A stretch of 64,000 nucleotides of DNA, from positions 122,533,875 through 122,597,874 of the forward strand of contig CM034546.1 of NCBI GenBank assembly GCA_020055645.1, written 5' to 3'. The DNA comes from Tomocerus qinae. Lineage: Eukaryota; Arthropoda; Collembola; Entomobryomorpha; Tomoceridae. Of the stretch, positions 1-64,000 are shown in pieces. Below the pieces are notes generated by a model. It saw only the letters and a list, made by a program, of their open reading frames with translations, did no database searches and had not been told where the DNA came from. A program made the translations under genes and the position numbers. Each line of letters starts with the position of its first letter. Position 1 is the stretch's first letter.

Positions 1-2347
1 TATTAGACCCAGGCAAAAGGAAGACAGTCGGAAACCATAGCCTTCACAGTTCACCTAGGTACTATTAGGTATTCTACTAAGTAATGCGTAGGTACTTCGA
101 CATTCGTTTTCCGAGTACCCGATAGCCAAGTGGGGAATTGTGTTTGAAGCAAACAACATTAGGCAACACTTATCCCACTTGAGAACTTCGGGTGGAGGAG
201 GATAGACTAAAGGTGGAAGAGAAAAGCTTCATTAGCTGGCTTTATATAGGTAGTTAGTAACTGTACTTTAGTCACTATAGCTTGTCCTCTGAGGTTTCGT
301 GATGAATACTCAGTTGAAAGATGGGGAATGTCCGATGGCAAATTACAACATCCAATCTATGCAATTGCGACTTTCATTATATTAACAGTTGACACAGTCT
401 AGTCGACCCAATTGTTCTTGGCCATAAAATGAAGACATCTTAGCAGTCATTCTACGCTTTTACTTCCGTAAATACATTACTATCCATTACATACAAAAAT
501 TCTGGTCACAAATCCGTTCTCTGGAATTACAGTGAATGAATAGGAGACTCCTTCAGTTTCATCAAACGGAATACTTAGCATCATTTACAAAAGTCACGTG
601 CCCTTTCATTAAATGAAGTTACAGAGAAAATAACAACCTAGAACTCTATGTAATCCAATACTCCGGGGAATGTTATGCACTGAGGATGTAGTAGTCTTGT
701 AAAACTAGAATCTACGTAGACAAACCAAATGAATATAACTATGTGTTAGTACAGTGAGATTGGAGGAAAATATATTATATATTATATACATTCCATAATA
801 TTATGTATAATACAAACACATAGATACTCAAGACTAGCAAAGACACAAAAAGACATTAATTGTACATGGAGTGAACTAAAGATCACGAAAAGTTGTAGAA
901 ATCGCAGAAAACTCTCATTTTCATAAAATGTCCTCATTCCCAACATCTTGTACTACCTACCTAGTGTAATTGAATGTAACCAGTTTTATCCAGTTTTATC
1001 CAGTTACTAAAAAGGATTTTGTTTTGCATCTCTTTATAGAAATGCCTCACAAAGCTTCATTTTCACTTTTACCAGCATGGATATTATTTTATAATGATTC
1101 GACTGAATTTTAATAATATCCGTAAGACGAAACATAAATTATAGGTACTAATTGGGTTTCACAAGAAACCATTAGACTTCTATTCTGGACCAGTTTGTGT
1201 TCAAAGAATGAGGATAAAGGAAAGTCATTAAAACTAAAAACTGTTTGCAAGTGCGATCTCAACTTAAACCGATGTCTCCTGCTGTGCTTTATTTAGGCTT
1301 ATAATTTATCTGTTGGTTAACTCGTACAATATTGCAGCATCAGCATCCAATAAATCCTAACTTAAATATTGTTGCAAGTTATTGATAAAGTTGGAAGAGT
1401 GTTGCAAGCAAAGTCAGTCAGGAAATGTCAAAATCAAGGATGAGATTTTTGAATAAAATTGACAAAGAGTATCTAAAGATTTCTTAGGAACCTAGTTTTC
1501 AATAGCTGCTAGAATTCAAATTCATTCATTGAAAATGTGTTCTTGAAAATACCTATTCATTACATAAGCTGTGGGAGTATTGAAAATAGAATCAACATTT
1601 GAACAAATCACTATAAATGAAATGTATTCAAAATGCCGTGAACTGCCTAAGTTTCCAGCCCATTGCTCTTCAACGTCAATATACTAAAAATAGACCATAA
1701 ATTCCCGCAACCACATTATTTACGTTTAATGATTTTTCAATATCTCCTTCCGCAGTCGTGCTTCGCTCGTTATCTATTATAGACACTTCTCTCGTTTAAA
1801 AGATATATTGCCAGCTTCACTTATTTAGATACACATCTATATATTATACGCAGAGATCGTATTAGAAATGATTCATGTAGATTTTACAAATAACTTTTTA
1901 AAGAAAGGCTTCACGGACTTAAGCCCTGAAATCAAAGAAAAGGAATTTTGGCTGAAGTAAGGCTGAGGGAAAATTTTTTTAAATCGCGCCATGAAATACA
2001 CAGGGCAAACTTTCCCGCTTTCGAGGGACCTAACCTAACCTAATTAATTAAAACAATAACATTGATATGTTACCATTTTCCCTCTGCCTTACTCGAGCCG
2101 GAATTTTTTTTTAAAACAGCAAAAATTTTCGCTTTTCGCGCGATTAATTTTTATTTTAAGTTGTTTTTGACTCATTTTTGTCAAAAAATGCCACCGAAAC
2201 TTAATACTGCTAGATTGTTATACAAAATATGTACCCTAGCAGAAAAGTATGTATTGTTTAGTGCTATCTGTAATTACACATGGAATAGTTTCTCCTTGAT
2301 GTGGAACGTGTATTTAATAACAGAAGGGTTTGAATGGTAATTTTCAG
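1..2347 (+). other. Intron of receptor A, 3' portion
   Basis: This stretch precedes the first visible exon of receptor A. By comparison with receptor B, whose equivalent intron is 4.2 kb, it is the intron between the exon for TM4-TM5 and the first part of ICL3, and the exon for the rest of ICL3 and TM6. I found no match to the TM4-TM5 exon here, so the first half of the gene must lie left of position 1. It ends in a pyrimidine-containing tract and a TTTTCAG acceptor at 2341-2347. The only recognisable content is one MITE at 1950-2099. The rest is AT-rich and featureless to me. Confidence 0.6.
1950..2099 (-). mobile_element. MITE family 1, copy 1 (GGTTGAAGTAAGG ends)
   Basis: About 150 bp, with a left end GGCTGAAGTAAGGC and a right end complementary to GGCTCGAGTAAGGC. 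It is flanked by a perfect 8-bp target duplication, GGAATTTT, at 1942-1949 and 2100-2107. The interior (TCGCGCC, then CCTAACCTAACCTAA) is the reverse complement of the copies at 8511 and 32991. An 8-bp duplication with short inverted ends is typical of hAT-type non-autonomous elements. It lies in an intron of receptor A. Confidence 0.8.
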
Positions 2348-2549
2348 GGGACAAGGGAGACATTACTTCATTAAACTCTGCCGGAACTGTTACATCGATG
2401 GAGTCATCAAGGACAAGACGTTGCTATCATTTGGGATCAGCTGCAGCCACTTTGATGGCCCGAGCCAAACGTAGAACATTAAGACTGACGCTTGTCATTG
2501 TGATAGCTTTCGTATTTTGCTGGACTCCCTACGTAGTGATCACTTTATG
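2348..2549 (+). CDS. Receptor A exon: end of ICL3 and TM6
   Basis: The acceptor TTTTCAG ends at 2347 and the donor GTAACT starts at 2550. The exon enters in phase 1 and leaves in phase 2, splitting a Trp codon as in receptor B. A Ser/Thr/Arg-rich loop runs into AKRRTLRLT, the hydrophobic TM6 and CWTPY. Confidence 0.85.
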
Positions 2550-3031
2550 GTAACTTTCTTATACAACTCTTCCCATCCTACAAACCTTATGCAATTTAAT
2601 TAAATGTTACAAATCGGGTTATATCGTTGCCTGTAAATATCTCCATTATTTAAGAGCGTATATGTTTGGCTGTGTACAAGTTAATGCTCAAAGACAAATA
2701 TAAAGTGAATATTATTTTCCACAGGTACATGTTTGACAGGGAAGGTGCAACTAAAGTGGACCCAAGAATTCAAGATGTTTTATTCTTATTCGCAGTTAGC
2801 AACTCTACAATAAATGTAATTCAATTTAATCCATCTCATTAACTTTCTCTTACTTTCTCTGTAAAAATATTCATGTATGAGGATATCTGACATTCTTGGT
2901 CTTTATTTTTGCAGCCAATAATTTATGGATCGTACACAAGACAGAACACAAGTGGACCATTAGAAAAATGTTTACGTTGCGGAAATAAAAAACGAACTTC
3001 CGAGTTTCTTCCTATAACTTCAGTTATTTGA
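2348..3031 (+). CDS. Receptor A: GnRH/AKH/corazonin-type GPCR, 3' end (partial)
   Basis: This is the C-terminal part of a class A peptide-hormone GPCR, a cell-surface receptor. The exons are 2348-2549, 2725-2815 and 2915-3031, with GT-AG introns of 175 and 99 nt. Exon 1 encodes the end of the third intracellular loop and TM6 with the CWTPY motif. Exon 2 encodes the third extracellular loop and most of TM7, ending in NST-I-N. Exon 3 starts with PIIYG, so the NPxxY motif spans the junction. This CWTPY...NPIIYGSY pattern is typical of the GnRH/AKH/ACP/corazonin receptor superfamily. Entry phase 1, then phases 2 and 0, are identical to receptor B, and TM6-TM7 is about 70% identical by eye, so the two are tandem paralogs. 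The short tail contains a CLRC cysteine pair that could be palmitoylated. The first stop is TGA at 3029-3031, but the frame reopens after it (separate entry). The family call is firm; the ligand subtype is not. Confidence 0.88.
2725..2815 (+). CDS. Receptor A exon: ECL3 and TM7
   Basis: This 91-nt exon lies between acceptor TTTCCACAG and donor GTAATT. It encodes Trp-Tyr-Met-Phe-Asp at the top of TM7 and ends with the Asn of NPxxY in phase 0. Its length is identical to the matching exon of receptor B. Confidence 0.85.
2915..3031 (+). CDS. Receptor A last exon: NPIIY and cytoplasmic tail
   Basis: The acceptor TTTTTGCAG ends at 2914. The exon opens with PIIYGSY, followed by a 31-residue tail rich in basic residues with a CLRC motif, and closes with TGA at 3029-3031. 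The stop is followed by C, the tetranucleotide context most often associated with leaky termination. Confidence 0.85.
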   Translation, partial: PIIYGSYTRQNTSGPLEKCLRCGNKKRTSEFLPITSVI

Positions 3032-3271
3032 CGACAAAGAGTGCAGCAGCGTCAGCATACTCTTCAATGTATTAACAAAATTGTGTCCATCAGTGGAGAC
3101 GTCTGCCGCGCCCCTCAGTCATGTCCTGTTGGTCTTATGGCTGGATCCGGCTTGCACAGCGGTCCTTCCGACCAACCTTGTCCAGATCTCATTCCTCATA
3201 GAAACAGATCCTTGAATCACATTTCCAATACTCCAGACTTGGTGCTCAAATCTTTAAATCTCACTTTGTGA
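3032..3271 (+). other. In-frame open frame after receptor A stop (possible readthrough extension)
   Basis: Directly after the TGA of receptor A the same frame stays open for 79 codons until a second TGA at 3269-3271. The segment is clearly more GC-rich than its surroundings and uses codons much like the receptor exons. The translation is rich in Ser, Pro, Cys, Gln and Leu and would be cytoplasmic; I recognise no domain in it. It could be a true extension made by UGA-C readthrough or by alternative splicing around the stop. It could also be a former longer tail cut by a recent nonsense mutation, or a 3' UTR that is open by chance. Receptor B has no comparable extension. Confidence 0.4.
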
Positions 3272-4485
3272 ATCTGAAGAACATGCTGACGATCATCCTC
3301 CAGCCTCATGCAGTTGACTCTCTGTTATATACTCCATTTATATACAACTAAACAATACTCATGTTAATTTTAGATCAACTTTGTATAAACAAGTTTATTT
3401 TCATAAACTTATACAAGATTGCTTTATGAGCCCGTCTGGACAAATAAGATGTTATTACATTTCATGCATGAGCTAAAAGCACAAAAAATTCCTATTATTG
3501 CGAAACCAACATTACTAAAAATTGATTAAAAATGTAAAATGACCAAACGTAACTGCCCGACAGCAAGTTTGATAACATTTTGTATCTAATTGCTAGTGAA
3601 GTAGTTATGCGAATGTAAAGTGTATAACTGTTAGAAAAAGTATTACTGAAACCAGATACTTAAGAATATTTCAACTGTTATCTAATTGTCGTAATTGTTA
3701 TCTAATAAGTTATTATGTTCTGTACCTACTCTGTAGTACTTCGGATTTAAGTCATAGACTAAACGTATGGAAAAATGTTGTTTTTTCTTACTTGTGAAAG
3801 TTTAATCTATGGATTGTGTGAGCTTGGACTATATCTCATCAGTACTACTTTCTGTAAGAAAGTATAGCATGCCAGTCAATTTATTCATCTTAAATAATAC
3901 AATTAAAAGAGTAATGTACCTTATACCCTATCCAATATCTTCTGCCAAACATAATTGCCCCATTTGCAATATCTTAGATTTATTGCATGTAATCCTTTAC
4001 AATACTCATTCATGCACTACAGAAATAAAATCTATAGGCATAACAAACTAGGCGATCTATCTGTATACCTACAATTAGGATGAAACTTGTGGAGTTGCGT
4101 TTGGCTACTCTTTTAGGTTGTTTTCTGTGTTTCATTCGATTCAGATAGGTGTGTGCAAATATTTCAATTCCTGGGGCGATATGGACAGCAGAACAGACAG
4201 ATCAACAGATCAGACATTCCAGGAAATATACTATTTAATAATGTATACCCTTTAATCATCTACAGTTGATGTGGTAAAAAATAATCCTCTATGATTAAAA
4301 TCGATGATGTGATGTGATGTTTGATGTATAGCTTGATATGAATTTGATGTGATGTTTGATGTCGACATCAAGTGGACATCAGTGTTATTTGTGAGGGATT
4401 AAAACAGTGTTGTGTAATACTATGAAGTAATAGTTAATATACATAAGTTTCTATATTCTGTCCACGATTCAGTCTATAAATTATT
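3272..4485. other. 3' flank of receptor A, no gene seen
   Basis: AT-rich sequence. AATAAA at 4024-4029 is one possible polyadenylation signal for receptor A, but several others occur further on. A short GATGT-type low-complexity run lies at about 4302-4382. The open frame at 3809-4051 has no recognisable features. Confidence 0.4.
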
Positions 4486-4695
4486 TTAGCAGCGGAGCTT
4501 ATATTGGCTTAAAAAATTCATTAAGAGTAAACCTACACCAGATTGAATGAAGAAACTCAAAGAGATCACGGATACTCGGAATTTCATTAGATGCTTCGCC
4601 TGGCTTCAAGGAAATTTAATATTGGTCAAGCATAGAGGCCAGAATTGATTTCACCTGAGTAATGGATCCCACCTGTTCGTAAGCTCCGCTGGTAA
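4486..4695. mobile_element. MITE-like element with AGCGGAGC inverted ends
   Basis: A left end TTAGCAGCGGAGCTTA (4486-4501) and a right end TAAGCTCCGCTGGTAA (4680-4695) are inverted copies with one mismatch. They bound about 210 bp with no coding capacity. I see no convincing target duplication. A GGCGGAGC core also occurs near both ends of the hairpin at 31118-31276, so the two may be related. Confidence 0.5.
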
Positions 4696-6149
4696 TATAT
4701 TAATCAATTTAAAATTATATAAGTGTAAGTCCAAAAATAAGTAAGAAATACCCCTTTAAATGTTATATTTAATAAGAAATACCTTGTAAGCATATGAAAT
4801 TAAATGTATAATAAATGCCTGTTAGAAATGTATCTAGATACTAGATACCTATTGTACAGAGCTTTTAGGAATGCGACCGAAACGAGACCTATTCTAATCT
4901 TTGTATAATTCCGGTTAGATTCGCTAAACCTTATTGACAATGTCTACGTATACTGAATAAATGAAATACATATGAGAATAAAGATACTCAAGCTTTTGTT
5001 TGATTGATGCTTTCTTAGAATTCATATGTCACGGGAAAGTAGCTACAGTACATCTATCATAATTAAATTCCTTGGTTATTGACTTTCTACGCCTACGCCC
5101 GCTGCTTGATTCGTATTTTATCAACCATTGACCAAACCTTTCATCAGCTGATGTCTCATATTATGTAAGACGGATTAGGTAGATATTTACCTTTCTATTT
5201 ATCTTAAAAACATGTTAATTCATTAGTCCAATTACATGGAATTAGGAATTTGGAAATGACAGAATTAGGAGTAAGTGAAGTACTGAACTTTGTTTGATTT
5301 GTTGAAGTTTGAACTTTCCACCTCTATTTTCTAGGAAAAACTTGACACCTATACATTGATGCGAGAAAATTAAGTTCTCGGTACTACTTCTCATGTCTTG
5401 CCTGACAATTAAGAAAAACTTGAAAACTAAAGTTTAGGTTGTAAAAAAAGTTCTTCAGAACTAAAAAAACGTGGATTTTGGTCGCATGTCAGATAGATAT
5501 GGGAAAACTGGCAATCAAAAAGTGGACAACAAATTTTTTCAACGGAAATTGATATTTAGACAGTGTGAATGCTGGAAACAGCTAGAACTTTTTTCCTTAC
5601 GGAGAAAATATTATGTCAGGAACTATCTATTGAATTGATTTTCATTAGCCATTGAAGTGAAATGCATGCACTCTGTAAAATTGCTTCTGGAAATTTAACC
5701 TTCAGGCAAATAAATAACTATAAATGCATCTGACTCAAGAAGTCTCACAACTTCATTTCATGAGCACATCCCACGGGAATGACATTCAGGATGCAGTATA
5801 AATTGTAAGCTATAAAGCAAACTGCATCGTAATTTATTAGGAACAATAAATAATTGTTTACATTGCATTGTACCTAAAAAGAAACTTTCCTGTACTTGTA
5901 TTTCCCCTGTGACTTTATTTCCCTCCGACTGTATTTCTCATTTGCCTTGAAATGTTTGTTGTATTGCGGTGATTACTGCTACAGAAGTATTGGTGCGTAT
6001 TATAGTGTGTCTAAAATGACATACCTCCTCCTGCTTCCTATAGCTTTCGACGAACCGGAACCAGAACTAACTTACTTATGTATTTGTGCAACCTTTGTAA
6101 TACGTTCTTACTCTAAATACTTCACCCGACGATTTTATTGAAATTCTTT
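4696..6149. other. Intergenic, no gene seen
   Basis: AT-rich DNA without a supported exon. The open frame at 5896-6141 shows no conserved motif and is probably chance. Confidence 0.4.
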
Positions 6150-7318
6150 AAAGGCTCGCTGGCTCGGCTCACCCAATTGAGAGGATTTTCCCGCTATTTG
6201 TATTTTAAACCAACGGGCTTCTTAAATATTAGAGTTTTTCAGCGAGTCGAGCAGGGTCATGGCTCGATTCAGCAAAATATTTTTTAATGATTGACTCGGC
6301 TCGGAAAAATAATTTTTGAATAGCTAGGTTAGGCAAAATCTTTTTTGAATGGCTCGGTTAGGCAAAATCTTTTTTGAATGGCTCGGTTAGGCAAAATCTT
6401 TTTTGAATGGCTCGGTTAGGCAAAATCTTTTTTGAATGGCTCGGTTTGGCAAAATCTTTTTTGAATGGCTCGGTTAGGCAAAATCTTTTTTGAATGGCTC
6501 GGTTAGGCAAAATCTTTTTTGAATGGCTCGGTTAGGCAAAATCTTTTTTGAAAGGCTCGGCTAGGCTCGAATCGGCTCGGAAAAATATTTTTTAATGACT
6601 GGCTCGGCTTGCCAAAATATTTTTTAATGATAGACTCGGCTCGGCTCAGCAAAATATTTTTTTAACGATTGGCTCGGTTAGGCAAAATCTTTTTTGAATG
6701 GCTGGCTAGGCTCGAATCGGCTCGGAAAAATATTTTTTAATGACTGGCTAGGCTCGGCAAAATATTTTTTGAATGGCTGGCTAGGCTCGGCAAAATATTT
6801 TTTGAATGGCTGGCTAGGCTCGGTCGGCCAAAATATTTTTTGAATGGTTGGCTAGGCTCGGCTTGCCAAAATATTTTTTAATGATTGACTTGGCTCGGCT
6901 TGCCAAAATATTTTTTAATGATAGACTCGGCTCGGCTCAACAAAATATTTTTTTAACGATTGGCTCGGCTCGGCAAAATATTTTTTGAATGGCTGGCTAG
7001 GCTCGAATCGGCTCGGAAAAATATTTTTAATGACTGGCTCGGCTCGACAAAATATTTTTTGAATGGCTGGCTAGGCTCGGCTCGCCAAAATATATTTTGA
7101 ATGGCTGGCTAGGCTCGGCTCGCCAAAATATTTTTTGATTGGCTGGCTAGGCTCGGCTCACCAAAATATTTTTTGAATGGCTGGATAGGCTCGGCTTGCC
7201 AAAATATTTTTTAATGATTGACTCGGCCTGGTTCGGTAAAATATTTTTTAACGATTGGCTCGGCTCGGCAAAATATTTTTTGAATGGCTGGCTAGGCTCG
7301 GCTCGAATCCATAGTACG
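6150..7318. repeat. Degenerate minisatellite, 29-bp core and longer variants
   Basis: A head-to-tail array of units built from a GC-rich block (GGCTCGG, GGCTAGG) and a block ending in CAAAAT(C/A)TTTTTTGAAT. About eight nearly identical 29-bp units (GGCTCGGTTAGG then CAAAATCTTTTTTGAAT) occupy roughly 6325-6560. The remainder consists of longer, diverged variants with GGCTGGCTAGGCTCGGC and AATATTTTTTAATGA blocks. The homogeneous core beside degenerate flanks fits recent expansion by unequal exchange or slippage. A minus-strand open frame at 7147-7545 runs into the array only because the unit happens to lack stops there. Confidence 0.9.
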
Positions 7319-8510
7319 CCCAGATTCATCATGTAGCGAATACATCTGTAGAAAGCAGAAACTGGAGAATTAAATCGTATGATAAATGCCATCGGAGGAG
7401 AAAGAGTGTCGAAAATACTGTCACCGTAGTGTTGTGTACTAATAATTAAAGCACATATTATACCTTCTTTATTCCCTACCCTTTTCTGGCATGTTTCAGT
7501 CACGTCAGGTCTTAGAAATGAAATGTATTCCAAGCACCCTTTCAACTATAGACTGTGTGTACCTACCCATAAATATTTAATAATGAATGATGAAATTGTA
7601 ATTTATATAGCAATCTTTAATTGAAGTGCTTCCTTTTAGTTTCTCGTATACTCTGCCCATGGCAAGAACTCTCAATGTCAGCACCTGTCAACGCTCTAAA
7701 CAAACAAGCTATTTCGGAGAAATACTCAGATATAGGTCATCTCTTAAGAAACTGTCATTTCTACCCATGTTGCCAGAGGTGGAGTGAGACATAATTTTTT
7801 GAACAGATTTGCACAACATCTCTACTACTTCTGTACAAATCCCATTAGTCTCTCTCCAACTTATCTAGTCCACCACTCTAGCAATCTAGGTATGCATATG
7901 TATTAAATATCCGAGAAAAGGTTCTGGTAACTCTTAACAAACAGTGACGGCTAATCAATTACCGAGTCCCACACTATTACCTACGCCCTACACTTCTACG
8001 CACGACAAGAAGATTGAAATTTAAATCACCAGACTACCTGCTCTCACTATTCTATGTCTAGACTCTAGACTAATGTAATATTTTAGTACATCGGAATGTA
8101 ACGCAGTCTACCGAGTTAACAAAGTAATCTCTGCTCTGCTACTTCCAATTTACACAATGAACAATAGAAACTCCACTATTTTACTTAGGGTTTTCTTCGG
8201 ATTCTATTCCGAGTAGAACATCAGGAACGTTATTGCATTGCAAGTCAAAAGCAATCTCCAACTTTTCTTACCTTCGTTTCCCTGCATGAAAAATACAATA
8301 TTACTAACAAGTCTTGAGTAAATCATGAACTTACCTTAGCTGTCTGGTGAGTTTAAACCATCAATAAAATTGACAATTTGCCTTCAGAAAATCAAAGTCT
8401 TTCTGAAACTATGGGCTATAAACCTAAGGATGTCATGATTTTACTAGCTGCAGACCTAAAATTTTGAAATAAGTAAATTTCTAGCGACTGGAGATGGTCC
8501 GTACGGATTG
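7319..8510. other. Intergenic, no gene seen
   Basis: AT-rich sequence between the minisatellite and a nested MITE. No supported exon or structured repeat. Confidence 0.4.
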
Positions 8511-8911
8511 GGTTGAAGTAAGGTAGTGGTTACACACATATCCATCAATGTAATTGTTTTAGGCTGTCAATTAACCCGCTTTTATTTTAATGTAATTTGT
8601 CAGTAAAAAGTAGACGTCATTATTTTTAAAATGTTGTCATTATCTTTAATGGAAATTGTCTTCAAAAATTAAAGTAAAATGGCAGGAAATTAATGAAAGT
8701 TGTTAGTAGAATAAAGTACAATATTTAAAGCTACTGACAGAAAAAAAGAAAATTTACATTATTATAATGACAAATTCCATTAAAATAATCCCCAACTTTT
8801 AATATCCCATTGTTTTAGGTTAGGTTAGGTCCCTCCAAAACGGTTTCTGGTATGCTCTATTTATTTCAAGGCGCGATTTTTAAAATGTGCAACCACTAAC
8901 TTACTTCAACC
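8511..8911 (+). mobile_element. MITE family 1, copy 2, interrupted by another insertion
   Basis: It begins with GGTTGAAGTAAGG and ends with TTACTTCAACC. The interior TTAGGTTAGGTCCCTC and GGCGCGATTTTTAAAAT matches copies 1 and 3. It is about 250 bp longer than the other copies because a second element sits at 8564-8819. Without it the copy would be about 145 bp, like its relatives. Confidence 0.75.
8564..8819. mobile_element. Fold-back insertion nested inside MITE family 1 copy 2
   Basis: The 11-mer ATTGTTTTAGG at 8553-8563 is repeated at 8809-8819, as expected for a target duplication around an insert. Within the insert, TTATTTTAATGTAATTTGTC (from 8582) is complementary to GACAAATTCCATTAAAATAA (to 8788), with one mismatch. 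The insert is very AT-rich and non-coding. It must be younger than the MITE it interrupts. Confidence 0.65.
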
Positions 8912-11900
8912 GTGACCTGATTTATACAACTCACGTCAGCTGACGCGTAACGAGCGATTGACCTCATAAAACGTCTCGTTACAAAATTTAGGCAAATTTA
9001 GGCGTTTCATATGAATATGTTAATTCAAACAGTAGAAAAAAAACTCGGTTAAACCGAAAATGAATATATTATGGGTACTAGACAGTTCTGTAGAAATAAT
9101 ATGGTAACTCAATAGCAATACTATTCACTATAGCATTATAAAGTTCTTGTTTCACTATGTAATATCGATAGCTACATTATCAGATTACGACAGATTGGCA
9201 CACAATAGAGATGATATTATTATTTTAGTGAAGCAATGGATGTGAACTCATGCACTTTAAATGTGGGATGATCTTCAAAGACAATTTTATTCCTTTGTGA
9301 ATACCTTTACATGCAAATGACTAGAGTAGGGCTAAGTAGGTTGCAGTAATGTGACAGAAAAGAGATACAACATAGTATAGTGGTTAAGGTCGTGGCATTC
9401 ACAAAAGATATCTCACCATCCTTGCCTTGCCCTTCAGGATTGCCATTCGACCAAGCATGTACTTGATTTGGTTTCTTTTGAATTCAACTAAGACGATTTG
9501 GTACCCACGAAGTGAAAGCGAAAAATATGGGCAAACCATTCCGTTGTGCATTCAAATTAAGACAAGAATGTTAGCGACAAAACTTGAGATCAGAGTTTGG
9601 AAATTGTACATCACTGAGGAAGAGCAAGGGAATTTGCAAGTGACAATAGAAATGTCATTAGGAGTGGCACGGATCTCACTGAGTCTGTGAAAGAGATCCA
9701 TTTAGATTACCGGTGGGAATTGTCAAATTGCCAGTTAGGAAAAAGGATTAGACATTTTGATGTGGATGTCATGATGGTAGAAATCCTGAACTCCGACTCT
9801 TCCAACTGCAACTTTTGCAGTAACTTAATTACAATTTTCTGATGATGACTCTACTTATCTCGTTGGATTAGAAATTAAAACCCAGAGAGATGTGGCATTT
9901 ATCTAGATATCTAGAAACCAAGTCATAGAAAGTGTCTTCAAAGGATCTGCAAACTGCTGAATTACAATTTTCACCGCTAACATGAAGTTGGTTCTGTACC
10001 TGAGAGTGGATTCGGGAGATAGAACTACCTACTTATAATAGCAAACAGGAACAATTCAACGACAAGACGACAATAGTTTCCGTTTCTGCATTGTCCCAGT
10101 AAAGTAGGTCATAGTAGTCTGGTAGAAATAGCTTTCTCTCTCCATCACTCACTCGTACCTTGTACAGCAGCCACACTTTCATTTCGACTGCAACCAAAGT
10201 AAACGCGATTTGATGCTCTGCCACAAAGCAACATCTTGCATCCCAAAGAAAAATATTACAAGCGCAAAAAAAAAGATGCATTACGTTTAAGAATCAACTA
10301 AGTATATTTTCTTCTAGTAAATAATACGGATGTAAGAATTACTAAAAATCTTTACATTTTCTCAAGGACTAGTATTTGCAAATGCCATCGACAAAGCGAT
10401 AGGCATACACCTTCCTTTATATTATATCTACTATGTATTGTTGTACTTGCACAATGCAGACACGTGTACTGATAAAGGGAAAATAGAGTCTTTTCCTCCA
10501 GAACCACCACTCCATGACCACGAGCTTATTTTCTATTTATAGATGCATTCTCAGCTGTATTTTCCTATTGCTTCAAACGAATCGGTTGGATTTTCACATC
10601 CGAACATACTTATGCACTGCTACATGTAAAGGTACTCATTTGCATAATTTAATTCCTTTTCCAATATGCAGTATATATACATGATAATCCCTCCCAGCAA
10701 AATGGATCGAAATGAAAGCGTGCCAATGGTATATACTTATTTTCCAAGGGATTTTTCTAGGCTCACTAATAAGTAAAAATGGCAACACAAAATTGGCAAC
10801 AATTACCTAAATTACAATGAAATTCATTTTGAAAATGTAGCTTGCTAACATTATTGTAATTACAGTTCTTTACCGACTCTAAAAATATACATAAAAGAAA
10901 TTAATCAAAGGGTACATCACTTAGCAAGACTTCGTTCACCCAGATAGGATGATAAATTGGAGATTTATTAGCCATCTATGCTCCGAAATCTTGAAATAGA
11001 ATTGCTCGTCTAGTTATCTTACTGATAACATTGTTTTCTTTGTGCCTTATCATTGACTGCCATAAAATCTTGCAGTTGCTCTTCAAAAAATTGAAACAGT
11101 ATGCAAAACTGTCATCTGACCTAACCGTAGCAGAATTTAACGTATATGAAGCATGTCGTGTTTTTTTGTAAATAATGTGAATGTTTAGTATCGATGCCAG
11201 ATAGTCAGATCGGAGTTTGCATAAAGTAAATAGGAAGAAATGCGATCTTTTCTAGATAGATACACAGAAGATAGGTGAATAATATATCTGAACTAATGTC
11301 TAATTGATTTTACTTGGAAATGCAGCAGTTGACAGTTTTGACATTTGAGGTTGTTTTAGTCTGTAGAGAAGTAAAATATACTATAACGCAAATAGGGTGT
11401 TAATAAAGTTTTAAACGAATTCCAAAAGTGTCGAATCTCTGGGTGGTCCACTTTACAAATGCGTTTTACGTGACCACATGCATTTAACAAACTGATTATT
11501 TACGAATTTAAAGATAATATTTTGATTACAGAGCTCTGTTGGAGTAATTGGAGAGATCAACAAGACTGACATTTAATTGATGCTGGTTCCTGCTTTTAAC
11601 TTGAGTATTTTCATTAGACAAATGGAATCATGGATTCCTAGTTATGGAACTTTCTCTAGACATGAAAGTGGTTTCGACGAGCTTTTGATGATGATCAACG
11701 GTTCTTTATCTAGAGCAGGTAATCCAATCCAGTCAAATTATTGAAGCACTAAAAACGAGACATTTTACCTTTACCAGTGGATGCACACTGCTAAGAAATA
11801 CTGTATCTACTAAAACATGAAATTAGACTGTAATTACTATCTCCTGTCTGCATCAACCAAATTACTAATGGAGTTTTACTAAATGGTAACAAGAGAACAG

Positions 11901-12282
11901 CGTTTCAAGGCTAATTTTAATTAGTGTACATCTGTCTTCTGTCGCTACTACAAATAGCATCCTCAACAACAAAGAACAGGACGTTTTCCCTTCGTGTACT
12001 CATAATTATGATCAAATTAATGAAACGTAGGACATTTACCTACATGCATATGATTATCTCTCAGTTCTTCGAACGACTAAGTAGTTGCAGTCACGTTTCA
12101 TTATTATTTGCGCAGTAATTCCTCATGCACTTTTGTGTAGGTTAAATTAGTTGCGTACTACCTAAATGTTTTTGTCATCATTTCAAATGCACGACGATCA
12201 AAATCACGTTTTCTAAACCAGAAGTAATTTAGTAACATTAAACAATAATGAAATGTTAGTAGCATGTTGAACAGATGATGAG
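8912..12282. other. Intergenic, no gene seen
   Basis: AT-rich DNA. A stretch near 9373 (AGTATAGTGGTTAAGG) resembles a tRNA A-box region, but no cloverleaf follows. The open frames at 9427-9690, 10033-10281 and 11924-12118 carry no motif I recognise. Confidence 0.4.
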
Positions 12283-12830
12283 TTGGAACTTAAAACAATC
12301 TCCCTTGTTAAGTGTTGTGCAACATCGCTTTATAGGAATGCCTTGTCTGTCTGTCTGTCCGTCCGTCCGTCTGTTAGCACGATAACTCAAAAACGGTTTG
12401 AGATAATCTATTCAAACTTTCTGTACGTGATGAAAAGCAATGTCGAGTTCGAAAATGGACAAAATCAGACACACCCCCTGCCTGTGGGCGTGGTCCAAAA
12501 ATCAAAAATTGCCGTAACTTTAGTTATTGACATTGTAGATTGTCATGAGATAGCTCGTTCGAAAAGGTTATTCGTTAGGCCATGTCAAGGTCAAGTCACA
12601 CATGTAAAAAGGTCAAATGGCATTGAAAAATTTCACAAAAACGTCATGTAACGTCTGATAATCAGTTCAAACTTTCTATGCTATTTCAATTTCACACCAC
12701 TTTTTTACACCCATTTGTACATGGTTTATTTTTATTGCTGGATAAACAATTATCACACTCCACATCACTGCTACACGGGTGAAAAATAGATCATTCTATT
12801 CTAAAAGGGTTGTATTCTATTTTATAACCG
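12283..12830 (+). repeat. Dispersed repeat with CTGTCTGTCCGTCCGTC head, copy 1
   Basis: A TGTC/CGTC microsatellite at 12344-12372 is followed by GATAACTCAAAAACGGTTTGAG and a moderately GC-rich tract. It resembles the second copy at 17940: both have the same CTGTCTGTCCGTCCGT run, then GATAACT and ACGGTTTGAG. The 122-codon open frame here (12283-12651) is an effect of the repeat, since it starts in the microsatellite (Leu-Ser-Val-Cys-Leu-Ser-Val run) and has no domain. The outer limits are uncertain. Confidence 0.5.
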
Positions 12831-15800
12831 CCGTTTTAGATAGAGCAATAAATTTACCTGCCTATATATCTATGTATGTAACTATGTGTGGTAGGGTGAA
12901 AAGCGGGAACAAATAAATATTTGTATGTCCAATGTCCAATACTCATGATCATTGCATATCTTTCGAAATTGAGTCATGCTCTGGGGGTTACTAGTTATAA
13001 ATATATATTCAAGGCTTCTAGGATGATATGTTTATTAATTTTTAAGCAATTGGGGGCAATGATATTTTTAGAGTTGGAATATTTGTCACAGCTCTACTTA
13101 TATGCAAGTCATAACAGGTATGTAATCACTTTACTTTGAACTCAGGTCGACCCTACAGATTTTCAAACGGAACATACGTAGATTTTAGTCAACTTTACAG
13201 TGATTGCGATGAAAATGTCCTCAAACTCTGACTTTGTATTACCGATCGAACTTGATACCGAAAGTTAATTGTTTTAAGCTGTAAATCATTAGCCGATTTC
13301 TTTGAATTGGAAAGTTCGATAAACTTTGGGAAATATTGCGGGAGTTTCTGCTAAATGCATTATTTTATCAGTTCTCATCTTGCCTCGTAAAAGGAATATA
13401 AGTGGATATGTATTTATTCTTCAGGCTATTCACCATCCTTATAGGTATGTTAAATGGCTTTTTCGTAGTAAATTCAATCATCTCTACGTAGCAGTATTCA
13501 TGTAGCTTATGACCTAACTTTTTATTTTATGTGTTCATTTGCTATTACTTTAGGTGTACTGAGTGCTTCTTTGCAGCACTATATGAATGTAGAAATAGAC
13601 CTTTGAAATTTAATAAATTCAACTTGAGGCTAGTTTTGTAGTACTAAATGTACAATGCTTTCAGTAGAAAGCCATGAAATTATACAAAAGAATGGAAAAT
13701 GAAAGTAAAAGCAATGAAAAATATGGAGGAATTTTTATGGAATGAACTTTTACGTTCCGCTAAAACTAATATTGTAAAATGTAGAGCATTATAGACACAT
13801 ACTATACATAATATGTTAGTATACCGATGTACTTAGACTTTCTTTTTTGTTAATCCAGCCAACCACTGCACTTCAACGCAATCTAAACCTCTTATAGAGA
13901 TTTTAAATGAGGTAGTTGCACAAGTTTCTACCTATAGATAATTTCTATTCAGTAGACTGACAAAGACCGTTCTAACTTTCCAACATCTTTTTAAAGAGCA
14001 AATTAAAATTCTCTCAAAAGGCAAAATGCGCTTTAAATTCTAATTCAGGTGTTCATACATACATGAAGAGTATGATCCGGCTAGAGGCTATATTTACTTG
14101 TATCTATACCACCTGATTATACCTATGCAGACAACATATGTATGTAAATTTGCAATAAAATGTTGCTCTACTTCTTTGTGCTACTAGGCATAAGATTTAG
14201 TTAGCTAGATAATATTGTTTACGATATGTGAAATTAATACTCCGTCTTCCGCTCAAGTGAAAACTCCTGTATATGTCGCAATATGTAAATAACATTTAAT
14301 ATAGTACAGAAAACTGTAATAATATGATGAGGGGAATCAGCAAGGTAGAAAAAGGCAATTATTTCTGTTCCTTTTTAAAAGTGAAATAGTAAATAGTACA
14401 TTATAAATTGTATTATAACGATGGGTAATTTAATTAAATGAAAGTAAAAGGTAAGTAAATTAAATTATCTTTAATGCAAAATGTAAAATGCCCATTAAAA
14501 ATGCTATCTTAAGAAGAAAATAGCTTCATAATCATAACTAGTAATTTTTTGACAGAAAAGCAAGCGTTTGATTTTAGATTGAATTCTGATGGTGCATTAG
14601 GTACATACATATATGACATATGGCGTGGAAAATTTGTGAGGGACTGCAAATGACATCATTTTAATTTTATGAATATATGGAAGATATTCACCTAAACGAG
14701 AATTAATCAATTTTTAGCTCACAATTTTGAGGAAAGCAATGCTTCAGAGGTTTCAACCAAGGTAAATCAAATTCAGTCGTGTGAGGTGATCGGTGGTGAC
14801 AGTCTATAGCTGTTTACCTCCGCGGTTGTTCACATTGACTATAGATTATAGGTACTACCACATTCCTAAATGATGTCAGCGTCAGCAGAATGAAACTCGA
14901 TGATGGGATATAATATTTTGGTTTCAGGCTATAAATACACTAAGGAAATAAGATACGCACATTTCCAAGTACAATGTTCAGCATTGTTGTTTATATAAAA
15001 AGTAATTTGAACTTTGAGCCATGTCTCTGATTACTAATGGAAATAAAAACAACATAACATCATCTCATTCATAATTCTTACGTAAACATGCTATTTATAA
15101 GTTTTAGGTATTTTACGTTTGTCTAGATGACAAAACTGACTGTAACAGTCTATATTATAGTAAAGGGTGTGGGTATATAGGAAAACTGTGGTGGAGAATA
15201 CTAAACCATTATACCACATCATTTGTGACTTTGCGAATGCGTGTAGTAGGGATATTTGTTTACCAGGCAGCAGCGTGCAAGTGAAAGGTCTCAAGTTTAT
15301 TAAATTTTATGCAAAGACAGGCTCAAGACTATACATACTATTATAATAGTACTGCCTCTCTCCCAGAGTAATAGTACTATAGTAATATACCTGGAGATAA
15401 TAATATTCCTCCGTATTCAAAATTCAAACTTGGTAAACTTATAGATGGAAGTAGATCTGCACGAAATGATAAAGCACTAAAAGAGTTAGTCAACTAGAAA
15501 CTTACTTTTGATGCAATATTTTAAAAATTCTCAACTTCTGCCATCGACTTATACAGTAATCTTTTCTATTCCGCATTCATTTTAATACAATGCTTTTTTA
15601 TGTATGATTTTACTTTTAGTATTATGCTACCTATAACAAAGAAATGTCGAGAGTCAACTTCTCTTAGTGATAGTTTTTATTCAGGTATAGCTGTTGGAAT
15701 TGGAAACAGTTGTGTTTTAGTGTCTCTTGCATTTTTGTGCTTGGCTCTATCTAATTCATATTAAAAAATATTCTCCGTCCAAAGAAAAGACTGCTGTTGC

Positions 15801-16268
15801 TCGTTGTTCTTGTAAAAAATGTGCTTCTGGCTGTATACATGCTATCTACTCACTATAAAAATCAACGAGCACCTGCTACAAAAATAAATGATGGAAACAC
15901 ACGTTTTAATAACAGAACATTTGGTTCTATTTACGTGTAATTTAATTTTTTGGCATAGGCACATTAGGTACAGTCCGTACAGTACTGTTGCTGTTATCCA
16001 TTTCATCAGACGTTTATTGCTGCTTTCACTGAAGTTTTTTCGCTTTCACAAAAGAAAAAGGTCGTCTGCCCGACCAAAAATCCGCCACAGTAAATATATG
16101 AGTCAGTGGGCCGAAAATGTCGAAGCTAAGGCGGAGCGGAGATAGAATGTCTAAAAGGCAAACTACTAAAAATGACATAGGTAGCTGCACTAAATGGGCC
16201 AACCGATAAAGTGCAACAAAAAGTTTTTTGTACGTTCACTAAATGTGTTTCCCAAAGGTATAAGGAAC
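12831..16268. other. Intergenic, no gene seen
   Basis: AT-rich DNA without a supported exon. An 85-codon open frame at 15888-16145 has a basic C-terminal half, and the preceding sequence near 15760-15850 encodes a small Cys cluster, but neither resembles a family I know. Confidence 0.35.
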
Positions 16269-16961
16269 ATATCGTCCTTTAAGGAACGAAAAAGCCAATA
16301 TCCATTTTTTGATTGGTGGCGGAGAAAGTCTTTGTCCATGCTTTTGTTAGTGGAGTTAGGCTATTTCCTGCACCAAACGAAAAGTGGATATACAGACCAG
16401 CCGAAATCAAAATGAACTTTGGTACGATTTTAGGCGCGAATAATACGGTTAGTTTTCTGAATGTTCTGAGTACTATATTTTATTCTGCACGTCGCAGCTA
16501 TATGCCATATTAAAATTGATTTAAACCTGTGAAAGCTATGTCACAACGTCCTGCCCCGTACGAAAGTCATTTTGGATATGATCTCTTAGCTGTTTCCATA
16601 GGGCTGTAAAAAACAGATCAAATTTGCAAACTTAAATGGAGATTGACCAATTTGATCTGTTTTTTACAGCCCTATGGAAACAGCTTAGAGATCATATCCA
16701 AAATGACTTTCGTACGGGAAGTATAAATCTCCTATCCTTTCTGTACGGACATGTTTGCTGAATGTAACAATATTAGTTTAATGACATTGATTGATGATAT
16801 CTTTCACCTAAGTACCATCTAAGTATATGCACAGAAAACTAACCGTATTATTCGCGCGAAAATCGTACCAAAGTTCATTTTGATTTTGGCGGGTCTGTAG
16901 GTTTTTTCTGATACCAAACAAAAAATGGATATTGGCTTTTTCATTCCTTAAAGGACGATAT
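16269..16961. mobile_element. Nested fold-back element, about 690 bp
   Basis: Two nested pairs of inverted arms. The outer arms are 16269-16461 and 16832-16961; both include the AAGGACGATATCG end and the AACCGTATTATTCGCG stretch, and the right arm is shorter by about 60 bp. The inner arms, 16555-16624 and 16649-16718, are nearly perfect 70-bp complements separated by a 24-base loop. The inner arms contain AGGGCTGTAAAAAA, similar to the ends of the 935-bp element at 49057. There is no coding capacity. Confidence 0.8.
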
Positions 16962-17939
16962 CGTATAAATAGATACTTTAGTTCATGCTTAAATGCAAGA
17001 AGATGAAATTCAATTACGATTGAATGAACATTGTTACTGCAATGTGATGATACGCGTAAGTCTTAGGAATAGGTAGTTAGTGTGGTGTGCTTTGTGAGGT
17101 CTTCTTGGTTGATTACCCACAACAAAAACACGGAAGGCAAATTGAGATTGGTTTGTCATTTACCTTATATTATTCAGCCAGTCCGCTCAACTGAACTTAT
17201 CTAAGTATCTACTACCTATGTACGAAATTACTGAAGCATAAAGTTTTCCAGCAGTTCAGAAAACCTTTATGTATTCTGTCCTCACGTAGTGGGGAAACCG
17301 TTTCAAAGACATCATTAAATGCACTTTCCAAATACACAGGTGAAACAGAACCATTGAGATAAATAAATTACATATTCATGTAGGTGCATCGGTGCGAGTG
17401 TATCAGCAGTTTGATGTTCAATCACTAGTAATTGTCCTGCAGCAAAATTCTTTGTCTATGAATCTACGTTGCACTTCCATTCCACTTTAGTTAAAGGTTT
17501 CTACCAATGCATCCCCAAGCAATTAAAATTAGCTATGCAGAAGACAAACACTCAAATGCATTTTATCATGAGTTGTTTATAGTATACTATATAGTAGCAG
17601 AACAGCATTGTCGACTCGATTTCGAAAGGTATTATATACTAATAATAATGCCCCCTTGGACCAACGCGGTAAAATTCAAATTTGCCCAACCATACATATT
17701 GTATAGGTATATAGATGGGGAAATTTTTCTCAGTCTACGATTATGTAATAGAGATTATAAACTGCTCTGTTCCAGTACAGTTGCAGTTCTACAAAATTAT
17801 TCTACTCTATAGAAAAATAATATTGTACCCAACAATGACTATATCAGAAAATACATACATGATATTAAACCCAAAACCAGCCAAAATTGAAGACATATTA
17901 TTCAAATCAGTTTGTCTGCTTTTTGTATACGAATACTAT
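16962..17939. other. Intergenic, no gene seen
   Basis: AT-rich, no supported exon. The overlapping open frames at 17507-17996 have no recognisable motif. Confidence 0.4.
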
Positions 17940-18365
17940 TTCTGTCTGTCCGTCCGTTCGGAAATCACTGTGCATGATAACTTTCGAACGGTTTGAGCTA
18001 GGCAGTTCAAATTTTCAGGGTAGCTTCTTGAGGTAAAAATTAAGGGCAAATTCGTAAATAGGAAAGAACGGTCACACTCCCTGACTGGGGGAGGAGTTCA
18101 AAAACTAAAAATAACTGTAAATTGACGTAACTTCGGTTCTAGTCATCCTACAACGTCATGCAAAAGCTTGTTCGACAGCGGACATGTTTTTCCACACTAT
18201 TGAACTGGTTACAATCATCCCCTGTTAGAGGATATGGGTGAAAAATTTATAGTAACCGAAAATCGACGTAACTTCGGTTGTAGTCATCCTACAACGTTGT
18301 GTAAGAGCTTGTTCGACAACTGAAAAGTTGTGTGACACATCTAAGCTCATTTAACTTTGGTTAAG
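17940..18365 (+). repeat. Dispersed repeat with CTGTCTGTCCGTCCGT head, copy 2, with internal duplication
   Basis: It starts with TCTGTCTGTCCGTCCGT and, like the copy at 12283, continues with GATAACT and ACGGTTTGAGCTA. It contains two direct copies of a segment of about 65 bp (near 18122-18180 and 18254-18317) sharing AACTTCGGTT, TAGTCATCCTACAACGT and GCTTGTTCGACA. Confidence 0.55.
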
Positions 18366-20110
18366 AGGGCCCAAATAAACGTCTTTGTGTTACATTTCCG
18401 TTTTGCAATGGTTTGTAGGATTTTGCAAGGATTTTGCATTTTGCACAGAGAATCAATTTGATTTAAAATGCATATTGATATTGATTGAACCATTTAGTAA
18501 TCATATGAGTGCCTGAAGGAAAGAGCTAGAATAATTTGATTGAATGTAAGAGGGTAAATACAAGATCTAACGTTAGTTTGTATTCATGGTCTTAATTTGA
18601 CAAATTACCTGGGCACCTGACAATCATATTAGAGATAAGCGTGCGTTAACATGTCATCGAGACTCAAGACTTGAGAGAACCGAGCGTATAGTATTTATTT
18701 ATGAAAATTATAATGTGCAGCGGAGCTCGCAGTTTGTGATATGGGAGCGCGCGGAGGCTTGTCGTTATGCATGCAATATGCGATTTGACATTGATTTAAC
18801 GCTTGAGCATTGCAGAAAATATGGTGAGGATAACTGATAACCTTAGAAATCTAAAAATACATGCAGCGTGATAGTGAGACAAAACACCCCACCAACCAAA
18901 TCAAATTCCATCCCATTCGTTCCTTTCCGTCATATAAGTAAATCAATATAAGTTGAGTACATTCATCAGTAATTGACCTATGAACATATAGCTTATAATA
19001 TCTGTGAAATTAAAGATTTGCCAGAGCTCATTTAGTGTGGTTGGGAATCTGCCAAGTATTTAGGTACATCTGATCTGACTGATTATGATTACATGGACAA
19101 TTCGTCGTTGCATTTAATTTACAATCAGCAGAATAGGCACTAGACCAACATCCAGTCTCTTTACAAGTACAAGGTACACAAGTCAAGTGGATCATTTTAT
19201 TATTTTTGGAAATTCGTCCGCACTTGATTCATATTGAGACTTAAGCGCTTATCGTTAGTCTTGTAGGCTATATAAATTTAAATATAGCAGATACAGCCAC
19301 AAATGTGTTGATGTGTATGTATTTACAGGATGCTGCTTGCCTCAAGCCTGTCTCATTCATTAGATTATGTGGCAGTAATGCACATCTGCTTCTACTCTAC
19401 ATGATTCCCACTATTAAAGTACGTACTAATTGTAAGTGCTCTATAACTCTGCTGATCTTTGTCCCTACTAAGCCTTGGGCTTTGGGTAAATGTCATGCAG
19501 TCGTAAATTACATACTCTTATTATAAACTCTAATGCCTATCATCAATTGCATGGTCACTAGTATAAATGCATTTATTGATGGGTTGGCGTCTATATCATT
19601 ATTTTGAGGCAGATGTACATTAGTGTACATAAGGTAGGAATTACAATTATAATTATGGTTACTTTTGGATGTATAAGTATATATAGACTCCTTCTTTTAC
19701 GACTTAGAATTAGACTTATATGGTATTAGATTTATCATTAAAATGGGATTACCACTTTACCACAGTAAGCAGAAAATACATAGTTGAACGATAACAATAT
19801 CGTCTACGAAGGATTATTAGTGTTGAATCTCCATTTGTAATGTAAACATATATATATATACATCAAGGACATTAGTTGTCTTATCACTAAAGATTATATG
19901 CAGGTTGGGTACCTATAAGCATTGAAAGTTATCATCCGATCCCCTTTATTTATATTTGTACATTGGGCTTTTTCATTTGTGTTACTCAAGCTGTACTACA
20001 ACACTGTTAGTTGATTTTCTTTTCCGCTGCTGTTGTACAAGATTTATTTGTTCTTTCGAGAAAAGTATCAGACAGAAGAAAAAAACAAGATAGACATAAA
20101 CTAAAGGAAA
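18366..20110. other. Upstream flank of the tandem-CARD gene
   Basis: AT-rich sequence with no supported exon, and an AT dinucleotide run near 19850. There is no ATG between 20041 and 20110, so the CARD gene start at 20111 is the first ATG in this proximal leader. I cannot place a TATA box or initiator with confidence. Confidence 0.4.
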
Positions 20111-20239
20111 ATGGAGCAACAACAAAGAAAAATATTGGAAAATTTGGATTTATTGACTAGCCTGACTGTAAATTTTCCTGGAGTTCTCGCACTGGCAGTT
20201 TCATCTTCTCTGATCAACTCCGTCGAAAAGGAGATCATT
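20111..20239 (+). CDS. Tandem-CARD gene exon 1: helices 1-3 of CARD 1
   Basis: 43 codons starting MEQQQRKILENLDLL and ending EKEII, directly before the donor GTACGT. The end in phase 0 corresponds to the same domain position as the end of exon 2. Confidence 0.75.
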
Positions 20240-21040
20240 GTACGTAAAGAAAACCTTTTAACCAAAGTATCGACTAATATTAATGTTTCCACAAAGTTTA
20301 TCCTCAATTTCATCGCTATAATTCTTGAAAATACAAAATTAGGGGATTAATTGTGTAGAAAAGGGGTTAAAGTTGAGTATTTTACGATAGGAATAAATTG
20401 AAGGAAACAGAATGATTTAGTACTTAGTTGTTTGCACTTAGGTATGTAATGTACGTGTAGGAACTGTATTTTCTTCTTCTTTTCTAGAGTATCCATTATC
20501 ATTCAGTGGAGGAGAAACTGAAAACCCTCTATCTCGTCTCCAGCGGAAAAAGTTCGGATGCACTTGACAGAATAATAGAACTTCTTCAAAAAACAGGGAA
20601 CAACAAGGCGGCTAACATTCTACTTGACTCAGAGGGCGAACGGAATGACAAAATGGACGAGAATCACAAGGCATTAATTTTGAACAACTTAGACAAGCTG
20701 AGCAGTCACACGATGAACTTGCCTATGGTTTTCTCTTACGCCTCAGGCTTAGAACTTATTACTGGCAAAGAAAGAGAAGTCATAGTAAGTATTTTCCAAA
20801 TAAAGAAACCCATAAAATAGACTAGAAAATCATTTTCATTTGTTATTTGTAACTTTTTAGATTGACAACTTTAGCTGTACAAATGAACGATTTTCCGAAT
20901 TTTTTAAACTTACAACAAAGAAAGGACCAGCTGCTTACTCTAAATTAATTAATGTTCTCAAAATGACGCAAAACAATTGGGCTCTGGATGTGCTGCATTA
21001 CAGCGAACCTGATGCAGCAGAAGAATTTATCGACCACTAA
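20111..21040 (+). CDS. Tandem-CARD protein (two death-fold domains, nothing else)
   Basis: Three exons, 20111-20239, 20488-20784 and 20861-21040, encode 201 residues. The introns are 248 and 76 nt, with GTACGT/TTTCTAG and GTAAGT/TTTTTAG sites, both phase 0. CARD 1 spans about residues 5-93 and CARD 2 about 100-191. Each begins with an (I/L)LxNLDxL-type first helix, passes S-x-x-x-(T/M)-N-(F/L)-P and a Glu/Lys segment, and ends with a helix resembling the last CARD helices: DALDRIIELLQKTGNNKAA in the first, AAYSKLINVLKMTQNNWAL in the second. CARDs are about 90-residue adaptor modules that pair with the CARDs of caspases, apoptosome proteins or immune receptors. With no caspase, NACHT, kinase or BIR region, this would be an adaptor or decoy. 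The start ATG has A at -3 and G at +4, and no ATG lies in the 70 bases upstream. The matching intron positions in both halves imply exon duplication. The fold call is from sequence pattern only; another death-fold subtype such as DD or DED is possible. Confidence 0.75.
20488..20784 (+). CDS. Tandem-CARD gene exon 2: rest of CARD 1, linker, start of CARD 2
   Basis: 99 codons after acceptor TTTTCTAG. It holds the C-terminal helices of CARD 1, a short acidic linker (DSEGERNDKMDE), and the first helices of CARD 2, ending EREVI before donor GTAAGT. Confidence 0.78.
20861..21040 (+). CDS. Tandem-CARD gene exon 3: rest of CARD 2 and stop
   Basis: 59 codons and TAA (21038-21040) after acceptor ACTTTTTAG. 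It encodes the later helices of CARD 2 and a short acidic tail ending EEFIDH. Confidence 0.75.
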   Translation: MDNFSCTNERFSEFFKLTTKKGPAAYSKLINVLKMTQNNWALDVLHYSEPDAAEEFIDH

Positions 21041-21572
21041 CAACTCCATGTTAAGAATACTAATCACAAAGATTAGTAGTCGTTTTGTAGCGTCAGTTAT
21101 CAACAGAATCCATCTAAATCCCATATGCATAGTCTTACGCGCCTGAATACCTCCGTTCACATTATTAAATTAAGTGTTACAAGAATTCATTACTTTCATT
21201 ACATTTGTCATTGTCATGCACAGCCATTGTCAATTTCACTCGGAGCTAAACATTAAAAACTCTATGATATTACAAACTATCTTCTTTTTATACTCCATCC
21301 TTCAAAGTCAATATTGATGCACTTTTTGCTATAAAATGTGCAATCCATGCATGTGCAACTTTACTAAGCACACATTCCTGCAGCAGATCCTCTTCCTTTT
21401 CATTCAGATTCAATTTTATTAACATACCGTACAAATACATGTATGCATCATGCATCTGCCAGTTAACCAAACATTCTCTGTCAGAATATTGCATCTTAGA
21501 TTATGGAGAAAAAATGCCACAACAGAAAAGAAGACTGACTTTTGCATGGTATTGACATTTGCAATAAAAATG
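21041..21572. other. 3' flank of the tandem-CARD gene
   Basis: Probable 3' UTR and flank. ATTAAA near 21252 and AATAAA at 21564-21569 are possible polyadenylation signals; the latter lies just before a MITE. The small open frames on both strands here have no motif. Confidence 0.35.
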
Positions 21573-21817
21573 CAAGGGCGTATAGAAGAAAACTTATTGG
21601 CCCGATGCCAGCCTCCGAAACTCAGAATATTTTTTTTTTGTAAAATATCATAAAATCGGCTTTGAACAATTGTTGCATTCGGGTATATGTAATAATATGA
21701 GTCGATTTCGACCCAGTTTCTCCCTTAAGAATTTTTTTGGCTCCTGAGGGAAATAACTTAATAGACCTTTAGTATGTATGAGATTTCAGAATTCGATCCT
21801 GCCTGTGTACGCCCTTG
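21573..21817. mobile_element. MITE family 2 (CAAGGGCGTA ends), copy 1
   Basis: The ends CAAGGGCGTA and TACGCCCTTG are perfect inverted copies bounding 245 bp. The flanks TAAAAATG (21565-21572) and TAATAATG (21818-21825) match at 7 of 8 positions, a target duplication of hAT length. Non-coding. Confidence 0.7.
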
Positions 21818-24800
21818 TAATAATGAGAAAAGTTTGGCATCCAAATTATAATTAATTTAGGATATCCATTGCGTATAAATATTGTATTAGAAACATTTGC
21901 CCTTGGAATAGGACCTACTAGTCTTCTGCCTACAGTCTTAATAAATAATTTACATCTGTAGGAATTTAAAAAAGGTTAGAACTCAAGCTGTTCTTTATTA
22001 CTTTAATACTTTCACGTATTTCACGGTACATAAGATAAAACTATCATTAGTATGAGATTAGGAAATCTAAAAGTAGAATATTCTTTATTGAAATTTCAAT
22101 TTCGTTACAATCCAATGGAAATCAACTTCTCAAAAGTCCAACTGTCGAGTTGTAAGACGATTAAACTATTCATCTTTGGAGAACTGTCCATGCAATGCAT
22201 AATGTAACAGTATTATACATGCAGTAATGGTGATGCTGAATACTGTATACAGATTACTTTATAGCATGTTCCTAACTGAACTCTTTGCAAAGCAAAGCAA
22301 CAAAGCTTTTACATTTTCTAGTGAAAAAGTTTCATTCGAGTTCTATAGTAAATTCAGTTTGTCTCCATTTACATCGAATTTGTCCATTTCACAATTTCTT
22401 TAAGCCATTTTAACCTTTGCTTACTTTTGGATGCTATTACCTCTGATCAAAGCTTTCATTCAATATGAAAATTAATATTCTTAGTAAAAAGCCTCTTCAA
22501 CAAAAGCGAATTAATAACTTCCATTACCACCGAGTGAGTTCAATTACAGTAGAATAAAAGAACTCGATCATCAAGGTTTGCATTTTAATCCTAAGTTGGC
22601 TCTGCAAAACGTATTTTTCTGCTCCGTTTTTACACGGTAATTTAGCTGTATCAATTTGGGAATGTTTCTGCCCTTTTTTAGAACTGAAGTATCATACTTG
22701 TTGCAATTTCAAGTTGTGAAGGTCGCATTACCGAAAAAGAAATTTCAAAATAATGTGAACTCAACTCAATGTGAATTAACTGAGTTCACTAAGTCGAGTT
22801 CAGATTCTGCATGAAATTCATCAACTTTAAGTTTCAAACTCTTTTTATTTCCCCTAATTATAAATCTAGTAAATGAGGTAAATCTACTTAACCCTAACTC
22901 ATTCCTACTAAAATTTACGTAAGCATAAACATGCATGAACATAAAAATGACATTATCATTTTTGTAGGAAAAGCATGTTACACATCATTAAATATAAAGA
23001 AACATTGTTGGTATTTATTTATCCCGCTCCTGGAGCTCCTTCCTACCTACTCCTGAGACAAATTGGACTGTCAAATGATGTGAAGTAAAAGCTTTATTAT
23101 ATTTTTACTGGCAGATTGAGTAGAATTATAATTCTGAGTTGAATAAAAAGTTGTGAAGGTGAATTTTAAAATAATAAGCTCTGTTGTAGTCGATTTATAC
23201 CTAAATGACTACTGCGTGTGACATAGTCAAATCTACTAAATCCTAGAAATATGTCAAAAATGAAGTTATATAAATGTCAAAAACTTTGTTTCGCATGGGA
23301 ATGACATTGACTTTTCCTATATTTCAATTCAATTGTCTGGTCTCTGTCTGATTTTATGTGTGCATTTTACTTCAAAATGGCTACGGTAGTATCGAATAAG
23401 GTAAAATTACTTATTTTCTTTTGTTGGTGAAATGGAGAAAGGAAATACTGAAAATATATCCTATAGCATAACTTACTCATATCCTGAATGTGCTTCATTT
23501 TTCATCCTATTTTGAATCTGTTCAATGTTTTTACAGTTCCATCCGAGATCTATTATTATTATTTGTCAGCGGAGCTAGGAAAATACAGAATGACAGTTCT
23601 TCGGAGAGAGATAGGGAGTGGAATGTAGAGCATCCTTTACAGCATATGCAAATTATGCATATAGGTAAATAAACGAAGCTATGAAATAGGAAAGCCTTTG
23701 AGCGGCGGCGAGCACATGAATGGAGTGAATTTATCATAGCTAATGCCGCGTAATATGGATGAAAAAAATGCTGTTTTCATATTCATCCGAAATAATGTTA
23801 TGCAGTACATTATCATTTATTACGTTTTCAAAGAGAAGGGAGTGGCACTCGGAATGAGATTGTGATTGAATAATAAAACTGTGAAACTTGTACATTTTAG
23901 ATACCGCGTAGACATATCATGTATCTGAGAAAAGCAGCTATCAAATAAATCCATTTACTTGAGATAGTTGCCCTTTCCAAGCAAAAAATGTTACCAATCG
24001 GATGTTTTTATAAAAACCCAAAACTATTGATTCTCTCCAGGAAATTGAGCAAAAAATATTTCTTCAAGAAAACCATTATAAGGAAATCCTTCAGTAAGTG
24101 TTTATACAATGATTTAATAAAGCTGTAGCCATGTAGCATGTGCAACTTTAATGTACACAAGACTGAATCAATTTTTATCGTTATCTATTTTAATTTAAAC
24201 ATTCTCAACTTCAAATGCTTACAAGAATTTATTCATTTTCGACCTTGCCAAAGGATTCCTGTGTAAAATTGCGCACTATGCCTGAAAGACTTTGTTGTTG
24301 AGAAAGTCTGAAGAATAAACTACTATGGGCGAATAGGTATTGATTCTGTGTTGCTTAACGAAGACAGCTAGTGGTAATATTGTATATAGATTTGTTGATT
24401 GGAATGGTTACCATATTCATATTCGATGATATATTGCAGATGTATTTTGGATTCTGCATCCCATTATTCACATTTATACGAATATTCTACAAAAGTAATC
24501 ATTTTTATTTCTAAATAGGGTACTTTGATTCTACTTACAAAGGAACTATTCAGTGATAAGTGTGTGAGCGGTGAAGATCTTTTGGCAGTAAGTAGTCGGA
24601 GTACCTTTGATTTGTCTGTTGTGGTTGCCATGATTGAATAAAATCCAATTCTTGGCTTAAAGCTTTGCATATAAAGTGGTTCTGAGTGAATTGTGAAATG
24701 TACAAGATTTCAGCTGTCTACTCAACTGTCAGCTCGTACTAACTTCTTCAGCATCAACGATGCCACTTCCCAAAATGTGTGTAGACACTTCGCATAAATC

Positions 24801-27190
24801 AAGAAACTATATCCATATACTTTTCAACATAAAATCAAATCTGAATGCAACCACCTATATACGAACATCAAGAAGAGATGATATTAATGAAATGGTTAGT
24901 ACCGAAAAGTATAAAATTGCAAAACATGCGTACAGATGGGCACGTGTTCGTTTTGACACATTACTAGAATCCTATTACAGCTGTTCTGAATTTGTTTTCA
25001 ACTTATTAAGTCTAAATCTAAATACATCTGGTTTCTGATAATCAGAGCTTTGCTGCCTCTCCTTGATTATTTCATAAAAAAGCAGCAGTAGATACCTTAT
25101 TTACATTTACCGTAATTTTATCTGTAATTTTACATTTACATAAGTTATGCCATATAAATTAATGTATTGATAAATGAAAAGAAAAGAGGAAATGTACAAA
25201 TATATTGTATACTTATACCTTAATTATTATCGGTATAAACTTGCCAGGTGATATTGATTAAGATGGTTAATATAATAAAAATGATAATTAGTACTACGGA
25301 GCCTGTTACTATACTTTGTGACATTTGGATTAATGTCCAATAGGAAGTCAGTTTCTCGTGTAAGTACATCACCTTGGCTAATGCCATTGGCATTAGAAGC
25401 TACAGTAATTAAACGTACATATGGCGAGATCTTCCAGCACGTGTACTTGTACGATGTACATGTCTTGTTATCTTCTAACCTTGTCTTGAGATTATCTATG
25501 ATTTTATTGGTTCAATTCAAAACGTGAAATTACGTTACATAGGTGGCCAAATTAGTTACAACGCAAATAAATATGTATGAATGTCATTAAACGTGTAAAG
25601 TAATCATCGGCTTTAATTGAGCAACTTGTGATACTGACGTAGTTAGCTTTTGTTTCCTATGCCCTGAAAAGTTCCAGTAGAGGATTTCCTTGCACTATTG
25701 TTTAGAAAGGCTAGATCGAATTAAAAATACATCTTTTAGCTAGCGTCAGCTACATTGCTTATTTATAGGAATAAAAGTCTATTGCCATCACAAGGTTACT
25801 AAATACCTTGGTATAAGAGAGCCATGTGATATCATTGATATCAGTCAGAATTTTCTGAGACTGTTCATTCATAAGTAATTGCAAAAAGGCTCACCTTCAG
25901 CTTGTTTACTCTTAGTGTAACAACGTTATCAATAATTAGCATGTCCCTGCACCAGATTAGCATTTACCTACAACTAAGAAGTAAATATGAAAAAAATTCA
26001 AACCAACTTTTATAGGATTATATACGAAAATTTACGTTATGCATATGCTAGACAAACTCAGTGTGATACTTTCAGTAAGGGTGAAAGTTTCATGAAAAGA
26101 AAAAGGAAAGCGACCTAGCCAAGAAATAAATTACTTGGCTAAGTTGCCTAAAGTTATCATATGACTTATACCTTTACCTTTTATATTAAAACTTCAATTA
26201 TCTAAATCGTATTTGGTATGGCATAACTTCTTAGAGTGTTTACAAAAACTTCTGAGTTATTGTCTTTTGAGACAGTTTATGGAATATTAATATAAATCAG
26301 GCCTTAGGTTACAATAATTTAAGTATAATATCATGAGCAAGTCCTCAAGGTTCATCGAAAGTTGCCATTCGCCCCTTTTATACCTATATATCTATATACG
26401 TATGTACTACTTTAATCCAGGATGAGCTATTCAAATATGAGAGTTGATTTATGATGAAAAGTCTGTCAAAGTAGGAAATAGTAACCTTGAAGTAGCGGAT
26501 AATGTAGCTAGAGAATGATGATTATGATATTGTTTTTAGTCTTGCTATCCGAATTACATTTCTCGTCTAAGAACAACTGGGAGTGCGGGCGAGTGCTGAC
26601 AACACGAGCAAGTTAGTTTGTTGGTAGAGAGGATTACCACTCTGCTTTCTCTTCTTTCGGAGAAAGTTACTCGCATGAGTTCAGTTCTCTGTAATTTAGA
26701 GCTGTTTGTATCAAAAGGGCATCTATATAGGTAGTCCTATTATACGCATTTTACTCTTCTAAACGTTACATGTTACTCCATAGCAAGAAAAAACACTAAA
26801 CCTTGTTATTACACGAGCAAGAGGAAAACTTTTTTAATAGAGCATTGTAGTAGCAGAGAGGAAGTCGAAACTTACAAGCCCAGTTCCTGCGACAAACGCG
26901 ACTAAATAAATTGTATGCGAATCAAAATATTTCTGGATATATATCTTTCACTGCCCCACATTCCTGCTTCTACTACCTACATAAATATATAGGCACTATT
27001 ACATAGCTACTGCTATTATTAGCACTTTAGCTCTCGGCTCTCTTTCTTTCATTCGCTCGGTTGGACACAAAATGATGAGTTTGGTACCTATACTCTCACT
27101 ATCACGATCACTGACAGGGTTTCACTTGGTATCCTAAATTGTTGGTCAATTTGGTTTGGAAATTCCAGGAAAGGAGTACAATACAGGAAC
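21818..27190. other. Intergenic, no gene seen
   Basis: 5.4 kb of AT-rich DNA. The open frames at 23490-23737, 24464-24670, 24760-25038 and 25318-25527 have no recognisable domain, no repeat structure and no convincing splice context. Confidence 0.4.
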
Positions 27191-27562
27191 CAAGGGCGTA
27201 TTTAGAAATTGGATATAGAGGGCGTAAATTTCTAAAAATGATTACTGAATAAATCAAACAAATTAGAATACCACAATATTTGTTTAAAAGAAAAATTTAT
27301 GATTTTCAAACTTTTTCAAAAAAACTAGGTTCAATATAGGGGGAAAAGGATTCGAAAATACTCCAACAGATTCGCAAACGCTCGAACAAATTCGAAAATG
27401 CTCGGTACATGCAATTGTGTCATATGAAAACGAAAATGTTTCTCCCAATTTGGAATTAAATAAATAATTAAGGATTAAATGAATGATGAAAACACGATAA
27501 TATCTAGTGTTTTTAAAATTTTAGGAGGTGCTGAAGCACCCTTCCCCCTAAATACGCTCTTG
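27191..27562. mobile_element. MITE family 2 (CAAGGGCGTA ends), copy 2
   Basis: The ends CAAGGGCGTATTTAG (27191-27205) and CTAAATACGCTCTTG (27548-27562) are inverted copies with one mismatch. The flanks ACAGGAAC and ATAGGAAC match at 7 of 8 positions, so this is an 8-bp target duplication. 372 bp, non-coding. Its ends match those at 21573, but the interiors look different, so the two may be separate deletion derivatives using the same transposase. Confidence 0.72.
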
Positions 27563-29778
27563 ATAGGAACGGTAGAAATTGATTTTACATTTAAATATGC
27601 TAATAAAAAGTTATATTAATTTAATCAAAAGACACATGGTCATTTCACATGGTCAATCCCACAGCATGAAAATTATCGTATTGAGAATCGGCTCCTAGCA
27701 TTTATCTGTCGTCTCTATTCATTTGAATAAAATACAAATCAGAAAATCCAATCAGTAAATTCTCAGGATTATTGTAATATACGTCAATTCATTGACCATT
27801 TTACATAGTAATCTGATCTAAATAGCTATTACATTAATGCATAGAGTCCAAAGGTACATCGTTTATCCTGCAGAGATAAAAACAACTAACAAGAAAGGAT
27901 TTGCCAACTGGTTTTTTATCCTGTCTGTTGTGTGCGTGCTGTATTGTAAGCACTGAGTTTTGATGATCTTCGTCTGTTAAGTGTAAATTACTCTTGCTCT
28001 ACATCCTCTTTTGCTCACTACAAAAAATCACTTTTATTATTGCCCATTAGAAAGTATGAAAACACTAATAGTTCCAAAGTTCCAATAATTGCTGTTTGTT
28101 AAAGAAAGAAAACTCTTCTCGCGCCCACTCGATTACTTCCGACTTGATTGCTGACTGAGTGACGGAAGACAAAGTAGAAACGTATAATAATTGATTAAGT
28201 GAATCAAAAGATAATAAAAATGAACGTGGGCACTACAAAATTGCGACGTAGCATTCCTTTCCCCTGTATCAACAAATAAAATAGGCATTAGTTTAGGTCA
28301 GTTGCCAAACAATTCCTAATAATAACTAAGTATGTATTATTAACACTATTAATCCAATAATGTTGTATTCTATGTACATAACCTATACATTAAGTCAAAG
28401 AGTATTTATGGTATTTGCTTGTTCATGAGATTATGGTTTATTCTTATGAAGGATACAACGTAGCCACCCGTTGCATCCTCGGGATCTGGATCAACCGTCC
28501 CCCGGTCAGGGTTTAGAGGCCATTTGTTTACGCCGGACAAAAATATATCTATGTGAGAGGATTATCTTATTTATCATGGCCTAACCTTAAGAGATAATAC
28601 TTTTGTTAATACATAGTACTAATACTAGCATGAAAACTGAAAGTGGAAGAGCTTTCAATGTAACAGAAATAAACTTTCTTGGTGTTCGCCATATTATGTA
28701 ATAATAACGATGTTTAATATAATCGCTCTATCATTCTATTACTTGTACAAAATGCCATTGTAATGCTTTCACTTTTCTTTTAATTGCTAATTCCAGGCAA
28801 AAACTTTCTCTCTAGTTTCACTTTCACTTTGGTACAAATTGTGATATTATGCATTTGCGAATTACGAGAGCAGTACTAAAATTGTTTATTTAATTTTGAA
28901 AATTCCTTCTTTTTGATACACTTTGACATTTTATTATTTTATTTGGCTTCTTTTCCCAACTGGATTGGATATAGGTTGCTTTATTTTCGTGTGAAAGCAA
29001 AAATATTGAGTCAAAATGTACTTGTTACAAATGGAATAGATTTACTGTGATAGTTACCTAGTCTAGAAGAATGCTTTGAAAAAGGACGGGAAAACGACTT
29101 TATTATTTTCATCCATAGAATATGTGACATGTAGAATATATACGTAGTTATTAAAGTATAGTATATGAACAAATATGGACACAGCTGAGCTGACTTTACG
29201 TTTTTACTGCTGAATCAAAAAAGAAACACGTCGGCTATTTGTAATCGTAGATATAGTAATAAGGAGGCTGAACTCACCGTAGGCTGACTTTTGTCTAGAG
29301 TCTTGTCGACCTGAGCAGTTTTTTTGTATCTAGATTTACATTTGACTTTTTCGTAGTAAACATATTTAGAACAGATGCAACTATATTATTATATACCTAG
29401 TACAGCATTATCCAACTTACACGCATGACTTACACATTCGGTTAGATGGACATAGACAGTTTCATGAGATTCCTTGAAGGCAAGATATGGACTGTCATGA
29501 CATGAAGATGGATCGGAGAAAGTTAGAGCATTTGAGACTACCAGAAACTTTCTTTTTCATTGAGTAGTCCCAGTGCAGCAGGTAACAGTAATCGAGTTGA
29601 TTGTCCGATGAATTTAGAAGTTCTTTCAATCCATGTCAGGAGATCAAAAGTTTAGAAACGTTGACCGACTCTTTGTTCAACTAGCCGTACCATGGAAGAC
29701 CTTTTCAGCATCCTAAATTTTTTTAAAGAGGAGTCACTCAAATTAGACCTTTATTGCAAAAATCCTATTATGTATACC
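27563..29778. other. Intergenic, no gene seen
   Basis: AT-rich. A short GC-rich patch at about 28455-28540 (CCGTCCCCCGGTCAGGG and neighbours) stands out from the background, but I cannot assign it. Confidence 0.35.
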
Positions 29779-30022
29779 TATGTGTGGTAGACTGGGAGGG
29801 ATGTAATGGCTCTGTCAGACTAGGCTGAGAGGAATATCTGTGGTCATGATTACATGATAATTACTAAAGTAACAGTTAGAGAGTTGCTACTAATAACACA
29901 GTCAATTAAAAGTACATTAGACTACTTTTAATCGACTGTGTTAGTAGCATCTCTCTTACTGCTAGCGTTTAGTAAGTATCGTGTAATTATGACCACAGAT
30001 ATTCCTCTCAGTCTACCACATA
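29779..30022. mobile_element. Hairpin MITE-like element, about 244 bp
   Basis: The left arm 29779-29914 and right arm 29923-30022 are complementary over about 100 bp (TATGTGTGGTAGACT against AGTCTACCACATA, GAGGAATATCTGTGGTCAT against ATGACCACAGATATTCCTC). Only about 8 bases form the loop. The left arm carries about 35 extra bases near its outer end. The open frame at 29938-30126 overlaps the right arm and is not a gene. Confidence 0.75.
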
Positions 30023-31117
30023 CACACTACAAATCAAATACCGGTGTAGATACAACTTTCCCTTCCTTTTATACTTTTACTTTTCTGTTTACGTTTTTCA
30101 ATGCTAAAGTTTTAAAATTGTTTTAAAAAGCGGACAGACCTGAACAAACTGAAGAATAATGAAGTTAACGAACAGTATGGAGAAGTTTTGACTCAAGGAT
30201 CATTTTGTCTACTTGCATCTCTATAAATTCAGATTGAAATTTTAATAATTCCTTACATGTTGATTTCAATTGAATGAATTGCCCTGTAGTGCATCAAGTA
30301 GTCATGTCTAGGTAATTTATTGGATTGGAATGTTTCCCACAGAATATAGAGAGATAATCTATTGAAACATGCAGCTTTGATATAGGTGCAGCCACTTCTC
30401 TTAAATAGTTACTGGACCTTCAATATCTAATGTGAAGAACATTGGGCGTTTGACATTTTTATTGGCAATGTACGAGACAGTCATTGACTATTGCTTTTAG
30501 AACTTTATCTTGGGCGTGGTTTATACTGTACTTGTGATGATATTATGGGTTTTGGGTTACTTAAGATCGATTTGTGAGGTATTTCGTGTCCTATTAAGAT
30601 GTCATTTGTGATGCTTAGGCCTTGTGATGCTTTTGAGTCGGAAATCTAAAGTGGTTGAATAGTCCTACAAGATGAATTTGCATCAGTACTCTTTCCTTTC
30701 TCATCCTCTTACAAATTCGTGGTCGATTCGCTCAAGTATCTTTGGATTTAGGATTTATTACAACTTATCTCAATCCTATATTGATTTGGTACTTCACCTT
30801 TTCACAAAGATATCTCTTTAAGATAAATATGGACTCGACGACTTTTCAGTTTTTATTCCGTAGCCAAACTGCAGTAGATATAAATACTTAAGTAACTTGA
30901 GAGTCTAAGTTTGAATTAATCATTCCTTCTAATAGTAGTACAGAGTAGATACAATTTTCAATGTAGTATAAACCCATGCAGTGTTCTTCAGATTGACTTC
31001 TGCACTGAGATCAAATATCGTCCTTATTATTTATTTATGTAAGTACCAAACGTATCGTATAACTGACTAATACCATTTCTGCGAGTGAAAGTAGATATTG
31101 ACAAGCAGGAAGTTACA
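30023..31117. other. Intergenic, no gene seen
   Basis: The minus strand at about 30250-30760 has the feel of decayed coding DNA with many stops, possibly an old retroelement. I could not find a reverse-transcriptase or integrase motif, so I assign nothing. Confidence 0.3.
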
Positions 31118-31276
31118 GTGGTAGCATAAAATAGTTGGACAAAATGATTTTTATGCTCCGCCTTTACAACATATACTTGATTGTGGTATCTATAAAGTAT
31201 TCTGAGGCTTTTTCATATAGCTATAGGAAAAGGCGGAGCTTAAAATTCATTTAGTTCAACTATTTTATGATACCAC
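31118..31276. mobile_element. Hairpin MITE-like element, 159 bp
   Basis: GTGGTAGCATAAAATAGTTG at the left end pairs with CAACTATTTTATGATACCAC at the right end with one mismatch, and the inner CTCCGCCTTT pairs with AAAGGCGGAG. No clear target duplication. Confidence 0.7.
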
Positions 31277-32990
31277 ATACATAACAGGAGCACGCACATG
31301 TATTAGTAGTATGTAGCTATAATAAATCGTACTATCGTACAAGTACTGAGAAATACTGTTACACATGTTACAGGTAAATAATCTGGGTCATTATTTTCGT
31401 ATAAATTTTCTATTTTATTTTTCTTATACATTAGTTTACATTATTATTTTTAGTTCACTATTTTTCTTTCTATTTTTCATTTTATATCATTTTTCTATTT
31501 TTATCTTTGTTACTATTTTCAGATAGATTTACTACTATCGAAAAATTTTTAAAAATAGAAAACAATTATTTTAAGTATTTTCCATTCCTGCTTCAGATTC
31601 TACTTTGATTCTGCAATGATTTCTAGGCTAGGCCGGATCGGATCAGGATCTGATTAAGTTGATATACCTGTAACATGCAATGATAAAGAGTGAGAAGAGG
31701 TAATAGGAAGAGTAGTAGGGAAAACGTTATGCGACGATGCTACAGTATATGTGGGAATATCTCGGTTGAAGATCAGATGTAGTAGTTGTAAAATAATACA
31801 GCTAAAGTTTGGAAATTCATTACTTTGAATTCGCAAGCTTCGTCTTTCATGACCTCGCTTGCTCATCTTCAATTTTCATCGTCGGTATCTTGTGTTTTCA
31901 CTGAAGAATGAAAAATAGTCTAGAGTATAAAGTAAAAAGTAATACAACAGGCAGACTTGAGTTACGTAACTGAAGTGCCATATAGGAAAGTGCGATGCAC
32001 CTCTTCACAGACAGAACAAGTCAAGAGAAGATGACCCTGATAGCGAAGACAAGTTACAATGAGTTGCTTTGTAGAGAAGGCAATAACATTGGAGACTCGA
32101 AATAGTAAACGGGAACTTAGTACCAACAATCCGCCTCGGAGAATGAAGAGAAGAAAGAATGTGAGACACAGACAGGTATTTGATACCAAAGAGCGTAAGA
32201 TATTGATAGAGAAAGCATCCTTTTCTATGACTAATGCTGTGAAGCAATACAGGGTAGCCCAGAAAGAAAGGAACTGAGTTCCGTTAACGTTCTTTCTAGG
32301 TCACTCTGTATAACCTCCAATTATCTTCAGTTTGTTTCGAATGCCTATGTATACAGCTGAGATCCTGAAATTTCTTTACTAGGCACCTAAAATTTACCTT
32401 TCACCATTCTACATGTGAAACCGGAGAAAGCTACCGAAACCTGCTTCACAATATTTACTGTTAGACAAAACAATTTCAGTTTTTCGAGTACTTGGAAGCA
32501 CAGTTGAAATAAATACTACATCCGCCCAAAAAACAAGAGTTATGTAAGCCATTTAGTGGTTTCCTTTGGGAAGCCCGTCTTTTATAATGATGCTATGTTT
32601 TGACATTCCTTCACAGCTGACTGCTCTGCAAAGTGGTCTTAATGTTCTGTGACCGATTTAATAAATACAATATCTAACTCGTTATAGCTAGACCCTAAAC
32701 ATTGCCTAAGCATACACTTCCCCATTGTCTTAGAATTGAAGAAGAATCGGTAATGTATTTTCTCTACTTACCGGTTTATGATTTTATGAGGTATAGGTAC
32801 GTTAAAAATATTGCACCTGACAGAACCGCAGTAAAAGTGGTTTGGGTCCCCCGCCCTGAAATCGAAGAAAATAGGTAATTTTTGTACGCCCCCTCTCGAA
32901 ATTAATTCTAGGCGCGGCCCTGCTATCTGAATACTTTCATTATTACTACCGATTTACTCATGTTAACTAGTAAATGTGATCAAATATAGC
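31277..32990. other. Intergenic, no gene seen
   Basis: A T-rich ATTTTT tract lies at about 31395-31520. Overlapping open frames on both strands at 31654-32277 have no domain. Near 32850-32930 there is a GC-richer remnant (CGCCCCCTC, GGCGCGGCCCTG) resembling a transposon end, but no partner was found. Confidence 0.35.
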
Positions 32991-33139
32991 GGTTGAAGTA
33001 AGGCATGAGTTGCACAAATACCTATCAATGTTATTGTTTTAATTAGGTTAGGTCCCTCGAAAGAGGGTCGTGGTATGCCCTGTGTATTTAATGGCGCGAT
33101 TTTTAAAATTTGCAACCACTGCACTGCCTTACTTCAACC
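32991..33139 (+). mobile_element. MITE family 1, copy 3
   Basis: It begins GGTTGAAGTAAGG and ends CCTTACTTCAACC, perfect inverted ends. The interior TTAGGTTAGGTCCCTCGAAAG and GGCGCGATTTTTAAAAT is shared with copies 1 and 2. The flanks AATATAGC and CAAATAGC match at 6 of 8 positions. Confidence 0.78.
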
Positions 33140-35890
33140 CAAATAGCGTTTTTGGAATGAGTAGGTATTGGTCATATTGTAAAGTTGTATCTGTGTTAAT
33201 AGTTTATGCAACTTGGTAATTGTTTTGTTTATGGCATGGTCAACTTTCGGTAATTTATGGCTAATTTATGGCAACACCAACACCTCGATAATTTATGTAC
33301 CTGGTGCTGCACTTCGTAGGTGTGCATAAGTAGGGACATTATAGGTAGGAGCACGTAGAAAGGATTTGACGAAGACTATGAAAGTTTGTGTTATAAGGCT
33401 GAATGTCTGTGACAATGCAAGTAAAACAGAAAAGTGGGTGAGATGTGAGTCAGAATGTTCACAGACTATTAACTCTGAAGTTAGAGTAGGTATTTGAATA
33501 TTCGGAAGAGTACATTGATACATTGGAAGGAAGTGACAATAATGCAGGATTGAGTAGGGAGGGAGTTTTGGCAGACGGAATCTAACTTAAAAGTTAGTTT
33601 CACACTTTTCAACCATGCACAGAGTCGACTGAGGAATAGATTGAAACTAGTTTGTGGACATATGTACACACGCATTACAATATCAAGAATCTATCTGTCT
33701 CTAGTTGACAAGGACTCTGCAAACGGAATAAGACGGGAAATTCTCAAGCAATATCCAGAAATACTCAGCTGCATGCACGTAGGATTGTTTGGGATAGACA
33801 GGAGAGTGTGGAATTAGGTCCCAGTCTGCTAAGTTCGATCTGGGAGAGATCCGACTACTACTAGACGACCAACCGACATTCTATACTGTACTCTTCTGCA
33901 TCACTTTCAGTTGCTCACAGTGCTCCACAGGGTAAACTCAAATGGATATTCTGCTTTACATGCTCAAACTCTGGTTTACTCTATAACTAAGTATAACTAC
34001 GAGAAAACTTGACAATTGTCTCATTGTGACCTCCAAGTGTAAGAAACAGCAAAAGTGAATTGTTTGGTGGGACGAATTACATTAGTGTAAAGTGGGAACT
34101 ATTAACCTCCTGTAAAAGAATTCTAATTTCCCTACAGAAGAGTTGTATATCAATTTTACTGCTACGTAAGTATCCACCACAAAATACTTTTTTAAATTTC
34201 GTTTTCTTCACAGTAGAATTAAAGTGGCTCCTTCACCTATTCACATAAATAAAACTGCTTTCGCAACACATTTACACTTGTAAGTAAGTACGAGTAAATA
34301 GAATAAATTCCCAAGTAAATAAAATAAACACCAACAAACTAGAGTTCATAGAAAATAAATTCAATTCTAACTTATACCAAGTGTTCAACTTATTAGAAAG
34401 GTCTACTTCTCACAGTGTGCTTTTGTTCTGAGTACCATAATAGGATCTAATTAAGTGCGCCAAGTTTTCACAACTTGTACATAATTTGATCTCCAAGTCT
34501 TATTTACAATTCTTAGTACCATTCTGTGGCAAGTCAAACCAAGCCAATGGAATCCTTCTATTAAAGTCGGCTTTACTAAAAGTTAGTTATTTAACCTTAC
34601 CATTCTCATGCATCTCTCATTCACTCCACTTTCTACACAAGACTCTGTGAACTTACGTCATCAATAAGGCTCATCATTATTAGTCTTTGTGCATCTAAAA
34701 ATAAATGGCTAATTGTTGTTATTCTTATCCAGTTCACTATGGACTTTCCTTCATTTAGGCACCAACTAATTACAGTGCAGTAAAATAAGGAAGATCCGGT
34801 CATACAATTACAGACAGTAAAGGAATCATCCGATTTCTTCCGACTTCTCATCTCCCACATCGTTATACATTCACCATATATACAGACAGTATAAGTGTAG
34901 TATTCTTTTTAGACTGAAGCTCTCTCCCTCACCCACCAGCCACTTAAAACGGCTCCTACTACTATATTGTGCAAACAATCAACTGTGTCTACCAATAGAC
35001 AGTTTCTCTTTCACTTAACAAAATTATATACAAGAGGTAAAACAGCACGAAACAATTTGCAAACTGTTCCCAGCAAAACTCAAATAACTTCAAATCAAGT
35101 AAATAATAAATCACTTCATTCTCTATCAACTTTAAATATTTTACTATGTAGAACGTTTTAAAACATTTTCCACGAAAATTCATTCTGAATCTTGCTGTCT
35201 AAAAAGGTATGGTGGAGGCCGCTTGATAATATTTTGAGAATTAACCTGGGAAAGGTTCCCTTTCGACAACAGTTTTCATTTGCATACTGAAAAACTCATT
35301 CATGCGTCTTGTGCACGGAATTACTACACTGATAGGTTGTGTTTTACTTTGTTGGGTACTCAGTGTAAAGTGCCTTGGGCCTAAGTGTACATAAAGCACC
35401 CTGTTTACCTTAGACGTAAGTACATTTGCAGTCACCCTGACTTATAATATAATCAAACGTGTATCGTCGATAGCTAACCTTTTCAGGAAAGCTCTCTGAA
35501 GAGGGGATTATCGGATTATACGTTTTGGCGAGGTATGTTCGTACCGAACAAAATCATGTAGTAAGTAAGTGTACTTGAATTATTTACTTGCAAACTTCGT
35601 AAATTTTGTTGGAGCTTGGTCTACTATAACTAAATAAACATTCTACTATACATTTCCAGACATGTGTCAAGGGTCATCCAGGTTTCACAAGAAAAACTCG
35701 AGAGCTGTTGAGGTTACACTTTGAGTAGGTAAACTTGTATTTAAAGATATATTTCATAAATGCTTGTGTAACTGCAAATGGTATATTTGCAATATTAAAA
35801 GATAACAACCAATTATTTACAGATATAGTAGCCGGAGAAGCTGGAGAAGTAGCAGTTGAACTGCCGACATAAATTGAACGTCATATACCC
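33140..35890. other. Intergenic, upstream of receptor B
   Basis: AT-rich DNA without a supported exon. The open frames on both strands between 33293 and 35435 show no motif and overlap one another. Confidence 0.4.
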
Positions 35891-35921
35891 TATAAAACTA
35901 TTGTCAATAATAATCTTCACT
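35891..35921 (+). promoter_or_regulatory. Candidate core promoter of receptor B
   Basis: TATAAA at 35891-35896 lies 28 bases before the A of TTCACTG at 35919. This is the usual TATA-to-initiator spacing, although the initiator is imperfect. If it is used, the 5' UTR is about 220 nt unless an upstream non-coding exon exists. This is pattern matching only; such matches are frequent in AT-rich DNA. Confidence 0.3.
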
Positions 35922-36070
35922 GAGCACGATCGTATTCTATGGCTTCATAAGCCATTCAACGTATTCAGTGAATGGGAGGATGAGTACCTTATTACATTCC
36001 AGAATTTACCAATTGCATTGTAAATCGGATATTGCTATTTGAAACAGAATAACAAACGACGACCACTATA

Positions 36071-36124
36071 ATGTTTACTTTCTAAATGGGCAACATGAGA
36101 AATCATTGGAGAACGATTCGATAA
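36071..36124 (+). other. Two short upstream ORFs before receptor B
   Basis: ATG at 36071 opens a 4-codon frame ending TAA at 36083-36085. The next base begins ATG at 36086, which opens a 12-codon frame ending TAA at 36122-36124, 16 bases before the receptor start. If transcription starts near 35919, both would be in the leader and could lower receptor translation. Confidence 0.4.
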
Positions 36125-36140
36125 CAAACGATTGAGAACA

Positions 36141-36637
36141 ATGGCGGATGATTTATTTGTATTTTCCCAGCTTGTGCTGAATAGTTCTTTGCTGTCAGGA
36201 ACTGAATATTATGATAATACTTCAGTTCCCATTTTTAATGAAACAACCTCAACTGCAGACACAAATTCGACGTTTTCTTTGCCACCGCAATTCACAAACA
36301 TTAGTTCTAGTTCAAAGGCGTGTGTAGTTGTCTACTTGATTCTCTTCTGCATAGCGTCAACAGGAAATCTGTCTGTTTTCATTACAGTCTACCGACAGTA
36401 CCGAAGAGTGAAATCAAGAATTTCCCTTTTGATCCTTCACCTAGCTGTAGCGGATCTCATCGTCAGTGTCTGTTTGATTCCCATTGAAATCTTCTGGAGA
36501 ATTTTTATCCAGTGGTATGGAGGAAGTGTGTTGTGCAAACTTTGTCAGTTTTTTCGTGCTTTTGGGCTTTATCTCAGCTCTATGGTCTTGATTTGTATCA
36601 GCTTCGACAGATTTTTTGCCATCATTTTCCCTATGAG
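36141..36637 (+). CDS. Receptor B exon 1: N-terminus to end of TM3
   Basis: Starts [10 protein letters not shown]. It is the only ATG in the open frame after the in-frame TGA at 36096-36098. It ends in phase 2 in the Arg codon after [10 protein letters not shown], with donor GTAATG. Confidence 0.9.
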
Positions 36638-39600
36638 GTAATGGTTACATTTTTTAGGATTTTAATCATTTTCTTTCAACAATAAGTACCAATATTTTCT
36701 TTCATGGCCAGAATATCAGCAAAAATTCAGTAAAATTAGAAAATATTCCACGGAAATGGCCGAAGAGAATGAAAACAATATTTTCTTCTGGTGAAAGTTT
36801 TATTTGTAATTATGGTAGGCGACTAGCCTAAAGAAGGAGAAAGTACCCAAAAGGTGTTGCTGATATTCTGAGATCATAACATTATTGTTTTACCATTAAT
36901 TACTAATCATTACTAAATAAATTACTATCACTTTCAGGGTAATGGAAGGCATGCATCGGGTCAAGGTCATGCTTAGGACAGCATGGTTAGCGGCCTTCTT
37001 ATTTTCTGCACCTCAGGTAATTGGTTTCTCTATTTTCTCACCAATGGTTGAGTTTCTTATTATAAGTCTCTGGTGGATGGGCGACCTCACTAAGGAATAA
37101 TTCATCGTTATTGTGCTCAATAGATGTCCCACCACTGCATTTGGCTTTACATGCACGTTACCTTTAGTGCAGTGGTGGGGCATCTATCGAGCGCAATAAC
37201 GATGATTATTCCTTAGTGAGGTCGCCCATCCACCAGAGACTTATAACAAGAAACTCAACCATTGCCATTATTTAATGAAAATATTGTTCTTTAATTTACA
37301 ATCATTTGGTTGTACGCATAAAAAGGTAGTAGGCATAGGTATTATGAAAACAGGATACAATTTAAAAACGAGTACTGCACACTGCACAGTCAAAATCTAA
37401 GAAATGCAATGTTATTATAATGTTCGGTATTGTGAAAAAACAAGTCTTAGTGACATCTTGCCGGAAGAAATTTTTGTTAGTGAAATAGTTTACTACTTTG
37501 TAGAAAGTTCTTCAAATCTTTCTTGATGACCTTCATAACGCCTCCAGACAAGGAATTCGTACACTTGTAACTTGGTGACTACTACGACGAGGACGACTAC
37601 GAGTAGGAGTAAATTCAGCCATATACAGTCAGCCACTGCATTTATCAGTCATTGTCTAGATTCTAGATTGCTTGGAATGGTGGAATGGAATAGTGCTGTT
37701 TTCGAGATGACTTTCGGAAGTTGCAGTACGATTATATATATATTGTATGTTAGCCCATGAGTCGATTGCCGAGTGCCATATGGCTACAGGATACATAACG
37801 ACTTGCAAAGCGGTCTACAAGATGCTATACACAAATGCAAGACTTGTAATAATAAATACACAACGATGTTAAGGTACTGTGAAAGTTGTGCAACGAATGT
37901 ATTTACATTCCAAAAGTGCAACAAAGATTTTATTCACGTTCTGCAAAGTTGGTCTTAAGACCAGACCAAAATAAAACTAGTTTCATGATACTTATGAATG
38001 AAAAGTATCAGCCTCTATTTAGTGTACTACTCTCTAGATTATAATTCAGACACTTATTTGCATATAAATACCTTTTGGGTATGCAAAGTGTCTTTGTTTT
38101 AAGCTTTATTTACACTGCTGGTAACAATTCTACACAATTGCAATGATTTACATGCCAGGGCACCGCAAAACGTTTCCATTTACTGATACCTAAATAATTT
38201 CTAAGAACTAAATCTAGTGCGTAAGTAAAAAATTAAGTAGATAAGTAGCCTTTGTAGCAAAACTATTGTCTTTTATCCACATAGCTATTTTGATCAGCTC
38301 ATAACACTTTAATGCGCTAAGTATAAAACAACGAAATTTACCACAAAGCTGGTGAATCCAAGTTTCATTTCCCGAGAGTACTACAACTTCAGTCATTTTC
38401 TATGATTAAAGGAATAGATTTAATGTAAAATGAATATCTCTCTTAATGAGTTTCTGCTTGCATATTTGTGGGAAATTTAGGCTTGTGGTTTTATGTTTCA
38501 TCGTAAGCCATTAAGATTTACTTCCCTATAGTCCCCCAAAAACATATATCAAGACCTAAAGGAACTGCAACTTGCAACTCTGGTGCCCCACGCCAATAAT
38601 GTTGAAAACACTCCTAGACATGCAAATACGATGCTTATGTAGTAATCTGTATACTATTACCTCTAAGTACATTTTCATGCCATTGTGATGGAAAGGACTA
38701 GTCTGTGCTGAAGTTAGTTTTGTCAGAAGGTTACTCGGCAATTGTGGTAAATACGATACGATCTGTCCTGCAATGTGCAATCTTTGCGAATTCTGTTATA
38801 TACTATATATACGATTTTATTCCTTCCTGTCGACCGACGCCGACCTTCTAAAAATGATGCAACAACTAGAAACGTGCTGCACAATTTACATTTCCTAAAT
38901 CATGTACAACCATTTATGAGGTAATAAATCTTACATGAGCCTAGTAAAAATAATTAGATGCATTGCAGCATTTATTTTATTGATCCAAGGGTATTATTGT
39001 AATATGCAAAGAAGACACTCGATCGAAATGAGCTTCGGTATTTTGTTTTCCGAGTGGCGTCTTCATTTTCATTGTTCTGCTTTTCGAACTCGAACAATAA
39101 ATTGTGATTTTGTGATCTCTTCTTTCCATATATAGTAGAACAAAGAACAAATGTTCAATTCATTATGCATTCCTAAATATGTGAATAAATGTTTTACTAA
39201 ATGGTACTTGCACAGGGACAACTGTATTCATTATTCGTAGAATAATCTTTTATTCAAAATGTTTAAATCGAATGCTAACTGATACTGATAGATGCATTAT
39301 GCATATGTAAACCTTATCGGTCAGACACGTGTTATGACATTGAACTTTTGTTGACGAAAAACATTTTGGACTAATCATTGTCTTTTAACATTGATAACAT
39401 AGCGAAATATCTCTCCTTAGACATGAAAGTAAAGTACGAGAACCAATGAAAGGCAAAAACTAATGAGATCAGCAGCGACGGCTGTTTTTAGCTTAAGTTG
39501 TTTGCTTATACATAATAGAGTTAACAAATGAAGCGAGAATAGAGTGTACCTAGTGCTAAATTAAGAAGACTTGTACAATTTTGAAAACAATCCAGACCTT

Positions 39601-42600
39601 ACGTAATCTAATTTCTTAGCATTCTGAAAATTCACCCATTCTCGTACTACAAGTACCTAAGCACATTTTGGGAAACAACTTGAGAGGAAAAAAGCTACTA
39701 TATCTATATAAACCTATGCTGATGATGCTTACATAATAGCCTTGATATTTAACTCATTATAAAATTTGTAGCTTCCGGCCTATACTTTCATAACTTGATG
39801 AACTCTCAGTTTTGTTTGTATTAAAATTATGTAAGGCATCTTCGCGTCGTTAAAATACCAATTTAAAATGGAGAATTTTATGATACATTAAGTAGTCTGA
39901 AATCTGAATCACTGTGGTGGTGGGTACTAGATCGGTGGTGAAACTATAGATATACTGTGAGATAATGGGCAGATGTTCCCTTCCGTCTCACTGACTCATT
40001 CATAATGTTATAAATCTTCTCAGGCTAAAATTTTATGCCAGTCATCGATTTAATTTTATTTAGCCCGTCATGTGTAAGACTCATTAAAGGAGAGCAGGAT
40101 GATTCATGTTCATTCCAATGTCCAAAGGTCATTATTATTGACATTTAAATCCTTTTGAATAGAAGTCTATTAAAAGTATGAGAAAATTATAGAATAGTTG
40201 GCCATTAGATTTATATACTCAGTGGTGTAATAAAATCAGATGTGTAGAAACTGGAACAATCGTATTTTGAAGGAAAAGTAAACGTATTTAGGTGCTACAG
40301 GCACAACGTTCGTTCCATCCATTTAACACTTGGAACTTAGCACCCTTGAGTGGGAAACTTTTCGCGTAAACCTGTAAGACTGTCGGACAGAGTGGATAGC
40401 CACATTACATTGGCCGATTGGTACTACATTTAAAGTATTTTACGCGCTTCGTATAACATGTACTCTTTTATGGTCTAAAAAGAAATTTTATCTGTACTAG
40501 AGAATAGAAACATTTGTAGTGGAAGCACAATTCTACCGTATGATCCAAAATGTAGTTGACGTGGTACTTTCTCTTTCCTAGTTCCCTACTTTCACCTATC
40601 TTTCACCGTAATTTACCAGGATTTTAGTCAATGCGAACGAAATTTTGGTGCGGTGAAAGTTGGAGAAATTTTCTTATGGAGTTATCATAGGGAAAGAGAA
40701 AGTGCTATGTCAAATGCCTTTTGGATCCCACGGTACCTATGTATATTATTGGTATGTGTACGACGTTTATATATCTACCAACTCCTTTACTTTCCACTGA
40801 TAGTTCTCTCACTCACCTTTTATGCAACAAAACGATGCACATTATGCAGTGAATAGTTCCTTTTTTGTTCAAGCAGCTAGAAAGAAAAGTGTTCGTCCTT
40901 TTCCTTTTATCCAACTTTCCCCAGTTAGTGTCACATATAATTCGAAACTATAGAAGACGACGAACGACCCAGATAAATAAAAGTAGACCTAAGAAAGGAA
41001 ATCACTTTATAGAACATCTTTTATTACTACCCTTAAATCAACATGACTGTAGTAATGGTCCATAGCTTAAAATATGTAATATTATCCTATGCATGTTTGA
41101 ACAAGAACTAATAGTTAATACTAGTCTCTATACACCTTTACTTGTGGTCTGTTATTGCCAAACCTAATAAAACCTTAAGTACTTTAACATTTAGACCCAA
41201 ATGTGTCATAAAGTAGTAAATTGTGTTCATCTAAACCATTTAGCAGTGTATGTCTATGTCACTGTTATAAATATGAAATGATTGCAACAACATTGCTTTG
41301 AAAATTCGAACACTTTCGCTTATTATTTTGATTGAGAAAATCCTTCAAGGATTTATTGGGTGCTTAGTGCTTGTGTAACTAACCTGTAATAAAATTGCAG
41401 GCTAAACATTATTTATATTCTGTTAAATTTCTCCCATCCCACAATATGTATTTTGAAACCGAGACCAAGTACCAGTTTTGATTCTTTTTGCCTTTTGCTC
41501 CAATTCCTTGAAATTGGAAAGGTTTTTTTTAAACCTTCACAATTTTAAAGTCGCCCATTTAGTCATTAAACCCTTGTAGTAGCCATCTTATAACGTAAGT
41601 ATAAGTAGCTCAACAGTAACGAAAATTGCATTTGTGATATTTGGTAAGCTAGAAGGGAATGAAAAACTATTCTCTAACTAGTAGGATGCAGTAATATAAC
41701 AGTAAAATGTAAGTAACATGAGTTGCAGTTGCAGTTGCATGAGGCATGAGGATTGCAGGAAAAAGGGATTTACATATCAATTGACGTATTTTTATCCTGT
41801 CGACCGTTTCAATTGCATTTTTACTTTATACTTAGTTACAGCTCAGTTATAGGATTAAAACTTGCTTATTAGTAAAAGCATGGAAATCATATTTACTCGT
41901 GTTGTCTGATAATAATATTTGGATGGATGTTTATATAGTAAAAGTAAGTAAAAGTAATTTCAGGACAAGGGATTTACATAATTACTGCATATCAATTGGC
42001 TTATTTTAATCCCCTCAACGTTTCATTTGCATTTTTACTTAATTACAGTTCAGTTATAGGATTAAAACTTGCTTAGTAGTAAAAGCATGGAAATCATATT
42101 AAAATCAAAAGAATTTGGACGAATGTGTATGGAGAAGTAATGGAGTAGATCGTGACTCATTTTTCAACAGATGGAAATGCTTATGAACGTTTATCATAAG
42201 AGCTGTTAGAACTTTATGCTATTATCCGCAATCGGAAATCGGTAAAATACTCTAGCATAGAAAATAGAAGCCTCCGATATTGATCCACATGTTTACAGCG
42301 GAACCTGCTGCTTGGTGGATTCTTCAGTTCTTTCCTAAAGCAATGAGGAAGTAGCGTTTTTTAAGTTGCATTATTTTTTGTTTGAAAGCTTTATGAAGTC
42401 ATGTCGTTGACGGGTGTATAAGGCTATGCTCTGGTGGTGCGACTTCCAACAGCTATGTCTGCAATATACAATAAGTGTAAAAGTAGATACATACTAATAT
42501 TTACTTATGGTCTATTTCTCATTCTTTACTGCTTCCCTTGCCATGTTGGTTTTATCTCATTTTCCATATTTATTCTTTCCTGACGGTGAAAGTTTCATTT

Positions 42601-45600
42601 TGAAACTAAGACGGCATTTCCGGTAGGTGGTTGATGGGATGAAGTGCAACTTGATGTACTTGACTTGGAAATATTATATTTCACTTGCAGAAGAGTCTTT
42701 ATTTCAATGCCTGCAGGCTTAGCTATTATACTTACCTCCAACCTAATCCTATACGTTAGACTTTAGACTTCATGATCATGATACCAAACATCATATTCTA
42801 TGCAAACTTTGCATTTAATATTCAAGTAGCCTCTTCTACCGCTGACTGGAAGTGGAAAGATGTAGACACTTTTATCTTAAACATAATCTTGCCGAAACAC
42901 TGCTCTTATTTTGCAATTATCCATAAATAATGCGCTTTTTCTCTTGCCTTCCATTCATAGAAAAACTGCATTCCCAAAATTGAGGTCTAAAATGTAAATG
43001 TGAGATGATACCATGCAGCAGCATAATGTATTTAATTCTAATGAAATAGTACCTTGATCCTATGTTGCTCCGGCTGTATTTACATAAAATCACTGCCCTG
43101 ATAAGACTTGTGCACACTTAGGAATCACGATAACTTTTAACTGGGTTGCATAGAGGTCTTTGTTCTCTTAGGCACTAAAATGCCATTACAAACTTACAAA
43201 GGGTTATATCTACTTATACATCTGTACAAGGTACGGGACTAGTAGAATGACAAAACCACTCTAACGTGTGTGAATCTCTGCATTGACTTAGTAAATGGGT
43301 TGGTTAACCAAATAGTACTACTATGTGTATTGTTTCAATTGTATAACATACATTGTAATATGATGGTGCACAATGTAGACTCTTTGACATAGTGTTACTT
43401 TATATAGTGTGTTCTGATTGACTGTATGAATGTGTATGGCAGGATTGGCAGTAGGTGTAAATATGTATGGTAATATATCTGCTAAACCGCTGCAAATTAA
43501 TGTCCGTCTGAAAACCCAGAAATAATTTTCAAATATTCATCCGCAGACAAAAAAAACATTGGCGTCTATTTACTTACTCTACAGTCGGAACAAGTAAGGA
43601 ACATAGTATATAACTCTACAGTTTTCCTCGTAGTTTTCTAAAATATAACATTTGCAAACACGTAATAGAAAGTACTTCCAAATACCAATTTTTATCATTT
43701 CTAAAAAAATTAACTTACCATACATATTTACACTAACTGCCAATCTTGTCATACACATTCATAAACTGCCATACAAAGTAATACTATTTTTTAAAACGAT
43801 TCCACCCAACGGTCATGTGTGTGCCATACAAATTCCCAATTTTCCCGTTTCGAATCGACAAATTCTTAGATAAAAATACATTATTTTTGTTTATTTGGAG
43901 TCTACGAATTTTTTAATATTTATGATGATTGTTTACTTGATTTATGCTCTTTGGTTTCGACTGGGTGACAATATGACTGAGTATATATCTTACGGCTACG
44001 GCGGCACTACGGCCATCACGCTAATCAAACATGAAAGGCGAGGGAGGTGAACGACACACTGATCGTGTTTTCTTAGACATTCGAAGGCCCACACGCAAGA
44101 TCAATCCAGCTCGACAATCACTTATAATGTTTGTCAAGATTATATAAGAAGAGGATTCTTAGCACAGTTCAAAAAAGTTCACTTGGGCTTTGCAGAATAA
44201 ATTAATGGGTTGAAAGTTGAAAGACTTGTACAACTATAGATAGGTCCATGCATGTGGAGTCTTGGCATGTCATTTTACTTTTAAATTATAACAAAAGTTG
44301 AATATTCCAAAGTTTTTCATCGTGACATTATCTATAATGTCTATTGAGAGCTGTGGCATATTTAACATTCGTATACATACAAAGATAGCCCCCAAGCTTA
44401 AGCTTATATATCAAAGTAAAGGAATAGAAAGATTAATATGGCAGTATGATCTGACAATTCGTGTGGAAAATTTATAGCTGCATTATTCCCTTCAAGAAAA
44501 GTTATTTGAAGAATAGCAAAATAAGGTCGACCAAAATCCATTGCATATTTCATGCAAGATTTGCACAATTCTGCATAAGGTATGAACAAAGTCAGTCAAG
44601 ACTAGACGAATATGGACGTATTATGAATCATATCATGAGTAATGAGTAAGGATGTACTCGGATTATGGAAAAGGACATCCTTAATCATACAAAATTCCAA
44701 AAACAATTCTGTCGTCTGTCAGAAATTCATTCATTCAACAAAGGCGAATGTCAAAAGGTATCTGCTATAACTTAGTAGGAATATATCCAAAGTACACTCA
44801 CAATAAGTTATTGTATTTTTTACCTTGTACCTTAATAATGGCTTAAATAGATCTTATTAAACAGGTACCAAGTACTAATCATTATATTCTCCATTTTCTC
44901 CAATTAAAAGCTCATGGCTATTTACATCTAGTGACTTATTTTTTACCATTATTGATGAAGAGTTTTTGTGCTAAAGTAGCTTAAAATTCTGGTGCACACC
45001 CTGTACAAAACTACCAGGTATTTCCGTTGGTATGATACGACTTATAACTGTATTTCTACATCTCTTTAGTAAAAACAGCCTTTAGACTATAGGCTATTTT
45101 CTCGAGGCGGAAAGTGGAAAGTCGAACTGACAGTAGTAGGTAGTTGGACAGACAACGATATCCTGCAAGATACTATTCTTTTATAGAGCCCTTGAGCCAA
45201 GTACAAATAGAGTGAACTTTTTTTTGTAGTTTGTAGTAATTACTTTCAATACTCGAGTGATGAGAATAATTCGGGTATTTCGAATTGTTATGTTAGCCTT
45301 TAGAATTTTTATAAATGATAAAATGTAGATTTACTTTAAGTATAAAAATGTGAGTCAAATATAGAAAATATAGATATTAAAAATTATGCCCAAAGTAACT
45401 GGATGAGTTTCTTCTTCAAATCGGAAGTAAGGAGACGTGTTGGCCGAGGGCATGTAATGCAATTTGAAAACCTTTGAGAATTCGAGACATCGACATCTAC
45501 GTGAGGTTGGCATCGTCAAACAACAGAGTAATCATACATTTTATCGGTAAACCATTTAGTGCCTATATTGACTCGAGGAGAAGATAATAATAAAATGTGC

Positions 45601-48600
45601 GATAAAATTGGTAATGGTGATAGTGTCGTTTAACACCCTTTACAAATGCATGGTATAAATAATACCAAAAATATTTCTTACCTCAAAGGTAATAGGTTTT
45701 CGATAGATATAAAATGAGATATCTTTATCTCTATTGTACATTCACACACTTTTTTGGAGTATTTTAGGTACTAAATAGGGCTGAATAAAATTGTACTTAC
45801 AATAGCAAATCCACTGTCTATCTCACAATTCTCAGAGTGTAACTTCTTATTTCAATGTCGGATTTTAACAAAACAGATCGGCTGACGATTAAAATTTCTA
45901 AGTAGTTTGGACTTGCAATTTTGCGAATATTTTATTCGTACTTCTTCTTTGGTTTTTAAAAAAATACCTTCCGTTTATTGTCAATATTGCTACTAGTCGG
46001 CAAACCTATAATGACGAGCTTATGTAACTCTCTATGAAAACTTTACGGTGAAAACACAACTACTGCCAAATTAATGGGCTGGCATTTAAAACTGCTGTGG
46101 CAGATTCATTTAGTAATTGAATTATTGTAATCATTTTCAGGGAAAAGTATTGAACAAATAAAGTTCGTGCTGTGAAGAGAAAATTGGATTTACCTAGAGG
46201 TAAAGCCAGCCAGCTTCTAACCATTCGATTTGTATCACATCGTATAATATTACAAAGGGCCATTGTGCTTTGCTGGAAATTGTCCTTATCTGTTTGCATC
46301 CGGTAGAAAATGTTGGGTGGAAAAGCCCAACGACATCAAATAAGGGTAATGTAATAACCTTTTACACATCTATATAGGTGATGCAATAAAATGATGAAGA
46401 AAGCACATCTAGTACATAATAGTTTAATAGCATCTGAAATCGCAGGTTTTCGGGTTTTGGCAAAGTTGCAGGGAAACAAGGTATGGTAGGCATTCCTTAA
46501 ATAATCGATTTGTGATGACGTGACTGCTAAATTGTAGATCGTAGGTATTTAACTCTGTAGGTATCTTAAAATGGTTATGGTAAAAACTTTTAGTTCAGAA
46601 AGTTGTTTCCATAAATCTTTAAATTAAAGTTTCTAATTCATTCTATCTCCCATTTCGAATTACACAAAAACTACAATTGGATTTAGCAGAACCTGATAGT
46701 GATTCTTTTCATTCCAACTCACATTCCTGCTCCCAATTTTCTGCATTTTCTACATTGCTTAACTACCTAGTAGCAAATACCTACGTATTGAACTTACTAT
46801 GTAGAAGGTATCAACAATGTTGATGTAATTATAAATACTGACACTGTGAATGTCTGTGAGTTAAATGTTAAGTTTTTTTTTGTTGTTTGCAGACAATCAT
46901 CTTCGACGTGGTGAGTCATCCCGAATTCCCGGCATTCAGGCAGTGTGTTACAAAATCATTCCTCTCGAAGCCTGAAGACTTGAGACTGTATAGTATTTTT
47001 TCTGTTTCGGCCATGTACTTTGCACCACTCATCGTCATTATTTTCACGTACACGATGATCTCATGTAAGATTATTCGCAAGTCTAGAGAACAGACCTCTG
47101 GAGATGCACAAACAGATCAATCGCTTAATAACGTCTCTTCACATTTTCGAAGTACATCTGGTAAGATCAATTCCTTCATTTGAACATCTTTTAAAGCAGA
47201 ATTTTATGCTTGCCCAATATTAAACAAATCAACGTACGAGATCAAAGTTTATATTGCTAGACTTTTGCTAATGCTACATTTAATTTACTTTCTCTACTGA
47301 CGTCAATTTCTGTAATGCAATGATTTATCTTCTGTAATTGAATAGAGCACCGATATATTATCTAGCTATAACATTGTAAGTGGATACTACTACTGCAATG
47401 CTCATGAATTTTGTTATGGGAATTTACTGAACGTTATGTAACTAATCTTATGTTACCTTGTGTAACTACAAGAAGAAGAAACTTTACACTACATAAAGAA
47501 AGTCAACGTGCATATCGTATTACTATACTTTCTCCGTTCTTAGATTTAACTATTTCACTAACTTTCACCGTACTAAAATTTCTTCGGGGTGGTTATACAT
47601 GAAATGGATTAGCATTAAGCTCCACCATGTTTTTCGCGATTTTCCTTACCCGTTCCAGTATTACTGAGTATAATAACAATTTCAGATTTGCTTTACATTA
47701 AGACACATTATCCTCTGTCACCATTTCTATCTTTTTCGTTACTTATTTCCAGTAAAACTTTACCTAACCTTTACTCTCTCTGATATTAAAGAATTATTAT
47801 TTTTTCTGATGCAATGAAAGTTAGAAATTCAATAATTGAACTACTTAAATCCCCAGATAACGATTTAATTCATGGCCAAGAATATCATTTCCAAATATGT
47901 TTTTAAGGTTAAAACAGATATGGGGAATTGACTCCCAAATCACCACCAAAGTTTTTAATGACCCTGAACATTGAAATGTAATGTGTGCAGCTGCAGATGC
48001 AAAAGTAGACTACTTGCAATTCCCCAACCTACATTATTTTCTTTTAATCAATTAAGTTCGTTCATGCATTGTAAGTTTAACGTAGTTTCTCCTGAACTCA
48101 ATTCAATTTTGATGCCTACGATCCTTATGCTACTTCTATCATATTATCTCTCAACTTGATCTCATTATACATCTTTCCTCTCCTCAAGCAAAGGTCTGAT
48201 TTTGTCTAACAAACGAAGGTAATCATTTTTGCTGCCATTATTTCCAACCAAGACCAAGATCATAATGGAAAATAGTAGTTGTTGCATAATGATGTGATGC
48301 AGTTCTGGCACAGAGGCGGTGTGATTTTACAGGGGCAGGGAATTACCAATGCTTCCAAAAGTCGTCCAAGGATAATTTCATTCTAGATTTACATAACATT
48401 TTGAAAATAAATATTACTTTTTAATTAATAAATATTAAAATGCAATTAATTGTACTTACAGCATTTAAAAGTAATTGATTTATTAGATTCTGGATTCCAG
48501 CATTAGTTAGCCTACATAACCTTAATACCATATTATCGTTCCGCTGCCACAGTTCTCTCTTTGTATTCGAAAGACAATGGGTCATATGTTGCAATACAAA

Positions 48601-51600
48601 GGCTTAACTTCAGCGCAAACTTCGAGTCGAGCAAATCAACGTGGGAGGTCCATTGTAATGCAACATATGATCCATTGTCTTTCGAATACAAAGAGATAAC
48701 TGTGGAAGCGGAACCATAATACCACTGCAAAGTATCCATACAAGCAGGTAGTTCCGTAGCTCCGGTGATTCCCGGTTCCTGTGAAGTCGCATCGCTACCA
48801 CCTTTCTGGCATTTGAGTTGAAAGAATGTTTGATGTCAGCTCACAAAATGAGGCGGCACTCTTTTGACAATATTATCACTCTTCACTTATTTCTCATTCT
48901 CATCAAAGACATTTTTAATAGGGAAAAAGTCTGAGAATTTCATTCGTTCCACATAAGTAGCCGTGCTAGACTATATCACACAAATATACACTATAATACA
49001 GTCTCTCAAAACTAAAGCTCTTCATAACCTTACAATATTAATGGGTAAACTTTTAGAGGGCTGTAAAAATAATTATTTAGGCAGTAAAAATAATTTTATT
49101 AGGCAGTTTTTTTAAGGCAGTAATTTTAATCAAGTGGGGCAGTAAAAAACAATTGCGATAGGCAGTAGAACCAATAATTAAGGCAGTAACAAAATAATGA
49201 TATTATTTATATAGTTAAATGAAGGATTATTTCAATTATAGGTCACTTCTAGGATTAATTCAATGTGAATTCAATGTCAGTATTTAAGGTAAAGTAATGA
49301 AAGTATCAGTGTAATCAAAATTTATGGTTTCACAAGTGCTTTAGATACGCCTGGAGGTCGTCTTCGCTTAATTGCAATCAATATCTGCTTAACAATGGGT
49401 GGAAGGAAATGTGAATACTGAATACCTAATACGTACCTTGTTTATTTTGGCAATGGCATTGATGTGTTTACATGTATAAATCTTTTGAAAAAAACGGACA
49501 TGTGCATAGTGAATTTTTATGATTGTCAGAGGTGTGAATATAACATGCCACATGGAAATTTCAGATGACAAAATCCTTCAAAAGTTTTCCACTTTTTACA
49601 GCCATTAGGACTCATGTAAGCGCTGATTACGTATGAAAACATTTTTTCTGTTAGTTATTTCGAACTAAAAGACAAGATATCTGTTGCTGTTTAGTTTATA
49701 TACAGCATTATGGACATGCTTTCGGTAATTGACAAGCTTAAGTAGCCTTTTACTAGACATAAGCACCTTAAAACAGGGTTATCTTCGTCACGAGTCATAC
49801 AGTCCAAAATTTTAAGTGAACATGTTCTATTAAAGCACATATAAAAAAAAATTTTTTGGTACTGCTTTTAGGATTGGTTCTACAGCCAATTGCATTTGTT
49901 TTTACTGCCTTTCTAATAAAAGTTTACTGCCGATTAAAAAACTGCCTAAAAAATTTCTTTTTACTGCCTAAATAATTATTTTTACAGCCCTGTAAATTGG
50001 TACCCAATATTAATTAGTATCCCTCCTTCAGAACGAATCTCTATCCTTAGTGATTCGCTTTGATATGGCTTTATTGTCAATCTACAAAAGAAATGACCGA
50101 TAGATAACCCGGTAGTGTCCATTTCTCTCAACGAAAATTGCTACACATGAATTTTGGATTTTAAAGGAAAGACCACAAGAAGAATAAATATTTCTGCTAG
50201 CATTATTTAAACATGGATCTTACTTGGCCCAATCTATTTGAAATGATCTATAAAATCTATAATCTCCATCTCTCATTGTATTAGCGGAGTCTATCCATTC
50301 ATAAATAATGATAGGACGCATCCGTCAATGATTATTCGTTCTTCCACAGTACAGTCAATCTCTCTCCACTCTTTCCATTCTTTCCAATGCCATAAAATAG
50401 GATCCTGTGTTAGGGTAAATTTGGTTATGCTTGTCTGTATATACTGCTGAATTCATTTGTTGTTTTTACAAAATAAATTAATGGTTATCATCACTTGAGT
50501 TGAAATTCATGAAAATGCATTTTAGGCAGGAATAAAAACTGAAATTTTTTCATTAAAAAAGACTCTTCGCCCCAATCATCTAAGTATTACAAATTACTCA
50601 AAATATTGATGCTCTACCACGTAATGCTAGTGTTTATCTAGTTTTAACTACATGTAATCAATCATTTTATGTAAATCGCTGTCGCTACCATACGGTATGT
50701 AATTCCAAAGTATGAGAGCAGAAGAATCATCAAAGCAAAATGTAGCAAATTATATGATATCAAAGATTATTTTCATAAGACTCATTTTATTATTTAGCCA
50801 TAGGCCACAACAAGCCATAGCATTTCATAATAATCCGCTTTATAATCTAAAATGTTGAAATTCGTTTGAGGTCAAATTTTTTCAAGCGTGGTAAAAGTTA
50901 TATAGAGGTAGGTTAATATACACGTGGGTTTTATATGTGTGGTATTACGTAGAAATCTTTTACATTTGGTTCATTATTAACTTGGTATTTGAGATTACTT
51001 CTGCTTTGCGGTTTAAGCTTTTTTTGTGATTGCTGGAAGTGGAAGATAGAAGCATTTGTTAAGTTAGAGATGTGTTTATGTAGTGTAGGTATAACCACAA
51101 GAGACATAAGTCAATGTCGTCTGCAATTAATTTCAATGTACCCCAATTCGTATGTATTCTTGTGTCTTATACAAACAGCCTTATATATTATTATATGACA
51201 ATGAATAATATTATTACCTATAAAATAGTATTTTCCCATCTGCTATCATTCCGATAATGATTCGACGACAAGATTAAGTATTTGGTACATAATTTTTATT
51301 GTTTCAGTACTTAAAACCTTCAAAGGTTTTTAGGTATAGATTAATTAAAGTATAGGAGCCTTAATTACCTTGCTCTAATAATATTGGTTTATTTAGTGAA
51401 AGGTCGTCTGCACCTGAAGCGTATCAACACAATTCGGTTATCTCCTCGTGTTGATAAGGAAAACCATTGCAAGCATCCACAGCAGATTTCGGAGGAGAGG
51501 AGTGGGGAAAGTGAGAGTCCAGAATCAAAATATAAACCTCAGCAGTCGATGGTCTTGCGAAGAAGTGATAACGCTGCCTCGAATATTTCTCGAGCGAAAG

Positions 51601-54600
51601 GCCGCACTCTCCGTCTGACAGTCATCATCGTGTGTGTGTTCGTATTCTGCTGGACTCCTTACGTCGTTATGACTTTGTGGTAAGTTGTAGTAAGGCCAAC
51701 GCATCATTAGTCTTCCATATAAATTGACAAAAAAATCAAAAGTCCCATAACTTGCCGTACATCTTCTTTTGTCAAATACATTCTTCCGTTCCACTCTGAT
51801 TCCTAGCCAATTGTGCAACTTTTTATGTTTCCTTCTGCTGCAGCAGGTACTTCAGTTTCCTTCACACACAATAGCTTTATAGCAACTAAGTGCTTTTGTC
51901 TGTGCTGTGAGCCAGCAACCGAGATTCAGAGCTCAAAAAACGTAGGTCGTAAGAATATGAATGAGTAGCATTTAATAGCTCGTTTTGAAATGCATCTTCA
52001 GACTTGTGCATATTTTGCATCAGATTCTCTGCTTTGCTAGTTTTCCATAAAAGAAACTTCAGATTTATATTCAAGATCCATACAATCACGCATTCTGTAA
52101 ATAATGGTAAACCTTTTACCTTGACTCCTTATTTTCTCCTTGACTCTTGCGGATACATCTACAAGATATATTAGAAGCAATAACTAACTAACCGCAAACT
52201 TTTTTTCTAGATCATTTCATTGTCTTCCTCTCACTAAACTTTTCAGATAAAGTTATTGTATGGAGTATTTACATTAGCGCACAAACAAGATCCGATAATA
52301 ATACCAAACAAACTGTACCTAAAGTACTCAGTGCAATGCACGGATCAGTGATACCTATCTCATAACTTTCTCATTTATTGACATTTTATTCTATTTCGAA
52401 TCCACTCTCCTACTTTTAGATACTATGCTTTACTAACTTAATAATCTAGTTTGAAACTTATTTTCGGAATGATCATCATCATTTATATAATCGTGTTGTT
52501 TGAGTTGCGCAATGAAATTCGGTATGACGGTATGTATTTACCATCGTGTGTTAAATTGCCGCTCTGATAACGCAGCTAAGCAGAACCCAAGTCTTAAACT
52601 TTACCTAAATGTGGCAAATCTCAACAAGTCCATATATTTCATAACAAAACAGTTCATGCATTCTGTATGCAAATATTTTATTTCCTGCTTTCAGTAGTGT
52701 GCTTAAGGTTTTTATTACTTCATGTGCGGCAAAATTTAAAATTTGGCCATTTACATTGAAATTTGCACCAGAATACTCACTAGCTTTATTATAACAGGAC
52801 CTAGGTCCTGTGACCTGCTAGTTATGAGTATGAGCAAATAAATATCGCAACGCAAATAAATAACTTTGCCTCCTAAATAGACCTTATACATAACTTTGAT
52901 CAATGGATCTATGGAATTTATAATAGAGATTAGTAGATTTAAATAATAAGCATAATAGGCTTTGAATGATAATTTCGATTGCCATTTGAATGCATTGATG
53001 TTCATTAACAATCTATTCTTTGAAATTTGTGAACGTTGTTACACGTTGTTACGAATCCGGATTTTAAATAATCTCCTGTGGAATGCGATGTTACATTTAC
53101 CTTTCCGAGCTTTTTGGCATTCACATAAATTAGCCTTCTCTGTTCCACAAAATACCTTATTTCAACCGTTTGTATTTCGCAACTGTGCTGCTGGAATGTA
53201 AGTTCAAAATGTGGGTATTTAGCAGTCTATTTATATACATGGGCATGTTGATAACAATACATAAGCCATTGCATTGCTTGCTTTAACATGCCACATACCT
53301 AATAGTACTTTGATACATTCTGTAATGACCACAAGCATCTCTTAATAAAATGGATTTTCAGTACACGTTTGAAAACATAATATATAGTGGAATCCAGCTG
53401 TGGCACTAAACATTTATATATGCTAATAGTAATTTTGATAGCAACTTGCACATGGTGCAATACATATGTTGCTTATTTTAGTTCTAGGAAATAACTTATT
53501 CCACTTATATCACCATTGAGAGATTTAATTTGAAGTTACTGAAGTATATTATAATTGCAATAGGAGGAGTATAGCTAATGAGAAGGGTATTAAATATACT
53601 TTGTGCAGCCCATAGAAATTTATTATAGTTAGCCTTGTTTGTTTGTATCAAAAGATGGGAATGCTAGATTACAGATAAATAATACGGTACCCTTTAAGTG
53701 TAGTGAATGACAAAAGATAATAGAATTGGGGAATTCGTAATGTAAAATATTTCAAAAGACCTTAAATTGTGGTATTTGAAAATTGTATCAGTAAAGACAC
53801 AAATAGGATAAAACAGATTTAAATCGTATGAAAACTACTTTGGTGAATTTGATTAAAGTGGTAATACCTTTTGAAGAAATAAAGTAGGATTCTGCCAGTT
53901 GCACTGAAAATAGTTGAATAATATGTTAAACCTGGGATGCTTCAAAGGAAATTTCCTAATTAAGTTCACTAAGTACCGAGTTGCGACCTACAAATTCGTC
54001 TCATCTTATCCTCTACCGGCTCTACCTAAAATACTCTTATCTAGCTGTTCATGAAAATAATACCATTATTTAAACTTATTTTAGGGTTGTTATAACTGTT
54101 TATATTGCCATGTGCAGTATTTATTACCCTATTCAGCTAACTTTTCCAGCTCATTTTCCCATCAATTTATCTTTTGTTCTTGGGTGGTGAAGCAGTGAGC
54201 TCTGAAGGAATCGTGACTGGAGCAGAATAGGCCACCCAATTAGCTTGGTGGGTGGTCTATTGATTCTCAATTACGATTTCCTCCCAGCTCACTGCTTCGC
54301 CAGCAAAGAACAAAAGACCAGTTAATAGGATTAAAAATGAACTGGAAGTTATCTGAATATGATTAATACATGTTATTATGGTTCCGCTGCCATATTAATC
54401 TCTTTGTATTCGAAAAACAATGGATCATATGTTGCAATACAAAGGCTTAACTTCAGCGCAAACTTCGAGTCGAGCAAATCAACGTGGGAGGTCCGTTGTA
54501 ATGCAACATATGATCCATTGTCTTTCGAATGCAGAGAGATTAATGTGGCAGCGGAACCATAATACATGAAAGGGATAAAAGTTATTTTAAAATCACTTTT

Positions 54601-57541
54601 CTCATTGCCCATTTGAATTTCTGTTAAAGCATATTTCTAAATATTACAGTGCTAATACTAATATTACATCAGAAGCTATCTTTCCTTATGGAATCCTATT
54701 TGTGAGAAGAATATATCTGCTAAATAAATAAATAAAGTGCTGCCTACAATCTTTATACTAAAAGCATCAAGAGCGAACGGAGAGTGGGAGGGTCTATAGA
54801 GTCTGGGCCCCACCCGAAATTCAAGAATGATTCTCGAAATCCAAAACATTCTCATACTTCACGCAATTATATATTATTTTTGGTAGTAAAATTAATGATA
54901 GAACACCCGAAAGCATTTTCTCCATCCCTTCAAAAGCTTAGCACTTTGTGTCGAAGACAAAAAAATTACATCATAGGCTCTTATTTCTTAAGTGAAATTA
55001 GCAGAGATATGAAAAAGGTAATCGTATTACAAGGAAAATCATCAATGTTACTTATTTTGCTAATTCAATGAGAACAATGCTTGCACAGTAGATACATAAG
55101 TTTGCTTTTCATTTAAATATAGTAGCTAAAATTATACAGGCTTTGTGACTTCTATAAGTATATAATTAACACTTCTAAATTACACTTGTGCAATTCTTCA
55201 GTCTTCAATTTCAGTCGTATGACACTCATAGAGTGAAAGTTGGTTGTTCGAAACGCTTGTCTATACTGGTTTGTCATTTATTCATCAAGTTGTAATGACC
55301 CAAATGCAAATAAGCACATTTACTAATTCTGGGAAACAAAAAGACGTTCTGCTACAAAATAATATTACAAAATCCTTATTAGGTACATTTATCAACTTTA
55401 GACTCCATTCGCATTGAGTGAATGTACAACTTAAGTTCTACAAAACCCTGACTTGAAGTGATTGTGGACAAGTTAGCGATTTTGTGTCTACGTGCTATAC
55501 CTACACAAAAAGTATTACATGAAAGTTTTTTTTTCTTTCTGATCTCATTTACTTCTTTGAGTATACCAGGAAGGATGCGTGTTCTCTTCTTTTACTAGGA
55601 ATCTGATCGACAGCTTTACTTTCCCCGTATTTCATTTCAACATCCCATTTTGCTAGTGATATTATATAACTAGTATTATCTTATTATAACAAACTGCTTT
55701 CCAAAAAGCTGTTCTTTCTGATGTTTCATAGAAAGTTGTCATAAAGTTAAAACGAAATCTTTTACTTTTAAAAACTTATAGCGAGATAGATAAAGTTCTT
55801 CTCACACGAATTTCTTAGTACTAAGTTCTTCAGTTTTATATATTATATAGTTATTAAAGTATTTTAATATCTGCAGTACAGACTTTATCTCTCTGTGATG
55901 TACAATAGCTCTGAAACCTGTGTACAAAATGTACCACTTTTTAGCCTTTTTTACCATGACGGTGGTAAAAATGGACGTAATGGTAAAAATGCCTTAGCAG
56001 AGATACACTAACAACGCACTAAAATAATCTTTCATGCTCTATTTTCTCTAATATATTTCTAATTATGATTTATATTTGAATTTTCACTGAAAGTAAAGAA
56101 AAAAAGTCACTTAAACGACATTTATTCGCTTGGTACAGCCAACTTTCATTTAATTAGAAAAAATGCTCATTTAATCGAAATTAATTATTCAATAATAATG
56201 ACGATTTTTCCCCAATTAGTTTACTCTTTCTTGGGTTAATTAACACACATTAAGTTGGGCAGTCAATTTGTGACAACAATCGTCACCGTCAGCTGCAAAG
56301 GTATTTTATGTATTAGCGGCGAATTTTATTCCAAATTCTGTACGAAATTTAAATAAAACTATTTTTTACCATTTCTTACCAATTATACCATTTACCGCCA
56401 ATATTCAGGTGGTGGTAAATAACATAAAAACCACTTACCACTGGTAAGTGGTAAATGGTATTTTAGACACTGTCTGAAAACCGTGTACTGTAAACTAGGT
56501 TTATGTGCGAGTTCTGAAATCGTGGTATTGGCTTTGTCCTCTATACCTTTTCATGGCTTGCTAAGTGCTTACTGCTTCCCTACTAATCTTTCAGTTCTAG
56601 TAACGCCCTATTATATGCTGTTATTTATATCTATGTATTCTCTGGCTACTATTGTAGAATGCTTTATTTGATAAAAGATTTTGAGGTAGGGCGAAAAGTT
56701 TTCCAATTAAGAATTAAGTGTCAGTCACCGGCAACCACATCTGATCCTAGCTCTACCTAGCACCCCACACAGCATAAATCGTAAACAGAATTTCTATCAA
56801 ACTCCCAATTAGTTACAATGATTGGCAACGTGTCTCTTTTCTCATTTGCTAATTCATTCTGTACTAAGAACTCAATTTTGACATCCCGACATGACATTCA
56901 ACTGATCTTGCACTCAAAGCATTGGAATCTTATACACACCCTTAAAACTGAATTGCAATTAGCTTTTTAGCTCAATATTGTAATGGGTGAAAAAAAGAAT
57001 AAATTAAATAATTTTTACTTAGCAGGAAAATTAGTTTGAAAGTTTCATCCTGAGATTGTTATGATGAAACTTGTTATTAATTCTCGAAGAAATGTTTTTG
57101 CGCAATGAAAAAAATTCTAAGCCATTTTCTACTAATATGAATGTTGTGCATTCTTATCTAATAATATTTTGAACAGGTACATGTTTGACTGGAAGGGAGC
57201 AAAGGAAGTTAATCATAACATCCAAGATGCTTTATTTGTTTTTGCTGTATCTAACAGTACTTTCAATGTATGTAAACTATTTTTTTTCAAAATATGATAT
57301 TATTTTACATGAAGTATACGTACACATACAGTAATTGATACTATGCAAAGTAATGTGTTATTTTTTTTATTTACAGCCAATCGTCTACTACGGCAGTTAC
57401 TCAAAAAATTGTTTTGGTCTCTCAAAACTGTGCTTCAAGAGAAAATCTGAGCCTGTTCTCCAAAGGAAGGATACAGTTCGATCGATGGCAGCTACTTCCC
57501 AGTCTGTCACATTAATAACCATATCGGGAACTATTGACTGA
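36141..57541 (+). CDS. Receptor B: GnRH/AKH/corazonin-type neuropeptide GPCR, complete
   Basis: Six exons, 36141-36637, 36938-37016, 46893-47160, 51397-51679, 57177-57267 and 57377-57541, join to 1383 nt (460 residues and TGA) with GT-AG sites throughout. The N-terminus has five N-glycosylation sequons (N14, N26, N33, N42, N53) and no clear signal peptide. TM1 includes GN at 75-76, TM2 LAVADL with D105, and TM3 starts near C132 and ends in DRF at 156-158 (a DRY variant). TM4 has W182. Extracellular loop 2 carries HPEF and QCVT with C210, the likely disulfide partner of C132. TM5 has P237, TM6 CWTPY at 366-370 and TM7 NPIVY at 406-410. ICL3 is about 100 residues, Ser/Arg-rich and long for the family. 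HP-x-x-x-QCVT with CWTPY and NPIVYGSY places it in the GnRH/AKH/ACP/corazonin superfamily, usually Gq- or Gs-coupled. I cannot settle the subtype. The ATG has A at -3 and G at +4. Confidence 0.9.
36638..36937 (+). other. Receptor B intron 1 (300 nt)
   Basis: Donor GTAATG and acceptor CACTTTCAG. It contains short repeated CAATATTTTCTT segments and nothing else of note. Confidence 0.7.
36938..37016 (+). CDS. Receptor B exon 2: ICL2 and TM4
   Basis: 79 nt, phase 2 to phase 0. It encodes a basic loop (HRVKVMLR) and TM4 with Trp and the closing SAPQ, then donor GTAATT. Confidence 0.88.
37043..37264. mobile_element. Near-perfect long hairpin in receptor B intron 2
   Basis: Arms of about 97 bp, from CAATGGTTGAGTTTCTTAT to CCCACCACTGCA and from TGCAGTGGTGGG to AACTCAACCATTG, pair with few mismatches around a loop of about 25-30 bases. 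It starts 26 bases after the exon 2 donor. It is probably a fold-back MITE; I see no clear target duplication. Confidence 0.8.
40562..40715. repeat. Imperfect inverted repeat
   Basis: GTACTTTCTCTTTCC near the left end pairs with GGAAAGAGAAAGTGC near the right end, and an inner CTTTCACCG pairs with CGGTGAAAG. It is probably an old hairpin MITE. The open frame at 40653-40856 overlaps it. Confidence 0.4.
41762..42101. repeat. Local tandem duplication, unit about 135 bp
   Basis: 41762-41893 and 41966-42101 share GGGATTTACAT, TTTGCATTTTTACTT-like and CAGTTATAGGATTAAAACTT stretches and end with AAAAGCATGGAAATCATATT. The spacing is about 205 bp. It lies in intron 2 of receptor B. Confidence 0.6.
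46893..47160 (+). CDS. Receptor B exon 3: ECL2, TM5, start of ICL3
   Basis: It enters in phase 0 with [12 protein letters not shown], then QCVT, TM5 with MYFAPL, and the basic CKIIRKSR entry to ICL3. It leaves in phase 1 at donor GTAAGA. Confidence 0.9.
48531..48716 (+). mobile_element. MITE family 3, copy 1
   Basis: 186 bp with ends TATTATCGTTCCGC and GCGGAACCA, flanked by a perfect 8-bp duplication, TAATACCA (48523-48530 and 48717-48724). Inner segments such as TTTGTATTCGAAAGACAATG also pair with the opposite arm. Near-identical to the copy at 54373 in the same orientation. Confidence 0.85.
49057..49991. mobile_element. 935-bp element with long terminal inverted repeats
   Basis: The ends AGGGCTGTAAAAATAATTAT and the continuing TTAGGCAGTAAAAA are perfect inverted copies for at least 34 bases. 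The complementarity continues imperfectly to about 130 bases through several GGCAGTAAAA-type sub-repeats on each side. The centre is non-coding (chance open frames only). No target duplication is clear. Probably a non-autonomous DNA transposon. Confidence 0.8.
51397..51679 (+). CDS. Receptor B exon 4: ICL3 and TM6
   Basis: Phase 1 to phase 2. It encodes a long hydrophilic Ser/Arg/Gln-rich loop, then [11 protein letters not shown]6 and CWTPY, ending in the split Trp codon at donor GTAAGT. Confidence 0.9.
52486..52821 (+). repeat. Dispersed repeat R, copy 1
   Basis: Closely similar to 60846-61415: shared stretches include GCCGCTCTGATAACGCAGCT, TTTAAAATTTGGCCATTTAC, and an end part with ACTAGCTTTATT-ATAACAGG. 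The two homologous parts are only 12 bases apart here but about 250 bases apart in the other copy. No inverted ends; class unknown. Confidence 0.7.
54134..54355. mobile_element. Long hairpin element, 222 bp
   Basis: The left arm runs from CAGCTAACTTTTCCAG through CTTTTGTTCTT and AAGCAGTGAGCT. The right arm is its imperfect complement (AGCTCACTGCTT, AAGAACAAAAG, CTGGAAGTTATCTG). The arms are about 95 bp. It ends 17 bases before the family 3 MITE copy. Confidence 0.7.
54373..54559 (+). mobile_element. MITE family 3, copy 2
   Basis: 187 bp, beginning TTATTATGGTTCCGCTGCCA and ending TGGCAGCGGAACCA, flanked by TAATACATG at 54364-54372 and 54560-54568. The interior is nearly identical to copy 1 at 48531. 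Both insertions duplicated a site starting TAATAC. Confidence 0.87.
55930..56465. repeat. TGGTAAA/TTTACCA-rich region, possible transposon
   Basis: Repeated short words in both orientations (GGTGGTAAAAATGG, CCATTTACCGCC, CCACTTACCACTGGTAAGTG) at both sides of about 540 bp suggest degenerate inverted ends. A compact palindrome, CCACTTACCA-CTGGTAAGTGG, lies near 56432-56452. Boundaries are uncertain. Confidence 0.35.
57177..57267 (+). CDS. Receptor B exon 5: ECL3 and TM7
   Basis: 91 nt, identical in length and phase to the receptor A exon. It completes the split Trp, encodes YMFDW and TM7, and ends with the Asn of NPIVY at donor GTATGT. Confidence 0.9.
57377..57541 (+). CDS. Receptor B exon 6: PIVY and cytoplasmic tail
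   Basis: Acceptor TTATTTACAG. It opens PIVYGSYSKN, has a Cys at CF (possible palmitoylation site near helix 8) and a Lys/Ser/Thr-rich tail, and stops at TGA 57539-57541. The next codons are soon closed, unlike receptor A. Confidence 0.9.
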   Translation, partial: PIVYYGSYSKNCFGLSKLCFKRKSEPVLQRKDTVRSMAATSQSVTLITISGTID

Positions 57542-57927
57542 TTGATAACTATGTACCATCCGGTATAATTCTACGCAATCACACAAAGTATTGCATGTCA
57601 CATGAAATTACATGAGGATCTATATTAGTAAAATCGTTTATTAGTGTTATCGTGTAATTTAAGTGGAAAATAGATTCCAAAGTCCAAAATGTAGTATTAT
57701 GATATTAAAATTAGTTAAACTAACAAATAATATATGAACTCTGTGGATGCTATTGAATATATATATATTTAAGTCAGTTAACTAATTTAGTCTTTGGGTT
57801 TGTATATGTCAACTGCACAGGTCTTTCGCCAATGCGTGCATATTTATCTTTTATGAGGTAATTCAGCATCGAAGGTTAAAGTAAGCAATTGAGAAGTGAC
57901 GAGACATGTCTGCATATTAACTCCACT

Positions 57928-57933
57928 AATAAA
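57928..57933 (+). terminator. Candidate polyadenylation signal of receptor B
   Basis: AATAAA about 390 bases after the stop codon, followed by TG-rich sequence. Other A-rich variants exist nearby, so this is tentative. Confidence 0.35.
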
Positions 57934-60845
57934 AACTTATAAGTACAATCTCTGGAGCTTTATTTCCTTATTTTATGACAGAAACTCAGTTGCTAACTCC
58001 AGAGTTATGTACATTTCAATTTGCTAGTAGTTCCCATTGTTTATATGTAGAATTTTCTACTTATGTCATTTAAACTGAATTTATTTTAAGTACAAGCAAA
58101 GAAGATATGCTTCCCATTTTTATGGAGAGATATGAGATTGTTTTATATCAAAACCATAATTTTTGATGAATCCGTTATTTGTTCGTGGTGAAGTGGTAAG
58201 CCACAAAGTTCAAACAATTGCGGCTTGTTTGCTAAACTGGTAAGTTACAAATATGAAGTAGGAAGTGAGTGTTATGAGCAGAGGATCATTCAACGTTAAG
58301 GACTCTTGCGACATAAGGACCTGTTTAAATAAGTAGTAACTATGTTTATATGGCTAGTAAAGAATCTAGACAATACAATGCTCATTAAAAAATTAATTCC
58401 CGACGCTTTCCCTCAATTCTCACTTAACACTAGCTAATCTTGGGCTAGGCTACCATTTATTCTTCAAAATATGTTAATTTTTAATATGGTCTGTTCTCTT
58501 CAGAAAAACCAGTTAAAAATGATGAACTAGATTAGCAAAATAGGTTAAGCCAAGCTTTAAGCTTAAGAAATTGTAAACATACCATCATATTATATGCCCT
58601 ATTAAAACCAACATACCCGAAACATATTCTTACAGTGAAATCCAACCAAATGATTCCATGTAAAGGTCCATAATCAATAAATCTTGTACATGTAATCTGA
58701 ATTTTCATTTAGCAGGATAAGCAGTTTCTCCCTCCCTGCTAACCCATCTCAGGAATATACTAGTTACATATAATTCGCGAATTAATTGTCATAAATACTA
58801 TCTGAAAATCAAAAGGCGAAGAATGTATGTATGTTCAAAGCTATATTGTCGAAATCTCATTCATCACTCTTCAATGCAAGAGTTGGTCAAGTCAAAGTGT
58901 ATCCCTTTGTTAGAGATAGTTGAAATAATTTGAAGAAGTATCAGTAGCAGTACGTGTTAGGCATTAGGTACTTTGAGTAGGTAATGTTTGTTGTGTTCTC
59001 ACTTCCCACACATCAAATGACTTGACATTATTTGAACAAAGGGATATCTGCTAATTAACCACACACCAAATAATTCATTGATCTAATGGTGTCGTATTAC
59101 CGTCCTGTAACAATTTTGGCAAATGCAGTCACAGCAAATTTTGGCTTTAATCAACTACACCTAATACTGTATACTGTACTGCTTGACTGGACATGGTCTC
59201 AGTTTCCCCGCCGCAGCCCTGTGGTTTCACCCAGTGCACACAACTCCTTTTAAGGATATTCTTCTCACGATTGATGAATTGCATACAGTACTAACACTGC
59301 AGTAATAACAAACCCACAGAAGAACCTGATATCTCAGTCAACATTTATTACCTTTTAGTATTATTCCACAATACAATTTAAATGGCTAGTACAAAGCTTC
59401 TTAAATAATAAATATCCAACTGGCTGTATGTTATCAGAAGCCTTTTGTTTTTTGGGCAAAATTATGAGACATTTTGGTAGAATGTAAAAACAATTGCTCG
59501 AATTCAAATTAGTAAAATGGAAATGATCAAAGCTATATGAATATTCCTGGAAGTAGTCATCTAAGTCTTTATTCACTTCACTGGTTGCAATTAACATAAC
59601 TTTTCTAGGTAGTACTTCACGGGAATAATTAGACATTCAACTTTCTTTACTAATTTGCATACGAACAAATTGTTTTTGAAATAAGTTCTTATTAGTCTCC
59701 TGAGACTACATAATTAGATATTAATTATAATAACAATATTTAACTATTTATATTAAAACATTAGTTGGTATATATGCTAAGAATGCTATTTAATCCTCCG
59801 ATTCTCAAATTTAGTCACAGAAAGGCAACATATCTGCTGCTAAAGAGTTTTATAAATTATGTTATGGTTGTGGGTGAGGGTCAATGATTCAAATTTAGTG
59901 TACTATAAATTCAAGATATGACAGGGTTCGATGAGCTTGACTCTCGAAAGCTCTTGTGACATAGTTATTAAAGAAATGTTCGTTGGGCCAATAGCGCAGA
60001 TGATACATTATGGCCTAGGTATGGCATGACTACTCACTGAGCCTATCTAAGCCAAGTAATGTATGGAGGTGAAAAATCTATATAGTATTTGTAGCGGAAG
60101 AACATTAGCAGATAGAAAGTTCATTCGGCACTCTAAAATGTATGTTTACAGATAAACGAAGACGCATAGAGATATTTGTAAGTATTTTAGCGAAGTGGAA
60201 TATGTGAATGTCATGGACTGCATTTGGGAACTTGAAAAAATATTATTAAATTAAGGTAACTATTCTAGAAATACTAGGCAAAGGATCACTTAATACTAGA
60301 CATGTCTAATTATTTAAGTTACCTATGTTTTATGTATAGAAGACAGGCATAGTAAAGACTATTGACAGTATTCTTTCATGTATTTTTGCCAAGATGTGGT
60401 AAAAATAATAAATGGTTCTGTACTATAGTGTTGTACCGTAGTGAATCTAGCATGAATATTTACGAGGATTTAACTAGCATTTACAAAATGGCGTGATTAA
60501 AAACGGACATGTGAAAATAGGCAAATGTATTTTAATAAGTTTTACCCAGAGAAATCATTTCTCTGCTAGTCATTGTTAAATAACTTATGTTAATTAAATG
60601 TTAATAGCGTATCTAAATATTATTGTAATGATATACATGTTTAATGAGGTAGAAATAAAGGCAATTGTCCAGAATAATTTCAACAATTACTCTCCATCAT
60701 CGTTATCTATACCTCCATCCGACACTACATCATTCAAAATCTCTGATATGACGCTTTCACAAGAATAAAACACTTCAGTGCATTTTCCACAAGTAGTTTT
60801 TTGTCTGGAGAATATCTACTTCATCTGCTCATCACATCACTCTAG
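57934..60845. other. Downstream flank of receptor B, no gene seen
   Basis: AT-rich. A 91-codon minus-strand open frame at 59361-59636 is preceded on its strand by a possible acceptor (TACTACCTAG), but it shows no domain I can name. Confidence 0.35.
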
Positions 60846-61415
60846 TATAATCACGTTGTTCGAGTTGCGCAGGGAAAAATTCCGTAGCTACATTTGTTTA
60901 TATCATCGTGTGCTAATTTGCCGCTCTGATAACGCAGCTAAGCAGAACCCAATCTTAAACGTTACCTAAATGTGGTAAATCCCAACAAGTCCATATATTT
61001 CATATTAAAGCAGTTTATGCGTTCTGTATGCAAATATTTCCAGCTTTCGGTTCGCTTAAGGTTTCTTTTATTTCATGTGCGGGAAAATTTAAAATTTGGC
61101 CATTTACATTGTTAAAAAAGAAGTATTTAAATTACGATCAGTTAGCAATATAGTAAGAAATTATGATACAAGACAATACATCTGCCAAGTACCTCCTCCC
61201 TGTCCGGAGATACGGACAGTTTTCTAAAACAAAAGTCCCTATACCTATCAATGTAAAATCTCTTCCTCCGACGCCGACCCACCAAATGAGCAACCACGAA
61301 AAGTTCAATTAGAAAAAGCTATGCATCTGAAATATTTATTCTCATCTTACAATATTGCCCCCGGAATACACACTAGCTTTATTTATAACAGGGCCTATGT
61401 CCTGGGACCGGCTAG
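60846..61415 (+). repeat. Dispersed repeat R, copy 2
   Basis: 60846-61111 and 61361-61415 match the two parts of copy 1 at 52486-52821. The intervening 61112-61360 is absent from copy 1. Either it is an insertion here or copy 1 has lost it. Confidence 0.7.
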
Positions 61416-63685
61416 ATTAATATAAATCAAAATTATATCTAGTAATTCCCGTATTTCTGCACAATAGTTATATTTATGGCACGGGTCATTAGAAACACGA
61501 AAAATTAATGATGGTCATGGTCATGATCAATAGTGAAGTAATTACTACTAAAGTCGGTGTGCATGTATGTAATCTCAAGATTTATGAACAACATCATTAA
61601 TCATTCTTTACCATTACTATTATTCTATAATAATAAGACCTTAACTATATACATTCACTTGGTTCGAGGAGAATTCATCGAAAGAACATTCGTAAATAAG
61701 GGGCTAAATCTGCTACTGCTGAATTAGTATCTGTAATAAGTTATTTGTTTAGCATAAATTGAAATAGTTGGAAATGTTATGTCGTTGTTGTCTGAAAACA
61801 AATTCCCAAATAGTGAAGTCCCAAAGGGATTCTGCTACAAACTATGGACCGTGGAAATTAATAATTCACGATACGATTTAGTTTGTAGTAACTAGTGTAT
61901 TATGCAATGCAGTTTGCGACATTTACTTAGGAAAGAGTTGTTTACGAAAATGCAAGCGTAGGAAAAAGTTTTTGATTAAATCTCGTTATAGTGTATGAAT
62001 AAGGTGTTGTTGACCTCGCCAGACTCATCTTTTCTCCTTTGAGACGCGGTCAAGAAAAGAATCAAATAGCACTCAGAGAGAAGATAGTTTTCGTGTTTTG
62101 GTGAATACCCTCGGTGCCTGGGCTGAGTATTCTTGATCTTTCATCCTTCACATCTATACAAAGTACTCTAACCACTACATCAAGAGTCAAGAGTTGGATA
62201 TTTTTAATAGAGGTTTCGAAGGGTGTTTTTGTTGGTTTGAGCGAACTCAAGTAGCACAGTGTGTATATAACCTTTTGAAATGATTTTGATTGAATTGGAG
62301 ATTACATGAATCTAGGATACACATCAGTGGTTACAGTGAAACTGAAAGAGTGTGTACACAGGTTATTAATTTTGTGCTGCTGTGAAATTACGATTGATGA
62401 CACAAACACACGTGTTATACATAAATACTATAATTTTATCTGCAGTAATGCTAATAGAGCTGCATGAAACCTTTTACCTAATTTTCCGATTCCACGAATA
62501 AAACATTGGGATTTAAATCTAGGTCGAATGATGAAAACATGTGAGTGAAAGTTCATTGCACAAAAGAAACGTTTAGAGGATGTAAACTTCAAATGTAATT
62601 AGTCCTTTTACTCAGATTGAGACACTCATTGCAATTAATATTTCCCTGCCAATTGCACTGCACGACAGGATCACAGAATACGTAATAACAATGCAAATGA
62701 AAGAAATCTTACTCGGAAGAGATATATGAATGGAGTGTCACGAATAGTGTCCCGGGTTCTTTCTACTTACCGGAGATTTTAAAGGTTTTAAGGACTCCTG
62801 CTGAAATAATATACTTTTAGTATTGTATCCATAGTCAAGAAGCTATTAGGTAGAGGGAGGGGGTATAGTATTTTATTGTACGTTCTAATAGGATAGGCTT
62901 ATAATATTGTTATTTATTATATTAAGCTTAGAATTCTATTTCTGTCCTCCAACTCTAGCGTTGATCTCACCGGGAAAGGAAGGACATTGTTTTGGATAGC
63001 AGGAAGGAAGGAAGATGGGGAATAGAGAAAAGGGAATAGTTTCGTTTTAGTTGAAGAGAACTAATAGAGAGAAGTCTTGAGACGATCACAAGTATCATAT
63101 TTTAGCTTTTTCAGCTTTGTTTGTTTGTTTCAGGTTCTCGAGTTTATCTGATGTGACGGAACATCACAGAAGAAAGACGATCTAATTTTGAAGGAAGTAG
63201 AAGATGTGAGAGAGAGAGAGGAGTCACAAAAGGAGCACCAGACTACGAGGCATGATGATAACAATAAGAACATTATCCGATAGAAAAATAATAAGAGTCA
63301 CAACAAACACTAAAATCCCTATTATCTCTTTCTGTTTAGTATAACATTTGATCTTGTTAAAAGGTCAAAATATTATATTCCCTAAAAAATAAGGCGTCTC
63401 TGCCATAAAAATGTTTTGTATTTCTCAAATATCAAGCACATTTTCTTTTCAACTTGCATGATGAATAAAAGTCAACGGAGAAGAATGCCGGATTTGCCAT
63501 TGGTTGAAGAGGATATGTCTGCAATTGTAATATCCTGCTGATTAGTAGTCTCGTTTCGTTTTCCTGTCCATCAACTTCTCACCACCCGAGAACACTTTTC
63601 TTACGATTTGAACTGCAATTTCAGTTCCATACACTCTTTAATAATTCTATCCCCAGCGCCACTATCATTTGGCCCCTACTTGATG
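61416..63685. other. Intergenic, no gene seen
   Basis: AT-rich DNA with a short AG-dinucleotide run near 63210. No supported exon or structured repeat. Confidence 0.4.
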
Positions 63686-63770
63686 CTTTCACCACTTTCT
63701 GTCGTTAGTACTTTCACCATTTTCTGTCGTTAGTACTTTCACCACTTTCTGTCGTTAGTACTTTCACTAC
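63686..63770 (+). repeat. 25-bp tandem repeat, about 3.4 copies
   Basis: The unit CTTTCACCACTTTCTGTCGT followed by TAGTA recurs at 63686, 63711, 63736 and (partial) 63761, with one substitution in the second copy. Confidence 0.85.
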
Positions 63771-64000
63771 TTATTCCTCTCAACATTCCTACTCTCTGCC
63801 ATTTCATACGGATTACTCTCAAGAGTCACAGATGTGAAGAATGGAAATTCAAACACCTCTGGATAATTGTTTCATCACCATACAGAACCACACAGTCTCC
63901 CGACTACAACAATAATCCTACTTTCCCTAATGCATTTCTATTAAGCATGCAAAACTTTATTAGTATTCCCTAAATGAACTACCAACACAAAACCGGAGGT

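Follow-up and report, generated by a model that had tools for sequence, protein, structure and literature searches.

A three-exon gene of Tomocerus qinae predicted to encode a protein of two tandem CARDs only

Does a short gene on contig C1 of Tomocerus qinae encode a protein that consists of two CARDs and nothing else, and if so, where might such a protein come from and what might it do? The window, i.e. the whole stretch of DNA analysed, comprises 64,000 nucleotides (C1:122533875-122597874) of a 334 Mb genome. The joined double-CARD open reading frame (20111-21040, plus strand) has 201 codons followed by TAA, and both junctions are in phase 0. A three-exon gene of this length and phase had been proposed in the sequence-only reading and is confirmed, with minor corrections, by the reading frames and the GT-AG introns; the donor of intron 1 is GTACGT. 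Because of the in-frame TAA 5' of the ATG, coding does not continue upstream through exon 1. By analogy with other CARDs, exon 1 probably corresponds to helices 1-3 of CARD 1. The features are collected in Table 1.

Table 1. Features of the double-CARD gene and its flanks (window positions).
Feature	Position	Strand	Remark
In-frame TAA	20102..20104	+	2 codons 5' of ATG
Exon 1, start ATG, 43 codons	20111..20239	+	residues 1-43, first part of CARD 1
Intron 1, phase 0, GT-AG, 248 bases	20240..20487	+	at common CARD intron site
Exon 2, 99 codons	20488..20784	+	residues 44-98 (remainder of CARD 1) and 99-142 (start of CARD 2)
Intron 2, phase 0, GT-AG, 76 bases	20785..20860	+	equivalent site in CARD 2
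Exon 3, 59 codons and TAA	20861..21040	+	residues 143-201, remainder of CARD 2
Possible poly(A) signal ATTAAA	21164..21169	+	six-base match, weak alone
Further possible poly(A) signals 3' of stop	ATTAAA 21252; AATAAA 21563	+	motif match

The exons were also assessed by codon usage. With a score trained on six segments (two Apaf-like genes, the CARD exon of a caspase gene on C4 and three receptor exons), which is slightly circular as the C4 exon is homologous to the double-CARD gene, exons 1, 2 and 3, scored in frame, were outscored by 1, 1 and 4, respectively, of 587 stop-free stretches of at least 40 codons elsewhere in the window. The top score in this null set belongs to a 43-codon open stretch at 63152-63280 (+), perhaps an exon of another gene. 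The observation of a two-CARD gene is real.

The joined protein was divided into W1 (residues 1-98) and W2 (residues 99-201). Their local alignment extends over the whole length at 32% identity. Its score of 125 compares with a mean of 26.8 for shuffles (z 20.3) and was reached by 0 of 400 shuffles. This indicates that the two halves are homologous and bears out the earlier claim that they align to each other. Two of the motifs named with that claim are present, the ILxNLD-type first helix as ILENLD in W1 and ILNNLD in W2, and L-x-x-T-x-N-N as LLQKTGNN and VLKMTQNN, whereas the turn described as S/T-N-x-P is actually T-x-N-x-P (TVNFP in W1, TMNLP in W2).

Assignment of the two halves to the CARD family was less direct. 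No Pfam family matched the joined protein above its cut-off. CARD (PF00619) appeared in the second half (residues 132-185, E 4.4e-4) with 20.7 bits, below the curated membership cut-off of 23.9, CARD_2 in the first half (residues 38-90, E 0.024), and DUF5101 at E 0.0051, again below its cut-off. Searched alone, W2 matched CARD at E 0.002 and W1 had no match in Pfam. A phmmer search of the PDB with the single double-CARD protein gave no match, and when W1 and W2 alone were made into a profile, three sequences were returned at E up to 10, with no CARD among them. AlphaFold, applied to exon 2 alone, gave helices with a mean pLDDT of 50. Relatives in the same genome exceed the PF00619 cut-off, e.g. 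the protein of a gene on C5, probably a second double-CARD gene, with 59.4 bits, and it is through such relatives that W1 and W2 are linked to CARDs, Pfam alone being weak.

Profiles were also considered from which W1 and W2 themselves had been excluded. One made of the C4 caspase CARD and three Apaf-like CARDs gave 23.5 bits for W1 (best of 4962 scored shuffles 13.1; 0/4962 as good) and 36.3 bits for W2 (best of 4752 scored shuffles 9.2; 0/4752 as good). With ten other CARDs the values rose to 41.3 and 53.3 bits, equalled by 0/4958 and 0/4800 shuffles. The three Apaf-like CARDs by themselves recognised W2 (16.0 bits; 0/4829 shuffles as good) and W1 marginally (12.3 bits; 1/4978). In pairwise comparison with the C4 caspase CARD both halves were well separated from shuffles (W1 z 11.1; W2 z 14.9, score 101, 31% identity). 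No clear separation was seen for W1 against two of the three Apaf-like CARDs (17/400 and 36/400 shuffles as good) and for W2 against one of them (23/400).

A further profile, A1, built from six CARDs including W1, W2 and a caspase CARD, was compared with the PDB. Among the best 60 of 73 sequences (E up to 10) caspase-9 came first at 9e-7, and the matches listed after it include BIRC2, Dronc, CARD8, CED-3, RAIDD, ASC and Apaf-1; MDA5 was found at E 0.01 and ICEBERG at E 0.25, and 2 of the best 60 rows were the non-CARD phosphatase SSU72. A1 holds stronger CARDs than W1 and therefore supports the family rather than W1 by itself. This profile connects the family with solved CARDs. As to the earlier CARD assignment itself, Pfam is weak, but the same-genome profile of caspase and Apaf-like CARDs ranks both halves higher than every shuffle scored, W1 becoming marginal when the profile is restricted to the Apaf-like CARDs. 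We conclude that the assignment of both halves as CARDs is supported by these comparisons.

The gene structure offers a separate character. In 12 of the 13 CARDs checked, a phase-0 GT-AG intron directly follows the same aligned Ile. These are W1, W2, the C4 caspase CARD, C5A, C5B, C4S, C4T, C1S, APa, APb, APc and L022; the exception is L001 (C1:88543260), in which the site is read through within one exon. The CARD-like pieces at L037, L049, L045, L044, L024, L032 and L030 are outside this count.

Genome searches returned 9 matches with the double-CARD protein as query (3 being the gene itself) and 3 with the CARD family as query, and the resulting CARD census is a lower bound. At C4:11949829-11950775, CARD exons are followed on one strand and within 2 kb by caspase-domain matches; these exons were left unjoined. 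The caspase sequence retains the motifs SHG and QFCR, which we take to be the positions of the catalytic His and Cys. Two CARD/NB-ARC genes are located at C1:70.66 and 70.69 Mb, with NB-ARC above cut-off (2.1e-13 and 1.6e-8). In both (L019 3633-6674, minus; L020 5428-7505, plus) the CARD end and NB-ARC share one very long exon, and a second, partial CARD lies immediately upstream in L019. CARD-caspase and CARD/NB-ARC genes are hence present in the same genome as the double-CARD gene.

The C5 gene matches Pfam CARD at 3.7e-16 in two stretches; its assignment as a double-CARD gene is probable, the joint between the CARDs requiring a GC-AG intron and being uncertain. Three single-CARD genes, C4S and C4T on C4 and C1S at C1:27.085 Mb, have two exons each and end in a stop (Pfam CARD 0.0045 for C4S and only 0.11 for C1S). 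C4T (L017 7783-8489, minus) and C1S (L012 1056-1665, minus) are nearly identical on different chromosomes and represent a recent duplication. L022 carries a C-terminal CARD and may belong to a larger protein. The genome probably contains at least five CARD-only genes, two of them double, and because of these others the double-CARD gene is placed as a member of a host CARD-only family. Its earlier description as stand-alone is to be qualified accordingly, as the gene has company.

Peptidase_C14 gave 38 exon matches in the genome, several of them clustered (C2:36.57-36.58 Mb, C1:76.76-76.77 Mb and C1:108.86 Mb), and the caspase family is enlarged. Some of its members have CARD-like pieces upstream; such pieces occur near six other caspase loci (L037, L049, L045, L044, L024 and L032; E 1.3e-6 to 0.016); at a seventh, L030, such a piece appears only at E above 1. 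The 140 Mb contig C1 also contains a stretch of mitochondrial type with the gene order nad2-cox1-cox2-atp6, in which TGA encodes Trp (L013, G000:C1, match 36670928-36672268). Pieces of cox1 are found elsewhere in the genome (8 matches in all), and the stretch represents nuclear copies or an assembly join. Judged by eye, about 65 bases between its cox1 and cox2 resemble tRNA-Leu; no tRNA was called by ARAGORN. With this probable tRNA-Leu the gene order points to an arthropod, perhaps a pancrustacean.

A tree of 11 CARDs, without the partial APa, was calculated with 200 bootstrap trees and has mostly weakly supported branches. C4S, C4T and C1S group strongly (98/95), W1 and W2 with weak support (72/63), and C5A and C5B were grouped in 0% of the 200 bootstrap trees. 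By sequence, the CARD-only family appears nearer to the CARD of the C4 caspase than to those of the Apaf-like proteins.

Does the protein really end where the reading frame ends? In the genomic DNA the frame opens after a stop and closes with one, and no non-CARD domain exceeds a Pfam cut-off. Together with the homology of the halves and their recognition by CARD profiles, the stops on both sides uphold the claim of a protein made only of two CARDs. None of the 38 Peptidase_C14 matches falls within the window, which separates the gene from the CARD-caspases, and the stop after CARD 2, together with the absence of helicase matches from the 10 ORFs scanned in the window, separates it from the RIG-I-like receptors. 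Three of these 10 ORFs match a rhodopsin-type receptor and one FTH below threshold (0.032); none matches a CARD-partner domain. The receptor exons (36099-36641, 46872-47183 and 51345-51683, plus strand) extend over about 15 kb, beginning 15 kb downstream of the double-CARD gene, with Pfam 7tm_1 at 7.5e-18 and, for the later two exons, 2.4e-5 and 2.6e-6, below cut-off.

Tandem CARDs are usually part of larger proteins, as in RIG-I, MDA5 and NOD2, and this counts for reading the locus as part of a larger gene, or as one of its isoforms, with unseen exons that add caspase, helicase, BIR or kinase domains, all the more as genomic DNA is the only source of evidence. Yet the flanking stops, the lack of caspase and CARD-partner domains in the matches and ORFs just described, and the same ending, a stop after a CARD, in C4S, C4T, C1S and the C5 gene make a larger gene quite unlikely. 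Another alternative is a copy that is decaying or silent and has no function. The gene is known from DNA only, but all three exons are intact, the four splice sites fit the consensus, codon use is coding-like and the halves still align end to end, which makes this explanation very improbable. Capture from a virus has a precedent in the iridovirus CARD-only gene; the available text of PMC4457926 describes an anti-apoptotic CARD protein of a grouper iridovirus. A viral origin is nevertheless hardly credible here because the introns lie at the site common to the genome's own CARD genes; a scan of IMG/VR with the double-CARD protein, sensitive to close relatives only, found no relative.

What might such a protein do? 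CARDs bind CARDs, and judged from its sequence, the double-CARD protein probably acts as a modulator of caspases in cell death or immunity; the adaptor or inhibitor role suggested before is a reasonable functional guess. We favor a decoy, with a probability of about one half. The protein would be cytosolic, and both of its CARDs would bind those of initiator caspases, of Apaf-like proteins, or of both. Lacking a protease, an ATPase and a sensor domain, it would occupy these CARDs, and in this way lower caspase activation or set its threshold, as human ICEBERG, COP and INCA do, the tandem arrangement allowing two contacts per molecule. In the available text of PMC3775265, human single-CARD proteins are described as binding caspase-1 and inhibiting it.

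A two-CARD protein may, however, either compete with caspase and Apaf-like CARDs or bridge them. It could then act as a bivalent adaptor or nucleator which seeds or bridges CARD assemblies and promotes immune signalling or the activation of caspases, in the manner of the RIG-I and DRH-1 2CARD units or of the CARD pair in NOD2. As far as the available text of PMC11260149 shows, the tandem CARDs of C. elegans DRH-1 alone suffice to signal, as do those of RIG-I, and when expressed ectopically both activate and do not inhibit, those of DRH-1 turning on immune genes (PMC11260149). Parts to be recruited exist in the genome in the CARD-caspase and CARD/NB-ARC genes. Nonetheless, the protein contains no domain that could regulate nucleation, and the family is nearer to caspase CARDs than to the RIG-I type (caspase-9 at 9e-7 and MDA5 at 0.01 with A1, a profile that includes a caspase CARD), so that we consider a nucleator rather unlikely. 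The decoy is preferred over a scaffold on two grounds: the family is close to the caspase CARD, and the genome also contains single-CARD-only genes. An argument from charge, with a basic caspase CARD and acidic partners, was clean with nine domains and failed with more: the pI is 9.3 for the C4 caspase CARD, 8.0 and 4.8 for two other caspase-linked CARDs, and 4.8 to 8.6 for the CARD-only domains.

While the type of gene is unusual, its domain and probable role are familiar ones. A literature search that covered few subscription papers found no announced invertebrate double-CARD-only protein. Tentatively, and with somewhat less confidence than would be needed to call it an even chance, we suggest that an arthropod lineage, along with its many caspases and Apaf-like genes, evolved CARD-only regulators of its own, both single and tandem, out of CARDs of the caspase type. 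They would be an independent counterpart of the primate CARD-only proteins (COPs), with a bivalent form unknown among those. If this is true, an arthropod CARD-only family that includes tandem members and shares its intron site with a caspase CARD would be an independent case of CARD networks gaining free-standing regulators.

Among known systems, the RIG-I-like 2CARD units (RIG-I, MDA5 and C. elegans DRH-1) share the two tandem CARDs, whereas the helicase and C-terminal domain of these receptors are absent here and the family profile is nearer to caspase CARDs. NOD2 likewise has two adjacent CARDs, but these continue into NACHT and LRR, while the protein described here ends after CARD 2. According to the available text of PMC8998645, there is no RLR in the arthropods examined there. 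Initiator caspases (caspase-9, Dronc and CED-3) have a comparable CARD, caspase-9 topping the PDB matches listed for A1, and so does the C4 caspase, by its alignment with W2 and the common intron site; in contrast to all of these, the double-CARD protein is without a caspase domain. The primate COPs (ICEBERG/CARD18, INCA/CARD17 and COP/CARD16), which the available text of a 2013 review describes as recent and restricted to higher primates (PMC3775265), are comparable as small CARD-alone proteins related to caspase CARDs. They differ in being single CARDs, whereas the present protein has two and belongs to an arthropod, and its W2 shares no more than the 31% identity given above with the C4 caspase CARD; the T. 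qinae CARD-only family has the intron site of that caspase CARD too.
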